Origin: Streptomyces sp. WMMC500
Lineage (GTDB): Bacteria > Actinomycetota > Actinomycetes > Streptomycetales > Streptomycetaceae
Assembly (NCBI RefSeq): GCF_027497195.1
Contig: NZ_CP114905.1
Coordinates: forward strand, 2,714,001-2,778,000
Reading direction: 5' to 3'
DNA: 64,000 nt
The translations under genes and the position numbers were made by a program. Numbering within the stretch: position 1 is the first letter of the stretch; each line of letters opens with the position of its first letter. This document shows positions 1 through 64,000 of this stretch, one piece after another. Under the pieces are notes generated by a model. The model was not told the origin of the DNA. It was given only the letters and a program-made list of their open reading frames with translations, and made no database searches.

Positions 1-669
1 GAGCGCCTGCTCGCCGTCCAGGGTGTGCCTGCCGGCCTTGAGGTCGAGGTGGCTGTCGGGGTCGTCGATGTCCTGGCGCGTGGTGATCTCCACCCCGCCG
101 AGCTGGTCGATGAGCCGCTTGAAGCCGCTGAAGTCGACCTCGACGAAGTGGTCCATGCGCACCCCGGTCATCTTCTCCACCGTCTTGACGGTGCAGGCCG
201 GGCCGCCGACGGAGTACGACTCGTTGAACATCGCGCGCTCCGCGGCGGGCGCGGTGCCGCCGTCGTCGCGCTGGCACGTGGGGCGGTCGACGAGGGTGTC
301 GCGGGGGATGCTGACGATGCTGGCGCGCTTCCGGTCCTCGTAGACGTGGACGATCATCGCGGTGTCGGAGCGGGCGCCGCCGCCGCCACCGCCACCGCCG
401 TACTTGGCGTTCTCGCCGGCCCGGGAGTCCGAGCCGAGGACGAGGATGTCCGTGGAGCCGCCGGGCAGGTCCTCGGGGCGGTCGCCGCCGAGCTTGGCGT
501 CCAGGTCGACGCTCGTCAGGTTGCCGTTGAGACGGAAGTACAGGTACGTGAGGCCGGCCCCGCCGAGGATGACGGCCCCGACGAGCACCCAGACCGCCGC
601 GAGCACCGCCTTGCGTCGTGGGCTGCGCGGTCGGCGGCCGGGATCCCCGGCTGCGTACGGTTCCGACAT
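1..669 (-). CDS. LytR-CpsA-Psr (LCP) family cell-wall glycopolymer ligase, C-terminus off the window
   Basis: LCP proteins transfer glycopolymers from a lipid carrier to peptidoglycan on the outer face of the membrane. Only the first 223 codons are visible; the gene runs off the left edge. A basic cytoplasmic stretch (residues 11-20) is followed by one membrane helix (about 21-45) and the start of the LCP domain, with TDILVLGSDSR (73-83) and SIVSIPRDT (117-125). An eight-glycine run at 91-98 sits just after the first core strand and is an unusual loop expansion. The ATG at 669 is preceded by GAGGAG. The gene lies downstream of rho on the same strand but behind a strong terminator, so it is probably transcribed separately. 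The family is clear; the polymer transferred cannot be told. Confidence 0.9.
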   Translation of the reverse strand, partial: MSEPYAAGDPGRRPRSPRRKAVLAAVWVLVGAVILGGAGLTYLYFRLNGNLTSVDLDAKLGGDRPEDLPGGSTDILVLGSDSRAGENAKYGGGGGGGGARSDTAMIVHVYEDRKRASIVSIPRDTLVDRPTCQRDDGGTAPAAERAMFNESYSVGGPACTVKTVEKMTGVRMDHFVEVDFSGFKRLIDQLGGVEITTRQDIDDPDSHLDLKAGRHTLDGEQAL

Positions 670-783
670 CGGCTCCTCACCTCAGCCGCTCAGGTCCCTG
701 ATTCGCCGCGGGTGGATCCAAACTTTTCCCCACATTCCCCGACAGGGATCACCTAAAAGGGTTACACACGTCTTGGTGAACGC

Positions 784-820
784 GCAAAAGCCTCCCCTCG
801 TTCCAAGGGGAGGCTTTTGC
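784..820 (-). terminator. Rho-gene terminator hairpin
   Basis: A perfect 14-bp inverted repeat (784-797 with 807-820, nine-base loop) carries an A-tract on one arm and a T-tract on the other, so it can act as an intrinsic terminator in either direction. It sits 57 bp past the rho stop codon and 114 bp before the LCP start. Confidence 0.9.
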
Positions 821-876
821 CTACGAAAACTGCCCGACCTGCACCGGTTCGCGTGGTATCGGCGCCGGGTTGCGAT

Positions 877-2862
877 CTAGTCGCCGTTGGGCGTGGGCGT
901 GGTCTTCTGGATCTGCAGCAGGAACTCGGCGTTGCTCTTGGTCTGCTTCATCTTGTCCAGCAGCAGCTCCATCGCCTGCTGCTGGTCCAGCGCGTGCAGC
1001 ACCCGGCGGAGCTTCCAGACGATGGCCAGCTCGTCGCTGCCCATCAGGATCTCCTCCTTGCGGGTGCCGGAGGCGTCCACGTCGACCGCCGGGAAGATGC
1101 GCTTGTCCGAGAGCTTCCGGTCGAGCCGCAGCTCCATGTTGCCGGTGCCCTTGAACTCCTCGAAGATCACCTCGTCCATCCGCGAGCCGGTCTCGACCAG
1201 CGCGGTGGCCAGGATGGTCAGCGAGCCGCCGTCCTCGATGTTGCGTGCGGCACCGAAGAACTTCTTCGGCGGGTACAGCGCCGTGGAGTCCACACCGCCG
1301 GACAGGATGCGGCCGGAGGCCGGCGCCGCCAGGTTGTACGCGCGGCCGAGCCGGGTGATCGAGTCGAGCAGCACGACGACGTCGTGGCCCAGCTCGACGA
1401 GCCGCTTGGCGCGCTCGATGGACAGCTCGGCGACCGTGGTGTGGTCCTCCGCCGGGCGGTCGAAGGTCGAGGAGATGACCTCGCCCTTCACCGACCGCTG
1501 CATGTCGGTGACCTCCTCGGGCCGCTCGTCGACGAGGACGACCATGAGGTGGCACTCGGGGTTGTTGGTCGTGATCGCGTTGGCGATCGACTGCAGGATC
1601 ATCGTCTTGCCGGTCTTAGGCGGCGCCACGATCAGCCCGCGCTGCCCCTTGCCGATGGGCGAGACCAGATCGATGATCCGCGGCGTCAGCGCGCCCGGGT
1701 CGCTCTCCAGGCGCAGCCTGTCCTGCGGGTAGAGCGGGGTGAGCTTGCCGAACTCCGCCCGGCCGCGGCTCTGTTCGGGCGACTGGCCGTTGACCGAGTC
1801 GAGCCGGACGAGCGCGTTGAACTTCTCCCGGCGCTCGCCTTCGCGCGGCTGGCGCACCGCGCCCGTGACGTGGTCGCCCTTGCGCAGCCCGTTCTTGCGC
1901 ACCTGGGCCAGCGAGACGTAGACGTCGTTGGGGCCCGGCAGGTAGCCGGAGGTGCGGACGAAGGCGTAGTTGTCGAGGATGTCGAGGATGCCCGCCACCG
2001 GGATCAGGACGTCGTCCTCGGCGATCTGCGGCTCGCTGAAGTCCTCGCGCCCGCGGCGCCCGCGGCGGTCGCGGTAGCGGCCCCTGCGGCCGCGCCGGCC
2101 GCCCTCGAAGTCGTCGTCCTGCTGCTGTTGCTGCCGGCCGCCGCCCTGGTTCTGCTGGCCGCCGCCCCCGCCCTGGCCGCCGCCGTCGTCGCCCTTGTTG
2201 CGGCGGTTCTGCCGGTCGCGGCGCCCGCCGCCCTGCCGGTCGCCGCCGCCCTGGCGGTCGCCCTTCTGCCGGCCGCCGTCGCCGGACTGCCGGGCGTCGC
2301 CGCCCTTGTCGGCCTTCTCGGACTTGTCGGCCCGCTCGGCCTTCTCACCCTTGTCGGCCTTGTCGCCGCCCGCGTTCTGCTCGGCGCCGGAGTCCTGCAC
2401 CTTGACGGGCTGGCCGGGGATGTCGATCCGCGAGTCGCCGTCGTCGTTGCGGCCGTCGCCGCCCTCGGCCTGCTCGGCCTCGCCGGTACGGGCCCGGGAG
2501 GTGGCCCGGCGCTTCGGCCGCGCCGCGCCGCCGTCCGCCTGCTGCCCGTCCTTGCCGGCCTTGTCGGTGGCCGTGTCGGCCTTGGCCTCGGCGGACTTGC
2601 CGCCGTCGGCGCCCTGCCTCTCCTTGATCACCTCGATGAGCTGGCTCTTGCGCATCCGAGCGGTGCCCCGGATCCCGAGGCCGGATGCGATCTGCTGCAG
2701 CTCCGCCAGGACCATGCCCTCCAGGCCGGCGCCGCGACGGCGCCTGGTCGAACCGGCGGTGGTTGCGGGAGCTCCCCCAGTCTCCTGCTGGGAGGCACCC
2801 CCAGAAGCTGGGCTGGCGGCGTTCTCTGCGTTGACGCCCATCAGATCGGTGGTGTCGCTCAC
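877..2862 (-). CDS. rho: Transcription termination factor Rho with long disordered N-terminal insert
   Basis: Hexameric RNA-dependent ATPase that ends transcription. The 661-residue product is far longer than the roughly 420 residues of the E. coli protein. The N-terminal SAP-like helix region (about 44-70) is followed by a low-complexity, Arg/Gly/Asn/Gln-rich insert (about 80-275), then the RNA-binding fold (YAFVRTSGYLPGPNDVYVS), the Walker A segment APPKTGKT and the Walker B segment VVVLLDSITRLGRAYN. Such an insert is known in actinobacterial Rho proteins, where it binds RNA. GTG at 2862 is the start, with AAGGGA upstream; the TAG is followed by a strong hairpin. Residues near 15-35 are encoded by a palindromic repeat described separately. 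The gene lies next to the threonine genes, as in other Streptomyces. Confidence 0.96.
   Translation of the reverse strand: MSDTTDLMGVNAENAASPASGGASQQETGGAPATTAGSTRRRRGAGLEGMVLAELQQIASGLGIRGTARMRKSQLIEVIKERQGADGGKSAEAKADTATDKAGKDGQQADGGAARPKRRATSRARTGEAEQAEGGDGRNDDGDSRIDIPGQPVKVQDSGAEQNAGGDKADKGEKAERADKSEKADKGGDARQSGDGGRQKGDRQGGGDRQGGGRRDRQNRRNKGDDGGGQGGGGGQQNQGGGRQQQQQDDDFEGGRRGRRGRYRDRRGRRGREDFSEPQIAEDDVLIPVAGILDILDNYAFVRTSGYLPGPNDVYVSLAQVRKNGLRKGDHVTGAVRQPREGERREKFNALVRLDSVNGQSPEQSRGRAEFGKLTPLYPQDRLRLESDPGALTPRIIDLVSPIGKGQRGLIVAPPKTGKTMILQSIANAITTNNPECHLMVVLVDERPEEVTDMQRSVKGEVISSTFDRPAEDHTTVAELSIERAKRLVELGHDVVVLLDSITRLGRAYNLAAPASGRILSGGVDSTALYPPKKFFGAARNIEDGGSLTILATALVETGSRMDEVIFEEFKGTGNMELRLDRKLSDKRIFPAVDVDASGTRKEEILMGSDELAIVWKLRRVLHALDQQQAMELLLDKMKQTKSNAEFLLQIQKTTPTPNGD
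2768..2812 (-). repeat. Palindromic repeat lying inside the rho reading frame
   Basis: Read on the minus strand this GC-rich segment contains CTGGG...CCCAG and GGGAG/CTCCC arms around the phrase TGGGGGTGCCTCCCAGC. It resembles short palindromic repeats scattered between genes in Streptomyces, but here it lies in frame and encodes the Gly/Ala/Gln-rich stretch near residues 17-32 of Rho. Confidence 0.4.
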
Positions 2863-3405
2863 GAAGGGTCCTTCCCTGGAGCGGTGCGTCGGCCTGTCTG
2901 GCTCGGCGACCGGTCGTGCTCTCCGGCTGCGGCCCGTGCGCTTGCGTCCGCGGGTCCGCGTCGGTGCGGTGGTCCGCCGTACGGCGGTGAAGACTGTGCA
3001 GGGTCGGCATGCTGCTGGCGCGGGGCACTCGGGTGGGTGTCACGCACGGCAGCGGTGCCGATTCGGGAGCGTCACTGCACCGGCAGGCTGCTCAGGCAAT
3101 GTGGAAGGCTCCCGGAAGAAAGGCTGCCCCGGCGGGGAAATCCCCTTGTGGGACCTGCCCCCGGGCCCTGCGGCCCGGAGAGACCCCAGCACACAGCACG
3201 GCCGTGTTGAGCCTACGACTGAAGTGCGCTGGTGCTGCCTTGAGGTTAACACTATCGGATCCTGCAGACATTCCCCCTCTCCCGGCACTCGCGGCCGGTT
3301 CGGTCCGGTGAACCCTGTGGTGCGGGTCGTCGTGCGGGCGGTGTGCGCGGGCCGGTGACCTGCGCGTGCTCGCGTACGTCGCGTGACACGGCCGCCTCGT
3401 GGCCG
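2863..3405 (-). promoter_or_regulatory. Long rho upstream region with GC hairpins and a possible promoter
   Basis: There is no convincing gene in these 543 bases between thrB and rho. On the minus strand GATAGTGTTAAC near 3246-3257 fits a TAGnnT-type -10 element, which would give a leader of nearly 400 nt. Within it CCGGGCC-CTGC-GGCCCGG (3161-3178) and GGGGAAATCCCC (3135-3146) can form hairpins. Rho genes are often autoregulated by leader attenuation; that this leader does so is inference. Confidence 0.35.
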
Positions 3406-4383
3406 TCAGGCCAGCGGCTTCACGCTCGCCCCCTCCCGGTCGAGGTCCAGCCGGTTCGCCGCCCAGCCGTCGCCCGCCGAACGGGCGACCTTCTCGGCGG
3501 CGCCGTCCTCCGCGAACGCCAGCACCGTCGGCCCCGCGCCGGAGATCACCGCGGGCACGCCGTCGGCGCGCAGCCGCGCCACCAACTCCGTGCTCTCGGG
3601 CATCGCGGGCGCGCGGTAGTCCTGGTGCAGCCGGTCCTCGGTGGCCGTGAGCAGCAGCTCGGGGCGCCGGGTCAGCGCCTCGACGAAGAGCGCCGCGCGG
3701 GCGGCGGTCAGCGCCGCGTCCGCGTGCGGCACCGTACGGGGCAGCAGGCCGCGGGCCTCCGCGGTGGACAGCGGGTTGCCGGGCACGAAGACCACCGGGA
3801 CGACGCCCTCGGCCGGCTCCAGCCGGATGGCCCGTACCGCCGCGACGGGGGCCGCCCCGGGCGCCGTGCCCGCGCCGCCCGTGCCGTCGTCCGTCCAGGC
3901 CAGGGTGAAGCCGCCGAGCAGGCACGCCGCGACGTTGTCGGGGTGGCCCTCCAGCTCCGTCGCCAGCTCCAGCAGCGCCGTCCTGTCGTGCGCGGTGTCG
4001 AGGGCACCCGACCGCTCCGCGCCGCCTATCGTCACCGCCCGCGCGGCGATGATGCCCGCGCAGATCGCCGCGGCGGACGAACCGAGCCCGCGGCCGTGCG
4101 GAATCCGGTTGGCGCAGACCACTTCGAGACCCCGCGGCTGCCCGCCCAGCGCCTCGAACGCGCTGCGCATGGCCCGTACCAGCAGGTGGGACTCGTCCCG
4201 CGGCAGGTTGTCCGCGCCCTCGCCGGCGATGTCGACGTGCAGCCCGGACTCGGCGACCCGGACGACCACGTCGTCGTACAGCCCGAGGGCGAGTCCGAAC
4301 GTGTCGAAGCCGGGGCCGAGGTTGGCGCTGGTCGCCGGCACGCGGACGCGTACGGGCGCGGCGCGGAAGGCTGGACCGGCCAT
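3406..4383 (-). CDS. thrB: Homoserine kinase
   Basis: GHMP-family kinase that phosphorylates L-homoserine with ATP, giving O-phosphohomoserine for threonine synthase. The 325-residue product begins MAGPAFRAAPVRVRVPAT and carries SANLGPGFDTFGLAL near residue 20, the ATP-binding PHGRGLGSSAAAI loop, and the C-terminal GHMP segment VISGAGPTVLAF. ATG 4383 is preferred because AAGGAGAG lies just upstream; an in-frame extension of 52 codons further upstream has no such site. It follows hom and thrC in the same direction but is separated from thrC by 432 bases, so it may have its own promoter. Confidence 0.95.
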   Translation of the reverse strand: MAGPAFRAAPVRVRVPATSANLGPGFDTFGLALGLYDDVVVRVAESGLHVDIAGEGADNLPRDESHLLVRAMRSAFEALGGQPRGLEVVCANRIPHGRGLGSSAAAICAGIIAARAVTIGGAERSGALDTAHDRTALLELATELEGHPDNVAACLLGGFTLAWTDDGTGGAGTAPGAAPVAAVRAIRLEPAEGVVPVVFVPGNPLSTAEARGLLPRTVPHADAALTAARAALFVEALTRRPELLLTATEDRLHQDYRAPAMPESTELVARLRADGVPAVISGAGPTVLAFAEDGAAEKVARSAGDGWAANRLDLDREGASVKPLA

Positions 4384-4815
4384 CGCTTGCGTGACTCTCC
4401 TTGTGGTTCTCACCCGGTCTCCCGGGCGGTGGGGGAAATCAGCTCGGTTACGACTGTGCCCGGCCGGCGCCCCCGCGGCACGTCGTGCGCGCGCGGACGA
4501 GCGTGGCAGGCGACGTACGGGAGGGGGTGCCCGGGACACTCGACCGGCGGGCTCAACGTCAGCTTATCGAAGGTGGGTTCCCCTGCGACATAGGGCGCAC
4601 AGGAGGCGCTCGATGCGCGGCCCGCGCACGTCCCCGGCGGGCGGCGGGACGGGCGGTGCGGCGCCGGCCCCGGGCCCGGTCCGTACGGCCGTCTGCCCAG
4701 GCCGTACGGGCTGCCGCCCGGTCCGTACGCCGGTGCGCCCGGGCCGTACGCGGGTGTGCCGGTGCTGCACACGGGTGTGCCCGGGCGGCCGGGCGCGGGC
4801 CGCGGGCGCGCCCGG
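4384..4815 (-). other. Intergenic region between thrC and thrB with a degenerate Tyr-Gly-Pro-Gly coding repeat
   Basis: The first 130 bases after thrC contain four copies of CCGTACG spaced 22-24 bases apart (about 4680-4750). On the minus strand these lie in a frame that opens with GTG at 4772 and reads AYGPGAPAYGPGG, SPYGLG and RPYGPGPG before turning into ordinary out-of-frame sequence, ending at 4410. Such PYG repeats are typical of the disordered tails of actinobacterial membrane proteins. No ribosome-binding site or conserved domain is visible, so this is probably a gene remnant. It separates thrB from the hom-thrC pair. Confidence 0.35.
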
Positions 4816-5898
4816 TCAGGCCAGCCCCAGCCGCTCCGCCGCCGCGTCCGCGTCGACCGGCACGGCGACGGGCTGCGGGGCGCCGGCGACCGCCCAGTCG
4901 GGGTCCTTCAGACCGTTGCCGGTGACCGTGCAGACGATCCGCTGGCCGGGGTCGACCAGCCCCAGCTCAGCGGCCTGCAGCAGCCCCGCGACGCTCGCCG
5001 CGGAGGCGGGCTCGACGAACACGCCCTCCTGCGCGGCCAGCAGCTTGTACGCGCGCAGGATCTGCCGGTCCGTGACCGCCTCGATGTGCCCGCCGGACTC
5101 GTCGCGCGCCCGCTCGGCCAGCTCCCACGAGGCGGGGTTGCCGATGCGGATCGCGGTGGCCAGCGTGGTGGGGTCCTTCACCGGCTCGCCGCGCACGATC
5201 GGCGCCGCGCCCGCGGCCTGGTAGCCCCACATGCGGGGGGTGCGGGTGGCGAGGCCGTCCACGCGGTACTCGCGGTAGCCCTTCCAGTACGACGTGATGT
5301 TCCCGGCGTTGCCGACCGGCAGGACGTGGATGTCCGGGGCGTCGCCGAGCGCGTCCACGACCTCGAAGGCGGCGGTCTTCTGGCCCTCGATACGCGCCGG
5401 GTTCACGGAGTTCACCAGTGCCACCGGGTACTTCTCGCTGAGCCCGCGGGCGAGGGTGAGGCAGTCGTCGAAGTTGCCGTCGACCTGCAGGATCCGCGCC
5501 CCGTGCACCAGCGCCTGGCCCATCTTGCCCAGCGCGATCTTGCCCTGCGGCACCAGCACGGCGCAGGTCAGCCCGGCCCGTACCGCATAGGCGGCGGCGG
5601 AGGCCGAGGTGTTGCCGGTGGAGGCGCAGATGACGGCCTGGGCACCGGACTCCTGCGCCTTCGAGATCGCCATCGTCATGCCGCGGTCCTTGAACGACCC
5701 GGTGGGGTTGGCGCCCTCCACCTTCAGGTGCACGTCGCACCCCGTGCGCTCGGAGAGCACCTGGGCCTGCACCAGCGGGGTCCCGCCCTCCCGGAGCGTC
5801 ACCACCGGGGTCGCCGCGCCGACCGGCAGGCGGTCGCGGTACTCCTCGATGACGCCGCGCCACTGGCGGGTGCCGGACATTCGGGGCTCGTCGATCAC
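4816..5898 (-). CDS. thrC: Threonine synthase
   Basis: PLP enzyme converting O-phosphohomoserine to L-threonine. The product is about 360 residues. The PLP-binding lysine is in [12 protein letters not shown], the phosphate-binding loop is GNAGNI, and [16 protein letters not shown] matches the family. Starts are ambiguous. GTG 5907 abuts AAGGA with no spacing, GTG 5898 has that site about 10 bases away and is preferred, and ATG 5880 ([10 protein letters not shown]) has no site. The gap from the hom stop is only about 20 bases, so the two are co-transcribed. Confidence 0.95.
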
Positions 5899-5916
5899 TG
5901 CGTCCACTTCCTTACG

Positions 5917-7209
5917 TCACTCGCCTTCGACCCGCATGGTGCTCGCCACGCCGCGGACGGTCTCCAGTTGCCGCAGCGCCTCGACCGTGGCCGCCAGCGC
6001 GGCGTCCGTCGCCCGGTGCGTGACCACCACGAGCGACGCCTCGCCGTCCTTGCCCTGCTGCCTGACCGTGTCGATGGACACGTCGTGCTCGGCGAAGACC
6101 GCGGCCACGTGGGCGAGCACGCCCGCCCGGTCGGCCACGTCCAGGCTGATGTGGTACCGCGTCACGACACCGTCAGGCGGCGCCACCGGCAGTTGCGCGT
6201 ACGCGCTCTCCCCCGGCCCGCTGCCGCCGCTGAGCCGGTGCCGGCAGACCGCGACCAGGTCGCCGAGCACGGCGCTCGCGGTCGGCGCGCCGCCGGCGCC
6301 CGGGCCGTAGAACATGAGCTGCCCGGCCGCGCTGGCCTCGACGAAGACGGCGTTGTACGCCTCGCGCACGGAGGCCAGCGGGTGCGTCAGCGGGATCATC
6401 GCCGGGTGCACCCGCGCGGTGACGGCGGTGCCGTCGGGCGTGCGCTCGCAGATGGCGAGCAGCTTGACCGTACAGCCCATGCGGGCCGCGGACGCCATGT
6501 CGGCGGCGGTGATCTCGGTGATGCCCTGACGGTGCACGTCGTCGAGGCGGACCCGGGTGTGGAAGGCGATGCCGGCGAGGATCGCGGCCTTGGCCGCCGC
6601 GTCGTAGCCCTCGACGTCGGCGGTGGGGTCGGCCTCGGCGTAGCCGAGCGCGGTGGCCTCCTCCAGCGCCTCGGCGTAGCCGGCGCCGGAGGTCTCCATG
6701 CGGTCGAGGATGAAGTTGGTGGTGCCGTTGAGGATGCCGAGCACGCGGTTGACCTTGTCGCCTGCCAGCGACTCGCGCAGCGGGCGGACGAGCGGGATGG
6801 CGCCGGCGACGGCGGCCTCGTAGTAGAGGTCGACGCCGTGCCGGGCGGCGGTGGCGTGGAGGCTGTGGCCGTCCTCCGCGAGGAGGGCCTTGTTGCCGGT
6901 GACGACGCTCGCGCCGTGCTCGAAGGCGGTGGTGATGAGCGTACGGGCCGGCTCCAGGCCGCCGATCAGTTCGACGACGACATCGAGGTCGCCGCGTTTG
7001 ACCAGCGCCGTGGCGTCCGTGGTGACCAGCTCGTCCGGGATCCCCGGCCGCGCCACCCCCGCGCGCCGCACCGCGACGCCCGCCAGCTCGACCGGGGCGC
7101 CGATGCGGGCGGCGAGGTCGGCGGCGTTCGCCGTCATGATGCGCGCGACCTCGGAGCCGACGGACCCGCAGCCCAGGAGCGCCACCTTCAGCGGACGCCT
7201 CTCGCTCAT
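5917..7209 (-). CDS. hom: Homoserine dehydrogenase
   Basis: Reduces aspartate semialdehyde to homoserine, the branch point to threonine and methionine. The 430-residue protein has the NAD(P)-binding motif LLGCGSVGSEVAR (residues 11-23), the catalytic segment GTTNFILDRM, and a C-terminal ACT domain (about 350-430, YHISLDVADRAGVLAHVAAVF). The ACT domain implies feedback control by threonine, as is usual in actinobacteria. ATG 7209 is the start. The gene lies 125 bases after lysA and just before thrC. Confidence 0.96.
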   Translation of the reverse strand: MSERRPLKVALLGCGSVGSEVARIMTANAADLAARIGAPVELAGVAVRRAGVARPGIPDELVTTDATALVKRGDLDVVVELIGGLEPARTLITTAFEHGASVVTGNKALLAEDGHSLHATAARHGVDLYYEAAVAGAIPLVRPLRESLAGDKVNRVLGILNGTTNFILDRMETSGAGYAEALEEATALGYAEADPTADVEGYDAAAKAAILAGIAFHTRVRLDDVHRQGITEITAADMASAARMGCTVKLLAICERTPDGTAVTARVHPAMIPLTHPLASVREAYNAVFVEASAAGQLMFYGPGAGGAPTASAVLGDLVAVCRHRLSGGSGPGESAYAQLPVAPPDGVVTRYHISLDVADRAGVLAHVAAVFAEHDVSIDTVRQQGKDGEASLVVVTHRATDAALAATVEALRQLETVRGVASTMRVEGE

Positions 7210-7334
7210 ACGACCTCGTTCCTCACGTGCACAGATGGGTCGGTTCCAGTCTCACGCAGCGGGGGGCGATTGCGACGCCCTGTCCGGATGCCGAGACGTA
7301 CCGTTTACGGCTTGAGATGTGCCCGGCCCGCCGC

Positions 7335-8723
7335 TCAGCCCACGTCGAGCCGCAGCAGATCCTCCTCCGTCTCGCGCCGCACGATCTCCCGCGCCGCGCC
7401 GTCGGCCACGGCCACGACGGGCGGGCGCAGCACGTGGTTGTAGTTGCTCGCCATGGCGCGGCAGTACGCCCCGGTGGCCGGCACCGCGAGCAGGTCGCCG
7501 ACCGCGAGGTCCGCCGGCAGGTAGGCGTCGCGCACGACGATGTCGCCGGACTCGCAGTGCTTGCCGACGACGCGGGAGAGCACCGGCTCGGCGGTGGACG
7601 CGCGGGAGGCCAGCGCCACCGAGTACTCGGCGTCGTAGAGCGCGGTGCGGATGTTGTCCGACATGCCGCCGTCCACGCTCACGTACGTGCGCAGCCCCTC
7701 CAGCTCCTTGACCGTGCCGACCTCGTACAGCGTGAAGGCGGTGGGGCCGACGATGGCGCGGCCCGGCTCGACGGACAGCCGCGGCATGGCCAGCCCGGCC
7801 GCGGTGCACTCGCGGGAGACGATGTCGCGCAGCGCCTTGGCGATCTCGTGCGGCTCGCGCGGGTCGTCCTCGGGGGTGTACGCGATGCCGAGGCCGCCGC
7901 CGAGGTCGATCTCGGGCAGCTCCACCCCGTGCTCGTCGCGGATCTCGGTGAGCAGGCCGACGACGCGGCGGGCGGAGACCTCGAAGCCGGCCATGTCGAA
8001 GATCTGCGAGCCGATGTGGCTGTGGATGCCGACCAGCTCCAGGGAGTCGAGCTTCAGCACCCGCCGTACCGCCTCGGCCGCCTGGCCGTCGGCGAGCGCG
8101 AGGCCGAACTTCTGGTCCTCGTGGGCGGTGGCGATGAACTCGTGGGTGTGGGCCTCGACGCCGACCGTCACCCGGATCTGCACCCGCTGGCGCCTGCCGA
8201 GCCGCTCGGCGATGTGCGCGACGCGGACGATCTCCTGGTACGAGTCGAGCACGATCCGCCCGACGCCGGCCTCGACGGCGCGGTGGATCTCGTCCGGGCT
8301 CTTGTTGTTGCCGTGCATCGCGATCCGCTCGGCCGGCATCCCGGCCGCCAGCGCGGTGGCCAGCTCGCCGCCGGAGCAGACGTCGAGGTTCAGCCCCTCC
8401 TCGCGCAGCCAGCGCACGACAGCGCGGGAGAGGAACGCCTTGCCGGCGTAGAAGACGTCGGCGCCCTCGAAGGCGTCGGTCCAGGCGCGGCAGCGGGCCC
8501 GGAAGTCCTCCTCGTCGAGGAAGTAGGCGGGGGTGCCGAACTCCTCGGCGAGGCGGGTCACGGGCAGCCCGCCGACGGTGACGACGCCGTCGCCGTCGCG
8601 GTCGACGGTACGGGCCCACACGCGCGGGTCGAGGTCGTTGAGGTCGGCGGGGGGTGCGGCGTAGTGCCCTTCGGGCAGCACGTCGCCGTGCCGGGGGCCG
8701 GCGGGGTGGGCGGATCGGCTCAC
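7335..8723 (-). CDS. lysA: Diaminopimelate decarboxylase
   Basis: PLP-dependent fold-III decarboxylase making L-lysine from meso-diaminopimelate. The 462-residue product has the PLP lysine in [10 protein letters not shown], the phosphate-binding [14 protein letters not shown], the conserved VEPGRAIVG, and CESGD contributing the active-site Cys and Asp. The GTG start at 8723 has AAGGAG seven or so bases upstream. Unlike most bacteria, Streptomyces places lysA directly upstream of hom-thrC, linking the two aspartate-family branches. nrtL ends 44 bases before it. Confidence 0.96.
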
Positions 8724-8767
8724 GGCGGGGTACTCCTTCGGTGGTGCGGGGTGGCGGCAGGCATGGG

Positions 8768-9778
8768 TTACAGGTACCGGGGGGCCCGAATCCCGAGCAG
8801 CCCGAGACCGTTACGGAGGGCGACGCCGGCGGCGGCGGCCTGGCGCAGCCGGTCCCGGTGCCCTGCGGTGGGCAGCTCGTCGCCGCCGGGCAGGGCGGGG
8901 TGGGCCGCCTCGGCGCCGAGGAAGGCGCCGGCCAGGACGTCGAGGTGCCGGGCGAGCCGGTCGGGCGCGCGGCGGCGGGCGGCGGTCTCCACGACGGCGG
9001 GGAGCTCGCCGATGGCGGCGCGGAGGGCGCCGTCGGTGCGAGTGTGCCGTATGGGCTCGCCGGAGGGGGCGCCGGGGCCCTCGGCGTCGAGGCCGAGGGC
9101 GGTGGCGGCGCGGGCGAGGGCGGCGGTACGGGAGTGGGCGTACTGGACACGGAAGAGGGGGTTGGCCTCGCGCCGCAGGAGGAGCTCGGGTCCGAACCGC
9201 GGCCGTTGGTGGGCGGGGGTGCGCAGGAAGGCCCAGCGAAGGGCGTCGGCGGGGAAACGAGCGGGCCCGGGCCCGGAGACGTCGCCCGGCAGAGCCCGCA
9301 CGGCAACGGCTTCCCCTTCTCCCCCCGCCTCCTCCCCCACGGCAGCACCGGCGGCGAGGAGCAGCCGCCGAAGGGTGTCGGCGAGCACGCGGGCACGGGG
9401 GTGATCGTCGGCGACGAGGACGTACGAGGCCCCGCGGAGGAAGTCCCCGCTCCCGAAGAGCGCGCCGGCGGCGAGCGCGTCCTCGATCGGATCGGGGCCG
9501 GCGCTCAGGGTGATGTTGAGGAACCCGGGCCCGGTGACGGTCACGGCGGCGATCCCGGGCTGCGCGGCGAGCCGGTCGCGCAGCAGGGCGGCGACGTCGA
9601 GGGGATCGCGCCCGGCGGCGTGGGCGAGCTGCAGCGCGGCGTTGGTCGCGTAGTCCCCACATCCCCCGGGCCGCGGCCTCTCCACGACGACACGCGCCGG
9701 CACGGGTGCGCCGAACTCACGCACCGCGGCGGATCGCACCGTACGCAACACGGTGCCGGTGAGCTCTGCGGGGTCCAC
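8768..9778 (-). CDS. nrtL: ArgS-related anticodon-binding protein NrtL (no catalytic domain)
   Basis: This is a 336-residue relative of arginyl-tRNA synthetase reduced to its tRNA-handling parts. Residues 1-95 match the ArgS N-terminal additional domain ([27 protein letters not shown]). The C-terminal half matches the DALR anticodon-binding domain ([15 protein letters not shown], ending [14 protein letters not shown]). The Rossmann domain with HIGH and KMSK motifs, which should lie between, is replaced by about 60 residues without either. It therefore cannot charge tRNA. The family is recognised in Streptomyces next to lysA, but its role is unknown. It starts with GTG 9778 and lies 680 bases from a tRNA-Arg gene on the opposite strand. 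Confidence 0.85.
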
Positions 9779-9841
9779 GGGACCAGCGTACGAGAGGCAT
9801 GGCGGGGGGAGGCGAACCCTTTTACCGGACTCGTCCCCGGG

Positions 9842-10294
9842 TCAGCACACCGGAGACCCGGCGGGCTCCGCGTCGTCGGCTGCATCCCCGGCGACCGACT
9901 CCCCCACCCGCTGCGAGCCCCGCCGCGCAGCCAGCCGCCGCACGACCCGGACCAGATCGACCGGCTCGAAGGGCTTCGCCACGAACGCGTCCACCCCGGC
10001 CGCCCGCCCCGCCTCGGCCTCAAGCTCACTGCACCCGCTGACCACCGCTATCGGCAGCTCCCGCGTCCGCGGATCGGCCCGCAACCGGGCCGCGGTCCGC
10101 AGGCCGTCGAGCCGGGGCATGACGATGTCGAGCGTCACCACATCGGGACGCACCCGATGGACGGCTTCCAGACACTCGGCACCATCGGCCGCGGTCACGA
10201 CCTCGAAACCTTCAAGTTCGAGATTGACCCTGATCAACTGCCGGATCACCTTGTTGTCATCGACGACAAGGACCCGACCGGACAAGCCAGGCAC
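9842..10294 (-). CDS. Single-domain response regulator (CheY-like receiver)
   Basis: This is a stand-alone receiver of about 150 residues: acidic pair VLVVDDNKV near residue 10, phospho-acceptor LDIVMPRLDG near residue 55, the switch serine in AVVSGCS and the conserved lysine in VAKPFEP. The C-terminal 30 residues are acidic and unstructured. There is no DNA-binding output domain, so it must act by protein contact. No histidine kinase is adjacent. GTG 10294 is chosen because the receiver fold begins directly after it, although the ribosome site is weak. It is conserved beside nrtL-lysA in Streptomyces. Confidence 0.85.
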   Translation of the reverse strand: MPGLSGRVLVVDDNKVIRQLIRVNLELEGFEVVTAADGAECLEAVHRVRPDVVTLDIVMPRLDGLRTAARLRADPRTRELPIAVVSGCSELEAEAGRAAGVDAFVAKPFEPVDLVRVVRRLAARRGSQRVGESVAGDAADDAEPAGSPVC

Positions 10295-10457
10295 AGGGAA
10301 AAGCCTAGGCGCGCCCGCCCCCCTACGTCCGGCTTTTGGACACTTCCGCCCCTGACCTGCACACACACCCCGCCCCCCACCCCCAAAACCCGGTGGCCGA
10401 CCACCCCCGGGAAGCTGGTAGGGTTCTACCCGTCACCGCACCACCACGCGGAGACAC

Positions 10458-10529
10458 GCCCCCGTAGCTCAGGGGATAGAGCAACGGCCTCCGGAGCCGT
10501 GTGCGCAGGTTCGAATCCTGCCGGGGGCA
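10458..10529 (+). tRNA. tRNA-Arg (anticodon CCG)
   Basis: A complete cloverleaf can be folded: acceptor GCCCCCG pairs with CGGGGGC before discriminator A; D-arm GCTC/GAGC; anticodon stem ACGGC/GCCGT around loop CTCCGGA (anticodon CCG, reads CGG); T-arm GCAGG TTCGAAT CCTGC. The 3' CCA is not encoded. TAGGGT at 10419-10424 is a plausible -10 element. The 3' two-thirds of the gene is repeated in reverse orientation at 43.77 kb. Confidence 0.97.
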
Positions 10530-10532
10530 CCC
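10488..10532 (+). repeat. 45-bp segment of the tRNA-Arg 3' half repeated at 43771-43815
   Basis: From the anticodon loop to three bases past the discriminator, this 45-bp stretch is identical to the reverse complement of 43771-43815. tRNA 3' ends are the usual attB sites of actinobacterial integrative elements, which carry an identical attP core. The two copies are inverted, not direct. Confidence 0.9.
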
Positions 10533-10546
10533 AGGATGAGGTGCCC

Positions 10547-10586
10547 AAGACCCCGTGACCAGCGCAAGCGCTGAGTACGGGGTCTT
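10547..10586 (+). terminator. tRNA-Arg terminator
   Basis: AAGACCCCGT (10547-10556) pairs with ACGGGGTCTT (10577-10586); a nested AGCGC-AA-GCGCT hairpin fills the middle. It lies 17 bases after the tRNA. Between here and the next stop codon at 10774 no supported gene is visible. Confidence 0.8.
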
Positions 10587-10773
10587 CGTACGTATGCAGC
10601 CGAAGGCCGCCGCATGCGGCTCCATGTGGCTCGGCAAAGGCTCACCGTCGATGACGCACCCGAGCGAGACCTGCACGTAGCGCAGGTAGCCACGCACGTC
10701 GCGCATGAGTCGCTCGCGATTGTCAGCACCTCCGTGTCATGGCCCTGGTGGTCAGGATCGCCCGACTGGCCGG

Positions 10774-11898
10774 TCAGGGGAAGTAGCACTCAAGGTTGCC
10801 GCGGCGGCGGACGTCGAGGGTGGCGCAGTGGAATGAGCCCCCGAAGGGCGCGTAGTGCAGGAGGTCACAGGGGATGGGTTCGAAGCCCCATCCCTCAAGG
10901 GCGCGCATCATGCGGGTGTGGTGCCGTTCCGCGATCACGCGTTCGCCGTCCACTACGAGTACGTTCATGTTCAGCCATTTGCCGCACATGGAGGTGATCT
11001 TGAGCAGGCGCTCGGGGAGCGGGTCGGGTTCGGGGGCGACCAGTACCTCCCATTCCCTCAGGATCTCGGGCAGCCTGTCGACGTCGATGTACTCGGGGTT
11101 GACCAGGACCTTGCCCGGGGCGAGCGGAAGGAACGTCGTGTCGATGTGCATGGGTGTGCGGCACCGGCTCTCGATCTCGTGTATGCGGTAGTCGCGGCCG
11201 AGGTGGCGGCGCAGCCATTCGATGCCCGTGCGGTTGGTGACGTTGCTCCGCTGGACGAACAGGTCGCGGCCCGCGCGTACGAAGTCCGCGGCATCGAACG
11301 CAGGTTCGAACTCGGTGGTGAGGTAGCGGAGTGGTTCCCCGGCTGCGGGGACGCGGTAGTCCTCGTCGAACAGAGCGGAGGTGAGCTGTGGTTTCGGCGC
11401 CGCTGTCCAGCGTGCGCCACGCCGGAAGTAGTCCGTGACGAGCGAGCGGTAGGAGAAGGTCTCGTAGTATCGGCACGGCCAGGCCATCGGGGCCTCGATG
11501 ATCTCGTCGCCGATCACCAGCAGGCTGTCGCGCGGGCAGCTGTTGGCGAATCCGCGTGACGCCCAGTCGGGGGTGGCATAGCGTCGGCGGTGGTCGACCG
11601 GGTCGGGGCGTCGGACGGTCACCCCGAGGGATTGCAGAAGGGCGATGAACCGATCGAGCTCATGCTGCGCCGGCTCGATCATGGCGTGAGGGTAACGGAA
11701 ACCAGCGGCCAGGCCCTGCAGCCGCCCGGCCCACGCCGGGACGTTGCAGGTAACAATCGGATGCCTTGAGGGGAACGTCGCACCCTCCAGACGTCCGACG
11801 ACGACCTCCTCCAACGGGTCCCACTCGTTGTGCGAACAGACTGGAGGCCCAAGGGACTGCACACTGTCGTCAGCAGTAGCATTCGACGGCAATGACAT
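10774..11898 (-). CDS. Amidinotransferase of the glycine amidinotransferase / StrB1 family
   Basis: The family transfers the amidino group of L-arginine to an amine such as glycine or an aminocyclitol, through a covalent cysteine intermediate. The 374-residue protein has CSHNEWDPLEEVVVGR near the N-terminus, the catalytic histidine segment PMHIDTTFLPLAPGKVLVNP, and near the C-terminus the nucleophilic cysteine in APFGGSFHCATLDVRRRG. ATG 11898 is preferred (GGGAG eight bases upstream); another ATG nine codons upstream is possible. Base composition is visibly less GC-rich than in the core genes, and it abuts the tRNA-Arg, suggesting acquisition. No aminocyclitol or creatine genes are nearby, so the acceptor is unknown. 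Confidence 0.85.
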   Translation of the reverse strand: MSLPSNATADDSVQSLGPPVCSHNEWDPLEEVVVGRLEGATFPSRHPIVTCNVPAWAGRLQGLAAGFRYPHAMIEPAQHELDRFIALLQSLGVTVRRPDPVDHRRRYATPDWASRGFANSCPRDSLLVIGDEIIEAPMAWPCRYYETFSYRSLVTDYFRRGARWTAAPKPQLTSALFDEDYRVPAAGEPLRYLTTEFEPAFDAADFVRAGRDLFVQRSNVTNRTGIEWLRRHLGRDYRIHEIESRCRTPMHIDTTFLPLAPGKVLVNPEYIDVDRLPEILREWEVLVAPEPDPLPERLLKITSMCGKWLNMNVLVVDGERVIAERHHTRMMRALEGWGFEPIPCDLLHYAPFGGSFHCATLDVRRRGNLECYFP

Positions 11899-12204
11899 CG
11901 GGGCGGCTCCCATCATCCCAGCCGGCGCCTCCGTTCCGCGGCCTGGCACGCCGGGGGGCGCGGGTAGTCCCCGTACAACCACCATGAGGGATCGTGCCTC
12001 GCTCCGCGAGACCGGCGGACCGCACCTGGGGAGTGACCAATGCAGACGGGCCCGGTCGAGTAGAGCCCCTCGTGGAGACGTCGCCACGGCCGCGCCACCT
12101 GCAGCGCAGACCTCCCCCGCCACAACCGCTGACCCGCCGGCGCGGGCCGTCCACGAGAGTCCGCGCCAAGGTCCGTGAGCTTCCACGACCCGGGAGGGGA
12201 TGGG
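11899..12204. other. Divergent intergenic region, no gene seen
   Basis: About 300 bases separate the minus-strand amidinotransferase from the plus-strand toxin-antitoxin pair. I see no coding signal and no strong promoter match in either direction. Confidence 0.5.
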
Positions 12205-12236
12205 AGGTAGGATAGGTAGCATGAGTGAGCCTACCT
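12205..12236 (+). promoter_or_regulatory. Inverted repeat over the antitoxin start, likely autoregulatory operator
   Basis: AGGTAGG at 12205-12211 is mirrored by CCTACCT at 12230-12236, with a further ATAGGTAG between them, spanning the ribosome-binding site and start codon. Ribbon-helix-helix antitoxins normally repress their own operon by binding such repeats; binding here is inference. Confidence 0.45.
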
Positions 12237-12478
12237 CGAAGTACTCGATCACCATGCCCCGCGACATCGCGGAAGCCGCCAAGGCCCGTAGCGGCCCCTC
12301 CGGCCTGTCCGCGTACGTCGCGGCCGCCGTCGCCAGGCAGGTCGAACGAGACAACCTCAACGAGCTCATCGCCGTCGCCGAGGCCGAGCACGGCTCCATC
12401 ACCGACGAGGAGATCCAGGCCCTGCGCGACCAACTGCACCAGGCCGGGCAGACGCAGGGCGGAGCAGACGCCGCGTGA
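12221..12478 (+). CDS. Ribbon-helix-helix (CopG-type) antitoxin
   Basis: This 85-residue product has a short N-terminal beta-strand, KYSITMPRDIAEAAKARS, followed by two helices (SAYVAAAVARQVERDNLNEL) in the MetJ/CopG arrangement. Its acidic C-terminal tail would thread into the toxin. The ATG at 12221 follows AGGTAGC; an upstream in-frame ATG lacks the fold. The stop codon overlaps the start of the PIN-domain gene by four bases (GTGA), the standard coupling that keeps antitoxin in excess. Likely neutralises the downstream nuclease and represses the operon. Confidence 0.85.
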   Translation: MSEPTSKYSITMPRDIAEAAKARSGPSGLSAYVAAAVARQVERDNLNELIAVAEAEHGSITDEEIQALRDQLHQAGQTQGGADAA

Positions 12479-12888
12479 CCCGCTCCCCCGCCGTACCCGG
12501 CGGCACTCTGGTCCTCGACAGCGAGGGCCTGGCCAAGGCCGTCCAGCGCGACCGCACCGTCACCGCCTGGCTCGCCCTCGCCCGCGCCGACGATCTGCGC
12601 GTGATCACATCCGCGGCGACCCTCGTCGAGGTGGTCCACCCGCGCATCAACCGCCCGGCCCTGGAGTGGACGCTCTCCCGACTCACCATTGAACCGGTCA
12701 CTGAGCCGATCGCCCGCCACGCCGCCGTTCTCCTCGCTGACGCCGGCCTACACGGCCACAAGCACGCCATCGACTCCATGCTCAGCGCCACCGCCCTCGC
12801 TGCCCCGGGGCCCGTCACCGTGCTCACCTCCGACCCCGAAGACCTCACCGCGCTCTGCGGAGCAGGCGTCACCGTCATCAAGATCTGA
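12475..12888 (+). CDS. PIN-domain ribonuclease toxin (VapC-like)
   Basis: This is a 137-residue PIN domain with the expected acidic metal ligands: LVLDSEG near residue 14, the glutamate in LVEVVHPRI near 53, AIDSMLSA near 100 and TSDPEDL near 119. PIN toxins cut tRNA or rRNA when released from their antitoxin. Translation starts at GTG 12475, overlapping the antitoxin stop. The pair sits in an accessory stretch between an acquired amidinotransferase and an IS fragment, the usual setting for such modules. Confidence 0.85.
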   Translation: MTRSPAVPGGTLVLDSEGLAKAVQRDRTVTAWLALARADDLRVITSAATLVEVVHPRINRPALEWTLSRLTIEPVTEPIARHAAVLLADAGLHGHKHAIDSMLSATALAAPGPVTVLTSDPEDLTALCGAGVTVIKI

Positions 12889-13111
12889 CGTCTTGGCGCC
12901 TTGGCGAGGGTGATCGTGGAGACGTGACATGCCCGGATTCAAGCCGAGGTGCCAGAGCTCGCCGCGAAACTGGCGACGTGATGCCTGCGCGTATGGACGA
13001 CGCCCGGCCTCCGACACCGACAGTGTCGACATACCGGTCTTGTTTCGCGACAAACCTGCTGGCCGACCATGGAAGCAGTGGCGCACTGCAACCGAGGTCC
13101 GCTCGACGACC

Positions 13112-13353
13112 ATCGCGCACACCTACATCAAGCCCCGCACCCCGCGGCTGAACGGCAAGGCGGAGCGCTCGCACCGGATCGATGCGGAGGAGTTCTACCG
13201 GCTCCTGAACGGGGTCATCATCGACGACGCCGAGGTCTTCAACGACAAGCTGCGCGAGTGGGAGGACTACGACAATTACCATCGCCCCCACGGCGGCCTC
13301 CGCGGCCAGACCCGTACGAAAGACTCAAGCAGAAGACCACCAGTCAGGCGTGA
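13112..13353 (+). pseudogene. IS481-family transposase fragment, N-terminally truncated and frameshifted
   Basis: Only the end of the DDE domain survives. HTYIKPRTPRLNGKAERSHR and EDYDNYHRPHGGL are read in one frame; PYERLKQKTTSQA and the stop codon follow in another after the loss of one base near 13312. The catalytic glutamate lies in the surviving part, but the two aspartates and the helix-turn-helix are gone. No terminal inverted repeats are recognisable. The 220 bases before it carry no supported gene. Confidence 0.8.
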
Positions 13354-13430
13354 CCCAGGCGTAAGCGATCACCGGCGGTCGCACACTGATGCTCTTCAGG
13401 GATACCCGCGGATCGGAGTATCACGGGACC

Positions 13431-13853
13431 ATGAACCTGTCCGAAGCTGAAGCCCGCCAAAGACTGCGCAACGCACGCGTCCTACGCCTGGCGACGGTTG
13501 ACGCGGAAGGTACGCCGCACCAGGTGCCGGCCACCTTCGCGACTCGGGGCGACGACACGCTAGTGACGGCCGTTGACCTCAAGCCCAAGCGCCACACGAA
13601 CCTTCGACGGCTCCGGAACATCAGGGAAAACCGCAGGGTATGTGCGCTGGTAGACGAGTACTCCGACGACTGGACACAGCTCTGGTGGGTACGTGCCGAC
13701 GGCTTCGCCCGGATCCTGGATGGCGTCGACCGTGAGGCTCCGCTTGAGAGTCTCGCAGCGAAGTATCCCCAGTATGAACGCGATCGACCAGACGGCCCGG
13801 TTATCGAGATCACGGTGACTCGCGTGACCGGTTGGGCCAGCAAGCGACCTTGA
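13431..13853 (+). CDS. PPOX-class F420-dependent oxidoreductase (TIGR03668-like)
   Basis: A 140-residue split-barrel flavin/deazaflavin-binding protein. The N-terminal RLRNARVLRLATVDAEGTPH, VTAVDLKPKR and the LWWVRADGFARIL strand are characteristic of the small F420-type family abundant in actinobacteria. Members reduce diverse substrates with F420H2; the substrate cannot be inferred. ATG 13431 gives the usual family N-terminus; GGGA six bases upstream is a weak ribosome site. It stands alone beside an IS fragment. Confidence 0.75.
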   Translation: MNLSEAEARQRLRNARVLRLATVDAEGTPHQVPATFATRGDDTLVTAVDLKPKRHTNLRRLRNIRENRRVCALVDEYSDDWTQLWWVRADGFARILDGVDREAPLESLAAKYPQYERDRPDGPVIEITVTRVTGWASKRP

Positions 13854-14153
13854 CGGGATGGACCCGGACGGCTGTACGCCTGCTTGGGTGTCCAGGTAGG
13901 GCGGGAGGCGCACACTCGGCGGCCGCGGGGGCAGGCCAGGCGCCGACCCGGGCGCCTCCGGTGAGCCGGCCGCGGCCTGCAGGGACGTGCCGGGGGCGGG
14001 GACGTTGAGGTTGCCGCGTCCCCGGCCGAGGCTGAGGATCGGTCCGCCGATCGCCCGGATGAGGTCGACGTGGTCGGGCTTCAGGTCGCCGAAGGTCGGA
14101 GGCCGCGGGCCGCGGGCCGCCGGACACCGGCCGTCGCCGCGGGCGGGGGCGGG
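13854..14153. other. Intergenic stretch with a possible decayed coding remnant
   Basis: On the minus strand, about 13950-14110, one frame reads TFGDLKPDHVDLIRAIGG, which looks like real protein. There is no start codon or ribosome site and the frame has no recognised partner. I could not identify it. Confidence 0.25.
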
Positions 14154-14732
14154 TCACGCGGGCCTGTCGGGTGCCGTGGTCCTGCCGTGGACGACGAGGG
14201 CCCGGAGCAGGCAGGCGAGGGCGGCGCCGGCGGCGAGGGTGCGGACGGTGTTCCAGGCCACCCACCGGTCCTCGAAGGCGGCGCGGACGGCGGCGGGGTC
14301 GTGCAGGGTCTCGGGGTCGCCTGCCGCTGCCAGTTCGTCGTTGAGCGGGACGTTGATGCCCATGGTGACGGCGAAGGCGCCGGCGTAGAGCGCCAGGGCG
14401 GTGACGATCCACATCAGGACCGCGCGCCGGTCGCGGGCCAGGTGCAGCGTCGCGGCCAGGGCGGTCAGTGCGAGGGCGCCGAAGAAGCTGGGCGCGAACC
14501 AGGCGTTGCGCACGGTTGCGTTGATCCACTGCATGGTGTCGATGAAGGTGCGGTCGTCGACGCGGGCCAGGCCGATCATGACCGAGCAGGCGTAGGCGTA
14601 GAAGAAGCCCGCGATGAGAGCCATGGCCGTGGTCGCCAGGGTCAGTGTCCACCCGCGGGCGGCGCGTGCAGCTCGGGAGGGGGGATAGCGGGTCGGCGAG
14701 GCGGTCGGAACGGGGGTGAGCGTCTGGGTCAC
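14154..14732 (-). CDS. DUF1772 (anthrone-oxygenase-like) membrane protein
   Basis: A 192-residue protein with four predicted membrane helices: TLTLATTAMALIAGFFYAYA, FFGALALTALAATL, VLMWIVTALALYAGAFAVT, and a final one near TVRTLAAGAALACLL. TFIDTMQWINATVRNAWF and NVPLNDELAA are the hallmark DUF1772 segments. Relatives are annotated as anthrone oxygenases, but most bacterial members have no known reaction. GTG 14732 has GGAGGT at good distance. It is divergent from a TetR gene, with one large palindrome between them, so TetR control is likely. Confidence 0.8.
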   Translation of the reverse strand: MTQTLTPVPTASPTRYPPSRAARAARGWTLTLATTAMALIAGFFYAYACSVMIGLARVDDRTFIDTMQWINATVRNAWFAPSFFGALALTALAATLHLARDRRAVLMWIVTALALYAGAFAVTMGINVPLNDELAAAGDPETLHDPAAVRAAFEDRWVAWNTVRTLAAGAALACLLRALVVHGRTTAPDRPA

Positions 14733-14751
14733 GGCGACCTCCGGATAGAAT

Positions 14752-14791
14752 CGAACCGCTGGGTACGGATTTAATCGTACGCGGCGGTTCG
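14752..14791. promoter_or_regulatory. 40-bp nested palindrome, likely TetR operator
   Basis: CGAACCGC (14752-14759) mirrors GCGGTTCG (14784-14791), and GTACG (14763-14767) mirrors CGTAC (14776-14780). Both pairs share the same centre, as expected of a site for a TetR dimer or pair of dimers. It fills the 88-base divergent promoter region; GATAAT directly follows at 14791-14796 as a possible -10 for tetR. Confidence 0.65.
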
Positions 14792-14820
14792 GATAATGCA
14801 ACACCGAGAGGTGGTACCCG

Positions 14821-15453
14821 ATGACGGCAGACAGGCCGGGCCGCCGTGGCAGGCCGCGCGCAGGCGAGCAGGCGGCCCGGCGGCAGGCCGTACTGGAGGC
14901 CGCGCTCGCCGAACTGCTGGAACACGGCGTCGGAGGCATGACGATGCAGGCGGTCGCCGCCCGCGCCGGATCGTCGAAGGAGAGCCTCTACGCCTGGTTC
15001 GGCAACCGCCAGGGCGTGCTCGCCGCACTCATCGAACAGCAGGCCCACGACGTCAACGCCGCCGTCGCCGCGGCGGTCGACCGCCCCGCGGAACCACCGC
15101 GCACCACCCTCCTGGCCATCGCGCGCAACCTGCTGACACTCCTCGTCGGCGACGTCTCCGTGGCGCTGAACCGAGCGGCCATGACCTCGCCGGAGCTGGC
15201 CGCGCTCCTGCTGCGCCACGGCCGGCACGCCACCGGCCCGCTGGTCGCCGACTACCTGCGCCGGCTCGCCGACGGCGGGCTCCTCCACCTCGACGATGCG
15301 GAGGAGGCGTTCCAGCTCTTCTACGGCCTCGTGGTGCGCGATTGGCAGATCCGCGTGCTGCTCGGCGAGGACCCGCCCGGCCGGGACGCCGTTCGCGCCG
15401 CCGCGCAGACCGCCGTCGACCGCTTCCTCGCCCTGACCACAGGCCAACGGTGA
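14821..15453 (+). CDS. TetR-family transcriptional regulator
   Basis: This 210-residue protein has a basic N-terminus (GRRGRPRAGEQAARRQ), a TetR helix-turn-helix (MTMQAVAARAGSSKESLYAWF, about 40-60) and an all-helical ligand domain to the end. It is transcribed away from the DUF1772 gene and a 40-bp palindrome lies in the shared promoter. Both facts point to local repression of itself and its neighbour in response to a small molecule. The ligand is unknown. Confidence 0.88.
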   Translation: MTADRPGRRGRPRAGEQAARRQAVLEAALAELLEHGVGGMTMQAVAARAGSSKESLYAWFGNRQGVLAALIEQQAHDVNAAVAAAVDRPAEPPRTTLLAIARNLLTLLVGDVSVALNRAAMTSPELAALLLRHGRHATGPLVADYLRRLADGGLLHLDDAEEAFQLFYGLVVRDWQIRVLLGEDPPGRDAVRAAAQTAVDRFLALTTGQR

Positions 15454-15604
15454 CCGAAGGTCCACGCGGCAACCGCCCGCCCCTCCGCATCCACGGTGGA
15501 TCTGCCTGAGTCATGGGCTGGATCTGCTCAAGCGGGTAGTTAACCTGGAGTCGCTACGATCGCGTGCCGGCCCTCAGGGCCGAGCAGCGGGGCGGGAGTT
15601 CAGG

Positions 15605-17005
15605 GTGCCGAAGAAAGCCGTCGCGAAGCGGACCGCCACGCGGCGGGCCGCGGCAGCGGGCGGAAGCCCCGACGGCCCGAACGCCGTCGGGCAGCGGGTG
15701 CACAGGCTGCGTACGGAGCGTGGCCTCACCCAGCGCGACGTCGCCGAGCCGGCCTACAGCGCGGCGTACATCTCCACGGTCGAGTCCGGCAAGGCACAGC
15801 CCTCCGAGAAGGCGCTGCGGCACATCGCCCAGCGGCTCGGCACCTCCTACGAGGAGCTGGTCAGCGGCCGCCCCGCCCATCTCGCCTCCCAGCTCCGCAT
15901 GCGCCTCACCGAGGCGCAGCGCACGCTGGCCACCGGGGATCCCGCCGACGCCGCCGTCGGGTACACGCAGCTCGTCCGCGAGGCGGAGGAGCTGGGGCTC
16001 GCCGACGAGCTCGCGGCCGCTCTGGTCGGCCGGGGGCAGTGCGCGCTGGAGAACGGCCAACTCGACCAGGCGCGGGCGGACTTCGAGCGCGCGGAGGCGA
16101 GCCTCGTCCGGGCGGGTACGGCCCTGCCCCGGCGTGTCCCGGCCATCCGCGGTCGCGCCCTGACCCACCTCATGGCCGGCGAACTGCGCTACGCCTGCTA
16201 CCTGCTGGAGAGCACGCTCGACGAACTCAACACGTCCGGACTGCACGACCCGCAGGCGCTGGTGCTGCTCTACACCGCCGTCATCTCCCCCTACATGGAC
16301 ATGGGCGCCCACACCCGGGCCGTCCAGGCCGCCGAACTCGCCCTGGCGCTCGCCCCCGAGGTCTCCGACCCCGCTCTGATCGCGCGGCTCCACCGCGGTG
16401 TGGCGCGGACGCTCATCGCCGAGGGCCGCACGGCCGAGGCGGACGCCGCCCTGGCCAGGGCGGCCGAGTCCTACGAACAGCTCCACATCCGCACCGAACT
16501 CGCCCACTGCCACTGGATGCGCGGCTACGTCCAGGCCCAGGCGGGAGCACTGGAGGCCGCGGAGGCCGCGCTGCGCACCGCGTACGACATGCTGTCCGCC
16601 CGGCGCGCCGCGCTCTACGCCCACCAGGTGGCCGTCGAGCTGGCCGCGGTGCTCCACCGGCAGGGCAGGGACGACGAGGCCGAGGCGCTGCTCCGAGACG
16701 TGCTCGCCGGGCTGCGCTCAGCGCGCGGGGCGGTCCACGAAGCCGGCGCGCACCGGGTTCTCGGCCTGATCGCCGAACGACGCGGCGACACCTCGGGAGC
16801 CGAAGCGCACTACACCGGCGCGATGGGCCTGCTGGAGCAGGCCGGGGCGACCGGGGACCTCGCGGACCTGTGCCTGCTGTTCGGGGACCTGCTGCGCAGA
16901 ACGGGCAAGGCCGAGGCCGCCCTCGACACCTACCGGGCCGGACTGAGCCACCAGGCGAAACCCGGAACCACGACGCTCGGACCGGCCCCGGCCCCGCCCT
17001 TCTGA
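15605..17005 (+). CDS. XRE-family regulator with TPR ligand domain
   Basis: A 466-residue protein. A basic N-terminal tail precedes an XRE helix-turn-helix (VHRLRTERGLTQRDVAEPAY, YISTVESGKAQPSEKALRHI; about 30-85). A long array of TPR-like helical pairs follows, such as ADAALARAAESYEQL and LEAAEAALRTAYDML (about 95-450). Such architecture senses a peptide or a protein partner. GTG 15605 has GGGAG upstream. The next gene downstream encodes a secreted M64 metallopeptidase, and a TTAACT motif occurs both upstream of this gene (in AGTTAAC, 15538-15544) and twice before the peptidase, suggesting a regulator-target pair. Confidence 0.85.
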   Translation: MPKKAVAKRTATRRAAAAGGSPDGPNAVGQRVHRLRTERGLTQRDVAEPAYSAAYISTVESGKAQPSEKALRHIAQRLGTSYEELVSGRPAHLASQLRMRLTEAQRTLATGDPADAAVGYTQLVREAEELGLADELAAALVGRGQCALENGQLDQARADFERAEASLVRAGTALPRRVPAIRGRALTHLMAGELRYACYLLESTLDELNTSGLHDPQALVLLYTAVISPYMDMGAHTRAVQAAELALALAPEVSDPALIARLHRGVARTLIAEGRTAEADAALARAAESYEQLHIRTELAHCHWMRGYVQAQAGALEAAEAALRTAYDMLSARRAALYAHQVAVELAAVLHRQGRDDEAEALLRDVLAGLRSARGAVHEAGAHRVLGLIAERRGDTSGAEAHYTGAMGLLEQAGATGDLADLCLLFGDLLRRTGKAEAALDTYRAGLSHQAKPGTTTLGPAPAPPF

Positions 17006-17058
17006 GCCCGCCCCGACTCCCCCGCGGCGGGTTGTCAGGCTCGCGTCACGCCGCTAGC

Positions 17059-17086
17059 TTAACTCTCCAAGCCAGTTGACTTAACT
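17059..17086 (+). promoter_or_regulatory. Two TTAACT repeats upstream of the M64 peptidase
   Basis: TTAACT occurs at 17059-17064 and 17081-17086, 22 bases (two helical turns) apart; TTGACT overlaps the second copy. The same hexamer, on the other strand, lies 60 bases before the XRE regulator start. A shared activator site is plausible but not shown. Confidence 0.35.
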
Positions 17087-17210
17087 CGCGACTTACAGCG
17101 GCCCGGAAGCCCCGTGCGCCGAGGTCGCGGCAGAGCACAGCCCGTCAACGGCCGTGACCCACCCCGGATTCGGCCGTCACCCCCACAATCGACGGACATG
17201 GAGGGCGCTC

Positions 17211-18200
17211 ATGCGCCGCAAGGGTTCCATCTTGCTGACCGCGGCCGTGCTGTGCGTAGCGGGAGTCGCCGCCGCACCCGTACCCGCCGGAGCGGAGCCT
17301 GACGACTCCCCGGAGGCGACCGAGCAGCGGGAGGTGTTCTCGCCGGACGGCACGATCACCCGCGTCGACATACCCGAGCAGGCCGAGGCCGCTCCCACCC
17401 GCGCCGACGTCCGGGCGGCCGCGGCCGCCGAGGTCGTCCCCATCCAGGACACCGGGTCCCCCGACGCGCGCTTCGACCTGACGATCGTGGGCGACGGCTA
17501 CACCGCCGCCGAAATGGGTCTCCTGCGTCAGCAGGCCCAGGCGAAGTGGGACGAGATCGCCGCCACGGCGCCGTGGGACAAGCACCGCAACCACGTCAAC
17601 GTATGGCTCGTCAACGTCGTCTCCAACCAGTCCGGCGTGGACAACGACCCCACCCAGGGCGTCAACCGCGACACCGCCCTGGACATGGGCTTCTTCTGCG
17701 GCGGCATCGAGCGGCTGCTGTGCCTCAGCGAGGCGAAGGCCCAGGCGTACGCGGCCGAGGCCCCGGAAGCCGACGCCATCGTCGCCCTCGGCAACACCAC
17801 CAAGTACGGCGGCGCCGGCTACCCCAGCCTCGCCACCGTCGCCGGCGGCAACGCGCAGGCCGGACGCATCGCGATCCACGAACTCGGCCACTCCGTCGGC
17901 GGCCTGGCCGACGAGTACTACACGCCGGGCACCACCTACCCCGGCGGCGAACCCGGGGAACCCAACGTCACCGCCGATCCGGCCGGGTCCAAGTGGGCGT
18001 CGTACCTCGGGCAGAGCACCCCCGACGGCGGCGTCATCGGGGCGTACGAAGGCGGCAGCCAGTACGAGCACGGCATCTACCGGCCCTCGCAGGACTCCCT
18101 CATGCGCAGCCTCGACAAACCCTTCAACCTCGTCGGCCTGTCCGTGATGGACGAGGCCATCGGCTCCGAGATCGAGGCGGCGGCACCCGGCAACCGGTAG
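17211..18200 (+). CDS. Secreted M64-family (IgA peptidase-like) metallopeptidase
   Basis: A 329-residue secreted zinc peptidase. Residues 1-30 form a Sec signal peptide (MRRKGSILLTAAVLCVAGV ending AGA). The propeptide-like acidic region is followed by FDLTIVGDGYTAAEM, typical of the M64 start, and the zinc site IHELGHSVGGLADEYY with HEXXH and a downstream acidic ligand. M64 enzymes cut proteins, including immunoglobulin A in pathogens; in Streptomyces a nutritional or developmental role is more likely. ATG 17211 is chosen for GGAGGG upstream and because the signal peptide starts there. A strong hairpin follows the stop. Confidence 0.88.
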   Translation: MRRKGSILLTAAVLCVAGVAAAPVPAGAEPDDSPEATEQREVFSPDGTITRVDIPEQAEAAPTRADVRAAAAAEVVPIQDTGSPDARFDLTIVGDGYTAAEMGLLRQQAQAKWDEIAATAPWDKHRNHVNVWLVNVVSNQSGVDNDPTQGVNRDTALDMGFFCGGIERLLCLSEAKAQAYAAEAPEADAIVALGNTTKYGGAGYPSLATVAGGNAQAGRIAIHELGHSVGGLADEYYTPGTTYPGGEPGEPNVTADPAGSKWASYLGQSTPDGGVIGAYEGGSQYEHGIYRPSQDSLMRSLDKPFNLVGLSVMDEAIGSEIEAAAPGNR

Positions 18201-18230
18201 GCGGGCCGCCGCGCACCGGAACACGAGGAA

Positions 18231-18255
18231 GGGGTGGTCTCACCGAGACCACCCC
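18231..18255. terminator. Bidirectional terminator between convergent genes
   Basis: GGGGTGGTCT (18231-18240) pairs perfectly with AGACCACCCC (18246-18255) around a five-base loop, between the convergent metallopeptidase and secreted-protein genes. Confidence 0.8.
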
Positions 18256-18287
18256 TGACGTGTACGGGGCGCCGGGCTGCCCGCACG

Positions 18288-19022
18288 CTAGACGAGGGAC
18301 AGTTCGAACCCCAGGGACACCTGGCCGTCGGGAGCGCGGTTCCACCCGCACGCCGTCACATCGGTGATCTCGGGGTCGAGGGTCACCGTTCTGTCGATGT
18401 CCTCGGTGTCCTCGATGAACACGGCCCAGTTGCCCTCGTAGTTGTTGGTGTGTCCCGTCACCGAGACGAACCACTGGGTCGGGCCGGTGGAGCTGCCCTC
18501 CAGCCGGATCGTGTCACCGGGCTCGACGAACGTCTGGTCGCCGCATGCCAGGGCGGACGGCGACAGCGTCGCCGTGTCCGGGCCGATGTCCGTCACCGCG
18601 TCGGGACTGGTCGAGGTGAGCGACATGCGGTAGTTGGCGCTGCTGAAGAACCCGACCTTCTTGATCTGGTCGATGCCGAGGCAGGCGCGGTAGTGGAAGT
18701 CCTCGCCCCCGGTCGCGGTGACGGTCTCGTCGACCGGCACCGGCTGCCCGCTGAGCGAACCGGCGTCCACCCGGAGGAGCTCGGTCTCCGCTCCGCCCGG
18801 GGCGGCGGACCGGTGCACGGTCCACTCGCCGGTGCCGTAGGTGAGGAATCCGGTCAGCTCCACGCCGTTGTCAGACCGCACCTGGTCGGTGCACCGGACG
18901 TCGCCGACGCCCAGGGTCTGGCCCGACCCGCCGGCGGCGCCGGCCGACGTGGTGGCCGCGCTGATCGCGATCAGCGCCCCCACCGCGACGGCGACGGTCG
19001 CGATCCGTCTTCGTAACCTCAT
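18288..19022 (-). CDS. Secreted protein of unknown function
   Basis: A 244-residue product with a Sec signal peptide (MRLRRRIATVAVAVGALIAI, cleavage after SAGA). The mature part is beta-rich and acidic, with four cysteines (VRCTDQ, YRACLG, LACGDQ, TACGWN) that could form two disulfides. I recognise no domain. It is convergent with the M64 peptidase and could be an unrelated secreted protein; an inhibitor or substrate role would be speculation. ATG 19022 is the start. Confidence 0.7.
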   Translation of the reverse strand: MRLRRRIATVAVAVGALIAISAATTSAGAAGGSGQTLGVGDVRCTDQVRSDNGVELTGFLTYGTGEWTVHRSAAPGGAETELLRVDAGSLSGQPVPVDETVTATGGEDFHYRACLGIDQIKKVGFFSSANYRMSLTSTSPDAVTDIGPDTATLSPSALACGDQTFVEPGDTIRLEGSSTGPTQWFVSVTGHTNNYEGNWAVFIEDTEDIDRTVTLDPEITDVTACGWNRAPDGQVSLGFELSLV

Positions 19023-19408
19023 CAGTGCTCCGTTCGGAAGTCGGACCCGCCGTGCGGCAGGGACGCACGGCGGGGTGGTGGTTTCCCGTGCAGCCGAATA
19101 CGGGCCCCGCGGAGGGACCGTTCACACCGATCAACCGCGGGCCCGGAGACCGTCTGGCCCGGTGGCGGAGGGCGCGGTGCCGGCGAGCGGAAGGCGGGGT
19201 GTCAGCGAGCGGCCGTCGGACTCTCCGGTGTGGCCGCCCCGGCCGTCTCCTCCAGCGGTGGCGGCGGTCGCGGAGGGCCCCCAAGGCGCCTCACCGCCCG
19301 CCGGGGCCGTCGCGTGGGACCCGGGGCGAGACCACTACCAGAAATGATCCCGATGTCCACGGAGAGTGCACAGTAGAGTGCGTGGCTGAACCGCGCGCGG
19401 AGGTGAAG
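19023..19408. other. Divergent promoter region, no gene seen
   Basis: This 386-base stretch lies between the secreted protein and the HxlR regulator. TAGAGT at 19374-19379, 30 bases before the HxlR start, is a fair -10 element without a convincing -35. No other feature was supported. Confidence 0.35.
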
Positions 19409-20119
19409 ATGGGCACGAAGCGGTATCGGCAGATGTGCGCTGTCGCGGCGGCGCTCGACATCGTCGGGGAGCGGTGGACGCTCCTCATCATTCGTGACCT
19501 CCTCACCGGACCGAAGCGCTACAACCAGCTCCTCGGGGAGACTCTGGTCGGTATCGGACCGAATCTCCTCGCCTCGCGACTGCAGATGCTGACCGACGAG
19601 GGCCTGATCGAACGGGAGCCGGTCCCCGGCGACGGCCGGGGAGTCGAGTACCGGCTGACCGAGAGCGGTGAGGCGCTCAGGCCGGTCATCCTGGGTCTGG
19701 CCTCATGGGGCCTGTCGCACATCACCACGTACGAGCCCGCGGATCGGGTGCGGGCCGAGTGGGGTGTGGTGGCGGTGGAGGCGATGGTGGCGGCCGGGCC
19801 GGCGCCGGAAGTCGACGAGGCGTACGAGTTCCACATCGGGAACGAGGTCTTCTCCGTGTCGTGCGAGAACGGGACCGCCGGCGTCGTCGAAGGATCCGCC
19901 CCGCGGGAGCCGGCGCTGATCGTCGACTCCGATCCGGAGACGTTCATACGCACAGGGACCGGACAGGTCAGCCCCCTCGACGCGGTGCTGTCGGGGAAGA
20001 TGTCGATCAGCGGCGACTCGATGGCGCTGGCGCGCTGTCTGAGGCTCCTGGGCCTCAGCCTCCAGTCGGGCGGGGACGAGCCGCCGGCCGGCGAGGGTCT
20101 CGTCGGGGCGGTGTCCTAG
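19409..20119 (+). CDS. HxlR-family regulator with C-terminal SCP2-like domain
   Basis: A 236-residue protein. The winged-helix HxlR domain occupies residues 1-105 (CAVAAALDIVGERWTLLIIR, GIGPNLLASRLQML, EYRLTESGEALRPVI). The second half (about 125-225; DPETFIRTGTG, VLSGKMSISGDSMALAR) resembles a sterol-carrier-protein-2 fold, probably the ligand sensor. ATG 19409 has GGAGG six bases before it. The combination is widespread in actinobacteria, where it often controls neighbouring oxidoreductases; none is adjacent, so the target is unknown. Confidence 0.82.
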   Translation: MGTKRYRQMCAVAAALDIVGERWTLLIIRDLLTGPKRYNQLLGETLVGIGPNLLASRLQMLTDEGLIEREPVPGDGRGVEYRLTESGEALRPVILGLASWGLSHITTYEPADRVRAEWGVVAVEAMVAAGPAPEVDEAYEFHIGNEVFSVSCENGTAGVVEGSAPREPALIVDSDPETFIRTGTGQVSPLDAVLSGKMSISGDSMALARCLRLLGLSLQSGGDEPPAGEGLVGAVS

Positions 20120-20262
20120 CCTCAGGCTCTCGCGGGCCGGAGTTCGAGACCGGCGGCGGGCAACGGCCAGGCGTTCGTTATGGGTGCGCAGCGTTCTTTC
20201 AGAATGGCCCTGCAGCGTCACGCCCGAACAACGAGCATCCCGGCATCAGGTCACCGGCGGCT

Positions 20263-20745
20263 TTACTGTGCGGATTTCGCGCATTCCTCGGCGAAACTGT
20301 GCAGGGTTACCCGCCAGCCTTCCCCGTAATCACAGTCCGGGGGGAGCAGTGACGGGTCGACATTCTCCCAGCCGGTGTGTTCGACCGACACGCGTGTCGA
20401 CCGGTCGGCGACCTTCTCAAAAGTCAGCTCGACATAGGTCGCGGCTCCCGGAATGACATCCCAGCGAAGCATGAACCCGTCCGGCGGGTTCCAGCTCGTG
20501 ATCACACCCCAGTCGTGTTCGCCGTCCGCCCGGACCTCGTACATACGGCCGCCGACATGCCTCTCCACGACGACTTCCTTGATCTGGCCCTGCCCCAGCG
20601 AGTAGGACTGCAGCGGCCACCAGTCCGCCACCCGGCCGACGAAGGTCGAGAATGCCGACTCCTGACTGCAGTTCACCACGACACTCGCCCGCACGACGCG
20701 CTGGTCGGCTTCGAGACTCGGGTGCCTAGCGTTTCCTGAGCTCAT
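20263..20745 (-). CDS. SRPBCC / AHSA1-type ligand-binding protein
   Basis: A 160-residue START-like fold: VVRASVVVNCSQESAFSTF, GQGQIKEVVVERHVGGRMYE, WGVITSWNPPDGFMLRWD, and the C-terminal helix WRVTLHSFAEECAK. Proteins of this class are typically encoded with ArsR-type regulators, and here the ArsR gene lies directly upstream in the same direction. ATG 20745 is chosen (GAGGG upstream); a longer reading would add 28 residues of low quality. The ligand or reaction is not known. Confidence 0.82.
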   Translation of the reverse strand: MSSGNARHPSLEADQRVVRASVVVNCSQESAFSTFVGRVADWWPLQSYSLGQGQIKEVVVERHVGGRMYEVRADGEHDWGVITSWNPPDGFMLRWDVIPGAATYVELTFEKVADRSTRVSVEHTGWENVDPSLLPPDCDYGEGWRVTLHSFAEECAKSAQ

Positions 20746-20949
20746 CCACCTAGCCCTCGATGTTGTTCGGCAACGGCGAGCGTCCTGGGCGTCTGGGCGT
20801 ATGTCCGCTTCGCCTTCGGGCTTGACCACGCCGTCCGACGGGCCGGCTCATCGGGTTCGTACCCTCGACTCCCCTGCTCAGCAGGGCAGTCGCCGACGCC
20901 GCTCGGCTCACTCGACGGCCCGCGACGCCGCCAGGATAGCGCCCGTGCG

Positions 20950-21363
20950 CTAGCCGGGCAGCCCTCCCTCGGGATCTGCCGACTCGTCGCCGCGGTCGCC
21001 TTCGCCGTGCGTGTCGGTCTCGGATTCCTCCGCGATTTCCTTGGCAAGCGCGAGGCTGTTGGACCAGAGGTTGGTGAAGTACCGGTGCAGTATGGCGAGC
21101 CCGTCGGCCCGCGTGCGGTAGAGCCGGTTTCTTCCGGCGCGGCGTTCCTCGACAAGTCCCGCCTCCTTGAGCACGCGAAGGTGTTGCGAGACGGCCTGGC
21201 GGGTGACCGTGAAGTGTTCCGCGATCTCACCGGCGGACATCTCCCTGGTAGCCACCAGTTCGAGCATGGTGCGGCGGTTTTCGTCGGAGAACGCCCGCAG
21301 GACCGCGGAGGTCGACACGTCATCGGCCGACGCTTCTTCCGGCTGGTTCGAAAGCCTCATCAT
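20950..21363 (-). CDS. ArsR-family transcriptional regulator
   Basis: A 137-residue winged helix: AVLRAFSDENRRTMLELV, AGEIAEHFTVTRQAVSQHL, and VLKEAGLVEERRAGRNRLY. There are no metal-binding cysteines, so it belongs to the non-metal group that pairs with AHSA1 proteins. Two adjacent ATG codons (21363, 21360) lie inside the end of the upstream MFS gene, a 44-base overlap that implies translational coupling. The inverted repeat CTAAC...GTTAG in the MFS promoter is a candidate binding site. Confidence 0.86.
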   Translation of the reverse strand: MMRLSNQPEEASADDVSTSAVLRAFSDENRRTMLELVATREMSAGEIAEHFTVTRQAVSQHLRVLKEAGLVEERRAGRNRLYRTRADGLAILHRYFTNLWSNSLALAKEIAEESETDTHGEGDRGDESADPEGGLPG

Positions 21364-22765
21364 GGTCAGGCGCCGCCATCTTCTGCTGTCGGATGACCAG
21401 TACGGCAACAATCGCCCCGACGACACTGAGCACACCGATACCGACCAACGCGGGACCAATCCCCTCGGCCATACTAGCAGCCGTGCCGTAGTCCCCGAAT
21501 GCGGCGAACCAGGCGGTCACCATCGCGACGCCGAATACCGCGCCGACGTACGCGAACGTCTCACTGGATCCGGAAGCCATCCCGGCCTGCTTGGGAGTTA
21601 CCGACCGCATCACCGCGGACGAGACCGAGGGAAACGCGATCGCGGTGCCGGCGCCGGCGAAGAGGAGCGGAAGCCACAGACTGCCGTATCCCACCGGGGA
21701 GTCGGACATCTCCCAGCCGATCCACAGAAATGCCACGCCCGGCAGCAGAAGGCCGACGGTGACCAGGTAGCGCTCACCGATCCTGTCCGCCAGTTGGCCG
21801 ACGAACGGGGAGATCACCAGGGTCAGCGCCGTCCACGGCAGCAGGCGTACACCGACCTCGACGGGACTGTTCCCCAGGCCGAGCTGGATGTACTGGGTGA
21901 GGAGGAACGCGGGGCCGAACATCCCCGCGTTGAGGATGAAGTTGGAGACACATCCCGCGGACACGTTCAGGTTCCGGAACAGGCTGATGCTGATCATGGG
22001 CTCCGACACCCGGCGCTCCCACAGGACGAAGCACACGAGCAGGAGCGGCCCCACGACGAGCCCGCCGAGGATCGTGACCTCCGTCCACTCCCGCTCCGGA
22101 CCGCGGATCAGCGCCTGCACGATGAGCAGGACCGCGGAGGTGGCCATGAGGAGACCGACGGGGTCGATCTTCCGCGAGCCGCCGAAGGACTCGGGCACGT
22201 GCATGCGGGCAAGGGCGATGACGCCGAGCCCGATGGGCACGTTCAGCCAGAAGATCCAGTGCCAACTGAAGCCCTGGATGATCGCGCCGCCGACGACCGG
22301 TCCGGACGCGACCGCGATGCCGATGACGCCGCCCCAGATGCCGATGGCCTTTCCCCGCTCCTCGGGCGGGGTCACCGAGGTGATGAGCGCGAGGGTCAGC
22401 GGGAGCACGACCCCGCCGCCGACGCCCTGCACGACGCGTGCGCCGATGAGGAACCCCAGCGACGGGCTGACGGCACACAGGATGGAGCCGACGGTGAACA
22501 CCGTCAGGCCGATCGAGAACACCCGCAGCCGGCCGAAGCGGTCGGCCAGGGTCGTACCCGTGAGGATCAGCGAGGCGAAGGCCAACGTGTACGCGTTGAC
22601 CGCCCAGCTCAGATTGCCCGCGTCACCGCCGAGATCCTCGTGCAGCGTCGGCAGCGCGGTCGCCACGACCAGGTTGTCCAGACTCACCATGAAGTTGGTG
22701 AGTGCGGCCAGCGCGATCGTCCAGGCCACCTGCCGTTGGGGGAACGTGTCTCGTGCCGGCTGCAT
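21320..22765 (-). CDS. MFS drug-efflux transporter, DHA2 (14-helix) type
   Basis: A 481-residue drug:proton antiporter. Features are FMVSLDNLVVATALPTLHED in helix 1, LADRFGRLRVFSIGL in loop 2-3, VVQGVGGGVVLPLTLALI in helix 4 and GPVVGGAIIQGFSWHWIFWL (motif C region) in helix 5. Start ATG 22765 has AGGAG at good spacing. First gene of an operon with arsR and the SRPBCC gene. A canonical promoter with an overlapping inverted repeat lies 50 bases upstream, suggesting repression by the ArsR protein relieved by an exported compound. Confidence 0.9.
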   Translation of the reverse strand: MQPARDTFPQRQVAWTIALAALTNFMVSLDNLVVATALPTLHEDLGGDAGNLSWAVNAYTLAFASLILTGTTLADRFGRLRVFSIGLTVFTVGSILCAVSPSLGFLIGARVVQGVGGGVVLPLTLALITSVTPPEERGKAIGIWGGVIGIAVASGPVVGGAIIQGFSWHWIFWLNVPIGLGVIALARMHVPESFGGSRKIDPVGLLMATSAVLLIVQALIRGPEREWTEVTILGGLVVGPLLLVCFVLWERRVSEPMISISLFRNLNVSAGCVSNFILNAGMFGPAFLLTQYIQLGLGNSPVEVGVRLLPWTALTLVISPFVGQLADRIGERYLVTVGLLLPGVAFLWIGWEMSDSPVGYGSLWLPLLFAGAGTAIAFPSVSSAVMRSVTPKQAGMASGSSETFAYVGAVFGVAMVTAWFAAFGDYGTAASMAEGIGPALVGIGVLSVVGAIVAVLVIRQQKMAAPDHDEAFEPAGRSVGR

Positions 22766-22813
22766 CAACTCTGCTCCTGACGTGCACCTCAGCGGAACAG
22801 TCACGGACAGTCC

Positions 22814-22855
22814 CTAACGGATTTTTATGTTAGTGAGGACTTTCATGTCAGTCAA
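22814..22855 (-). promoter_or_regulatory. Promoter and candidate operator of the MFS-arsR-SRPBCC operon
   Basis: On the minus strand TTGACT (22855-22850), a 17-base spacer and TAACAT (22832-22827) match the vegetative consensus. CTAAC (22814-22818) and GTTAG (22829-22833) form an inverted repeat across the -10 element and the expected transcription start, a good position for a repressor. Confidence 0.65.
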
Positions 22856-23052
22856 GGCAGAGCCATGGCACCGGCGGCGGCCGGCCGGCGGTCACCTTTG
22901 CGTGCTGCTGCGCAGGAGGCTGGAGAGGTAACGGTCGAGCCCGGGACCGAGAGCAGCGCCGGCACCATGCCCGCCGTCGCTCCCACGACGATGGACGACC
23001 AGGCAGACTGGGGGGAGTCGTCGAGGAAGCACCCGGGAAGGGGGTCGGGCCG

Positions 23053-23766
23053 ATGCCGGGGCAGAACGGCTTCGGGGGCACGGCCGCGGCCGACGACAAG
23101 CCGGCGGACGGGGGGCCGGCGCGGCGGGCGCTCTCCGAGAGCGTGTACGAGCGCATCAAGGCCATGGTCATGGACCACGAGATCGCTCCGGGCGGCCGCG
23201 TGAGCATCGACGGACTGGCCCGGGAGCTGGCCGTGTCGCCGACCCCGGTACGGGAGGCGCTGGCCCGGCTGGAGTCGGACGGGCTCGTCGTCAAGCGGTC
23301 GCTGTCCGGGTACCGCGCCACCGAACTCCTCACCATGGACGCGATGGAGGAGCTGTTCGAGATGCGGGCCCTGCTGGAGCCGCCGGCCGCGGCGTTCGCG
23401 GCGTCCCACGCCGACGAGGCGCAGCTCGACCGCATCGAGCGGATCGTGGAGGAGATGCAGGCCCGCCCGGAGCCTTCCGGCCCGTACGCCGCCTATCGCG
23501 ACTTCGCGGCCCTCGACCAGCGCTTCCACGAGGCGATCGCCGAGGCGGCGGACCGCCCGCTGCTCGCCGACGCCGTGGAGCGCCTCCACGCGCACCTGCA
23601 CATCTTCCGGCTCGGCAGCATCCCGGGGGCGGGCGAGCCCACGCTCGCCGAGCACGAGCGGATCCTGCGGGCCGTGCTGCGCCGCAGTCCCGAGCGCGCC
23701 GCCGAGGCGATGGCGGAGCATCTGCGGCGCAGCCTGGCGCGGCAGCGGGGCCGCCGGGACGCGTGA
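23053..23766 (+). CDS. FadR-type GntR regulator (copy 1)
   Basis: A 237-residue GntR/FCD protein: winged helix at about 35-100 (LARELAVSPTPVREALARLE) and a C-terminal FCD ligand domain with metal-type residues (ALDQRFHEAIAE, LAEHERILRAVLRR). It is followed 72 bases later by a close paralogue. Two DNA blocks are nearly identical between the copies, consistent with duplication and gene conversion. Both copies precede, and converge with, the sugar-acid operon that ends at 24625, so they are the likely regulators of it. Start ATG 23053 is uncertain. Confidence 0.85.
   Translation: MPGQNGFGGTAAADDKPADGGPARRALSESVYERIKAMVMDHEIAPGGRVSIDGLARELAVSPTPVREALARLESDGLVVKRSLSGYRATELLTMDAMEELFEMRALLEPPAAAFAASHADEAQLDRIERIVEEMQARPEPSGPYAAYRDFAALDQRFHEAIAEAADRPLLADAVERLHAHLHIFRLGSIPGAGEPTLAEHERILRAVLRRSPERAAEAMAEHLRRSLARQRGRRDA
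23215..23331 (+). repeat. 117-bp near-identical block shared with 24019-24135
   Basis: This DNA-binding-domain segment matches the second GntR gene at 115 of 117 positions by eye, while flanking regions are clearly more diverged. Confidence 0.85.
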
Positions 23767-23838
23767 GCGTGCCCCCTGAGCTGCGGGGCGACCCGGATAC
23801 AATCGGGGCCACCCGCACGTCAGAACGGAAAGGGGCCC

Positions 23839-24576
23839 ATGCTGCCGGAGGAGCGCGCCGCGGACGACGCCGTCGTCTCGCCTCCGCCGCCGGCCCCGGG
23901 CATGGCCCCGACCCCGGCCCCGAAGCGCTCGGCTCTCGTGGACGGCGTCTACGAGGCGGTCAAGGCGATGGTCATGGACCACCGGATCGCGCCCGGCGGG
24001 CGGGTCGGCATCCAGGCGCTGGCCCGGGAGCTGGCCGTGTCGCCGACCCCGGTGCGGGAGGCGCTGGCCCGGCTGGAGTCGGACGGGCTCGTCGTCAAGC
24101 GGTCGCTGTCCGGCTACCGCGCCACCGAACTCCTCGGCCACCGGGGCGTCGAGGAGCTCTTCGAGATGCGGATGCTGCTGGAGCCGTACGCCGCCGCCCG
24201 GGCGGCGGAGCACGCCTCGGAGACGCAGCTCGACCTGCTGGAGGAGCTCGTCGAGGAGATGCGCGGGCGGCCCGACCTGGGTGACAGCTATGCCGTGTAC
24301 GGCGGCTTCGCGACCCTGGACCAGCGGTTCCACGAGGTCATCGCCGAGGCGTCCGGCCGCCGGCTCCTCGCGGATGCGGTGGAGCGCCTGCACGTCCATC
24401 TGCACCTGTTCCGGCTGAGCCCGGTGGCCGGTGCCAGCCCGGACACGCTCGCGGAGCACCGGCGCGTCCTGCGGGCCGTGCTGCGGCGCAGCCCGGAGCG
24501 CGCCGCCGAGGCGATGGCGGAGCATCTGCGGCGCAGCCTGGCGCGGCAGCGGGCGCGCTACGACGCCCGGGCGTGA
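23839..24576 (+). CDS. FadR-type GntR regulator (copy 2)
   Basis: A 245-residue paralogue of the preceding gene, with a Pro-rich N-terminal tail (PPPPAPGMAPTPAPK), the same winged helix, and an FCD domain diverged mainly at LGHRGVEELFEMRMLLEPYA and GRPDLGDSYAVYGG. The divergent ligand domain beside an identical recognition helix suggests two regulators reading the same DNA site in response to different effectors. ATG 23839 has GGAAAGG upstream. Confidence 0.85.
   Translation: MLPEERAADDAVVSPPPPAPGMAPTPAPKRSALVDGVYEAVKAMVMDHRIAPGGRVGIQALARELAVSPTPVREALARLESDGLVVKRSLSGYRATELLGHRGVEELFEMRMLLEPYAAARAAEHASETQLDLLEELVEEMRGRPDLGDSYAVYGGFATLDQRFHEVIAEASGRRLLADAVERLHVHLHLFRLSPVAGASPDTLAEHRRVLRAVLRRSPERAAEAMAEHLRRSLARQRARYDARA
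24019..24135 (+). repeat. 117-bp block, second copy (see 23215-23331)
   Basis: Second copy, 804 bases downstream of the first. A further stretch near the 3' ends (about 23700-23755 and 24500-24555) is also almost identical. Confidence 0.85.
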
Positions 24577-24599
24577 GCGCGTACGCCCGGACCCGGCAG

Positions 24600-24624
24600 C
24601 CCACGGCGGGCGCGCCCGGGTGGG
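24600..24624. terminator. Hairpin between convergent gntR copy 2 and the catabolic operon
   Basis: CCCAC at 24600-24604 and GTGGG at 24620-24624 close a GC-rich stem containing GGGC/GCCC, directly before the lactonase stop codon. It has no T-tract, so function is likely but not certain. Confidence 0.5.
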
Positions 24625-25485
24625 TCAGCCGGGCAGCCCGTAGACGCGCGCGGCCGTGCCCGACCAGAAGGCGCTCTGCTCGGCCGGGCTCAGCTCCCCG
24701 GTGAGCGCCCCGGCGGACGCGACGACGTCGGCGTAGCCGGCGGCGAGGGTGCACACGGGCCAGTCGGAGCCGAACATCAGCCGGTCGGGGCCGAAGGCCG
24801 CCAGCGCGGTGTCGGCGTAGGGGCGCAGGTCGTCGGTCTGCCAGGAGGCCCAGTCGGCCTCGGTCACCAGGCCGGAGAGCTTGCCGGTCACGTTCGGGTA
24901 CGACGCGAGCCCGCGCAGGTCGTCCGCCCAGGGCCGCAGCCCGCGGGCGGCGACCGGCGGCTTGCCCAGGTGGTCGAGGACGAAGCCCAGCTCCGGCACC
25001 GCGGCGGCGGCCCGCGCGGCGGCGGGCAACTGGTGCGGCAGGACGACCAGGTCGTATACCAGGCCGGCGGCGGCCACGGCGCGCAGGCCGCGCAGCACGT
25101 CGGGCCGGGTGAGCCAGTCCGGGTCGGCCTCGCCCTGGACCTGGTGGCGGATCCCGGCGAGGTACCGGCCGCCGGGCAGCTCGCGCAGCCCGGCCAGTCG
25201 CTCCGCGACGTCGGGCGCGGTGAGGTCCGTCCAGCCGACGACGGCCCCGACGAGGTCGTCCCGGGCCGCCAGCGCCAGCAGCTCCGGGGTCTCGCCGGGA
25301 TCGGCGACGGTCTGGACGACGACGGAGGTGCCGACGCCCGCCGCCCGCGCGAGCGGCGCCAGCTCCGCGGCGGTGAAGTCCCGGCGCAGCGGCGCGAGTT
25401 CCGGACCGGTGATCCACTCCTGGTCGCGGACGGACAGGTCCCAGACGTGGTGGTGGGCGTCGATGCGCCGCGGCGTGGTGTGCAT
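24625..25485 (-). CDS. Amidohydrolase-family lactonase (L-fucono-lactonase type)
   Basis: A 286-residue COG3618-type TIM barrel: metal ligands in RIDAHHHVWDL near the N-terminus, LAGIRHQVQGEAD, FVLDHLGKPPV and DRLMFGSDWPVC near the C-terminus. These enzymes open sugar lactones made by aldose dehydrogenases. In the operon it would hydrolyse the lactone formed by the aldo/keto reductase, giving the acid for the enolase-family dehydratase. It is the last gene of the operon, 9 bases after lutC. The substrate (fucono- versus rhamnono- or arabinono-lactone) is inferred from the neighbours. Confidence 0.85.
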   Translation of the reverse strand: MHTTPRRIDAHHHVWDLSVRDQEWITGPELAPLRRDFTAAELAPLARAAGVGTSVVVQTVADPGETPELLALAARDDLVGAVVGWTDLTAPDVAERLAGLRELPGGRYLAGIRHQVQGEADPDWLTRPDVLRGLRAVAAAGLVYDLVVLPHQLPAAARAAAAVPELGFVLDHLGKPPVAARGLRPWADDLRGLASYPNVTGKLSGLVTEADWASWQTDDLRPYADTALAAFGPDRLMFGSDWPVCTLAAGYADVVASAGALTGELSPAEQSAFWSGTAARVYGLPG

Positions 25486-25494
25486 GGGGGCGGG

Positions 25495-26148
25495 TCAGCT
25501 CCTTGGCGGTCGGTCCGGTTCGACGACGAGGATGTGCAGCGTGCGCGGCCCGTGCACGCCTTCGACCCGTTCCAGCTCGATGTCGCTGGTGGCGGAAGGA
25601 CCGGAGACGAACGTCAGGGGGCGGCGCGGATCGAGGCGGCGCAGCGCCTCCGGCACGTCCGCGGCGATCTGCGCGGAGCGCAGCACGCACAGGTGGAAGT
25701 CCGGGAGCAGGGTCAGGACGCGCCTGCCCTGGCCCGGCCCGGTGTCCAGGACCAGGGTGCCGGTCTCGGCGACGGCCAGGGCGCAGGTGGTCAGGACGCC
25801 GTCCGCGGCGTCGAGTTCGGCGGCGCCGAGCGGCGGGTCGTCGTCGAGCCGTCGCCACGGCGGGCGCGGGGGCAGCCAGGCGCCGGGGAAGCCGCGGGGC
25901 ACGACGAGGCGGGCCGGCGAGCGCGGCGTGAGGGCGGCGGCCACGGCCGTACGCGCCCCGGCCTCGGTGGTCCGGGTGACCGCGGCGCGGTACTCGGCGG
26001 CGCGCTCCGCGAAGAGCGCGACGGCGTCCGGCAGTCGCCGTTCCGTACGGTACCGGCGGGAGCCCGGGCCGGCCGCCGGCGGCTCGTCCGCGGGTACGTC
26101 GCCGAGCGCGGCCCCGATCCGGGACAGGATCTCCTCGCGGGCGCTCAT
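25495..26148 (-). CDS. lutC: LutC/YkgG-family lactate utilization protein
   Basis: A 217-residue LUD-domain protein and third subunit of the LutABC L-lactate oxidation complex. MSAREEILSRIGAALGDVP begins it; GVLTTCALAVAETGTLVLD and LPDFHLCVLRSAQI are family signatures, and FVSGPSATSDIELERVEGVH is the conserved end. Its ATG overlaps the lutB stop by four bases (ATGA). L-lactate is the expected end product of the upstream sugar-acid route, which explains its presence here. Confidence 0.9.
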   Translation of the reverse strand: MSAREEILSRIGAALGDVPADEPPAAGPGSRRYRTERRLPDAVALFAERAAEYRAAVTRTTEAGARTAVAAALTPRSPARLVVPRGFPGAWLPPRPPWRRLDDDPPLGAAELDAADGVLTTCALAVAETGTLVLDTGPGQGRRVLTLLPDFHLCVLRSAQIAADVPEALRRLDPRRPLTFVSGPSATSDIELERVEGVHGPRTLHILVVEPDRPPRS

Positions 26149-27632
26149 CGGCTCCCCCGCCCGCGGGTACGGCGCCACCAGGTGCGGAAGGACTCGTACG
26201 GCGGCGCGGCGGTGTCGCGGGCGTCGGACCAGCGCGCCAGCGGACCCGGCAGCCGGCGCAGCACCCCGCGGCGGGCGAGGAGCCGGGCGCCGAGCGCCCC
26301 GGCCCGCTGCGCGGCGGCCAGCCGGCGCGGGGACGCGAGCGTCGCCGCGGCGGCCTTCATGGCCAGGGCCTCCGCGGTGGGCCGCGAGCCGCGCCGCGCG
26401 TCGACGGCGCGGGCGCGCAGGTGGACCAGCACCTCCGGGATGTCGATCTTCACCGGGCAGGCGTCGTAGCAGGCGCCGCAGAGCGTGGAGGCGAAGGGCA
26501 GCGACGCGGCGTGCTCGATGCCGGCGAGCTGCGGGGTGAGCACGGCGCCGATGGGGCCCGGATAGGGGGAGCCGTAGGCGTGGCCGCCGGTGCGCTCGTA
26601 GACCGGGCAGACGTTCAGGCACGCGGAGCAGCGGATGCAGGCGAGTGCCTGGCGGCCGACGGTGTCGCGCAGGGTGTCGGTGCGCCCGTTGTCGAGGAGG
26701 ACGAGGTGGAAGTCGCGGGGGCCGTCGCCCGCGGTGGTGCCGGTCCACGTCGAGGTGTACGGGTTCATCCGCTCGCCGGTCGACGAGCGGGGCAGGAGCT
26801 GGAGGAAGACCTCCAGGTCGGCGAAGGACGGCAGCACCTTCTCGATGCCCATGACGGTGATGAGCGTGTCGGGGAGGGTCAGGCACATCCGGCCGTTGCC
26901 CTCCGACTCCGCGACGACCACCGTGCCGGTGTCGGCGCAGGCGAAGTTGGCGCCGGAGACCGCGACCCGGGCGCGCAGGAACTTCTCCCGCAGGTGGAGG
27001 CGGGCGGCTTCGGCCAGCGCGGCGGGGTCGTCGGTCAGGCCGTCGGGGGCGGGCCGGCCCCACTCCCCCATGGCGGTGGCGAACAGGTCGCGGATCTCTC
27101 AGCGGTTGAGATGGATCGCCGGTACGAGGATGTGGGAGGGGCGGTCGTCGGCGAGCTGCACGATGAGCTCGGCGAGGTCGGTCTCGTACGCGGTGACGCC
27201 GGCGGCGGCCAGCGCTTCGTTCAGCCCGATCTCCTGCGTGACCATGGACTTGACCTTGACGACCTCCCGCTCGCCGGTCGCCCGCACCAGGTCGGCGACG
27301 ATGCGGTTGGCCGCCGCGGCGTCGGCCGCCCAGTGCACGGTGCCGCCGGCCCGGGTCACGGACTCCTCCAGCGTGGTCAGGTGGGTGCCGAGGTGGCGCA
27401 GCGCCGACCGCTTCACCGCGGCGCCGGCGGTGCGCAGTTCCTCCCAGTCGGCCGGCTCGCCCACGGCGGCCAGGCGCTTCGCGCGGATGGTGCCGGTGGC
27501 CCGGCGCAGGTTCGCGGCCAGCCGGGGGTCGGCGACGGCGGCCCGCGCGGCGTCCGGGAAGGCGGGGGTGCCCAGCCAGACGAGGCCGTCCCGCGCGGGG
27601 GCGGCCGAACTCTCCCGTCCGGTCCCGGTCAT
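26145..27632 (-). pseudogene. lutB: lutB, iron-sulfur subunit of lactate oxidation, interrupted by an in-frame TGA
   Basis: Read through one stop codon this is a normal LutB of about 495 residues. The N-terminal 177 codons (from ATG 27632) hold the first part of the LUD domain and end ILVPAIHLNR, TGA at 27101-27099. The same frame continues EIRDLFATAMGEWGRP, then GANFACADTGTVVVAESEGN, and two 4Fe-4S motifs CIRCSACLNVCPVY and CGACYDACPVKIDIPEV. No shift of frame occurs. An ATG at 27071 could restart translation but has no clear ribosome site. Either lutB is inactivated, or the protein is made as two pieces, or this base is an error in the sequence. Both neighbours overlap it by four bases. Confidence 0.8.
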
Positions 27633-28369
27633 CGCCCGGCTCCTTCGGTCGCGGCGAGTATCTCGGCGAGGTGCCGGGTGCCGATCCCCGTGTCCAGCCG
27701 GGACAGCCCGCCGCCGATGTGCATCAGGCAGGAGTTGTCGGCGGCGCAGAGCACGTCGCCGCCGGTGGCACGGACGTGACGTACCTTGTCGGCCAGCATC
27801 GCGCCGGAGACCGCGGAGTTCTTCAGCGCGAACGTACCGCCGAAGCCGCAGCAGCTCTCCGCCTCGGGCAGCTCGACGAGGTCGATCCCGCGCACGGCGC
27901 GCAGCAGTCGCAGCGGCCGGTCGCCGACGCGCAGCATGCGCAGGGAGTGGCAGGTGGGGTGGTATGTGACCCGGTGGGGGAAGTACGCGCCGACGTCGGT
28001 GACGCCGAGGACGTCGACGAGCAGCTCGGAGAGTTCGTGGACGCGCGGGGCCAGCCGCTCGGCGGCGGCGGCGAGTGCGGCGTCGCCGTACTCGGCGGCG
28101 AGCGCGCGGTGGTGCTCGCGGACCATGCCGGCGCAGGACGCGGAGGGGGTCACCACGGCTTCGTAGCCGGCGAAGGCGTCGGCGAAGCGGCGGGCCAGGG
28201 GCAGCGCCTCGGGCCGGTAGCCGGTGTTGAGGTGCATCTGGCCGCAGCAGTTCTGCGCCCGCGGGAAGTCGACGCGGTGGCCGAGCCGTTCGAGCAGCGC
28301 GACCACGGACCGGCCGGTCTGCGGACTCAGGGCGTCGGTGAGGCAGGTGACGAAGAGGGCGATGCGCAC
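27629..28369 (-). CDS. lutA: LutA-type (Fe-S)-binding oxidoreductase subunit
   Basis: A 246-residue protein with two CCG domains (FPRAQNCCGQMHLNTGY and LPEAESCCGFGGTFALKN), as in LutA and the C-terminal part of heterodisulfide reductase. With LutB and LutC it oxidises L-lactate to pyruvate. The GTG start at 28369 has GGGAG upstream and lies two bases after the aldo/keto reductase stop; its own stop overlaps the lutB start (ATGA). Confidence 0.92.
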   Translation of the reverse strand: MRIALFVTCLTDALSPQTGRSVVALLERLGHRVDFPRAQNCCGQMHLNTGYRPEALPLARRFADAFAGYEAVVTPSASCAGMVREHHRALAAEYGDAALAAAAERLAPRVHELSELLVDVLGVTDVGAYFPHRVTYHPTCHSLRMLRVGDRPLRLLRAVRGIDLVELPEAESCCGFGGTFALKNSAVSGAMLADKVRHVRATGGDVLCAADNSCLMHIGGGLSRLDTGIGTRHLAEILAATEGAGR

Positions 28370-28371
28370 GG

Positions 28372-29409
28372 CTACTCCCGGGTCGGTACGGGTACGGCCG
28401 GCGGGAGCAGCCCGGCGGCGCGGAGGTCGTCCCACACCCGCGGGGGTACGGGCCGCCGGAGGCAGTCCGCCGCGTCCCGGACCTCGGCCGCCGACCGGGC
28501 GCCGACGAGCACGGAGGCGACGGCGGGGTGGCCCAGGGGGAGGTGCAGGGCGGCGGCGCGCAGCGGTACGCCGTGCGCCTCGGTGACGCCGGCGCTCGCG
28601 CGGGCGCGGTCGACGAGGTGCCGCGGGGCGGCCCCGTAGTCGTAGGTGGCTTCGGCCGCCGCCGGGTCGGCCAGCAGACCGGAGTTGAACACCCCGCCGG
28701 CGACCACGGCGGTGCCGCGCGCCGCGGCGGCCGGCAGCAGGTCGGCCAGCGCGGGCTGTTCGAGGAGGGTGTAGCGGCCGGCGCACAGCACCACGTCCAC
28801 GTCGGTGTCCGTCACGAAGCGGGTGAGCATCGCGGACTGGTTCATCCCCGCCCCGATCGCACCCACCACGCCCTCGTCGCGCAGCCGTTCCAGCGCGGGG
28901 TACGCCTCGCGGAACGCCTGTTCCGCGTGGTCGTCCGGATCGTGGATCAGGGCGATGTCGACGCGGTCCAGGCCCAGCCGGTCCAGGCTGGCCGCCAGGG
29001 AGCGGCGGACGCCGTCGGCGCTGAGGTCCCACACCCGGCGGTGGGTGGCGGGCACGGCGAAGCCGTGGGCGAGGTCGGTGCCGCGGGCGGGCCCTGCGAG
29101 CGGTTCCAGCAGCCGCCCGACCTTCGTGGACACCGTGTACTCGTCCCGGGGCCTGCCGCGCAGGGCGGCGCCCAGGCGCCGTTCCGACAGGCCGAGGCCG
29201 TAGTGCGGGGCGGTGTCGAAGTAACGGATGCCGGCGTCCCAGGCGGCCTCGACGGTGGCGGCGGCCTCGTCCTCGGTGACCGCGGTGTAGAGCCCGGCGA
29301 GGGAGGCCGCGCCCAGGCCGAGGCGGGTGACGGCGACCGGGCGCCCGCCGCCCACGGGCACCCGGCGCGCCGGGGTCCCGCCGGCCCCCGCGCCGTTCTC
29401 GTCCCTCAC
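28372..29409 (-). CDS. Aldo/keto reductase, L-fucose (D-threo-aldose) 1-dehydrogenase type
   Basis: A 345-residue AKR barrel. VTRLGLGAASLAGLY begins the fold; catalytic Asp and Tyr lie in AGIRYFDTAPHYGLGLSE, the Lys in EYTVSTKVGRLLEP and the His in RVDIALIHDPDDH. The sequence style matches D-threo-aldose 1-dehydrogenases, which oxidise L-fucose at C1 to the lactone. The GTG at 29409 overlaps the SDR stop (GTGA). Together with the mutarotase and lactonase it forms the oxidative entry of the pathway. Pyridoxal 4-dehydrogenases are close relatives, so substrate is inferred from context. Confidence 0.85.
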   Translation of the reverse strand: MRDENGAGAGGTPARRVPVGGGRPVAVTRLGLGAASLAGLYTAVTEDEAAATVEAAWDAGIRYFDTAPHYGLGLSERRLGAALRGRPRDEYTVSTKVGRLLEPLAGPARGTDLAHGFAVPATHRRVWDLSADGVRRSLAASLDRLGLDRVDIALIHDPDDHAEQAFREAYPALERLRDEGVVGAIGAGMNQSAMLTRFVTDTDVDVVLCAGRYTLLEQPALADLLPAAAARGTAVVAGGVFNSGLLADPAAAEATYDYGAAPRHLVDRARASAGVTEAHGVPLRAAALHLPLGHPAVASVLVGARSAAEVRDAADCLRRPVPPRVWDDLRAAGLLPPAVPVPTRE

Positions 29410-30179
29410 CGCCGCGCCGCCGCCCGCAGCCGCAGCCCCTGCATGCCGCCGTCGACCGGCAGCGCGGTGCCGGTGACGGAGGCGGCGGCGGGGCTCGCGA
29501 GGTACGCCACGGCGGCGGCCACCTCGTCGGCCGACACCAGCCGGCCCGTCGGCTGCCGGGCGTTCAGCGCCGCCCGCTCGGCCTCGGGGTCGTCCGCCCG
29601 GTCGAGCAGCCTGCCGACCCACGGGGTGTCCACCGTGCCGGGGTTGACGCAGTTCACGCGGATGCCTTCCCGTACGTGGTCGGCGGCCATGGCCAGCGTC
29701 AGCGACAGCACCGCGCCCTTGCTCGCGCTGTACAGGGCGCGCTGCGGCAGCCCCGCGGTGGCCGCGATGGAGCACACGTTCACGATCGCGGCGTCCCCGG
29801 CCCGGGCGGCGGCGGCGCGCCGCAGGTGCGGCAGGGCGGCGCGGGTCGTACGCACCATGCCGAGGACGTTCACGTCGAGCACCCGGTGCCACTCGGCGTC
29901 GTCGTTGTCGGCCACGGTGCCGGCGGCTCCGATGCCGGCGTTGTTGACCAGGATGTCGAGCCCGCCGAGGCCGTCGGCCGCCGCGGCGACGGCCGCGCGT
30001 ACGGAGTCGTCGTCCGCGACGTCCGCGGCGTGGGCGCGCAGCGGCTCCGGCAGCGGCGGCGTACGGAGGTCGAGGACGGCCACGTCGGCGCCGCGCGCGG
30101 CCAGCAGCCGCGCCGTGGCCAGCCCGATACCGGAGGCGCCGCCGGTCACCAGCGCCCTGCGTCCGGCCAGTTCGTTCAT
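29406..30179 (-). CDS. SDR oxidoreductase, probable 2-keto-3-deoxy-L-fuconate dehydrogenase
   Basis: A 257-residue classical short-chain dehydrogenase: TGGASGIGLATARLL cofactor loop, DVADDDSV, NNAGIG, catalytic Ser in NVCSIAATAG, Tyr and Lys in YSASKGAV, and the C-terminal VTGTALPVDGGM. In the non-phosphorylated fucose route an SDR oxidises the 2-keto-3-deoxy acid at C4; its place beside the other pathway genes supports that role. Overlaps the aldo/keto reductase gene by four bases. Confidence 0.85.
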   Translation of the reverse strand: MNELAGRRALVTGGASGIGLATARLLAARGADVAVLDLRTPPLPEPLRAHAADVADDDSVRAAVAAAADGLGGLDILVNNAGIGAAGTVADNDDAEWHRVLDVNVLGMVRTTRAALPHLRRAAAARAGDAAIVNVCSIAATAGLPQRALYSASKGAVLSLTLAMAADHVREGIRVNCVNPGTVDTPWVGRLLDRADDPEAERAALNARQPTGRLVSADEVAAAVAYLASPAAASVTGTALPVDGGMQGLRLRAAARR

Positions 30180-30260
30180 GGGTGGTTCTCCTTGCGGTCG
30201 CGGGCCGGGCCCGCGGATGTCGTACGGAACGGGAGGGGCCGGCGGCGCCGGCCGCCGCGC

Positions 30261-30584
30261 CTACTCCATGAGGAAGACCTGCTCCATCGGCGCCCACCAC
30301 TGGCCCGGCGCGGCCTCTTCGACCGGCTCCTGGCACGGGTCGGTGCGCGCCCACCACGCGCGGGTGTGCGCGTCGGCGGCCATCCGGGCGAGGTCGGCGT
30401 CGAGGTCCTCGCCGTGGTACTCGAAGTAGCCGAAGAGCCGGTCGCCGAGGAGGTGGAGGGAGTAGTTGGCGATGTGGCAGCGGCGGAGGGTGTCGAGCAC
30501 CGGCTGAGGGACGTTCTGGTGCAGCTCGCGGTACTCGGCGAGCTTCTCCGGACGGACGCGGATGACCTGCGCGACGCGTTTCAT
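30261..30584 (-). CDS. L-rhamnose/L-fucose mutarotase family protein (COG3254)
   Basis: A 107-residue ferredoxin-like fold. It begins KRVAQVIRVRPEKLAEYREL, with the conserved HQNVPQPVLDTLRRC, NYSLHLLGDRLFGYFEYHG, and WWAPMEQVFLME at the end. The family interconverts anomers of 6-deoxy-hexoses, so it narrows the operon substrate to L-rhamnose or L-fucose. Its ATG overlaps the stop of the ABC ATPase gene (ATGA), and it sits directly behind the importer, as expected for an enzyme that readies the incoming sugar. Confidence 0.9.
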   Translation of the reverse strand: MKRVAQVIRVRPEKLAEYRELHQNVPQPVLDTLRRCHIANYSLHLLGDRLFGYFEYHGEDLDADLARMAADAHTRAWWARTDPCQEPVEEAAPGQWWAPMEQVFLME

Positions 30585-32140
30585 GCCGGGGGGTGTCCCT
30601 CCTGCCGGGTCTGCCCGGCCGTCGCCGGCGCGGGCCGGTCGTGGATCAGCCGGATGATGCGGCCGCTCATCCGGTCGTAGTCGTGGTCGTTGGCCAGCTC
30701 GCCACGGACGCGGTGGCCGGCCATGACGACGACGCGGTCGGCGAGCGTCACCATCTCGCCGAGGTCGCTGCTGATCAGCAGGATGGCCATGCCGTCCCGG
30801 GCCAGTTCCCACAGCAGTTCGTGGAAGGCGTGCTTGGTGCGGACGTCGACGCCCACGGTGGGCTCGTCGACGACGAGGAGCCGGGTGTCGGCGGCCAGCC
30901 ACTTCGCGAGGCTGACCTTCTGCTGGTTGCCGCCGGACAGCTCGCCGGCGTTCTGGCCGAGTCCGGCGACGCGGATGCCGAGGCGGTCGACGAGGTCCTG
31001 GGCGACGGCCTGTTCGCGCCGCGCGGGGACCCGGTCGAGGCGCCCGGCCAGCTTCCGCCACACCGTCACCGCGATGTTCCGGGTGAGGGGCTGGTCGAGG
31101 AAGACCCCCTCCTCCTTCCGGTTCTCCGTGAGGTAGCCGATCCCGTACCGGTGCAGCGCCTGGCGGGGCGAGGCGATCCGCGCCTGCTCGCCGTGCACCC
31201 GCACCTCGCCGGCGAGGATGCGGTCGAGTCCGAGGACCGCCTTGACCAGCTCGCTGCGGCCGGCGCCCACCAGCCCGTAGAGGCCGACGATCTCCCCGCG
31301 GCCGACGGTGAAGGAGACGTCCTCGTGGCCGGCGGCCGTGGCCACGCCGGTCAGGGCGAGGGCCGGGGGGCCGGCCGGGCGGGCGGTGCGCGGGGCGAAG
31401 GCGGTCGCCGCGTGGGCCCGGCCGACCATGAGGCCGACGATCTCGTCGTGGGTACGCTCCGCCAGCGGCGCGGACTCCAGCACGGCGTGCCCGTCGCGCA
31501 GCACGGTGACGGTGTCGCAGACGGCGAAGACCTCCTCCAGCTTGTGGCTGACGAAGACCACGCAGGTGCCCCGGGCGGTGAGCCTGCGGATCACCTCGAA
31601 CAGCCGCTCCGCCTCGCCCGGCGACAGGGACGCGGTCGGCTCGTCGAGGAGCAGGACGCGGCTGTCGGTGTAGAGGGCCTTGGCGATCTCCACCAACTGC
31701 TGCTGCGCCACGGACAGCTCGCGTACGGGCCGGTGCGGGTCGAGGTCCAGGCCGAGTTCGCGGAGGCAGTCGCGGGCCGGCCCGGTCATCGCCGCCCGGT
31801 CGACGAGACCGCGGCGGGACGGCGGGCGCTGCAGGGTGATGTTCTCGGCGACGGAGAAGTCCGGGATGACGTTGCGTTCCTGGTGCACGACGCCGATGCC
31901 GAGGCGGGCGGCCTCCAGCGGCGAGCGCAGGTGCACGTCGCGGCCCTGCCAGCGCAGCCGGCCGCCGTCGGGCGGGTGGACGCCGGTCAGCACCTTGATG
32001 AGCGTCGACTTGCCGGCCCCGTTCTCGCCGAGCAGGGCGTGGACCGTACCGGCTTCGAGGCGCAGCCCGACGCGGTCGAGGGCGCGTACGCCCGGGAAGA
32101 CCTTGACGACGTCCTCGCAGACGAGAAGCGGCTCGCTCAT
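30581..32140 (-). CDS. Sugar ABC transporter ATPase (tandem RbsA/XylG type)
   Basis: A 519-residue protein with two fused nucleotide-binding domains. Domain 1 has GENGAGKSTL, LSVAQQQLVEIAKAL and LLLDEPTASL. Domain 2 has the degenerate Walker A GLVGAGRSEL, LSGGNQQKVSLAKWL and LLVVDEPTVGVDV. This layout belongs to the carbohydrate uptake CUT2 family. It partners the two permeases directly upstream and the binding protein at the operon start. Overlaps both neighbours by four bases. Confidence 0.95.
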   Translation of the reverse strand: MSEPLLVCEDVVKVFPGVRALDRVGLRLEAGTVHALLGENGAGKSTLIKVLTGVHPPDGGRLRWQGRDVHLRSPLEAARLGIGVVHQERNVIPDFSVAENITLQRPPSRRGLVDRAAMTGPARDCLRELGLDLDPHRPVRELSVAQQQLVEIAKALYTDSRVLLLDEPTASLSPGEAERLFEVIRRLTARGTCVVFVSHKLEEVFAVCDTVTVLRDGHAVLESAPLAERTHDEIVGLMVGRAHAATAFAPRTARPAGPPALALTGVATAAGHEDVSFTVGRGEIVGLYGLVGAGRSELVKAVLGLDRILAGEVRVHGEQARIASPRQALHRYGIGYLTENRKEEGVFLDQPLTRNIAVTVWRKLAGRLDRVPARREQAVAQDLVDRLGIRVAGLGQNAGELSGGNQQKVSLAKWLAADTRLLVVDEPTVGVDVRTKHAFHELLWELARDGMAILLISSDLGEMVTLADRVVVMAGHRVRGELANDHDYDRMSGRIIRLIHDRPAPATAGQTRQEGHPPA

Positions 32141-33213
32141 CGGGCACCTCCGCCGGCGGGCACGCGGTCGTCCGCGGGCGGCGGGCCGCCGTCCCCGGCC
32201 CCGGGCGGTCGGCCACGGGCTCCGCCGGTCTTCTCCAGGTGCGCCTGGTGCAGCCGGCCGCCGACGACGGTGCCCAGCACCACCAGCCCGATGAGGAAGT
32301 TGACCCAACTGGGGTCGAGCGAGAACTCCGCCCGCGCGGCGTCGATGAGCCGCATCACGAAGGCCGCCAGCACGGTGCCGAGCACCGCCACGGAGCCGCC
32401 GGTCAGGGCGACCCCGCCGATGATCGGGGCGGCGAAGCTGGGCAGCAGCCAGTCGCCGCCGACGCTGCGGTTGACGCCGGGCAGCGACGCGGTGGCGGTC
32501 AGCGCGGCCACGCCGACGAGCAGCCCGGACAGGGTGTGGGCGACGACGATCTGGCGGTCGGTGGAGATGCCCGACAGCCGGGCGGCCAGCGGGTTGCCGC
32601 CGGCGGCGAGGAGGCGGCGGCCGGCGGTCGCGCGGTGCAGGAAGGCGGCGAGCAGCGCGGCCACGGCCAGCGCGGTGAGGAAGACCAGCGGGAGGTTGAG
32701 CGGCGCGCTGCGGCCGAGGTCGCGCAGCGTCGTTGAGTAGCCGTCGACGGTACGGGTCCCGGTCAGCCGGTACTGCGCGCCCAGCAGGATGGTCATGGTG
32801 CCGAGCGTGACGATGAAGCCGTTGATCCGGGTGCCCACGATGAACAGCCCGGTGAGCAGGCCGATCAGGGTGGCCGTCAGCAGCCCGGCGGGCACCGCCA
32901 GCGCGGCGGGCACGCCGGCGTCGGCCATCAGCACGCCCATGAGGCAGGCGGTGAAGCCGCCGAGGGCGCCGACGGCGAGGTTGAGCTGGCCGACGCACAG
33001 GGCGACCATCTGGGCCAGGCCGATGAGGACGGGCGTGGCGAGGTACTGCAGGAAGGTGCGGACGGAGGGGCCCTCGAAGAAGGAACCGGACGAGGCGACG
33101 CCCAGGGCGAGGTAGCCGGCGACGACGACGCACAGCAGGGTCATGGCGGTGGAGCGGGAGAAGCGGCGGAGCGCCGGGAGCGCGGCCGCGCTCCCGGCGC
33201 GGAACGTGGTCAT
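32137..33213 (-). CDS. Sugar ABC transporter permease 1 (CUT2)
   Basis: A 358-residue inner-membrane protein with about ten hydrophobic helices and the CUT2 signatures MVALCVGQLNLAVGALGG, FIVGTRINGFIVTLGTM and GGVALTGGSVAVLGTVLAAF. The 30-residue C-terminal tail is Gly/Pro-rich and cytoplasmic. Paired with the following paralogous permease to form a heterodimeric channel. Confidence 0.93.
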   Translation of the reverse strand: MTTFRAGSAAALPALRRFSRSTAMTLLCVVVAGYLALGVASSGSFFEGPSVRTFLQYLATPVLIGLAQMVALCVGQLNLAVGALGGFTACLMGVLMADAGVPAALAVPAGLLTATLIGLLTGLFIVGTRINGFIVTLGTMTILLGAQYRLTGTRTVDGYSTTLRDLGRSAPLNLPLVFLTALAVAALLAAFLHRATAGRRLLAAGGNPLAARLSGISTDRQIVVAHTLSGLLVGVAALTATASLPGVNRSVGGDWLLPSFAAPIIGGVALTGGSVAVLGTVLAAFVMRLIDAARAEFSLDPSWVNFLIGLVVLGTVVGGRLHQAHLEKTGGARGRPPGAGDGGPPPADDRVPAGGGAR

Positions 33214-34286
33214 GTGGAGCGCACCACCTTGCGGTAGGACAGGACGTTGCGTACCCGGTCCGCCGAGAGGGCGAGCAGCAGGACGCAGCCGAGGTAGATG
33301 TTGAGGCTCTCCAGTCCCACGCCGAGCAGGTCGAGTCCCTTGCGGATCACGCCCACGAGGGTCGTGCCGAGCAGGGCACCGACGACGGAGACGACGCCGC
33401 CGGTCAGCAGGGTGCCGCCGAGGACCGCGCCGAGGAAGGACGGCAGCATGAAGTCGTCGCCGATGGAGGCGCGGAAGGTGCCGGTGCCGACCGCGGCCAT
33501 GAACCCGGCGAGGGCGGCCAGCAGACCGGACAGGGCGTGTGCCGTGACGATCCGCCGCCGGGTGGGGATGCCGGACAGCTCCGCCGCGGCCGGGTTGGCG
33601 CCGGTGAGGAGGAGTTCGCGGCCGGTGCGGGTGGCGGAGTACAGGAAGCCGAGCACGACGAGCGCGAGGACCGTGAACTGGGCGAGCTGGGGAATGGCCG
33701 GCGAGCCGCAGACGGGGCCCACGCAGATGTCGGCGAGCGAGTAGGAGCGCAGTTCGCCGACGCCCGCGGGGGTGGTGGTGAAGGCGGCGTTCTCGGTGAG
33801 GGCGGAGTAGGCCAGGGAGACCAGTCCCAGCAGGGCGAAGTCCATGGCGAGGGTGACGACGAACGAGCTGACCCCGGTACGGGCGATGATCCAGCCGGTG
33901 AGGGCGCCGATCGCGGCGCCGGCGGCCAGGCAGAGCAGCAGGCCCAGCGGCAGCGGCAGGCCGAGCCGGTCGTAGCCGAAGCCCGCGAACAGCGCGCCGA
34001 ACGCGGCCATGCGCCCGACGGCGAGGTTCATGTGGCCCACGGACAGCGCGACGAGCTGCGCCAGCGCGACGACCGTGAGGGTGGAGACGTCGCGCAGCAG
34101 CGGGAACATCACGAGCCTGGCGTCGAAGAACGCCGGGCGGAGCGAGCCGAACACCGCGGCCAGGGCGATGATCAGGACCAGCAGGCCGAGCCGCTGGTCG
34201 ACCCAGAAGGGCAGGGGGCGCGAGGCGCGCGCCGCCGCCCGCGGTTCCTCCGTGGCCGGTTCCGGCGGTGCGGTGGCGGGCTTCAT
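33210..34286 (-). CDS. Sugar ABC transporter permease 2 (CUT2)
   Basis: A 358-residue paralogue of permease 1, with an Ala/Pro-rich cytoplasmic N-terminus (about 1-25), helix-forming segments throughout, and CUT2 motifs LVALSVGHMNLAVGRMAA, RTGVSSFVVTLAMDFALL and GAVLGGTLLTGGVVSVVGA. It overlaps permease 1 by four bases and the dehydratase stop by four, so five genes in a row are translationally coupled. Confidence 0.93.
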   Translation of the reverse strand: MKPATAPPEPATEEPRAAARASRPLPFWVDQRLGLLVLIIALAAVFGSLRPAFFDARLVMFPLLRDVSTLTVVALAQLVALSVGHMNLAVGRMAAFGALFAGFGYDRLGLPLPLGLLLCLAAGAAIGALTGWIIARTGVSSFVVTLAMDFALLGLVSLAYSALTENAAFTTTPAGVGELRSYSLADICVGPVCGSPAIPQLAQFTVLALVVLGFLYSATRTGRELLLTGANPAAAELSGIPTRRRIVTAHALSGLLAALAGFMAAVGTGTFRASIGDDFMLPSFLGAVLGGTLLTGGVVSVVGALLGTTLVGVIRKGLDLLGVGLESLNIYLGCVLLLALSADRVRNVLSYRKVVRST

Positions 34287-35371
34287 GCCACTCTCCGGTC
34301 GTCCAGGGCGTCGGGGTCCCAGTCGATGCCGATCCCCGGCTCGTCCGGGGCGACGGCCCGGCCCTCGCGGAGCGTCAGCTCGGTACGGGTCACGGCGCGC
34401 AACTGCGGTATGTACTCGACGTACAGGCCGTTGCTGACCGCCGCGACCAGGCTGACGTGCAGTTCCATCAGGAAGTGGGGGCAGACCACGACGTTGTGCG
34501 CCTCCGCGAGGTGCGCGACCTTCAGCCAGGGGGTGATGCCGCCGACCCGGGCGACGTCGACCTGGACGACGGAGGCGGCCCCGGCCTCCAGGTACGCGCG
34601 GAACTGCATCGGCGAGTAGAGCGACTCCCCCACGGCCAGGGGGATCCCGGTCGCCCGGGCGAGCCGGGCGTGGCCGCGCACGTCGTCGGCCGGCAGCGGC
34701 TCTTCGAGCCAGTACGGGGAGTGGGGTTCGAGTGCGGCCGCGAGCCGGGCGGCGGCGGACGCCGACTGCGACTGGTTGGCGTCGACCATGACGTGCATCG
34801 CGGGGCCGACGGCCTCCCGTACCGCACGGAGCCGCTCGGCGTCCTCGGCGGGGTTCGGCTTGCCGACCTTGATCTTCACCCCGGACCAGCCGGCCCGCCG
34901 GGCGCTCAGCGCGGACGCGACGAGGTCGTCGGTGCTCAGGTGGAGCCAGCCGCCCTCGGTGTCGTAGACGGGCACCTCCCTCCGGTGTCCGCCGGCCAGC
35001 CGCCACAGCGGTTCGCCCGCGCGCCGGCAGCGCAGGTCCCACAGGGCGGTGTCGACCGCGGCGAGGGCCAGCGAGGTGAGGGCCCCGGTGGTGGTCGCCC
35101 GGGTCAGCGCGAACAGCCGCTGCCACACGGCCTCGACGTTGCGGGCGTCCTGGCCGGGCAGGGCGGGCAGGAGGTGGTCGCGCAGCAGGGCGAGCACCGA
35201 GGTGCCGCCGGTGCCGATGGTGTAGGCGTAGCCGGTGCCGGCGAGCCCGTCGGCCGTGGTGATGTCGACCAGGATGGTCTCCTGCTTGACGAATGCCTGC
35301 ACCGCGTCGGTGCGGTCCTTCTCCACGGCGATGTCGGCCAGCCTGGCCGTGGCGGTCGTGATGATGCTCAT
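34283..35371 (-). CDS. Enolase-superfamily acid-sugar dehydratase (mandelate racemase/muconate lactonizing type)
   Basis: A 362-residue TIM-barrel enzyme. It has the catalytic K-x-K in GVKIKVGKP, metal ligands in VMVDANQSQS, WLEEPLPADD and AVGESLYSP, and a late histidine in VVCPHFLMELH. These enzymes dehydrate acid sugars to 2-keto-3-deoxy acids. It is shorter than the classical L-fuconate dehydratase of Xanthomonas (about 430 residues) and nearer in size to talarate or galactonate dehydratases, so L-fuconate as substrate rests on the operon, not on the sequence alone. Confidence 0.85.
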   Translation of the reverse strand: MSIITTATARLADIAVEKDRTDAVQAFVKQETILVDITTADGLAGTGYAYTIGTGGTSVLALLRDHLLPALPGQDARNVEAVWQRLFALTRATTTGALTSLALAAVDTALWDLRCRRAGEPLWRLAGGHRREVPVYDTEGGWLHLSTDDLVASALSARRAGWSGVKIKVGKPNPAEDAERLRAVREAVGPAMHVMVDANQSQSASAAARLAAALEPHSPYWLEEPLPADDVRGHARLARATGIPLAVGESLYSPMQFRAYLEAGAASVVQVDVARVGGITPWLKVAHLAEAHNVVVCPHFLMELHVSLVAAVSNGLYVEYIPQLRAVTRTELTLREGRAVAPDEPGIGIDWDPDALDDRRVA

Positions 35372-35414
35372 GTGGTGGCGGGGCTTTCTGTGTCCGGGGG
35401 CGGGGCGGTCGCGG

Positions 35415-36512
35415 TCAGCGGCAGGACAGCAGTTCGTCGGCGAACTGCTTCTTGAGCGCCTCGGTCCTGGCCTGCCGGTCCTCGTCGTAGTCCGTGAGGT
35501 TGTCCTTCGTGACCACGAAGGACCCGGAGTCGACGATCTGTCCCGGCGTGCTCATCACGCACTGCTCGCTCTGCAGCAGGGCCAGCGCCCAGGCGCCGAT
35601 CTCCGCCTGGCCGGCGGGGTTCTGCACGACGGTGGCGCTGACGGCGCCGCTCTCGATCGAGTCGAGGATCTTCCGGTCGTCGTCGATGGCCACCACCTTG
35701 GCCGGCGAGCCGGAGCTGCCGACCGCCTCGGCGGCGGCGACGGCGGGGTTGTACGCGGTGGTGACGATGCCGTCGATCTCCTGCCCCTTGGCGGCGAGCA
35801 GGTCCGACACCGCCTTCTGCGCGGTCTGCAGGTCCTTGTCGATGTCGGTGACGGTCTGCAGCAGCCTGACCTCGCCGCCGGTCTCCTCGACCGCCTTCTC
35901 GACGCCCCGGCGGCGCAGTTGGGTGTTCGCGTCGACATTGTTGCCGGTGAGGTGGACGAGGGTGCCCTTGCCGCCCATCGCGTCGATGGTGGCCTGCGCG
36001 GCCTTGTACGCGGCGAGTTCGACGTCGGTGGAGAGGCAGAAGTCGGCCTCGTTGGTGTCGCCCGCCGGGCAGGAGCCGAGGGACGCCACGGCGAGGCCCT
36101 GCGACTTCAGGTCGGCGAACGTGGTGTTGACGTCGGTCGGCGACACCCCGAACACCCCGAACGCGTTGTAGCCGCGGGCCGCGAGGGTGGAGAGCAGGTT
36201 GTTCTGCTTCTGCTGGTCCCACTCGGCGGTCTCGTCGACGAGCACGTCGCCGAGGCCGTACGTCCTCTCCGCGGCGGCGCCCGTCTTCTTCCACGGCTGG
36301 AAGTAGGGGTGCGCACCCCCCGGCACGAGCGCGACCTTGGTCCCCGACCCGTCCGCCAGCTCCGCGGTCCCGCTCCCCGGCCGCGCGGCGGCCACCCGGT
36401 CCTCGCCGGGGTCGTCGGAGTTCTTGATGGTGCACGAGGCAGCGCCGGCCACGAGGACGGCGGCGACCGCCGTCCCCGCGAGCCGTCTGAGAGCGGTCCC
36501 CTTCCGCAGCAT
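35415..36512 (-). CDS. Sugar ABC transporter substrate-binding lipoprotein
   Basis: A 365-residue exported protein: basic N-terminus, hydrophobic segment and lipobox-like VAGAASC, then a type-I periplasmic-binding fold (KVALVPGGAHPYFQPW, NAFGVFGVSPTD, GTLVHLTGNNVDANTQLRRR, DGIVTTAYNPAVAAAEAVG). Several residues resemble the rhamnose/autoinducer-2 binding group. ATG 36512 has GGAGG six bases upstream; a longer frame reaching 36626 has no such site. First gene of the operon, preceded by a promoter with a palindrome. Confidence 0.92.
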   Translation of the reverse strand: MLRKGTALRRLAGTAVAAVLVAGAASCTIKNSDDPGEDRVAAARPGSGTAELADGSGTKVALVPGGAHPYFQPWKKTGAAAERTYGLGDVLVDETAEWDQQKQNNLLSTLAARGYNAFGVFGVSPTDVNTTFADLKSQGLAVASLGSCPAGDTNEADFCLSTDVELAAYKAAQATIDAMGGKGTLVHLTGNNVDANTQLRRRGVEKAVEETGGEVRLLQTVTDIDKDLQTAQKAVSDLLAAKGQEIDGIVTTAYNPAVAAAEAVGSSGSPAKVVAIDDDRKILDSIESGAVSATVVQNPAGQAEIGAWALALLQSEQCVMSTPGQIVDSGSFVVTKDNLTDYDEDRQARTEALKKQFADELLSCR

Positions 36513-36550
36513 CCGGGGCCTCCAAATCAGATACGATTTTTGCTGCCGCG

Positions 36551-36594
36551 ATCGTGCGCCACCCGGCCACCCGTCGTCAACATCTCTGACAGAG
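36551..36594 (-). promoter_or_regulatory. Promoter and candidate GntR operator of the sugar operon
   Basis: On the minus strand TTGACG (36580-36575), an 18-base spacer and CACGAT (36556-36551) form a reasonable promoter. The perfect palindrome CTCTGACAGAG (36584-36594) lies just upstream of the -35 element and is a candidate site for the duplicated FadR-type regulators. Confidence 0.5.
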
Positions 36595-36659
36595 TTCCTG
36601 GAAGAAGCCGCTCTTAGGACCCTCACCCGAGGGGCTGACCGACCAGCCGAAGGCCAAAA

Positions 36660-36669
36660 TCCTATAGGA
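36660..36669. promoter_or_regulatory. Perfect palindrome TCCTATAGGA
   Basis: A ten-base palindrome embedded in A/T flanks, between the binding-protein gene and the end of the convergent-side MarR gene. It could be a second regulator site for the operon; its purpose is unknown. Confidence 0.3.
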
Positions 36670-36702
36670 AACTTGCCTGGAAGCAGGCCGCGGAGACGAA
36701 GC

Positions 36703-37167
36703 TCAGTGGTCCGGTGCGGCGCCGAGGTGCGCGTTGACGCGGCCGAGCAGGTCGAAGAGCTGCGCGCGTTCGGCGCGGGTCAGCGGGGCCATGATGCGCT
36801 CGTTGACGCCGTCGAGTACGCCGTCGAGTTCGTCGAGGCGGCGACCGCCGGCGTCGGTGAGGGTGATGACGTTGCGGCGCTTGTCGGCGGGGTCCGGGGA
36901 GCGGCGGACCCAGCCGCCGTCCGCGAGCACGTTGAGGACCGCGACGAGGTCGCTCTTGTAGATACGGGTACGACCGGACAGCGCCGCCTGGCTCGCGGGG
37001 CCGAACTCGGCGAGGGCGGCGAGCACCACGAAGTGGTCCTTGTGCGCGCCCACCGCCCGTAGCGCGTCGCCCGCGACGCGGTGCGTCTGGGCGGCCGTCA
37101 TCCCGACGAGCCGCGAGAGCTGGCGCTTGAGCCGCTCCGGGGTCTCGTCGCCGGGGTCGATCTCCAT
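36703..37167 (-). CDS. MarR-family transcriptional regulator
   Basis: A 154-residue winged helix: LAALAEFGPASQAALSGRT, YKSDLVAVLNVLADGGWVRR, and the wing SPDPADKRRNVITLTDAG. Divergent from an NTF2-like protein gene, with two identical inverted repeats in the 92-base gap, so it very likely represses both itself and that gene. ATG 37167 is the start. Confidence 0.9.
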   Translation of the reverse strand: MEIDPGDETPERLKRQLSRLVGMTAAQTHRVAGDALRAVGAHKDHFVVLAALAEFGPASQAALSGRTRIYKSDLVAVLNVLADGGWVRRSPDPADKRRNVITLTDAGGRRLDELDGVLDGVNERIMAPLTRAERAQLFDLLGRVNAHLGAAPDH

Positions 37168-37188
37168 GACCGCAGCCTACCGGTTTGC

Positions 37189-37244
37189 GTTAGCACGACT
37201 AACGGTATACGTTCGTTCGGGAGAGAAACGTTAGTGATACTAAC
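37189..37244. promoter_or_regulatory. Twin MarR operators GTTAG-N5-CTAAC
   Basis: The same perfect inverted repeat occurs twice: 37189-37203 (spacer CACGA) and 37230-37244 (spacer TGATA), 41 bases apart centre to centre, about four helical turns. One lies near each divergent start. Confidence 0.75.
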
Positions 37245-37259
37245 TTCTTGGGGAGAACC

Positions 37260-37703
37260 ATGCCCGGCACCGAAACCCTGATCCGCGACCTCGCCGACCT
37301 CACCGCCCGCGCCGAACTCGCCGACCTGGTCGCCCGCCACAGCCTGTGGATAGACGAAGGCCGCTTCGACGAGACCGACCGGCTCTTCACCCCGGACGTC
37401 GTCGTCAGATCCCTGCGCGGTGAGGCCCGCGGCATCGAGGCGCTCGTCGCCCTCGCCCGCCGCGGCCACGACGACCTCGCCCGTACCCTGCACCACAAGT
37501 CCAACCTCGTCATCGAGATCGACGGCGAGACGGCCACGGTCCGGGCCCACGACATCGCCGTCTTCGTCAACGACGACAAGACGCAGGCCATCGCCGCCGC
37601 GATCCACCGCTACGGCGCCCGGCGCACCGAGGCCGGCTGGCGCTTCGACAGCCTCGACATCACCCCGGTCGCCCTGACCGGGCCCCTGGCCCGCGCGCTC
37701 TAG
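37260..37703 (+). CDS. NTF2-like / SnoaL-like protein
   Basis: A 147-residue cone-shaped alpha+beta barrel: DLADLTARAELADLVARHSL, WIDEGRFDETDRLFTPDVVV, TLHHKSNLVIEIDGETATV, RYGARRTEAGWRFDSLDITP. Members include hydrolases, isomerases and ligand binders; the role is not predictable. ATG 37260 follows GGGGAG. It is the evident target of the divergent MarR protein. Confidence 0.8.
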   Translation: MPGTETLIRDLADLTARAELADLVARHSLWIDEGRFDETDRLFTPDVVVRSLRGEARGIEALVALARRGHDDLARTLHHKSNLVIEIDGETATVRAHDIAVFVNDDKTQAIAAAIHRYGARRTEAGWRFDSLDITPVALTGPLARAL

Positions 37704-37761
37704 GAGACCGGGGCGCGGATACTGGCCCCGGAACGCAGGTACGGACGAGGGAGCGCAACCA

Positions 37762-38271
37762 GTGACCGCCGACAACCGCACAGCACCGCCCGTCCTCGGC
37801 AGCGAACGCGACATGCTGCGCGCCTGTCTCGACTACCACCGCGCCACCCTCGCCATGAAGTGCGCGGGGCTGACGGACGAGGAGTTGCGGCGGCAGTCGA
37901 TGCCGCCGTCGACGCTGTCGCTGCTCGGCCTCGTACGGCACCTGGCGGAGGTGGAACGCGCCTGGTTCCGCCGCGTGTTCGAGGACGGCGACGCGCCCAT
38001 GGTCTGGTCCGACGAGATCGACTTCCAGGCGGCGTACGACGCGAGCGCCTCGACGCGGGCGGAGGCGTTCGCGGCCTGGGAAGCCGAGGTGGAGACCTCG
38101 CGCCGCATCGAGCGGGCGGCCGGGTCCCTCGACCTGACCGGCCACCAGCCGCGGTGGGGCAGGGAGGTGTCGCTGCGGATGGTGATGCTGCACGTGCTCC
38201 TGGAGTACGGCCGCCACAACGGCCACGCGGACCTCCTCCGCGAGGGCGTCGACGGCACGGTGGGCGCCTGA
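37762..38271 (+). CDS. DinB-family protein (DUF664)
   Basis: A 169-residue four-helix protein with the metal-site histidines of the family: GLVRHLAEVERAWFRR near 55 and the C-terminal HVLLEYGRHNGHADLLREG. Relatives act as thiol transferases (mycothiol or bacillithiol dependent). In a mycothiol-producing actinomycete that is a fair guess, but unproven. GTG 37762 is the start; 58 bases after the NTF2-like gene. Confidence 0.85.
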   Translation: MTADNRTAPPVLGSERDMLRACLDYHRATLAMKCAGLTDEELRRQSMPPSTLSLLGLVRHLAEVERAWFRRVFEDGDAPMVWSDEIDFQAAYDASASTRAEAFAAWEAEVETSRRIERAAGSLDLTGHQPRWGREVSLRMVMLHVLLEYGRHNGHADLLREGVDGTVGA

Positions 38272-38328
38272 GAGGGCGCCGGTCCCGTGAAGGGGGCGGT
38301 TGTCAGACCCGTGCCTCAGGATGGGGGC

Positions 38329-39198
38329 ATGAGGGAGATCGAGGTGGAGTCGGCGGGCGGTCGCCGGCTGCACGTGTACGACACCGGGGCCGGGCGCGGC
38401 GGCGGGAGCGCGGGCGGTGACGACTCGCGGCTCGCCGTCTTCTGGCACCACGGAACGCCGAACGTCGGGGCGCCGCCCGGGCCGCTGCTGCCGGTCGCCG
38501 AGCGGCTGGGGCTCCGGTGGGTGTCGTACGACCGGCCGGGGTACGGGGGGTCGGCCCCGTGGCCCGGGCGCGACATGGCGTCGGCGGCGGCGCTCGCCGT
38601 GCGGGTCGCCGACGAGCTGGGCATCGAGCGCTTCGCCGCCGTGGGGCACTCCAGCGGCGGCCCGCACGCCCTCGCCTGCGGGGCGCTGGCGCCGGAGCGG
38701 GTGGCGGCGGTGGTGAGCATCGCGGGGCCGGCGCCGTACGGGGCGGCGGGGCTCGACTGGTTCACCGGGATGACGGCGTCCGTCGCCGGGTCGCTGCGGG
38801 CGGCGGTCGCGGGGCGCGCGGCGAAGGAGAAGCACGAGGCGGAGGCGGCGTACGACCCGGAGATGTTCACCCCGGCCGACCACGCGGCGCTGGCCGGCCC
38901 GTGGTCCTGGTTCGACGACGTCGTGGGCCCCGCCGTCGCGGGCGGACCGGGCGGGCTGATCGACGACGACCTCGCCAACGTCGGCCCGTGGGGCTTCGAC
39001 CCGGCCGCCGTCGCCGTACCGACGCTGCTCCTGCACGGCGGCCGGGACCGGATCATCCCGTACGCCCACGCGGAGTGGCTGGCGCGCCGCTGCCCGGCGG
39101 CGGAGCTGTGGGCGCAGCCGGACGACGGCCACATATCCGTACTCGAATCCGCCGCGGTGGCGGCGCTGGAGTGGCTCTCCGCGCACCGCCAGGGCTGA
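38329..39198 (+). CDS. Alpha/beta-fold hydrolase
   Basis: A 289-residue hydrolase: oxyanion region FWHHGTPNVGAPPGPL, nucleophile elbow AVGHSSGGPHALA, acid LLLHGGRDRIIPYAHAEW, and the catalytic histidine in QPDDGHISVLE. ATG 38329 starts close to the first beta strand; an upstream frame adds 14 residues with no support. Substrate unknown. Confidence 0.88.
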   Translation: MREIEVESAGGRRLHVYDTGAGRGGGSAGGDDSRLAVFWHHGTPNVGAPPGPLLPVAERLGLRWVSYDRPGYGGSAPWPGRDMASAAALAVRVADELGIERFAAVGHSSGGPHALACGALAPERVAAVVSIAGPAPYGAAGLDWFTGMTASVAGSLRAAVAGRAAKEKHEAEAAYDPEMFTPADHAALAGPWSWFDDVVGPAVAGGPGGLIDDDLANVGPWGFDPAAVAVPTLLLHGGRDRIIPYAHAEWLARRCPAAELWAQPDDGHISVLESAAVAALEWLSAHRQG

Positions 39199-39216
39199 CC
39201 TGGAGAGGGACGCCGG

Positions 39217-40854
39217 TCAGCGTCGCGTGCGCGCGCCGCCCTCGTCGTCGATCTCCATGTGGTCGAAGACGGTGGCGTACATCTCCTCGGCGTCGTCGGC
39301 ACCGGCGTTCGGGCGCCCTTCGACGATCACTTCGACGGACCACATCTCGTCCGCGCTCCGCCCGCCGTAGAAGAGGTTCAGGCGGTGCTGGGGCAGAGCG
39401 TCACGGCCGCTGTCCGAGGCAGGAAGCGTCTCGGCCTCGAGACGGGCGGCCCGGCGGCCCTGGAACTCGGCCGGCGCAACGGTCCCGTCGACGTCCCGGT
39501 ACGTGCCGGAGTCCCGTTCGAGGCCGGCCAGTGTCGAGTCGGCCACCTCGCGTTCGGTGCGTACGTCGGCGTCCCAGTGCGCGACCTCGATGCGGGAGCG
39601 ACCGTCGGGAGACGCGTAGCCGAGCCAGTCCCCCCAGGCGGCGCGGTCGAGTTCGCGCTCGTAGCCCGCGGGGACGGGGATGCGCAGCCGCACGGCCTCC
39701 TCCTCCGCCATCCGCCACCCCTCGGGCAGGCCGTCGCCGGAGGGGCGTGCCAGCGCGAGCAGCAGGGCTGCCGCCAGCGCCAGCACCGCGGTCGTCGCCG
39801 TGCCGGCCAGGGCGCGGCGGCGCCACCTGCGCGCGCCACCGGCGCCCGCGCCCGCCCCGGCGGGGGACGCCGGCGCGGACGGGGCCGCGGCCGGGACCGC
39901 GAGCGGGTCCGGAGCCGGGGACGGGGACGGAGACGGAGACGGAGACGGAGACGGGGACGGGGACGGGGACGGGGACGGGGCGACGATCGCGCGCAGGGCG
40001 TCGCGGATCTCTGCGTGCGCCGGACGGTCGGCCGGCTCCTTGGCGAGCAGCCGCAGGATGACGTCGCGCAGGGCCCCGGTGGCGTGTTCCGGCGGCGGCG
40101 GCTCGGCGGAGATCACGGCCTGCAGCGTGGCGGCGGCGTTGGTGCGGCGGAAGGGCGAGACTCCCTCCACGGCGACGTAGAGCAGCACGCCCAGCGACCA
40201 CAGGTCGGACTCCGGGCCGGGCTGCTCGCCCCGGGCGCGCTCCGGGGCGAGGTACTCGGGCGTGCCGATGAACGCGCCGGTGTCGGTCAGCCGCGGATCG
40301 CCCTCGACATGCGCGATGCCGAAGTCGGTGAGCACGAGCCGGTCATGGCGGCCCCTCAGGACGTTGGAGGGCTTGACGTCCCTGTGCAGCACGCCCGCCT
40401 CGTGGGCGGCGGTCAGGGCCTCCAGCACGGCCAGGCCGACGCGGGCGGTGTCGCGCTCGGCCAGCAGCCCGCTCTCCAGCGCCTCGGCCAGCGACTGGCC
40501 GCGTACCAGCTCCATCACCAGCCACGGCCGCCTCTCCTCGACGACCACGTCGTAGACGGTGACGACCGAGGGGTGGTCGATCCGGGCCGCGGCCCTGGCC
40601 TCGCGCCGCATGCGCTCGTACATCCGGACGCGCACGGCGTCGGGCACGGTGTCGGGAAGGCGGGGCTCCTTCACCGCGACGTCGCGGTCCACGACCTGGT
40701 CGTGCGCGAGCCACACGGTGCCCATGCCGCCGTGCCCGAGGGGCTCGGTCAGCCGGTACCGCCCACCGAGCAACCGGCCCGCGCCGGCCCCGGGGGTCTC
40801 CGGGGTCTCCGTGGTCTCGTTCGGCGCTGCCCCGCGGCTGTCCATGGCCCCCAT
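39217..40854 (-). CDS. Membrane Ser/Thr protein kinase with Ser-Pro linker and extracytoplasmic domain
   Basis: A 545-residue PknB-type kinase. The kinase domain (about 30-285) has GHGGMGTVWLAHD, the Lys in DVAVKEPRL, HRDVKPSNV, DFGIAHVEGD and GTPEYLAPERARGE. A Ser-Pro repeat of about 10 units follows, then one membrane helix (TATTAVLALAAALLLALA) and a 190-residue outer domain without a recognised fold (LPEGWRMAEEEAVRLRIPVP onward), probably the sensor. The linker is coded by a hexanucleotide repeat. Start at ATG 40854 or 40845 is unresolved. Confidence 0.92.
   Translation of the reverse strand: MGAMDSRGAAPNETTETPETPGAGAGRLLGGRYRLTEPLGHGGMGTVWLAHDQVVDRDVAVKEPRLPDTVPDAVRVRMYERMRREARAAARIDHPSVVTVYDVVVEERRPWLVMELVRGQSLAEALESGLLAERDTARVGLAVLEALTAAHEAGVLHRDVKPSNVLRGRHDRLVLTDFGIAHVEGDPRLTDTGAFIGTPEYLAPERARGEQPGPESDLWSLGVLLYVAVEGVSPFRRTNAAATLQAVISAEPPPPEHATGALRDVILRLLAKEPADRPAHAEIRDALRAIVAPSPSPSPSPSPSPSPSPSPSPAPDPLAVPAAAPSAPASPAGAGAGAGGARRWRRRALAGTATTAVLALAAALLLALARPSGDGLPEGWRMAEEEAVRLRIPVPAGYERELDRAAWGDWLGYASPDGRSRIEVAHWDADVRTEREVADSTLAGLERDSGTYRDVDGTVAPAEFQGRRAARLEAETLPASDSGRDALPQHRLNLFYGGRSADEMWSVEVIVEGRPNAGADDAEEMYATVFDHMEIDDEGGARTRR
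39917..39978 (+). repeat. Hexanucleotide tandem repeat coding the Ser-Pro linker
   Basis: About ten tandem GGGGAC/GGAGAC units; all unit changes keep a multiple of six, so copy-number changes would alter linker length without shifting the frame. Confidence 0.9.
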
Positions 40855-41009
40855 ACATACCGTCTGCGGGCCCGGGCGACATTCGAACGCGGAGATCCCG
40901 CGGTCCGCGGCAGCCGCGGGGGCCCGCACCTCCGCGTGCGTCGCGCGCCGGCAACCGTGCTGCCCCGACGGGCTCGGCCTGCGTCGGTGGGGCAGTACCC
41001 AGGGCTGTT

Positions 41010-41384
41010 CTACGCGTCGGTCGCCTTCTCCACGGGCATCCACAGCTCGTACCGGCCATGGGTCTGCTCCTCGTCGGCGTACTCGGCCAGGATCATCTCG
41101 GGACCGGGAACACTCTGGTAAGGATTCGCGGGGAACCATTCCCGGAACGCCTTCGGCCACAGTTCCTGCAGCGCGGCGGGGAAAGCTCCGGTCGACTCCA
41201 GTACGAGCCACGTGGCCGCCGGCACGTGGAGCACGTCGAAGTCCTCCGGGGCCGCCTCGGTCGTCGCGGCGGCGACGTAGTAGTCGAGCTCCGTCCCCTC
41301 CTCCCGCGACTGTGGGATCGCATCGTGCACGCTGAGCGGACCGCCCGGCTCCTGGTCGGAAAGGTCCGCGATCCGTGTCCACTG
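41010..41384 (-). pseudogene. C-terminal half of a split AraC-GyrI-type regulator
   Basis: The 123 codons from WTRIADLSDQEPGG to the stop at 41010 are the second half of a GyrI-like effector-binding domain (SREEGTELDYYVAAATTEAA, PAATWLVLESTGAFPAALQE, ELWMPVEKA). The upstream half lies at 47625-48124. The two are separated by a 6.24-kb insertion with CAGTG on each side. Translation could begin at GTG 41396 inside the inserted DNA, adding MPDNQ, but the product would lack the DNA-binding domain and half the effector domain. Confidence 0.88.
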
Positions 41385-42622
41385 GTTGTCGGGCACCCAC
41401 CCTCGCCCCCGAATGGTATGTACCTCCTGGAGGCGCTTTCACGCAGACTCGGCTACCCCGCCAGCCCAACGGAGGCCGGCCTCGCACGGCCGAGGGAGCA
41501 CAGGGCCGTGCCGGCGTTCTCCTGGGAGGCCGATCCGGTCCATCACCTCGCCCGTCTGACCCGGGCCGACCTCGACCCCGACCAGCGGTACCTGCTGGAC
41601 ACCGGCACCTACAGTCTGACCGCCCTGAGCGTCCCCCTGCCGCAACCCCGCCTCCTCGAGACCAGCCGAACGCTCGCAGGTAGCGCGGAACAGGCGGAGG
41701 CCGCGGCGATGGACCGCATGGCCCGCGGATTCGCCGACTACGCAGAAGCCCACGGCGGTGCCTCGGCCCGCACCGCCCTCACCGCGTTCCTCGCGCACGA
41801 CGTGGTTGCCTGGCTGCACGCGCCGGCCGACGACGCCGCCCGGCGCTGCATTCAGTCCGCCGCCGCGCAACTGACGGTCCTGCTCGGCGAGATGTGCGCC
41901 GACAGCGGCACCCACGCCCTCGCCCAGCACTACCACCAAACGGCCGCCTCACTGGCCGAGACAGCGACCTCCACCTCTACGTCATCGCCCTGCGAGCCCT
42001 GACCACCCACGCCGGCGAACTCGGCCACCACCGTGCCGCCTTCCCGCTCGACCGGTACGCTGCCGAACTCACCCGGGGGGACGCACCGCATCTCACCCGC
42101 GCGTACGCTCAAGCCCAGTACGCCGTTTCCGCCGCCCACACCGGTGATCGCCCCACGGCGCTCGCCGCGCTCACCGCGGCCGAGCACGCACACGCACAGG
42201 CCGACCAGGTCCCGGGCCCGTTCAGCTCCTACCCGATCGCCGCTTTGACCCACCAACGCCCTCAGGTGCACATGGCGCTGGGCGACTGGACGACGGCCAC
42301 CGCCGCCCTCCAGGCTTCGTTGCGCCGGCTCGCGGCCTCGGAGCGTCGCGCCCGCGCCCTGGGCCATGCCGACCTCGCCGCCCTCTACCTGCGGCGCGGT
42401 CACCTGGAGAAATCGCTCCGGCACTGGCACGCCTTCCTCGGCGACTTTCCGGCGCTGTGCTCCGATCGTGCAAACTGCCGTCTGGACGACATGCGCAAGC
42501 TCCTTGCCTCCTACCCGTCCCACCCCGGAGCGGCCGCCCTGCTGCGCCGCACCAGGGGCTTGGCCGGACCGGCCTTCGCAGCTCCACCGGGCGGCGGGTT
42601 CAGACGAGGCGGCGGTCGATGA
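41385..42622 (+). pseudogene. TPR-type regulator missing its helix-turn-helix and frameshifted
   Basis: From the very first base of the insertion the plus strand reads protein that resembles the middle of Streptomyces TPR regulators (YLLEALSRRLGYPASPTEAG, VHHLARLTRADLD). It lacks the N-terminal DNA-binding domain. Near 41955 a one-base change shifts the frame: HALAQHYHQTAASLAE is in one frame, DLHLYVIALRALTTHAGELG and the rest of the helical repeats in another, ending at 42622. So it was truncated on arrival and has since decayed. The 160 bases that follow carry no supported gene. Confidence 0.8.
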
Positions 42623-42788
42623 CCCCACCAGCCCCGGTCATGGAGGCCAGGCGCGCGTACATCAAGGTCGCCGATGTTCCGGCCGGGATCGCGTTCACCG
42701 GCGCCGAAAGCGATGCGGGACGTGACCTTGATGAGGGCCGCTCTCCGGACGCTTGATCGCTGCTTGCGGATGCGGTTAGCGTGAGGGA

Positions 42789-43415
42789 GTGCCGGACTCC
42801 GCGCAACTCCTCGCCTTCACGGCCGCCGCGCTGCTGCTTGCGGTCATTCCCGGCCCGGGCATGCTGTACGTCGCGGCGCGCAGTCTCAGCGGTGGTCGCA
42901 GCGTCGGTGTTCGATCTTCCGTCGGCACCGCGGTCGGCGGTACCGCCCATGTATTGGCGGCCGCGGTCGGCCTGTCGGCCATCCTCGCCACTTCGGCCAC
43001 GGCTTTCGCGGTGGTGAAGTATGTCGGCGCCGCGTACCTGTTGTGGCTGGGTCTGACGACCATCCGCAGCGCGGGCACGTCCGCCACGGCTTTCGACGAG
43101 GCCCCCGGTGGCCCCGACAAGGGTGCTCTGCGTCAGGGCGCGGTCACCGAGTTGCTCAACCCGAAGACCGCGTTGTTCTTCCTGACGTTCCTGCCGCAGT
43201 TCTGCCAGCCGGAGAACGGACCGGTTGCCCTCCAGGCCGCCGTCCTCGGCCTCATCAGCATTTCTCTCAACACCGCCATCGACATCGTCGTCGCCTTCGT
43301 CGTCGGGCCGCTCGGCCAACGGCTCATGCGGAATTTCAAGCTGTGGCGGCGGCAGCGCCAGGCGACCGGGGGCCTGCTCGTCGGACTGGGCGTCTACACC
43401 GCAGTGCGCAACTGA
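42789..43415 (+). CDS. LysE/RhtB-family amino-acid exporter
   Basis: A 208-residue membrane protein with about six helices. The family motif is AVIPGPGMLYVAARSLSGG near the N-terminus, with YVGAAYLLWLGLTTIRS and AVTELLNPKTALFFLTFLPQF. Exports amino acids or homoserine-like compounds by proton exchange. GTG 42789 overlaps its GAGG site closely. It appears intact and lies inside the insertion. Confidence 0.88.
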   Translation: MPDSAQLLAFTAAALLLAVIPGPGMLYVAARSLSGGRSVGVRSSVGTAVGGTAHVLAAAVGLSAILATSATAFAVVKYVGAAYLLWLGLTTIRSAGTSATAFDEAPGGPDKGALRQGAVTELLNPKTALFFLTFLPQFCQPENGPVALQAAVLGLISISLNTAIDIVVAFVVGPLGQRLMRNFKLWRRQRQATGGLLVGLGVYTAVRN

Positions 43416-43512
43416 GGCGCGAACGAGACAGCGAGCTGCGGGCTCATGCCCGGTGCGATGACGGCCAGAGCGTCGGGCGAGCAGGCATTGCCGACCACGC
43501 CCGTGATCCACA

Positions 43513-43536
43513 CGGTTGGTTCCCGGGAACCAACCG
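43513..43536. repeat. 24-bp perfect palindrome centred on CCCGGG
   Basis: The half-site CGGTTGGTTCCC is followed immediately by its exact complement. No loop separates the arms, so it is a dyad rather than a terminator; a protein-binding or resolution site is possible. Confidence 0.6.
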
Positions 43537-43770
43537 GGATGGTGCGCCGGCCAGATGTGCGTGGACCGGAGCTGGAGATCCACTGTGACCGGACGATCAA
43601 CCAAGCTACATGCCGCGTCTCGCTGACGAGCGACACCATCAATGCCGTCTCACAAGCAGCTCACGAGACGATTTCCGGCTCACCGAGCTGGAAGAACGCG
43701 ACGAACCGCAGGTCACACGACACCAAGGAGAAGAAGATGGATGGCCGCATGGATCAGGCGACCATCTGCG

Positions 43771-43815
43771 GGGTGCCCCCGGCAGGATTCGAACCTGCGC
43801 ACACGGCTCCGGAGG
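43771..43815 (-). repeat. 45-bp copy of the tRNA-Arg(CCG) 3' part, probable att-site remnant
   Basis: On the minus strand this is identical to 10488-10532: anticodon loop, anticodon 3' stem, T-arm, acceptor 3' strand and CCC. The D-arm and acceptor 5' strand are absent, so no tRNA can form. That extent is what integrative elements carry as attP in tRNA genes. Confidence 0.88.
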
Positions 43816-44006
43816 ACTCTTGCCTTTCCCGCGTTCTCGCAGGTCGAAAGCCTGCCTGACGCCTTGTCAGGGATGCGGTCCCGTGCATATCCCGTGACCA
43901 GGAAAACTGCTGTTTTAACCGATATATCCATTTGGATTCTTCTCTGCTGGCGCGCCGGGATCATCCGCCTTGCCCTCGCGCGTCAGCCGATCCGGTCGGC
44001 GGTGAG

Positions 44007-44970
44007 CTAGGGGTAGGAGGCCAGGACGTTCGTTACGCCTTCGCATAGTCTCCGGGCTGGTGGTTGATCTCCTGCTCCGCTGTGGGGTCGGTGGTAGTTG
44101 TCATGGATGTTCCAGATGCCGAGAGCCTCACGGCGCTGGTCTTCGGGCAGCCGGGTTCGGGCGTAGAGGAATCTTCGGCGATGATCCGGTTATAGCGCTC
44201 CACTTTGCCGTTGTGGCGAGGCGTGTAGGGGTTATGCGCTGGTGACGTGTGCCGAACAGGGCCCGGGAGAACACGCTGGAGCGGTAGCAGGCGCCGTTGT
44301 CTGTGACGATGCGTTCGATCCGGGTGATGCCATGGGCTTCGAACCAGGCTCTGGCTCGATGCAGGAACGCAATGGCGGTGGCGGCCTTCTCGTCGGGCAA
44401 GGCTTCGGTGTAGGCGAGCCGGCTGAATCCGTCGACGGCGGAGTGAAGGTAGACGTAGCCGCCGCGTTCCCTCTTATTCTTGCGACGCTCGACGGCCTTA
44501 GCCTGGCGGCTGCCGCGTCCGTGGGCCCGCCAGCCACCGCCGTCCGGTATCCGGCCGACCTTCTTGACGTCGATGTGGACAATATGGCCAGGCCAGCGGG
44601 CGGTGATCTTCCGTGGCTCCCGGTTCGTGTCCCCGGTGGGGTCGATGAACCTGCGGCGGTGCAGCCCCAGCGCGAGCAGATGACGCGACACCGTGCGGCG
44701 ACTGATCGAGATGCCCTCGGTCTGAAGCTCGAAGGCGATCCGCGTCGCCGACCACTTCGCGGACCGGCGCAGCACATCGATCCTGGCGACCACATCGGCG
44801 TTGGTGGCGGTCGGCTGGCGTCGTGGTGCTGAGGAACGGTCCAGCAGACCGAGTTCGCCGTGCTGGCGGTAGCGGTTCACCCACTTCGATGCGCAGGCGC
44901 GGGAAATGCCCATCTCGGCAGCGACGTGAGTGATCGGGCGGCTCTCGCATCGTTCGATGAGGCGACGGCG
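44007..44970 (-). pseudogene. IS481-family transposase, multiply frameshifted
   Basis: Starting in the helix-turn-helix (AAEMGISRACASKWVNRYRQ, then RSSAPRRQPTATNADVVARI) the frame is intact through the first DDE residues (HIVHIDVKKVGRIPDGGG, ERIVTDNGACYRSS). It then breaks twice by single missing bases: near 44236 (RITP to YTPRHNGKVERYNRI) and near 44185 (AE to FLYARTRLPEDQR), ending NVLASYP at 44007. The N-terminal residues and terminal repeats are not recognisable. It replaces the end of an oxidoreductase gene. Confidence 0.85.
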
Positions 44971-44974
44971 CGGG

Positions 44975-45656
44975 GATGGTCGGCGATGGAGACATAGCGG
45001 CCGCCGGGGGCGAGGGCGGCGGACGCGTCGGTGCCGGCGGTGTCGAGGATGACCGGGTAGCGGCCGCGGGGCAGGTCGTCCGGGCGGTGCCAGACCTCTT
45101 CCGCGCCGAGCTCGAGGGTGGCCGGTTCGTGTTCGGACCGGGAGACCAGGGCGTCGACGTGGGCGCCGGCGAGGTGGGCGAGTTGGACGGTCAGACCGCC
45201 GACCGCCCCGGCGGCGCCGATGACCAGGATGCGCTCGCCGGCCGCCGTTCTTGCGCTGCGCAGCGCCTGCAGGGCGGTCGTCCCTGTCAGAGGCAGGGAC
45301 GCAGAATCGGCCAGCGCGATGCTGCTCGGCGCGGGGGCGAGCAGGTGGCCGGGCAGGGTGACCAGGTCGGACCAGGTGCCGCGGCCGGTGGCGATCTGCG
45401 CGGACATCGCAATCACCGGGGCGCCCCCCTCTTGGGCGGTGTCGTTGGCGGCGACGACGCGGCCGGCCAGGTCCCGGCCGAGGGTGGCCGGCAGCCGCGG
45501 TCCGACCTGCCAGGCGCGGGTCTTCCAGTCCACCGGGTTGAGGCTGCTGGCCGCCGCGCGGATGATGACCTCGCCCGGGGCGAGGGCGGGTTCCGCTATT
45601 TCGCGGACGATCAGGGCGTCGGGGCCGCCGTGGCGGTCGATCTGGACCGCACGCAT
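44975..45656 (-). pseudogene. Quinone-oxidoreductase-type medium-chain reductase, 3' end removed by IS481
   Basis: About 227 residues of an NADPH:quinone reductase are present: MRAVQIDRHGGPDALIVREI, SSLNPVDWKTRAW, LGRDLAGRVVAA, SLPLTGTTALQAL, the NADPH loop VIGAAGAVGGLTVQLAHLAG, and DTAGTDASAALAPGGRYVS. Homology stops near SIAD and the frame runs into IS481 sequence, closing at 44877. About 80 C-terminal residues of the fold are lost, so it is probably inactive. It lies 38 bases after the MFS gene and was likely its operon partner. Confidence 0.8.
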
Positions 45657-45693
45657 GATCAAAGGGGTCCTTCCAAAGTTGAGGATGTGGTGA

Positions 45694-46878
45694 TCAAGCA
45701 GCGGTGGGAACCGCCGGGTTGTCCGGGTGCTCGCCGGTCCGTGTGCGGGGCAGGACCAGGTAGGTCAGGGCCAGGCCGAGCAGGCTCAGCGCCGCCCCGG
45801 CCAGGCCGGTGAAGCGCAGCGCCCCGGCGGCCACGATGAGCCCGCCCAGGGCGGAGCCGGCGGCGACGCCGAGATTGAACGCGCCGACGTTGACGGCGGT
45901 GGCCAGGTTCGGGGCGGCCCCGGCGTGGCGCATGATCAGCCCCTGCAGCGGGGCGATCGTGGCGGTGGCGAGGAGCCCCAGGACCAGGACGGCAAGCACC
46001 GCGGTGGGCTGCCATGCGACGGCGAGCGGGATCGCGGCGAGCACGCCGGTCAGCCCGCCAAACACCCCGCGCACGGTCTGGGACATGGCCTTGTCGGTGA
46101 GCCTGCCGGCGATCAGGTTGCCCAGGAAGCTGCCGGCGCCGTAGGCGAGCAGCAGGGCGGACACGGCGGTCGGGGAGAAGTCCGCGACGCGGGTGAGCAG
46201 CGGTGTGATGTAGGTGTAGACGACGGCGACGCCGGAGAAGCCGACCGCGGTGGTGGCGACCGCCAGCAGCACCGGCTTTTGCAGCATCACCCCGATCTCG
46301 TCCCGCGGGCGGGCGGCCGGCGCCTGCTGCCTGGGCAGCACCGGCGCCAGCAGCGCGATGGCGACCAGGGTGAGCGCGGTGAGCACCCAGAACGGGGCGC
46401 GCCACCCGGCAGCATGCCCCAGCAGCGACCCCAGCGGCACCCCGAGCAACGTGGCCACGGTGAAGCCGGACGCCACGGCGGCGATCGCGGAGCCGGTCTT
46501 GTCCTCGTCCACCAGACCGGTGGCCATCACCAACGCCAGCGCCAGGAATGCGGCGTGGCTGAGCGAGGAGACCACCCGCCCGGCCAGCAGCACCGTGAAC
46601 GTCGGCGCCAGGGCGCTCACCGCGCTGCCCGCGGCGAACAGCAGCATCAGCCCGATCGCCAGACCTTTACGGGGCAGGCGTGCGGTCAGCATGGTCACCA
46701 CCGGTCCGCCGATCACCACGCCGAGCGCGTACGCGGTCACCGCCTGCCCGGCGGTGCCCTGCGACACCTCCAGATCCGCACCGACCTCGGGCAGCAGGCC
46801 CGCGACCAGGTATTCCGACGTACCGACAACGAAGACGCTCGCGCACAAGGCGGCGAGCCTGGCAAAGGTCTTGTCCAT
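45694..46878 (-). CDS. MFS transporter, 12-helix DHA1 (sugar-efflux/chloramphenicol-resistance) type
   Basis: A 394-residue transporter: FVVGTSEYLVAGLLPEVG in helix 1, LTARLPRKGLAIGLM in loop 2-3, VSSLSHAAFLALALVMATGL in helix 4, VATLLGVPLGSLLGHAAGWR in helix 5. Close in style to the Cmx/AraJ export group. Divergent from a MerR regulator with a MerR-type promoter between them. With TSS near 46880 the transcript would be leaderless or nearly so. Intact, within the insertion. Confidence 0.9.
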   Translation of the reverse strand: MDKTFARLAALCASVFVVGTSEYLVAGLLPEVGADLEVSQGTAGQAVTAYALGVVIGGPVVTMLTARLPRKGLAIGLMLLFAAGSAVSALAPTFTVLLAGRVVSSLSHAAFLALALVMATGLVDEDKTGSAIAAVASGFTVATLLGVPLGSLLGHAAGWRAPFWVLTALTLVAIALLAPVLPRQQAPAARPRDEIGVMLQKPVLLAVATTAVGFSGVAVVYTYITPLLTRVADFSPTAVSALLLAYGAGSFLGNLIAGRLTDKAMSQTVRGVFGGLTGVLAAIPLAVAWQPTAVLAVLVLGLLATATIAPLQGLIMRHAGAAPNLATAVNVGAFNLGVAAGSALGGLIVAAGALRFTGLAGAALSLLGLALTYLVLPRTRTGEHPDNPAVPTAA

Positions 46879-46886
46879 ACCCCGGA

Positions 46887-46917
46887 CGCTAAAGTCTCAC
46901 ATGGATGTTAGAGTCAA
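46887..46917 (-). promoter_or_regulatory. MerR-type promoter of the MFS gene
   Basis: On the minus strand TTGACT (46917-46912) and TTAGCG (46892-46887) are separated by 19 bases, the over-long spacer typical of MerR-activated promoters. The spacer holds the imperfect dyad CTCACATGGATGTTAG (46896-46911). Confidence 0.6.
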
Positions 46918-46958
46918 GTAGCACTGCCCAGCCTCAAGGCACCCGCGAGGAGGATCAC

Positions 46959-47372
46959 GTGCGGATCGGTGAGCTGTCCCGCAGGACCGGCGTCCACGAA
47001 CGGCTGCTGCGCTACTACGAAGAGCAGCACCTGCTCTCCCCCGAGCGACGGCCCAGCGGCTACCGCGAATACCGCGAGGACGACGTCACGACCGTGCGCC
47101 GCATCCGCAGCCTCCTCGCCGCCGGCCTCTCCACCGCCACCATCGCGACGATCCTGCCCTGCCTGCGCGAGGAGGAGGAGCGCCTGGTGCCCACCTGCGC
47201 CAACCTCCTCGCCGACCTGCTCTCCGAACGCAAACGGATCTCCCAGGCCATCACCGATCTGCAGACCTCCCGTTCCGCGCTCGACGACGTCATCGCCGCT
47301 GCACCCACAGACGTCGCCGAACGCGCCGACATCGCCGCAACGACTCACGCCACACCCACGACGAGGGCGTGA
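46959..47372 (+). CDS. MerR-family transcriptional activator
   Basis: A 137-residue protein: winged helix RIGELSRRTGVHERLLRYYE (2-21), SPERRPSGYREYREDDVTTV, then a coiled-coil dimerisation helix (about 80-118). GTG 46959 has AGGAGG at ideal distance. No cysteine pair typical of metal sensors; one Cys in ILPCLREEEE and one in PTCANLL could still sense thiol stress. Probably activates the divergent MFS/oxidoreductase operon. Confidence 0.9.
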   Translation: MRIGELSRRTGVHERLLRYYEEQHLLSPERRPSGYREYREDDVTTVRRIRSLLAAGLSTATIATILPCLREEEERLVPTCANLLADLLSERKRISQAITDLQTSRSALDDVIAAAPTDVAERADIAATTHATPTTRA

Positions 47373-47624
47373 CGCCTGCGTACAGAGCTCCCGCCTATGG
47401 GCAGGAGCATTGGTGGCTAACCGCCGTCAACAACATGCTGGCCAGCAACAACTGGGTGAACTCCCGCGCGACGAAGCAGCCGGGGCCGGTGGTGAGGGCG
47501 GGCTCGAAGCGTTCTCGGCATACGGCGATGCGGTCGGCGCGGTGGATGGTGACGGGGCTCCTACGTCCTGGCTCGCTGTGGTGCCTTGCGAGATCGGGTG
47601 CGCATATGCTCGATGCATGAGTTT
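47373..47624. other. Right end of the insertion, no supported gene
   Basis: An 83-codon open frame (47369-47620) fills most of it (TAVNNMLASNNWVNSRATKQ), without a ribosome site of note or a recognised family. The last 25 bases before the CACTG repeat show no inverted match to the left end. Confidence 0.3.
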
Positions 47625-48124
47625 CACTGTTCCTCACTGATCTGTTCCACGAATGCGGCACCGGCAGGGTTCACCCCCTCGTGGATGAGCGGTATTCGGG
47701 TCCGCAGGCCCACGAGCGAGAACGAGTTCTTCTCGACGATGCGGTAATCCATGGCCGTGCTCCCTTCGATCGTGAGGGTGAACGTGAGCTTCGGCTGCGA
47801 CCGGAGAACGACGCCGGGCCGCCGTGCGCCCGCGGGACCGACCCCGTGCACGGTTCGAAACGCACGCGAGAACGCATCGGCGGATCCGTAGCCGAACCGG
47901 ACGGCCAGGTCCTGCAACGGCTCGGCCCCGGACACGACGGACGCTGCCGCAATGGTCATGCGACGCCGCCGCACGTACTCGGACAGCGGCATTCCCGCCA
48001 ACGCCGAGAACATCCGCCGGAAGTGATGCTCCGACATCAACGCGATGCGACTCGCGCGAGCCACATCGACGTCGCCTTCCAACTGCTGTTCCACGAGGGC
48101 CATCGCTTCGTTCAGCCGCTCCAT
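47625..48124 (-). pseudogene. N-terminal half of the split AraC-GyrI-type regulator
   Basis: Residues 1-166: two AraC helix-turn-helix motifs (VARASRIALMSEHHFRRMFS and LQDLAVRFGYGSADAFSRAF) and the first part of the effector domain (MDYRIVEKNSFSLVGLRTR, IPLIHEGVNPAGAAFVEQIS). The reading stops with TGA exactly where the insertion begins, leaving ...SEEQ. ATG 48124 is the start. The fragment could still bind DNA but without a complete sensor. Its missing half is at 41010-41384. Confidence 0.88.
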
Positions 48125-48397
48125 GCTCACCTTCCTTTCGCATTCGACGCTACGAAAAGCACGCCCGGGCATGTCCGACGATCCGTGCGCGGATATGTCG
48201 TGCGCATCAGGAGACTGGCGCGCGACACGGCCTCTCGAGCGTCACCTGTAAGGACGTGATCCGCCGCTGCTCCGACGGCCGGCGTGCCGCGCCCCGTGCG
48301 GTGTCCGAGCCATGAGTGGCTGCCCCGCCGCTCCGCTGCCGCGCAGGTCGGATGCCGTGATCGAGCCCATGGCAGCGCCGGAGCGCGCCGCAAATTC

Positions 48398-48413
48398 TGG
48401 ACTTGCAGGTCCA
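48398..48413. promoter_or_regulatory. TetR-type operator before the SDR gene
   Basis: TGGACTTGCAGGTCCA, an imperfect palindrome of the same pattern as the site before the tetR gene (49993-50008). The surrounding 406 bases between the AraC fragment and the SDR gene hold no other supported feature. Confidence 0.65.
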
Positions 48414-48530
48414 ATTTCCGCGTCGCACAGTGGGACTCCGCCCTGGCCGCCCAGGGCCCGACCGGTCGAGACGCGGCATGCGGTTCGGCCGGGCGTGTGC
48501 GTAGCTGTGAACGAAGCGAGGGAGTGGACC

Positions 48531-49295
48531 ATGTCGACACGCCTTGAGGGCAAGACCGCCCTGGTGACCGGAGCAACCAGCAACATCGGGCGGGCCGTCG
48601 CGGACGCGTTCGCGGCTGAGGGGGCGCATGTCGCCGTCTCGGGCCGCAGCGCCGGGCGCGGTGAGGAGGTCGTCGGCGCCATCCGCGCGCGCGGTGGCCG
48701 GGCCGACTTCGTGCGGGCGGCCCTGGACGGCTCCGCGGCCGCCTCGCAGGCACTGGCCCGGGAGGCGACGGGGGTCCTCGGGGGCCGCATCGACATCCTG
48801 GTCAACAGTGCGGGGATCTATCCCGGAGACAGCACGGTGGCCACCGACGAGAAGACCTTCGACGAGGTCTACGCGATCAACGTGAAGGCCCCGTTCTTCC
48901 TCACCGCGGCCGTCGCACCCGTCATGGCACAGGCCGGCGGCGGAGTGATCATCAACCTGGGCTCCTGGATCGCCCGCCTGGGTGTTCCGGCCGGCGCCCT
49001 CTACAGCTCCACCAAGGGAGCCGTCGAAACCCTGACCCGGGCCTGGGCCGCGGAGTTCGGGCCGCAGGGCGTACGCGTCAACGCGATCTCCCCGGGCGTC
49101 GTGCAGACACCCGTCCCGGGTGAGACCGATGCCGTGGAGGCCATGATGAAGGGCACCCCGGCGGGGCGGATGGGAACCCCCGAGGAGATCGCGAACGCCG
49201 CCGTGTACCTCGCGGGTGACGAGTCGGCTTTCGTGCACGGCGTCGTGCTCGACGTCGACGGGGGCCGCACCACCGTCGCCGTCATGGGCGGCTGA
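48531..49295 (+). CDS. SDR-family oxidoreductase
   Basis: A 254-residue classical SDR: TGATSNIGRAVADAFAAEG, NSAGIYPGDSTV, catalytic Ser in INLGSWIARLG, Tyr-Lys in YSSTKGAVETL, and the C-terminal VHGVVLDVDGG. NADPH preference is suggested by GRSAGRGEEV after strand 2. ATG 48531 has GGGAG upstream. Convergent-side neighbour is a TetR regulator; the two share an operator sequence, so this is its likely target. Confidence 0.9.
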   Translation: MSTRLEGKTALVTGATSNIGRAVADAFAAEGAHVAVSGRSAGRGEEVVGAIRARGGRADFVRAALDGSAAASQALAREATGVLGGRIDILVNSAGIYPGDSTVATDEKTFDEVYAINVKAPFFLTAAVAPVMAQAGGGVIINLGSWIARLGVPAGALYSSTKGAVETLTRAWAAEFGPQGVRVNAISPGVVQTPVPGETDAVEAMMKGTPAGRMGTPEEIANAAVYLAGDESAFVHGVVLDVDGGRTTVAVMGG

Positions 49296-49366
49296 AACAC
49301 GGCACCGCGCGGCGGCGTCCCGCCACGGCGGCCCGACCGGCAGGTGCGTGAACCGGCCGGGAGGGG

Positions 49367-49975
49367 TCACGGTGCCGCGCTTTCCAGGCGGCGCAGGTCC
49401 GTGATCCCCTGGTCGAGAGCCACGCGCAGGTGGGTGGACTGACCCGTCGACAGCAGGATCGACACACCCCCTTGAATCGCGGCCAGCAGCGCGGCGGCCC
49501 TGGCGTCGACATCGAGATCGGCGGGAAGCCGGCCGGCCGCCTGCAGCGACCGGATGCCCGCCGCCAGGCTCTCCTGCCAGCGGCGCATCAACTCGACCAC
49601 GATCGCCCGCGCCCCGGGGGTCGAGCGCCCGACCTGGAGAAACAGCGACCCGAGCGGACACTCGTCCCCCTGGGTCTCGTAGCGGTTGATCACGACGTCC
49701 CGCCACCGCTCCCAGGCCTCCCAGGAGTCCAGACGGCCCAGATACGGCTGCTGGTCCTCCAGAACCTGATCCGCCTCGAACCGGGCCACCGTGAGCAGCA
49801 GTTCGTCCTTCCCGGCCGGGAAGTAGTGGAAGAGCTGACTCTTGCTGGTGCGCGTCCGCACCATGACGTCCTCCAGCGTCGCCGAGGAGACACCCTTCTC
49901 CCGCAGCACCGCCGCCGCCCCCTCGACGATCCGGCTCCGCGTCGCCAGCCCCTTCGCCGTCAGTTCCCCGCGCAT
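49367..49975 (-). CDS. TetR-family regulator (LmrA/YxaF-like)
   Basis: A 202-residue protein: helix-turn-helix SSATLEDVMVRTRTSKSQLFHYF, C-terminal LmrA/YxaF-type domain with ECPLGSLFLQVGRSTPGARA and LLAAIQGGVSILLSTGQST. Family members bind TAGACC-like palindromes and respond to flavonoids or drugs. Here TGGAC...GTCCA occurs upstream of this gene and upstream of the SDR gene, consistent with control of both. Confidence 0.88.
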   Translation of the reverse strand: MRGELTAKGLATRSRIVEGAAAVLREKGVSSATLEDVMVRTRTSKSQLFHYFPAGKDELLLTVARFEADQVLEDQQPYLGRLDSWEAWERWRDVVINRYETQGDECPLGSLFLQVGRSTPGARAIVVELMRRWQESLAAGIRSLQAAGRLPADLDVDARAAALLAAIQGGVSILLSTGQSTHLRVALDQGITDLRRLESAAP

Positions 49976-49992
49976 GAGCTGCCTCCCCGGAC

Positions 49993-50008
49993 TGGACTGC
50001 CGAGTCCA
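49993..50008. promoter_or_regulatory. TetR-type operator before the tetR gene
   Basis: TGGACTGCCGAGTCCA: six-base arms TGGACT/AGTCCA around GCCG, 18 bases upstream of the tetR start. Confidence 0.7.
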
Positions 50009-50034
50009 TCTTTACCAGACCGGCGTCCGCGGGG

Positions 50035-50571
50035 TCAGGCGGCGGAGGTTTCCGCGGTGGCGAGCAGCACCGCGCGTCCGAGGGTGTGGCCGGCCATGGT
50101 GAAGCCGAGGACGGCCGGGGTGGCGTCGGCCGGGACGCCTAGGGAGGCGACGTCCAGGGCGTGCACCACGACGAAGTAGCGGTGCGGGCCGTCCCCGGCC
50201 GGCGGGGCGGCGCCGGTGTAGCGGGCCGCGCGGGCGTCGTTGGGCAACTGGTAGGCGCCGTCCGGCAGGTGTGAGCCGGTGTCGTCCCCGGCGCCCTCGG
50301 GGAGTTCGGTGCAGGTGGCGGGGATGTCGGCGACCGCCCAGTGCCAGAACCCGGACCCGGTGGGGGCGTCGGGGTCGTAGACGGTGACGGCGTAGCTCTC
50401 GGTGCCGTCCGGGGCGCCGTTCCAGGACAACTGCGGGGACAGGTCCTCACCGCCGGGCAGGGCGGAGGCGTGCTGCCCGGGCGGCCAGGCGGCGCCGTCG
50501 GCGACGGTGGCGCTGGTGACGGTGAAGGACGCCGCCTCGGGGAGACGGGCGAAGGGGTCGTTGACGTTCAC
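50035..50571 (-). CDS. YbhB/YbcL-family (PEBP) Raf-kinase-inhibitor-like protein
   Basis: A 178-residue phosphatidylethanolamine-binding-like fold: GGEDLSPQLSWNGAPDGTES, VTVYDPDAPTGSGFWHWAVA, PHRYFVVVHALDV. Bacterial function unknown. GTG 50571 is preferred because GAGGAG lies seven bases upstream; ATG 50586, used if extended, has none. Divergent from a GntR regulator, with a 14-base palindrome between. Confidence 0.88.
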   Translation of the reverse strand: MNVNDPFARLPEAASFTVTSATVADGAAWPPGQHASALPGGEDLSPQLSWNGAPDGTESYAVTVYDPDAPTGSGFWHWAVADIPATCTELPEGAGDDTGSHLPDGAYQLPNDARAARYTGAAPPAGDGPHRYFVVVHALDVASLGVPADATPAVLGFTMAGHTLGRAVLLATAETSAA

Positions 50572-50644
50572 GGTGATGCTCCTCATCAGGGCTGTGTGCC
50601 GGGGCGGCGGCGCGGACGGCCGCCGATGAATCGACAGTAACATA

Positions 50645-50658
50645 GAAAATCGATTTTC
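50645..50658. promoter_or_regulatory. Perfect palindrome GAAAATCGATTTTC
   Basis: An AT-rich 14-base dyad in the promoter region shared by the PEBP and GntR genes, a likely operator for the latter. Confidence 0.6.
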
Positions 50659-50683
50659 CTAGAGATCGTCTATGCTGGCGTCC

Positions 50684-51376
50684 ATGACTGACACGCCTCA
50701 CCGCCCCGCCGCCCCCGGGAAGCGGATGCTCTCCGAGCAGGTCTACGCGCACCTGCAGGACGCGATCATGCGCGGGGGCTACGCCCCCGGTGACGCCCTC
50801 AAACCGCAGGATCTCGCCCGGGAGCACGGCGTGAGCCTGGCCGTCACGCGCGAGGCGCTCGTGCGGCTGGTCGGCGAGGGTCTCGCCGACCGGCTGCCCA
50901 ACCGCGGGTTCGCGGTCCCGTCCTTCTCCGACCACCGCTGGCAGGAGATCGCGGAAGCCCGCCGGACCATCGAACCGGTCGTCCTGCGCATGTCCGTCGA
51001 GCGCGGCGACGTCGACTGGGAGGCCCGCGTACGGGCCGCCCACCACCGGCTGGTCCGCACTCCGCCGTACGTGCCGGAGGAGGGCGAGTACTACACCGCC
51101 GCGTGGGCCGAGGCGCACAGGGTCTTCCACCGCACGTTGCTGGAGGGGTGCGGCAACCGCGCACTGCTGGAGACCTTCGACCGGCTGTGGACCGCGAGCG
51201 AGCTGGCCCGCCGCTGGGCGGCGCACCGCACCCCCGGCCGGGACGGCGTCGAGGAACACCGCAGGCTGGAGGAGGCGGCGCTGGCCCGCGACGCCGACAC
51301 CGCGAGTGCGGTCCTGTTTCAGCACCTCTCGCTGACCGCGGCCGCCCTGACCGACGATTCCGGCCCGGCCGCCTAG
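50684..51376 (+). CDS. GntR-family regulator (FadR subfamily)
   Basis: A 230-residue protein: winged helix (SEQVYAHLQDAIMRGGYAPG, QDLAREHGVSLAVTREALVR) and an all-helical FCD-like domain with FHRTLLEGCGNRALLE. No ribosome site precedes ATG 50684 or ATG 50672, so the mRNA is probably leaderless. Likely controls the divergent PEBP gene through the palindrome at 50645. The 227 bases after it hold no supported gene. Confidence 0.85.
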   Translation: MTDTPHRPAAPGKRMLSEQVYAHLQDAIMRGGYAPGDALKPQDLAREHGVSLAVTREALVRLVGEGLADRLPNRGFAVPSFSDHRWQEIAEARRTIEPVVLRMSVERGDVDWEARVRAAHHRLVRTPPYVPEEGEYYTAAWAEAHRVFHRTLLEGCGNRALLETFDRLWTASELARRWAAHRTPGRDGVEEHRRLEEAALARDADTASAVLFQHLSLTAAALTDDSGPAA

Positions 51377-51603
51377 GCCGCGCGGCGGCGGACCGAGGCG
51401 ACGGCGCAACCGCGGCGCTACCGCCGTCCTGTACCTCTGGCGTACGCGAGAGCAATCTCCGTGGTCGGCGGGGAGGTCTGCGGCAGGGGGCGGCGGCACC
51501 GCCCGGTGTGCGCTCCGGACCGGCAGGCGGCAATCCCCGTATGCGAGAACGCGGTAATGGGCGCGCGTCGGCCCACGAGACCCCACAACCGTCTGGAGAC
51601 GAC

Positions 51604-51837
51604 ATGTCGCAACGACCATCCCGTCGTGGCTTCCTGGGAATGGCCGCGGTCGCCGCGGCCGCCGCACCCGTGATCTGCTCCGGTCACGCCTTCGCCGCGG
51701 ACCCGCGCGAGCTGCCGATCGTGAACCGCCCCGACCACCCCGGCGCCCTCCACCCCTCCGGGAGCCTGCGGCACGCGCAGACGGAGCCGCTCAACGCCAC
51801 CGTCGACTGCGCGCTGTCCGGACGGAGGGACCGATGA
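51604..51837 (+). CDS. Small Tat-signal protein preceding the amidase
   Basis: A 77-residue product. It opens with a twin-arginine signal (PSRRGFLGMAAVAAAAAPV, cleavage near AFAADP) followed by only about 44 residues without a recognised domain. The stop codon overlaps the start of the amidase gene by four bases (ATGA). It may be a genuine coupled small secreted protein, or the severed signal region of the amidase, whose relatives usually carry a similar Tat leader. Confidence 0.65.
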   Translation: MSQRPSRRGFLGMAAVAAAAAPVICSGHAFAADPRELPIVNRPDHPGALHPSGSLRHAQTEPLNATVDCALSGRRDR

Positions 51838-52580
51838 CCACCTTCGTGACCCGGTCCCAGTGGGGCGCGCGGGCTCCGCAGAACACCAACGGCAACATCA
51901 CCCCGCAGAACGGCGGGGTGACCATCCACCACGTCGACGCCGTCCACGTCGCCCGCGCGAACCACGCGGACTGCGCCGCCCAGGTGCGCGGGATCCAGAA
52001 CCACCACATGGACGGCAACGGCTGGGCGGACATCGCGTACAGCCACCTCGTGTGCGTGCACGACTACGTGTTCCAGGGCCGCGGCGAGAACCGCCGCACG
52101 GCCGCCAACGGCACCAACCCGGGCAACCAGAACTGGTACGCCGTCTGCGGCCTCGTCGGCGGCACCGCCGGCGACTACGACACCATCACCACCGGCCTGA
52201 TCAACGCCTTCCGCTACGCCGTCAACCGGCTGCGCACGCAGGGCGGCGCGGCCCGGGCCATCTGCGGTCACCGCGACCACCTGAGCACCGCCTGCCCGGG
52301 GAACCTGTACGGGAACGGCGTGCTCAACGGCGCGACCAACCCCGGCGGCGGCCCGCTGCCCCACCCCGGCGTCAACTTCCGCCAGCCGCCGACCTTCAGC
52401 CACGCGAGCGTGGCCACGTGGCAGAACCAGATGAACGCCGCCCACGGCTACAGCCTCACCGCGGACGGCGCCTACGGCCCGAACTCGGACGCCGCGTGCC
52501 GGAACTTCCAGTCCCGGAAGGGCCTCACCGTCGACGGCATCGTCGGCCCCGCCACGTGGGGCGCCACCTTCCCCGGCTGA
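51834..52580 (+). CDS. Peptidoglycan amidase (PGRP/amidase_2) with C-terminal peptidoglycan-binding domain
   Basis: A 248-residue N-acetylmuramoyl-L-alanine amidase. It starts directly in the PGRP domain (TRSQWGARAP). Zinc and catalytic residues are in VTIHHVDAVH, GWADIAYSHLVCVHDYVFQG and AICGHRDHLSTACPG. A PG_binding_1 domain follows (WQNQMNAAHGYSLTADGAYG, LTVDGIVGPATWGATFPG). There is no signal peptide. GGAGGGACCG precedes its ATG, so it has its own ribosome site. Without export it could not reach its substrate. Confidence 0.88.
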   Translation: MTTFVTRSQWGARAPQNTNGNITPQNGGVTIHHVDAVHVARANHADCAAQVRGIQNHHMDGNGWADIAYSHLVCVHDYVFQGRGENRRTAANGTNPGNQNWYAVCGLVGGTAGDYDTITTGLINAFRYAVNRLRTQGGAARAICGHRDHLSTACPGNLYGNGVLNGATNPGGGPLPHPGVNFRQPPTFSHASVATWQNQMNAAHGYSLTADGAYGPNSDAACRNFQSRKGLTVDGIVGPATWGATFPG

Positions 52581-52644
52581 CGGACCTGCCCCGGCCGACG
52601 GACCGCCGCCCCCGGCTCCGCGTCCGGTGCCGGCGCGCGGAGCC

Positions 52645-52676
52645 CGGGCCCGAGGGGGACACCCCCGTCGGGCCCG
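52645..52676. terminator. GC-rich terminator hairpin
   Basis: CGGGCCCGA (52645-52653) pairs with TCGGGCCCG (52668-52676); inside, GGGGG and CCCCC pair around a three-base loop. Lies between convergent amidase and methyltransferase genes. Confidence 0.75.
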
Positions 52677-52800
52677 GACTCCCCCGGGGCCACGCGGTGT
52701 TGCCGCCGGTGCCGATGCGCCGGCCCGCACCGGGGACGGCGCGGCGGGCTTGCCCGCGTGGTCCGGTCCGGCCGGGCGCCGTTGCGGCTCCGGCCCCGCG

Positions 52801-53592
52801 CTACGGCTTCCGGGCGACTCCGCCGTACGCGGCCACGTCCGCCGCCGTGTTCCCGGGGTTCTCCGGCCGCCATCTCGGGCAGGAGACGACACCCGGCTCC
52901 CACAGGTCCAGGCCCTCGAAGTAGCCCTCGATCTGCTCCGGGGCGCGCGCCGTGTACGGGACCGCCGCCCTCGGGTTGTGGCGGCGCAGGGCTTCGACGT
53001 ATGCCGCGTCGGTGGTCGTGCCGTCGTTGAGCCCCAGGTAGCTGCCCGAGGGCAGTGCGGCCGTCAGGCGGCGTACGACCGACCGTGCCTCGGCGTAGTC
53101 CTCGACGAGCCCGAGTATCCCCATGAGCATCAGCCCGACCGGCCGGGTGAAGTCCAGCGTGCGCGCCGCCTCTTCGAGGATCCGGTCGGTGTCGCGGGCG
53201 TCGGCGTCGATGTACTGGCACCGGCCCTCGGGCGTGGAGGTGAGCAGCGCCCGCGCGTGGGCGAGCACCAGCGGGTCGTTGTCGACGTAGACGATCCGCG
53301 CCTCCGGCGCGCCCCGCTGGGCGATCTCGTGCGTGTTGTCGGCAGTGGGCAGCCCGCTGCCGACGTCCAGGAACTGACGGATGCCCGCGTCGCGCACCAG
53401 GTGCTCGACCACGCGGCCGAGGAACTGCCGGGAGCACCGCGTGACGTCGGCCATTCCGGGGAAGACCGCGACGATCGCTTCCGCCGCCGCCCGGTCCGCC
53501 TCGTAGTTGTCCTTGCCGCCCAGCAGGTGGTTCCAGATACGCGCCGAGTGCGGGCGGCTCGTGTCGATCGCGCCCGGTGAGTGGTCTGCCAC
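52801..53592 (-). CDS. DUF574-family SAM-dependent methyltransferase
   Basis: About 263 residues from GTG 53592 (or 279 from TTG 53640). The family signature IDTSRPHSARIWNHLLGGKD is near the start; FLDVGSGLPTADNTHEIAQ is the SAM loop and VYVDNDPLVLAHARALL the acidic strand. GYFEGLDLWEPGVVSCPRW ends the domain. These proteins are numerous in Streptomyces, often with nucleotide-signalling conservon genes; none is adjacent and the substrate is unknown. Confidence 0.88.
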   Translation of the reverse strand: MADHSPGAIDTSRPHSARIWNHLLGGKDNYEADRAAAEAIVAVFPGMADVTRCSRQFLGRVVEHLVRDAGIRQFLDVGSGLPTADNTHEIAQRGAPEARIVYVDNDPLVLAHARALLTSTPEGRCQYIDADARDTDRILEEAARTLDFTRPVGLMLMGILGLVEDYAEARSVVRRLTAALPSGSYLGLNDGTTTDAAYVEALRRHNPRAAVPYTARAPEQIEGYFEGLDLWEPGVVSCPRWRPENPGNTAADVAAYGGVARKP

Positions 53593-53636
53593 GGGGGCCG
53601 CCCTGGGAGTCGTGGAGGTGGGTGGGACGTCGGCGC

Positions 53637-54692
53637 TCAACGTACTGCGGGGCCGCCCGCGTCGGAAAGGTGCAGGTCGAGCGTGAGGTGCGCGGAGAGG
53701 GCGGTGAGGAAGTCGCGGGCGTCGAACATTGCGCCGGCCGAGGCCACGCCCGTCGTTCTGGTCCGTCCGGTGAGGATGCGGTGCGCCGCCTCCACCGCGA
53801 GCGGGGCGGTGACGGCGTAGATGTCCCGGCCGGCGGCCGTGGCGCGCCGTTCGGTGCCGTCGGCGCGTACGAGGACGTCGACGAGGAACGTCTGCGCGGA
53901 CCGGCCGCGTGCGTCTGCGGCCGTCGGCGGCGGGGTGTCCGGGGACGACAGGTCCCTCGCCGCGCCGGCCGCCATGTACGTGCGCACCTCCGGGACGGCG
54001 AGGTGGCTCGGGACGGTGACGACGTCGGCCATGCTGAAGTCGCCGAGGACGGGCCGGGGGCCGGCCGGGGCCGGGAAGGGCCAGTCCAGGACGGGGAGTT
54101 CGTCGTCGTGGTACTCCAGCCGGCCGTTCGTGTAGCGGACGCGCCGGCCGCCCCGCCGGGCGCCGGAGACCCTGCCCGCGGCACGCGTCCCGGCCGTGGG
54201 GTGCCAGTCGCTCAGGCCGTACGCGAGGTGCGCCTCGTCGGCCGTCGTCCAGTCGCCCATCGCCGCGGTGGTCAGCAGGTCGCCGAGGCCGCCGAAGAAG
54301 GCCATCGCGGGGACGACCACCGCTCCGGCGGCCGCGGCGGGGTCCGCGAAGCGGGCGAAGGTGTCGGCGATGGCCTCGATCTCGGCGGCCACGTCCACGT
54401 ACGGGATCCCGGCGCGCAGCGCCGCCTCGATCACCGGGGCGGCCGTCGTGGCGAAGGGACCCGCGCAGTTGATCACCGCCGCCGCGCCGGCCAGGGCGGC
54501 GTCGAGCGCCGCCGCGTCGGCGACGGTCGCCGGGCGGGCGTCGAGGCCGGTGGCCGAGGCCAGCGCCGCCAGCCTGCCGGCGTCACGGCCCGACAGGACG
54601 GGGACGTAGCCGCGGTCCCGCAGTTCGTCCACGACGAACCTCCCGGTGTGCCCGTACGCCCCGAACACCGCCACCGCCCGGCCCGATCCCAT
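53637..54692 (-). CDS. Saccharopine-dehydrogenase-like NAD(P)-binding protein
   Basis: A 351-residue protein. The Rossmann motif VAVFGAYGHTGRFVVDEL starts at residue 7; VINCAGPFATTAAPVIEAAL and GIPYVDVAAEIE follow the trans-acting enoyl reductase / saccharopine reductase pattern. ATG 54692 has GGGGAG six bases before. Divergent from a DJ-1/AraC regulator, which is its likely controller. Substrate unknown. Confidence 0.82.
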   Translation of the reverse strand: MGSGRAVAVFGAYGHTGRFVVDELRDRGYVPVLSGRDAGRLAALASATGLDARPATVADAAALDAALAGAAAVINCAGPFATTAAPVIEAALRAGIPYVDVAAEIEAIADTFARFADPAAAAGAVVVPAMAFFGGLGDLLTTAAMGDWTTADEAHLAYGLSDWHPTAGTRAAGRVSGARRGGRRVRYTNGRLEYHDDELPVLDWPFPAPAGPRPVLGDFSMADVVTVPSHLAVPEVRTYMAAGAARDLSSPDTPPPTAADARGRSAQTFLVDVLVRADGTERRATAAGRDIYAVTAPLAVEAAHRILTGRTRTTGVASAGAMFDARDFLTALSAHLTLDLHLSDAGGPAVR

Positions 54693-54792
54693 GGCTTCTC
54701 CCCGCTCTCGAATGATCCGCCGCGCACATCCTCGCGAGGGCGGGCCCCCCGCCGCGAGTGTCCGTAACGACATCGCCCGTACAATTCCGGAC

Positions 54793-55749
54793 ATGGACAC
54801 CGTCGCGCTGGCCGTCACCGACGGGATGCTGCACTTCGAGCTCTCCGTGGCGTACGAGGCGCTCGACTCCGCCCCGGACGACGTGGCCGGCCCCTGGTAC
54901 GACGTCACGGTCTGCGGGTCGCGGGCCGTGCGGGTCGGGCGGTTCCTGCTGGAGCCCGACCACGGGCTCGACCGGCTCCGGGACGCCGGCACGGTCATCG
55001 TCCCCGGCTGGGCGGACGTCGACGCGGAGCCGCCCGCCGACCTGATCGACGCCGTACGGGCGGCGCACGCGGCCGGCGCCCGGATCGCCTCCCTCTGTAC
55101 GGGCGCCTTCGTGCTGGCCGCCGCCGGGCTGCTGGACGGCAGGCGCGCGACGACGCACTGGGCGCACACCGGGGTCCTGGCCGCCCGCTACCCGGAGGTG
55201 GACGTCGACCCGGACGTGCTCTACGTCGACAACGGCAGTGTGCTCACCTCCGCCGGGAAGGCCGCCGCGCTGGACCTGTGCCTGCACCTCGTACGCCGCG
55301 ACCGCGGCTCGGCGGTCGCCAACGCCGTCGCCCGCCGCCTGGTCGTGCCGCCGCACCGGGACGGCGGGCAGGCCCAGTTCGTCGCCGCGCCCGTGCCCGC
55401 CGTGGCCGACCGGCCCCTCGCCGCGCTCCTCGGCTGGGTCATGGAGCGCCTCGACCAGCCGCTGACCGTGGCGGACCTGGCCCGGCAGGCGCGGATGAGC
55501 TCGCGCAACCTCGCGCGCCACTTCAGGGCCGCGACGGGCGCCACCCCGTGGCAGTGGCTGCTGGCCCAGCGGATCCGCCGCGCCCAGGAGTTGCTGGAGA
55601 CCACGGACAGCAGCGTCGAGGCCATCGCGGAGGCCACCGGCATGGGCACCGCCACGACGCTGCGCCGGCACTTCCACCGCACCGTCGGCGTGCCTCCGGC
55701 CGCGTACCGCCGCACCTTCCGCGCCGTCCACCGGGAGGGGCGCCCTTGA
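54793..55749 (+). CDS. GlxA/FtrA-type regulator: DJ-1/PfpI domain fused to AraC helix-turn-helix
   Basis: A 318-residue protein. Residues 1-185 are a class-I glutamine-amidotransferase-like domain with the nucleophile-elbow cysteine in ASLCTGAFVLAAAG. Residues 215-315 are AraC-type (LTVADLARQARMSSRNLARH, EAIAEATGMGTATTLRRHF). ATG 54793 is chosen as the domain begins there; an upstream frame adds nothing. Divergent from the saccharopine-dehydrogenase-like gene. Confidence 0.9.
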   Translation: MDTVALAVTDGMLHFELSVAYEALDSAPDDVAGPWYDVTVCGSRAVRVGRFLLEPDHGLDRLRDAGTVIVPGWADVDAEPPADLIDAVRAAHAAGARIASLCTGAFVLAAAGLLDGRRATTHWAHTGVLAARYPEVDVDPDVLYVDNGSVLTSAGKAAALDLCLHLVRRDRGSAVANAVARRLVVPPHRDGGQAQFVAAPVPAVADRPLAALLGWVMERLDQPLTVADLARQARMSSRNLARHFRAATGATPWQWLLAQRIRRAQELLETTDSSVEAIAEATGMGTATTLRRHFHRTVGVPPAAYRRTFRAVHREGRP

Positions 55750-55783
55750 CCCTTACGTGGCGTGATGCCGCACAGTCGGGGGT

Positions 55784-56899
55784 GTGGCGGAACATCTGAC
55801 CGTGGGGCGCGTCGCCGAACTGGCCGGGGTGAGCGTGCGCACGCTGCACCACTACGACGACATCGGCCTCGTGCGGCCGTCCGCGCGGACCGCGGCCGGC
55901 TACCGGGCGTACGCGGCGGGCGACGTGGAGCGGCTGCGGGAGGTGCTCGCGTACCGGCGGCTGGGGTTCGGGCTGCGCGAGATCGCGGAGCTGGTCGACG
56001 ACCCGGCCGGCGACGCGGTCGCGCACCTGCGCCGGCTGCGCGGGCTGCTGCTGGCGCAGCGCGAGCGCGCCGCCGCCATGGTGGCGGCCATCGACGGGGA
56101 ACTGGCGGCCCGGGCGAAGGGGATCAGGACGATGCCGGAGGAGCAACTGAAGGTGTTCGGAGCCCAGTTGTACGAGGTCATCGGCTCCGCCTATCCGGCG
56201 ACGCGGCGCACGGAACCGCGGATCGCCGCGCGGATCTGGGAGGCGCTCGGGGACGCCCGTACGGTGCTGAACGTCGGCGCCGGCACCGGGTCGTACGAGC
56301 CGGCCGGCCGGGACGTCACGGCGGTGGAGCCGTCGGCGGTCATGCGGGCGCAGCGGCCCGCGGGCGCGGCGCGGTGCGTGGCCGCAGGCGCGGAGCGGCT
56401 GCCGTTCCCGGACGGGGCCTTCGACGCGGCCATGGCGGTGAGCACCGTGCACCACTGGCCGGACCCGGTGGCCGGCCTGCGCGAGATGCGGCGGGTGGCG
56501 CGGCGGGTGGTGGTGCTGACGTACGACGCCTGCGACCCCGGCCGGCGCGAGCGGTTCTGGCTCACCCGCGACTACCTGCCGGAGTTCGCCGGCCTCCTCG
56601 CCGACTGGCCGTCGCTGGCGGACCTCACCCGCGCGATCGACGCCCGCGCCGAGCCGGTGCTGATCCCGTGGGACTGCGCGGACGGCTTCTTCGAGGCGTA
56701 CTGGCGCCGGCCCGAGGCCTACCTGGAGGACCACGTGCGCCGCGCGGTGTCGGTGTGGACCCGGGTGGGCCCGCAGGCCGAGCGGCGGGCGGTGGCCGGC
56801 CTGCGCGAGGACCTCGACTCGGGCCGCTGGGCGGACCGCAACCGCGACCTCCTCGCCCTCGACGCCGCCGAACTGGGCCTGCGCCTGCTCACCGCCTGA
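55784..56899 (+). CDS. MerR (TipA-like) DNA-binding domain fused to a SAM methyltransferase
   Basis: A 371-residue protein. Residues 1-110 are a MerR domain (LTVGRVAELAGVSVRTLHHY, GLREIAELVDDPAGDAVAHL). The linker ARAKGIRTMPEEQLKVFGAQ recalls the TipA linker. Instead of a TipAS drug-binding domain it continues into a methyltransferase: VLNVGAGTGSYEPAG SAM loop, VTAVEPSAVM, LPFPDGAFDAAMAVSTVHHW, and the C-terminal ALLDSGRW-like RADLDSGRW region. The frame is unbroken across the join. Start ATG 55784. Whether it methylates, senses SAM or acts as a regulator with a methyltransferase-derived sensor is unknown. Confidence 0.85.
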   Translation: MAEHLTVGRVAELAGVSVRTLHHYDDIGLVRPSARTAAGYRAYAAGDVERLREVLAYRRLGFGLREIAELVDDPAGDAVAHLRRLRGLLLAQRERAAAMVAAIDGELAARAKGIRTMPEEQLKVFGAQLYEVIGSAYPATRRTEPRIAARIWEALGDARTVLNVGAGTGSYEPAGRDVTAVEPSAVMRAQRPAGAARCVAAGAERLPFPDGAFDAAMAVSTVHHWPDPVAGLREMRRVARRVVVLTYDACDPGRRERFWLTRDYLPEFAGLLADWPSLADLTRAIDARAEPVLIPWDCADGFFEAYWRRPEAYLEDHVRRAVSVWTRVGPQAERRAVAGLREDLDSGRWADRNRDLLALDAAELGLRLLTA

Positions 56900-56908
56900 A
56901 CCCCGCGC

Positions 56909-57322
56909 CTACTCCCCCTCCAGCATCTTCAGCACCCAGTCCGGCATCACGTCGGCCTCGCTGATCGGCGGCCCGAACTCGAACCCGTGCCGCCCCTCGT
57001 GGCCCCTCGGCAGGGCGCAGCACTCGGAGGAGACCGCCCCTTCGAGGAAGGTCGCGGGACACGAGGGCAGCGCCGCGATCTCCCGCCCCGGCCCGTACTC
57101 GTCGCCCTCGGGCCAGCGGGCCCAGAGCGTACGGGCCGGCAGGTCGTCGGTGGCGCGGGCGCCCACCGCCAGGGTGCAGTGCGGGCCCGCGTGCCCCTTC
57201 TCCAACTCGCACCACAGCGCCGGCTCCACCCGGAGCCCTCCGTCGGAGACCGCGTGCAGCTCGGCGATCTCCGACTCCAGGAACACCACCCTGCGGGGGC
57301 ACGAGACCCGGTATATGGACAT
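56909..57322 (-). CDS. Small protein with two C-x-L-x(2)-GH-x-G-x-H motifs, function unknown
   Basis: A 137-residue protein with two related Cys/His motifs: CELEKGHAGPHC near residue 38 and CALPRGHEGRHGFEF near 110. Paired Cys-His spacing suggests metal binding; further cysteines occur at SCPRR and SECC. ATG 57322 fits the first strand MSIYRVSCPRR. Convergent with the MerR-methyltransferase gene. No named family recognised. Confidence 0.7.
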   Translation of the reverse strand: MSIYRVSCPRRVVFLESEIAELHAVSDGGLRVEPALWCELEKGHAGPHCTLAVGARATDDLPARTLWARWPEGDEYGPGREIAALPSCPATFLEGAVSSECCALPRGHEGRHGFEFGPPISEADVMPDWVLKMLEGE

Positions 57323-57442
57323 GCCGCCAGCGTGGTACAGCCGGCCGCCGGCGGTGCGGATTTCACCGAGGTTCCCCCGAACGTGCACGCCGCCCGGCGG
57401 CAATCCGTTTGCGCCGGCGGGCCCGGCCGGTTAGGAAAAGGC

Positions 57443-58009
57443 ATGCTACGAGGCACGAAGGTCGGGCTCAGGGCCCGGCACGCGGACGACATCCCGGTCC
57501 TCCAGGCCGACCTCTACGACGACGCCGTCGCCGGCTCGCGGGCCCAGGCCGGGCCGTGGCGGCCGGTCGCGGCCGACTCGAAGGACAACCCGCTGCTGGT
57601 GGACGACAAGAACGAAGGGGTCGTCCCCTTCTCCGTGGTGGAACTGGACGGCGGCGCCCTGGTCGGCACGGCGTCGCTGTGGGGCATCGACAACCACCAC
57701 AGGTCCGCGCACGTCGGGCTGGGGATCATGCCGTTCGCGCGCGGCAGGGGCTACGGCACGGACATCGTCGCGGTGCTGTGCCACTACGGCTTCGTCGTAC
57801 GGGGCCTGCACCGGCTGCAGATCGAGACGCTGGCGGACAACGCCGCCATGCTGCGCGCCGCCGAGCGCAACGGCTTCGTCCGCGAGGGCGTGCTGCGCTC
57901 CGCCTCCTGGGTGCTGGGCGAGTTCCTGGACGAGGTGCTGCTCGGGCTGCTCGCCGCGGACTGGCGGCCGGACGCGGCGGCGCGGGCGGACTCGGCGGCA
58001 CAGGCATAG
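57443..58009 (+). CDS. GNAT-family N-acetyltransferase (RimJ/RimL type)
   Basis: A 188-residue acetyltransferase: VGLRARHADDIPVLQADLYD start, GTASLWGIDNHHRSAHVGLG, the acetyl-CoA loop FARGRGYGTDIVAVL, and LADNAAMLRAAERNGFVREG. Likely acetylates an amine or protein N-terminus; the substrate is unknown. ATG 57443 follows GGAAAAGG. Confidence 0.9.
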   Translation: MLRGTKVGLRARHADDIPVLQADLYDDAVAGSRAQAGPWRPVAADSKDNPLLVDDKNEGVVPFSVVELDGGALVGTASLWGIDNHHRSAHVGLGIMPFARGRGYGTDIVAVLCHYGFVVRGLHRLQIETLADNAAMLRAAERNGFVREGVLRSASWVLGEFLDEVLLGLLAADWRPDAAARADSAAQA

Positions 58010-58123
58010 ACGGGGCGCGGGCCGCCGGGCAGGCGGGTGGCCGCCGCTGACCGATCGGCCATCGTCGGTACCCCGCGCGAGCCGCGGGGAGCCGGCACGC
58101 GGTTCCTTTGGCATGCTGCACTC

Positions 58124-59962
58124 ATGTCGACGCCGCCCCTGCGCCCGGGTGTCTCCGCCGGTCGTACCGCCGGTGCGTCCCTTTCGCCGGCCGGCGGCCT
58201 GCGGCTGCGCGCGCGCCGGGTGAGCCGGGACGTCCGCGGGACGGGGCGGGTGCTGAGCGGGGTGTCGCTCGACGCCGCCCCCGGGACCCTCACCGTGATC
58301 GCCGGGAGCAGCGGGGCGGGCAAGACGGTGCTGCTGCAGACGCTGGCGGGGCTGAGCGCGCCGAGCGAGGGCGAGGTGTGGCACGACGGGGCGCCGCCGG
58401 GGCCGCCGGGGCCGGAGTTCGGGTACGTGCCGCAGGAGGACGTCATCCACCGCGAGCTGCCGCTGCACCGCACGCTGGTGTACGCGGCCGGGCTGCGGAT
58501 GCCGCCGGGGACGCCGGCCGGTGCCGTCGCCGCGACCGTCGACCGGGTGCTGGCCACCCTGGGGCTGACGTCGCGGCGCGACACCCGGGTACGTGCCCTC
58601 AGCGGGGGCGAGCGCAAGCGGGCGGGCATCGCGGTGGAGCTGCTGACCCGGCCGGGGGTGCTGTTCCTCGACGAGCCGACGACCGGGCTCGACCCGGCCA
58701 CCGGCGCGGAGCTGATGCACACCCTGCGGCGGCTGGCGGACGACGGCACGACCGTCGTGCTGACCACGCACGTGCTCGCCGATCTGCCGCGCGGCGACCA
58801 GGTGGTCTTCCTGTCGGCCGACGGCGAGGTCGCCTACGCCGGGGAACCGGACGGGCTGTGCCCGGCTTTCGGCGTGGGCACCGCGGAGGAGGTGTACGCG
58901 GCGGTGGCCGCCGGCGCGCGGGCGGCGGGCGCGGGCGCCGGGGACATCCCGGAGCAGGCGGACGCCGGGCCGCCGGCGGGACCGGCCGGGCCGGTGCCGG
59001 CGACCGGGCGCGCCACAGCGGAAGCGCCCGCCGGGCCGGCGGCGCCGGCCCGAGCCGCCGCGCCCCCCGCACCCGCGGCGCCCGCCCCACCCGCCGCACG
59101 CGCGGCCCGCGTCGGCGCCCTGCGGCAGTGGGCCCTGCTCACCCGCCGCGGCACCGCCCTCCTCCTCAACGACCGGCTCTCCGTCGCCGTCCTCGTCGGC
59201 TCCCCCCTCATGATCGTGGCGATGTTCGCCGTGCTCTTCCGCGCCGGCGCCTTCGACCCCGCGTCCCCGGACCCCGGCTCCACCGCGATGATCATGTTCT
59301 GGATCGCCTTCGGCACCTTCTTCTTCGGGCTGACGTACGGCCTGCTGCAGATCTGCGCCGAACTGCCGGTCCTGCGCCGCGAATGGCTCGCCGGCCTGCG
59401 GATCGGCCCGTACGTCGCCGCCAAGCTGACCACCATGCTCCCGGTGCTGGCCCTGGCCGACGCGCTGCTGCTGGCCGTGCTCCGCGCGCTGGACCGGCTG
59501 CCGCCCGCCGGCTGGGACACGTACGCCTCGCTGTTCGTCTCCGGCGTGCTGGCCTCCGCCGCCGCCCTCGCGCTCGGGCTGCTCGCGTCGGCCGCCGTGT
59601 CACAGCCGGGGCAGGCGACGCTGATGCTGCCGCTGCTCTGCTTTCCGCAGGTGCTGTTCTCGGGGGCGTTCGTGCCGGTGCCGCGGATGACGGCGGCCGG
59701 CGAGGCGATCAGCCTGGCGATGACGAACAGGTGGGCGTTCGAGGCGCTGGGCAGCGGGGTGGGGCTGGAGTCGCTGTGGCGTACGGACGCGTCGCCGCTG
59801 GGGCGACCGCTGCTGGCCTCGTACGGCGAATCGTTCGCGCACCCGGCGGGCCGGGGGTGGCTGATCCTGGCGGGCTTCGCGGTGCTGTTCCTTGCGCTGA
59901 CGTGGTGGGTGCTGGTGCGCAAGTGCCGGGACGGGGCCGAGCGCGGCCGGCAGGGGCGGTAG
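58124..59962 (+). CDS. ABC transporter, fused ATPase-permease (ABCG/White type)
   Basis: A 612-residue half-transporter. The N-terminal ATPase (about 20-250) has GSSGAGKT, GYVPQEDVIHREL, LSGGERKR and LFLDEPTTGLD. An 80-residue Ala/Pro/Gly linker follows, then an ABC2-type membrane domain with six helices (IMFWIAFGTFFFGLTYGLL, LMLPLLCFPQVLFSGAFVPV). Probably an exporter working as a dimer. ATG 58124 lacks a ribosome site, so translation may be leaderless. Substrate unknown. Confidence 0.9.
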   Translation: MSTPPLRPGVSAGRTAGASLSPAGGLRLRARRVSRDVRGTGRVLSGVSLDAAPGTLTVIAGSSGAGKTVLLQTLAGLSAPSEGEVWHDGAPPGPPGPEFGYVPQEDVIHRELPLHRTLVYAAGLRMPPGTPAGAVAATVDRVLATLGLTSRRDTRVRALSGGERKRAGIAVELLTRPGVLFLDEPTTGLDPATGAELMHTLRRLADDGTTVVLTTHVLADLPRGDQVVFLSADGEVAYAGEPDGLCPAFGVGTAEEVYAAVAAGARAAGAGAGDIPEQADAGPPAGPAGPVPATGRATAEAPAGPAAPARAAAPPAPAAPAPPAARAARVGALRQWALLTRRGTALLLNDRLSVAVLVGSPLMIVAMFAVLFRAGAFDPASPDPGSTAMIMFWIAFGTFFFGLTYGLLQICAELPVLRREWLAGLRIGPYVAAKLTTMLPVLALADALLLAVLRALDRLPPAGWDTYASLFVSGVLASAAALALGLLASAAVSQPGQATLMLPLLCFPQVLFSGAFVPVPRMTAAGEAISLAMTNRWAFEALGSGVGLESLWRTDASPLGRPLLASYGESFAHPAGRGWLILAGFAVLFLALTWWVLVRKCRDGAERGRQGR

Positions 59963-60034
59963 CACGGGGCCGCGGGCGCGGCGCAGGCGCAGGCGGGCGC
60001 AAGGCCGAGGGGAAGAAGGAAGGGAGATGAGGGC

Positions 60035-60057
60035 GCGGGCCGGGGTCCGGGGCCCGC
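60035..60057. terminator. Hairpin between convergent ABC and aminotransferase genes
   Basis: GCGGGCC (60035-60041) pairs with GGCCCGC (60051-60057); no T-tract. Confidence 0.5.
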
Positions 60058-60061
60058 GGGG

Positions 60062-61531
60062 TCAGCAGCCCAGCCGCGGCGCGAGGCCGGCCACGTCGGG
60101 GATGCGGTCCCGATAGGTCTGCGTCACGAACGACAGAAACGTTTCGACATCCCCGGGCTGCGACGCCACACCCAGCGAGACGCGCACCGCGCCCGCCGAC
60201 GGCAGGTGCAGCAGCTCCAGATAGTCCTCCAGCGAGCCGAGCCGCCTGCGGGCCGCCCGGCGCAGCCGGCGCGGCGACAGGTCGAAGGCCGCCTCGCCGG
60301 CGCCCGGGTTGCAGAAGCAGCCGGTGCGCAGGGAGATGCCGTACGCGGCGCTGTCGCGGATGATGACGCGCTCGTCGACGACCCGGCCGTCGGCGCCGAG
60401 GACGTTCAGCGCGACCGTGCCGCCGCGCTGAACGTCCTCGGTGTCGGCCCGGTCCGGCCCGTACACCCGCACCAGCGGCGAGCCGTCGCCGTGCCGCAGT
60501 GTCCGCAGCCCGGCGAGCAGCCGCCCCGTCAGCGCGTCGACGTGGTCGTGGACGCGGTCGATGCCGACGCGCTCGATCCAGGCGAGCCCGGCGGTGACGT
60601 CCGGTATGGCGAGGAAGTTGACGGTCCCGTCCTCGAACGCCGCCTCGTCGTCGGCGAGGACGTGCCACTGCGCCTGCGCGCTGACCGCGTAGATGGTGCC
60701 GCCGGCGAACCACGGGCGCCGCAGCCTGGCGAGCGCGGGGCGGCGGGCGATGAGGGCGCCGACGCCGGTGGGGTGGCCGAAGAGCTTGTACCAGCTCACG
60801 ACGGTGAAGTCCGGGCGGTGGCGGCCGAGGTCCAGGGAGTTGGTGGGGACGTACGCCGCCGCGTCGAGCACGACGTCGTAGCCGTGGGCCTGGGCGACCG
60901 CGATCCAGTCCAGGGAGTGCTGTACGCCGGTGAAGTTGCTCTGCGCCGGGTAGGCCAGCAGCCCGCGGGGGCGGTGGGGCCCGTACGGGACGCCGGGCCG
61001 CCGGGCGCGTACGGACAGCGCGGCGCGCATCCGGTCCTCGTCGATCCCCAGGTCCGGCGAGCGCAGCGGGACGTACTCGACGGTGGCGCCGCGCGCCCGC
61101 GCGTACTCCCGCAGGCCGTTGACGGAGTTGTGGTTGTCGAGCGAGAGGACGAGCCGGCTGCCGCGCCCGAGCGGATACGCCTCGCCGACCAGGCGCAGCG
61201 CGCCCGTGGCGTTGGGCGTGAAGATCACGGCGTACTCGGCGGGGTCGGCGTGGAAGTACCGCAGCACCGCCTCGCGGGCCTCGGCGAGCCGGTCCCCGGA
61301 GGCCCGGGACGCGGGGCTCTCGGAGTGCGGGTTGCCGAACAGCCCGCCGGTGATGCGCCGGGCGCTGCCCGCGACGAGGGAGCGCGGCGGGAGCCCCGCG
61401 CCGGTGTGGTCGAGATAGGTGTGCCCGCCCTCGTCCAGATAACCGAACTCGCGTTCCCGCAGCTCCGCGAAGAAGTCGGGGGCGCCCGCCGCCCGCTCGC
61501 GCACGTGCCCGGTGGTGCCTGCCCTGCCCAT
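60062..61531 (-). CDS. Class V aminotransferase, molybdenum-cofactor-sulfurase-like
   Basis: A 489-residue PLP enzyme resembling the N-terminal desulfurase domain of MOCOS. It has YLDHTGAGLPPRSL, FTPNATGALRLVGEAYPLG, the PLP lysine in VVSWYKLFGHPTGVGALI, and the conserved cysteine in LRTGCFCNPGAGEAAFDLS. It lacks the C-terminal MOSC domain. Cysteine desulfurase activity is likely; the sulfur acceptor is unknown and no molybdenum genes are nearby. ATG 61531 has GGAGGGG upstream. Confidence 0.85.
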   Translation of the reverse strand: MGRAGTTGHVRERAAGAPDFFAELREREFGYLDEGGHTYLDHTGAGLPPRSLVAGSARRITGGLFGNPHSESPASRASGDRLAEAREAVLRYFHADPAEYAVIFTPNATGALRLVGEAYPLGRGSRLVLSLDNHNSVNGLREYARARGATVEYVPLRSPDLGIDEDRMRAALSVRARRPGVPYGPHRPRGLLAYPAQSNFTGVQHSLDWIAVAQAHGYDVVLDAAAYVPTNSLDLGRHRPDFTVVSWYKLFGHPTGVGALIARRPALARLRRPWFAGGTIYAVSAQAQWHVLADDEAAFEDGTVNFLAIPDVTAGLAWIERVGIDRVHDHVDALTGRLLAGLRTLRHGDGSPLVRVYGPDRADTEDVQRGGTVALNVLGADGRVVDERVIIRDSAAYGISLRTGCFCNPGAGEAAFDLSPRRLRRAARRRLGSLEDYLELLHLPSAGAVRVSLGVASQPGDVETFLSFVTQTYRDRIPDVAGLAPRLGC

Positions 61532-61721
61532 GGGACCCCTCCGCATGAATTCTGCTAAAGGTAGCCATACCAGGATGACACCGACGACGCCCGGCGACGC
61601 CCAGCGAACGCGGCCGGGGTGGGAGATGTCGCGGCGTACCCCCCTCTCGCGGGGGACGGCCCGGCGTACGCCGGCGAAACCCGGTGGCGCGGGCGCGGGG
61701 TGCCTCACTAGCGTCGCCGCC

Positions 61722-62630
61722 GTGAGGCATGAAGATCCGCTGGCCTACGTGGTGGGCCTGGAGGGCGTCGCCCTGCTGCGCTCGTTCGCCGGAGAGCACG
61801 ACCGCGCGTTCGTCGCCGCGCGGCTCGGCGAGATCCGCAGGCTGCTCGACGACGAGTCGCTCGCGGGCGCGGGCGTGGACGTCGTCCGGGTGCCCACGGT
61901 CGAGGGCTACCGGATCTGGTCGGAGACGTACGACGGGCCCAACTCGGCGTTCGACCTCGACGAGCCCGTCGTCGGCGCGCTCCTCGACCCGCTGCCCGCG
62001 GGCGTCGCGCTGGACGCCGCCTGCGGCACGGGGCGGATGGCGGCCCTGCTGGCCGGGCGCGGCCACCGCACCCTCGGCGTCGACAGCTCCCCGGAGATGC
62101 TGGCGAGGGCCCGGGAGCGGGTCCCGGGCGGCGACTTCCGCCTCGGCGAGCTGGCCGCGCTGCCCGTGGCCGACGCGGCGGTGGACGTGGTGGTCTGCTC
62201 GCTCGCCCTCACACACGTGCCCGATCTGCGCCCGGTGATGGCGGAGTTCGCCCGGGTGCTGCGCCCGGGCGGGCACCTCGTGACGTCGGACCTCCACCCG
62301 GAGCGGGTGGCGCTCGGGTCGGTGCCCGCGGTACGCCTGCCGGACGGGAGCCCGGGCCGGGTGGAGACGCACCGGCACGCGGTCGGGGCCTACGTACGCG
62401 CCGCGCGCGCGGCCGGGCTGGAGGTGCTCGGCTGCGAGGAGCCGGGCGTGCCGGCCGCCGGGGAAGCGGCGGCGCCGGCGACCGGCCCGGGGCCGTGGGA
62501 GGCGTGGCCGTGGTCGCTGCGGGAGCTGGTCCCGGAGGCCACGGCGGCGTCCGACGCGGGCGTCCCTGCGGAGATCGTCTGGCATTTCCGCCGCCCGGCG
62601 CCGAGCCGTCACGCGCCCGCGGGATCGTGA
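61722..62630 (+). CDS. Class I SAM-dependent methyltransferase
   Basis: A 302-residue enzyme: LDAACGTGRMAALLAGRGHR SAM loop, VDSSPEMLARARERV, LPVADAAVDVVVCSLALTHV, VLRPGGHLVTSDLHPE. Substrate unknown. GTG 61722 is probably leaderless: TAGCGT at 61709-61714 would place the transcript start at the GTG itself. A longer frame upstream is divergent-promoter sequence. Confidence 0.88.
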   Translation: MRHEDPLAYVVGLEGVALLRSFAGEHDRAFVAARLGEIRRLLDDESLAGAGVDVVRVPTVEGYRIWSETYDGPNSAFDLDEPVVGALLDPLPAGVALDAACGTGRMAALLAGRGHRTLGVDSSPEMLARARERVPGGDFRLGELAALPVADAAVDVVVCSLALTHVPDLRPVMAEFARVLRPGGHLVTSDLHPERVALGSVPAVRLPDGSPGRVETHRHAVGAYVRAARAAGLEVLGCEEPGVPAAGEAAAPATGPGPWEAWPWSLRELVPEATAASDAGVPAEIVWHFRRPAPSRHAPAGS

Positions 62631-62933
62631 CGCCGCCGGGCAGGTGCGTGACCCGCCTGCCCCGGACGCGCCCGCGCGGAACGCCAGTTCACCCCGGCCG
62701 ACCGCCGGGGCGGCGACCCTCCCGCGCGGCCCGTCGCCCCGCCGCTGGGGCCGGACCCGCGCCAAGGCGGGCCGCGGGTCGCGGAGTTGAGGGCCCGGCG
62801 TGCCGGAGAACGCGGCCCGGCCCTCCGGGGTGACGTGCACGGCGGACGGCAGGGGGCGGCGGGTGCGGAACCCGGGTGACGTACCTCGCTCGAGAACTGC
62901 CGCCCCCGTCGCCGCCCGCATAGGGTGGCGAAC
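62631..62933. other. Intergenic region, no gene seen
   Basis: The only feature is TAGGGT at 62921-62926, eight bases before the next ATG, a likely -10 element for a leaderless transcript. Confidence 0.45.
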
Positions 62934-63683
62934 ATGGATCCAGCAGACTTCTACACCGGAATCGTCGCGGAGCTGTACGGACCGCTGAAGTCCGTCACCC
63001 AGGACCCCGAGCCGTACGCCGCCTTCGTCGAGCAGGCGGGCACGCCCGCGCTGGAGCTGGGCTGCGGCGACGGCGAGCCGCTGCTGGAACTGCGGCGCCG
63101 CGGGATGGACGTGGACGGCGTCGACTCCTCCGCGGACATGCTGGACCGGCTGCGCCGCCGCGCCGCGGCGGAGAGCCTGCCCGTCACCCTGTTCCACCAG
63201 CGGATGGAGGCCCTGGACGTACCCCGCAGGTACGCGGCCGTCTACCTCGCCGGGCCGACGTTCAACCTGCTGCCCGACGACGCCACCGCGCTGTCCGCGC
63301 TGCGCGCCATCCGCGCCCACCTCGCCTTCGGCGGCACCGTCCTGATCCCGCTGCACCTGCCCGCCCCCACCGCCGAGAAGGACGTCGGCCGCGCCCGTAC
63401 CGCCACCGCGCCCGACGGTGCGGAACTGCGGGTCAGCGTCGTCGCCGAGGACCGCGACGAGCACACCCGCACGCAGACGACGCTGCTGCGCTACGAGCGC
63501 TACCACCCCTCGGGCAGCAGCGTCACCGAACGCCCGTGGGTGCTGCACTGGTACACGCGCGACGGCTTCCGGACCCTGGCGGCCGTCGCGGGACTCGACA
63601 TCGCCGAGGTCACAGGACCCGACGGCCGGCCCGCGGCGGCGGACGCCGACCACCTCCACGTACGGCTGCGCCCCGCGGACTGA
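62934..63683 (+). CDS. Class I SAM-dependent methyltransferase
   Basis: A 249-residue enzyme: MDPADFYTGIVAELYGPLKS start, ALELGCGDGEPLLELRRRG SAM loop, VDSSADMLDRLRRRA, and AAVYLAGPTFNLLPDDATAL. Similar to small-molecule methyltransferases of unknown substrate. It is probably read from a leaderless transcript (TAGGGT eight bases upstream). Not obviously co-transcribed with the preceding methyltransferase. Confidence 0.88.
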   Translation: MDPADFYTGIVAELYGPLKSVTQDPEPYAAFVEQAGTPALELGCGDGEPLLELRRRGMDVDGVDSSADMLDRLRRRAAAESLPVTLFHQRMEALDVPRRYAAVYLAGPTFNLLPDDATALSALRAIRAHLAFGGTVLIPLHLPAPTAEKDVGRARTATAPDGAELRVSVVAEDRDEHTRTQTTLLRYERYHPSGSSVTERPWVLHWYTRDGFRTLAAVAGLDIAEVTGPDGRPAAADADHLHVRLRPAD

Positions 63684-63808
63684 CGCGGGCCGCCCCGCGC
63701 GCCGGCCGGCCCGGCGCACCCCGCGTCCGGCCGCGCTCCGCGCGCCCGGCCCGGACTAATTCGCCCGGGTGTTGACGCCTTCTCGCGGACCGCCCGACGC
63801 TGAGCCGT

Positions 63809-64000
63809 ATGCCTCCCACGACGTTCCGCCGCCCCACGCGCCGCAGCGTCCTGCGCGGCGCCTCCGCCGTCGGCCTCACGGCCGTCGCCGCGCCCGCACT
63901 CGCCCGCGGCGCCGCCGCCGGCGGCCCGCCGCCGCCCAACGTCGTCGTCGTGTCGATCGACGACCTCGGCTGGCGCGACTTCGGCGCGTACGGGAACACC
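63809..64000 (+). CDS. Tat-exported sulfatase, N-terminus only (runs off the window)
   Basis: The 64 visible codons hold a twin-arginine signal (RRPTRRSVLRGASAVGL, cleavage near LARGAAA) and the first sulfatase strand with metal-binding aspartates, PNVVVVSIDDLGWRDFGAYG. The modified Cys/Ser motif lies beyond the edge. TTGACG at 63772-63777 is a possible -35 element. Confidence 0.85.
   Translation, partial: MPPTTFRRPTRRSVLRGASAVGLTAVAAPALARGAAAGGPPPPNVVVVSIDDLGWRDFGAYGNT

Follow-up and report, generated by a model that had tools for sequence, protein, structure and literature searches.

An interrupted AraC-GyrI regulator gene

In the stretch of Streptomyces sp. WMMC500 DNA that was analyzed (64,000 nucleotides, hereafter the window), an AraC-GyrI regulator gene is cut in two by an insert of 6,240 bp (41385-47624) lying between the gene halves (Table 1). 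The N half ends in EQISEEQ followed by TGA, and the C half starts with WTRIADLSDQEP. Pfam profile searches matched HTH_18 in the N half (2e-16) and a GyrI-like domain in the C half (2.6e-14), so that the two parts follow the AraC-GyrI order of an AraC HTH and then a GyrI-like domain. A preliminary description of the locus had reported an AraC-family gene split by a 6.24-kb insertion with exact frame restoration, and CAGTG at both breaks in the same codon phase. Both claims hold: joining the halves over one CAGTG copy gives a 289-residue protein with no gap, in agreement with the alignments of its relatives.

Of 193 relatives found in a genome scan, 80 were kept. In 79 of them the six residues on either side of the join aligned without a gap, and the remaining one (L106) had no single alignment spanning it. 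Seven of the 80 relatives have W at the join site and three (L043, L044 and L045) have CAGTGG there, these being three of the five closest relatives. Those five, from Mycolicibacterium, Millisia, Gordonia, Nesterenkonia and one actinomycete MAG, are 75.7-82.3% identical to the rejoined gene at the protein level, and, in contrast to the split copy in the window, their genes are uninterrupted with no gap at the join, the Gordonia protein (L045) having been aligned over residues 1-226 only. An alignment with related Streptomyces had been proposed in the preliminary description; uninterrupted genes were found in other genera, but no close intact copy was found in the genus itself, where 248 of 392 genomes match window positions 47560-48300 somewhere, the best with 73% DNA identity. 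The comparison therefore rests on other genera. The flanking genes of the window copy were not found at E≤1e-15 beside the gene in L043-L047 and L049, among which L045 and L046 hold little flanking sequence. In a genus-wide flank search the matches to 48395-50009 and those to 50032-51000 lay apart from each other (e.g., in G117, G063, G245 and G011), so that this search yielded no conserved neighborhood for the reading of an empty site.

The C half is 70-76% identical to four relatives, which are 71-84% identical among themselves, and relaxed constraint is thus not clearly evident in it. The split may be recent. The function of the regulator would have been lost with the split.

Table 1. Features of the interrupted locus, in window coordinates.
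Feature	Position	Strand	Remarks
C half of the AraC-GyrI gene	41010-41384	-	GyrI-like domain from profile position 46
CAGTG, right break	41380-41384	-	+ strand CACTG, running into the XRE/TPR-like gene as H-W-L-S-G
XRE/TPR-like regulator remnant	41380-42622	+	Lacks its upstream part; two frameshifts, near 41400 and near 41990
LysE-family exporter	42789-43415	+	Pfam profile match
Final codons of what is probably a large serine-integrase gene	43572-43770	+	Cut at 43572
3' part of tRNA-Arg(CCG)	43771-43815	-	45 bp identical to window 10488-10532, inverted
Stretch leading into the tRNA fragment	43816-44005	-	72% to genome 2,109,322-2,109,522
Damaged IS481-type cargo transposon	44012-47450		TGTTGC at the left end (47450); CCTAGC (44006-44011) adjoins the right end
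IS481-family transposase remnant	44012-44971	-	Start missing relative to the sister copy
Oxidoreductase (ADH_N / zinc-type dehydrogenase family)	44972-45662	-	Transposase remnant takes the place of the 3' end at 44972/44971
MFS exporter	45694-46878	-	Pfam profile match
MerR-family regulator	46905-47372	+	Pfam profile match
Orphan scrap A	47451-47624	-	Frame looks coding by eye, from its third codon positions
CAGTG, left break	47625-47629	-	Codon phase same as in the right copy
N half of the AraC-GyrI gene (HTH and first part of the GyrI domain)	47625-48124	-	TGA directly after CAGTG

Make-up of the insert

The insert has the look of a mosaic, composed of truncated scraps of genes and pieces of mobile elements, and not of a single mobile element. 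Its attachment-like tRNA sequence and its export genes, both mentioned in the preliminary description, are confirmed as the 3' part of tRNA-Arg(CCG) and as the MFS and LysE exporters. The codons next to the tRNA fragment are probably the tail of a serine-integrase gene, a name read from the translation of locus L133, to which window 43572-43815 has 90% DNA identity, and the stretch on the other side of the fragment (43816-44005) may represent the end of a mobile element. A LysE gene near the XRE/TPR-like gene is peculiar to the window among the loci examined, none of the others having LysE. For scrap A no credible homolog was found in plasmids, in 121 genomes of the genus (where the best match in another genome, at E 0.003, is not credible), in phages (best E 0.1) or in viral contigs (36 pattern matches, none confirmed).

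A search for copies elsewhere, which had also been proposed, revealed that parts of the segment recur at 6.96 Mb, 1.28 Mb, 2.11 Mb and in the window's tRNA-Arg gene. Near-identical copies in the same genome exist only for the transposon block and for the 45 bp of tRNA sequence. The former makes up more than half of the insert and, given its near-identical copy, need not be foreign.

Inverted repeats, own-genome matches and database records were also considered for the insert as a whole. As previously described, no terminal inverted repeats were apparent: of 165 inverted repeats, the 25 longest include none that pairs the two ends, and one discrete element with such termini was rejected on this basis. 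The insert ends were absent from the 24 own-genome matches at E≤0.001 (40 of 1,016 candidates scored), and neither end was covered among the matches listed from 199 genomes. That the insert as a whole came from a plasmid or phage was likewise rejected, as no record covers 80% of it; the best matches among such records are to the MerR-MFS-oxidoreductase unit and to the IS481 gene.

The IS481-type cargo transposon and its sister copy

The transposase remnant matches rve, HTH_32 and LZ_Tnp_IS481, and its plasmid matches are annotated as IS481 family transposase. The transposon is 99.6% identical over 2,286 bp to genome positions 6,960,693-6,962,978 and 98.0% identical over 965 bp to 6,963,247-6,964,208. 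This sister copy has perfect TCTAGG repeats on both sides (L039 5691-5696 and 9205-9210), of the NCTAGN type; a weak test of its left versus right end as an inverted repeat gave 27 of 1,000 shuffles that scored as well. The insert is not a plain copy of the 6.96-Mb locus, a possibility rejected because the oxidoreductase deletions differ between the copies. By eye, no base is shared at the internal joint 44972/44971.

TnRErm46 of Rhodococcus equi is an IS481-family cargo transposon with NCTAGN direct repeats and an end starting TGTTG (PMC6794481). The window transposon resembles it in combining an IS481 transposase with cargo, in its TGTTG end and in the repeats of its sister copy, and its left end agrees with the TnRErm46 repeat as printed there at 15 of 20 bases, a score reached by 3 of 100,000 shuffles. 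Unlike in TnRErm46, the cargo is a MerR regulator, an MFS exporter and an oxidoreductase, part of the transposase of the window copy is lost, its flanks (CCCAGT left, CCTAGC right) hold no matching target repeats, and it is one component of the insert only.

The gene may have been broken by a smaller insertion, with the transposon and other pieces added later, in keeping with the relationship of the transposon to a copy with intact target repeats and with the attachment-type tRNA sequence in the insert; however, the unmatched flanks are not those of a simple hop into the present site and the integrase gene next to the tRNA sequence is truncated too, and we consider such accretion in place distinctly unlikely. 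An assembly artefact could have arisen from the repeated transposon, given that a 3.4-kb block is 98-99.6% identical to another locus, but both AraC breakpoints lie outside that block and the assembly consists of a single contig with a completeness rating of 99.97%, making this explanation extremely improbable.

The right boundary and the CAGTG repeat

The XRE/TPR-like gene was named from a plasmid homolog annotated as a helix-turn-helix regulator and from our reading of the sequence, its two frames having matched no Pfam family at E≤0.01. The truncation of this gene, called a TPR gene in the preliminary description, is real: in all seven homologs inspected the frame continues upstream, and that part is missing here, so that the right end of the insert cuts the gene. 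It does not, however, start at the first inserted base as had been stated, since homology enters CAGTG by two to six bases in the 19 homologs read. W-x-x-G is present at the boundary in all 19, and the conserved Trp codon of the gene, at 41383-41385, runs into the repeat. The bases shared with the target side of the junction number two (four loci), three (seven), five (four) or six (four), and the pentamers seen are of four kinds (CACTG, CGCTG, CGGTG and CAGTG) out of 1,024 possible. The closest homologs (L154-L157, 50-53% identical) share three bases only, not five; those sharing five or six are 34-40% identical.

Given that the right end cuts the XRE/TPR-like gene and that conserved codons extend into the repeat, CAGTG is probably donor sequence, partly or wholly, and we favor microhomology at the joint over a target duplication as the reading of the repeat. 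Identical flanks would also result from a 5-bp target duplication or from a 5-nt fill-in of a staggered break. The single 6.24-kb element entering at CAGTG that was implied earlier is not in keeping with a mosaic whose right end lies inside a gene with codons running into the repeat. An undescribed element without terminal inverted repeats might nevertheless have transposed and duplicated CAGTG: the direct repeat is exact at both ends, no target sequence is lost, and five shared bases in total would be expected by chance at two blunt joints with a probability of only ~0.005. We regard this as unlikely in view of the boundary within a gene, of ends that neither pair among the 25 longest inverted repeats nor recur among the own-genome matches, and of an inner transposase remnant that is part of a unit ending well away from both breaks. 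Direct CAGTG copies are also what Campbell-type integration of a circular molecule at a 5-bp core, by site-specific or short-homology recombination, would leave. Closing such a circle, however, would place scrap A before the XRE/TPR-like gene, and its frames are by eye unlike the upstream part of the homologs, while the attachment-type tRNA sequence sits in the middle of the insert and not at its ends; circle integration is thus very unlikely.

Probable capture of the insert by end joining

We consider it probable that end-joining repair of a double-strand break captured the 6.24-kb fragment in the AraC-GyrI gene. The intact gene would have suffered the break, which would have been sealed by Ku/LigD-type NHEJ or by microhomology-mediated joining with the capture of one linear fragment; the break, the enzymes and the single-event capture are all points that we infer. 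The fragment may have been a patchwork of mobile-element debris beforehand, or several pieces may have come together in that one event. At the right joint, its XRE/TPR-like gene and the target would have shared a short run inside CACTG, whereas at the left joint it would have been joined directly. No target base was lost, so that the frame is exactly restorable, with CAGTG on both sides, and on this reading neither a transposase nor any special mechanism would be needed.

Ku is matched in this genome at 6,940,671-6,941,222 and ATP-dependent ligases at 6,943,011, 447,083 and 546,035, the Ku and LigD-like ligase matches being 2.3 kb apart. Together with these enzyme families, the uninterrupted relatives, the mosaic make-up, the gene cut at the right boundary and the homology into the repeat support capture, as do the lack of pairing or recurring ends in the searches described above and the inner joint at which no base is shared. 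On the other side, neither the donor fragment nor a within-species empty site was found, the left joint is without a homolog for comparison, and the closest XRE/TPR-like homologs share three bases only with the target.

An experimental precedent comes from Streptomyces ambofaciens, in which five insertions, ranging from 30 bp to 18.8 kb, were described where breaks had been repaired; microhomology or fill-in marked some of the scars, and KuA and ligases C and/or D were implicated in illegitimate repair (PMC5869714). In that work the breaks were made with I-SceI, the inserted DNA derived from the genome of the strain itself, and capture of exogenous DNA was proposed, not observed (PMC5869714). 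The present case differs in that the break is deduced rather than made with I-SceI, and in that few pieces of the insert have near-identical copies in the same genome.

Implications

The insertion is ordinary in kind, a known sort of accident and no new system. It is a tentative and rather doubtful possibility that an already chimeric, at least partly foreign, exporter-carrying fragment was stitched in at a break with microhomology of up to five or six bases, which would make end joining a route of horizontal transfer. The locus is a candidate natural case of break repair importing new genes, and it points to an IS481-type cargo transposon that carries a MerR-type regulator and an exporter. 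It also illustrates how, without any transposase, a neat 5-bp direct repeat can arise together with perfect restoration of the frame, and that one way to distinguish such cases is to look at a gene truncated by the boundary and see if its codons run on into the repeat.

The split AraC-GyrI gene and its relatives

Inspection of the window (G000:C1:2714001-2778000, within our strain's own genome of 8.61 Mb, one contig, 73% G+C) bore out the preliminary description of an AraC-GyrI gene lying in two halves with CAGTG at both breaks, and rejoining across one CAGTG gave the 289-residue protein that had been predicted. A scan of genome contigs with the N half as query gave 193 relatives, 80 of which were kept, and the alignment over the join was gapless in 79 of these, the sole exception being locus L106, in which no single alignment spanned the join. 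Seven of the 80 had W at the join site, and three had CAGTGG there (L043 Mycolicibacterium, L044 Millisia and L045 Gordonia); the sequence at this site in loci L046 and L047 was not CAGTGG. The comparison with an uninterrupted gene of the same genus, which had been proposed, yielded no empty site: 248 of 392 genus genomes had some match to window 47560-48300, but none was closer than 73% DNA identity. Among plasmids, relatives of the N half were found in 1,073 records, every one below 60% identity. The gene has 76-82% protein identity to genes of Mycobacteriales and Nesterenkonia and is closer to these than to the best own-genus match found, a likeness which suggests that it may have been horizontally acquired before it was split.

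Composition of the insert

Features of the split gene and of the 6,240-bp insert (window 41385-47624), with insert pieces in minus-strand order from the left break
Feature	Position	Description
AraC-GyrI N half	47625-48124	minus strand
CAGTG, left break	47625-47629	
Scrap A	47451-47624	coding-like; first piece after left break
Transposon block	starts TGTTGC at 47450, ends beside CCTAGC (44006-44011)	MerR, MFS exporter, oxidoreductase, IS481-type transposase tail
Oxidoreductase of block	44972/44971	3' end replaced here by IS481-type transposase tail
190-bp stretch		between CCTAGC and tRNA-Arg piece; read as element end
tRNA-Arg(CCG) piece	43771-43815	45 bp, identical to part of intact gene (10458-10531)
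Probable serine-integrase gene	cut at 43572	last codons only; beyond tRNA-Arg piece
LysE exporter		between serine-integrase and XRE/TPR-like remnants
XRE/TPR-like regulator remnant		last piece, running into right break
CAGTG, right break	41380-41384	CACTG on + strand
AraC-GyrI C half	41010-41384	minus strand

The probable integrase was named from reading the translation of locus L133. A 24-bp perfect palindrome between its remnant and the LysE gene (43513-43536) is possibly an operator. The 45 bp of tRNA-Arg(CCG) 3' sequence recur at 10488-10532, 33 kb away in inverted orientation, and are a possible substrate for inversion. In genome G047, a match to the tRNA-Arg fragment is adjoined by a repeat array (L196 1-2950), CRISPR-like as judged from repeated motifs in its translations.

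A search for copies of the insert elsewhere, as had been advised, located the transposon block in near-identical form at 6.96 Mb in the same genome, with 99.6% identity to 6,960,693-6,962,978 (9 mismatches in 2,286) and 98.0% over 965 positions to 6,963,247-6,964,208. In this sister copy (L039 5697-9204) the sequence starts with TGTTGCTGG and finishes with CCTACA; together with the perfect TCTAGG repeats on both sides it occupies L039 5691-9210 (genome 6,960,690-6,964,209). It is a 3.5-kb IS481-type cargo transposon encoding MerR, an MFS exporter, an internally deleted oxidoreductase and a transposase, and its two ends resemble each other weakly (27 of 1,000 shuffles score equally well). TnRErm46, a cargo transposon of the IS481 family, is described as having NCTAGN repeats, and 15 of 20 bases of its inverted repeat, as printed, match our transposon's left end (PMC6794481). 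Compared by eye with the intact oxidoreductase in L124, part of a related unit (83% identity) in genome G069, the two copies are damaged differently: the sister gene has lost ~0.26 kb at the 15-bp repeat CTCGCCCACCTCGCC (L039 ~7965-7980; judged also against the window copy), whereas the joint in the window copy has zero shared bases. The transposon block makes up over half of the insert and could derive from the strain's own genome.

The right break

The XRE/TPR-like protein matched all 392 genus genomes at E<=0.001, our own counted; the homologs read were those at 19 loci in other genomes (L154-L172). A Pfam search of its frames, which are shifted near 41400 and 41990, assigned no family; the name was taken from a plasmid stretch, 66% identical, whose annotation is helix-turn-helix transcriptional regulator, and from the homologs read. 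W-x-x-G precedes the TPR-like part in all 19, and in the seven inspected further (L154-L160) the frame extends upstream of W into a part that the window lacks. The plus strand at the break reads CAC TGG TTG TCG GGC (H-W-L-S-G); the Trp codon thus begins within the CACTG repeat and takes its first two bases from there, which contradicts the earlier view that this gene starts at the first inserted base. The codon before W together with W is CACTGG in 8 of 19 homologs, CGCTGG in 7, CGGTGG in 2 and CAGTGG in 2; the bases common to homolog and target side number two in 4 loci, three in 7, five in 4 and six in 4. From the four closest homologs (50-53%), all with CGCTGG, one would predict three shared bases.

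If CACTG came in whole or in part from the donor, hardly any duplication of the target, or none, is required. Were the repeat instead purely a target duplication, target bases would have fitted the donor codons by luck, at 1 in 16 for TG and, over all five bases, 4 in 1,024. Five shared bases in total would also be rare (0.005) under end joining without preference for shared bases; end joining, however, favours short shared runs. Microhomologies are mentioned at repair scars of S. ambofaciens (PMC5869714). A rough weighing of these odds leans towards end joining rather than pure duplication. If CACTG was not donor-derived, a staggered break with fill-in of at most 5 nt, again without a transposase, would give the same picture.

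Entry of the insert

On balance, end-joining repair of a break that captured the fragment appears to be the best explanation; the patchwork may have been pieced together either beforehand or in the course of entry. A double-strand break would have occurred beside CAGTG without base loss, the right-hand donor end being joined through microhomology and the left-hand one directly. Scrap A, which adjoins the left joint, had no credible homolog in plasmids, 121 genus genomes, viral contigs or phages, and no donor fragment was found for the insert. At 6.94 Mb, the start of a Ku match and that of an ATP-dependent ligase match are separated by 2.3 kb; the ligase is presumably LigD-like given its family match and neighbourhood.

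Healed breaks described in S. ambofaciens carried five inserts, which ranged from 30 bp to 18.8 kb and all came from the strain's own genome; entry of exogenous DNA by the same route was speculation by those authors (PMC5869714). Our confidence in end joining, and likewise in a foreign source, is tempered by the own-genome copy that exists for more than half of the insert and by the failure of Pfam to name the cut gene. We suggest only tentatively that a chimeric, at least partly foreign fragment entered by end joining, which would make such repair a route of horizontal transfer.
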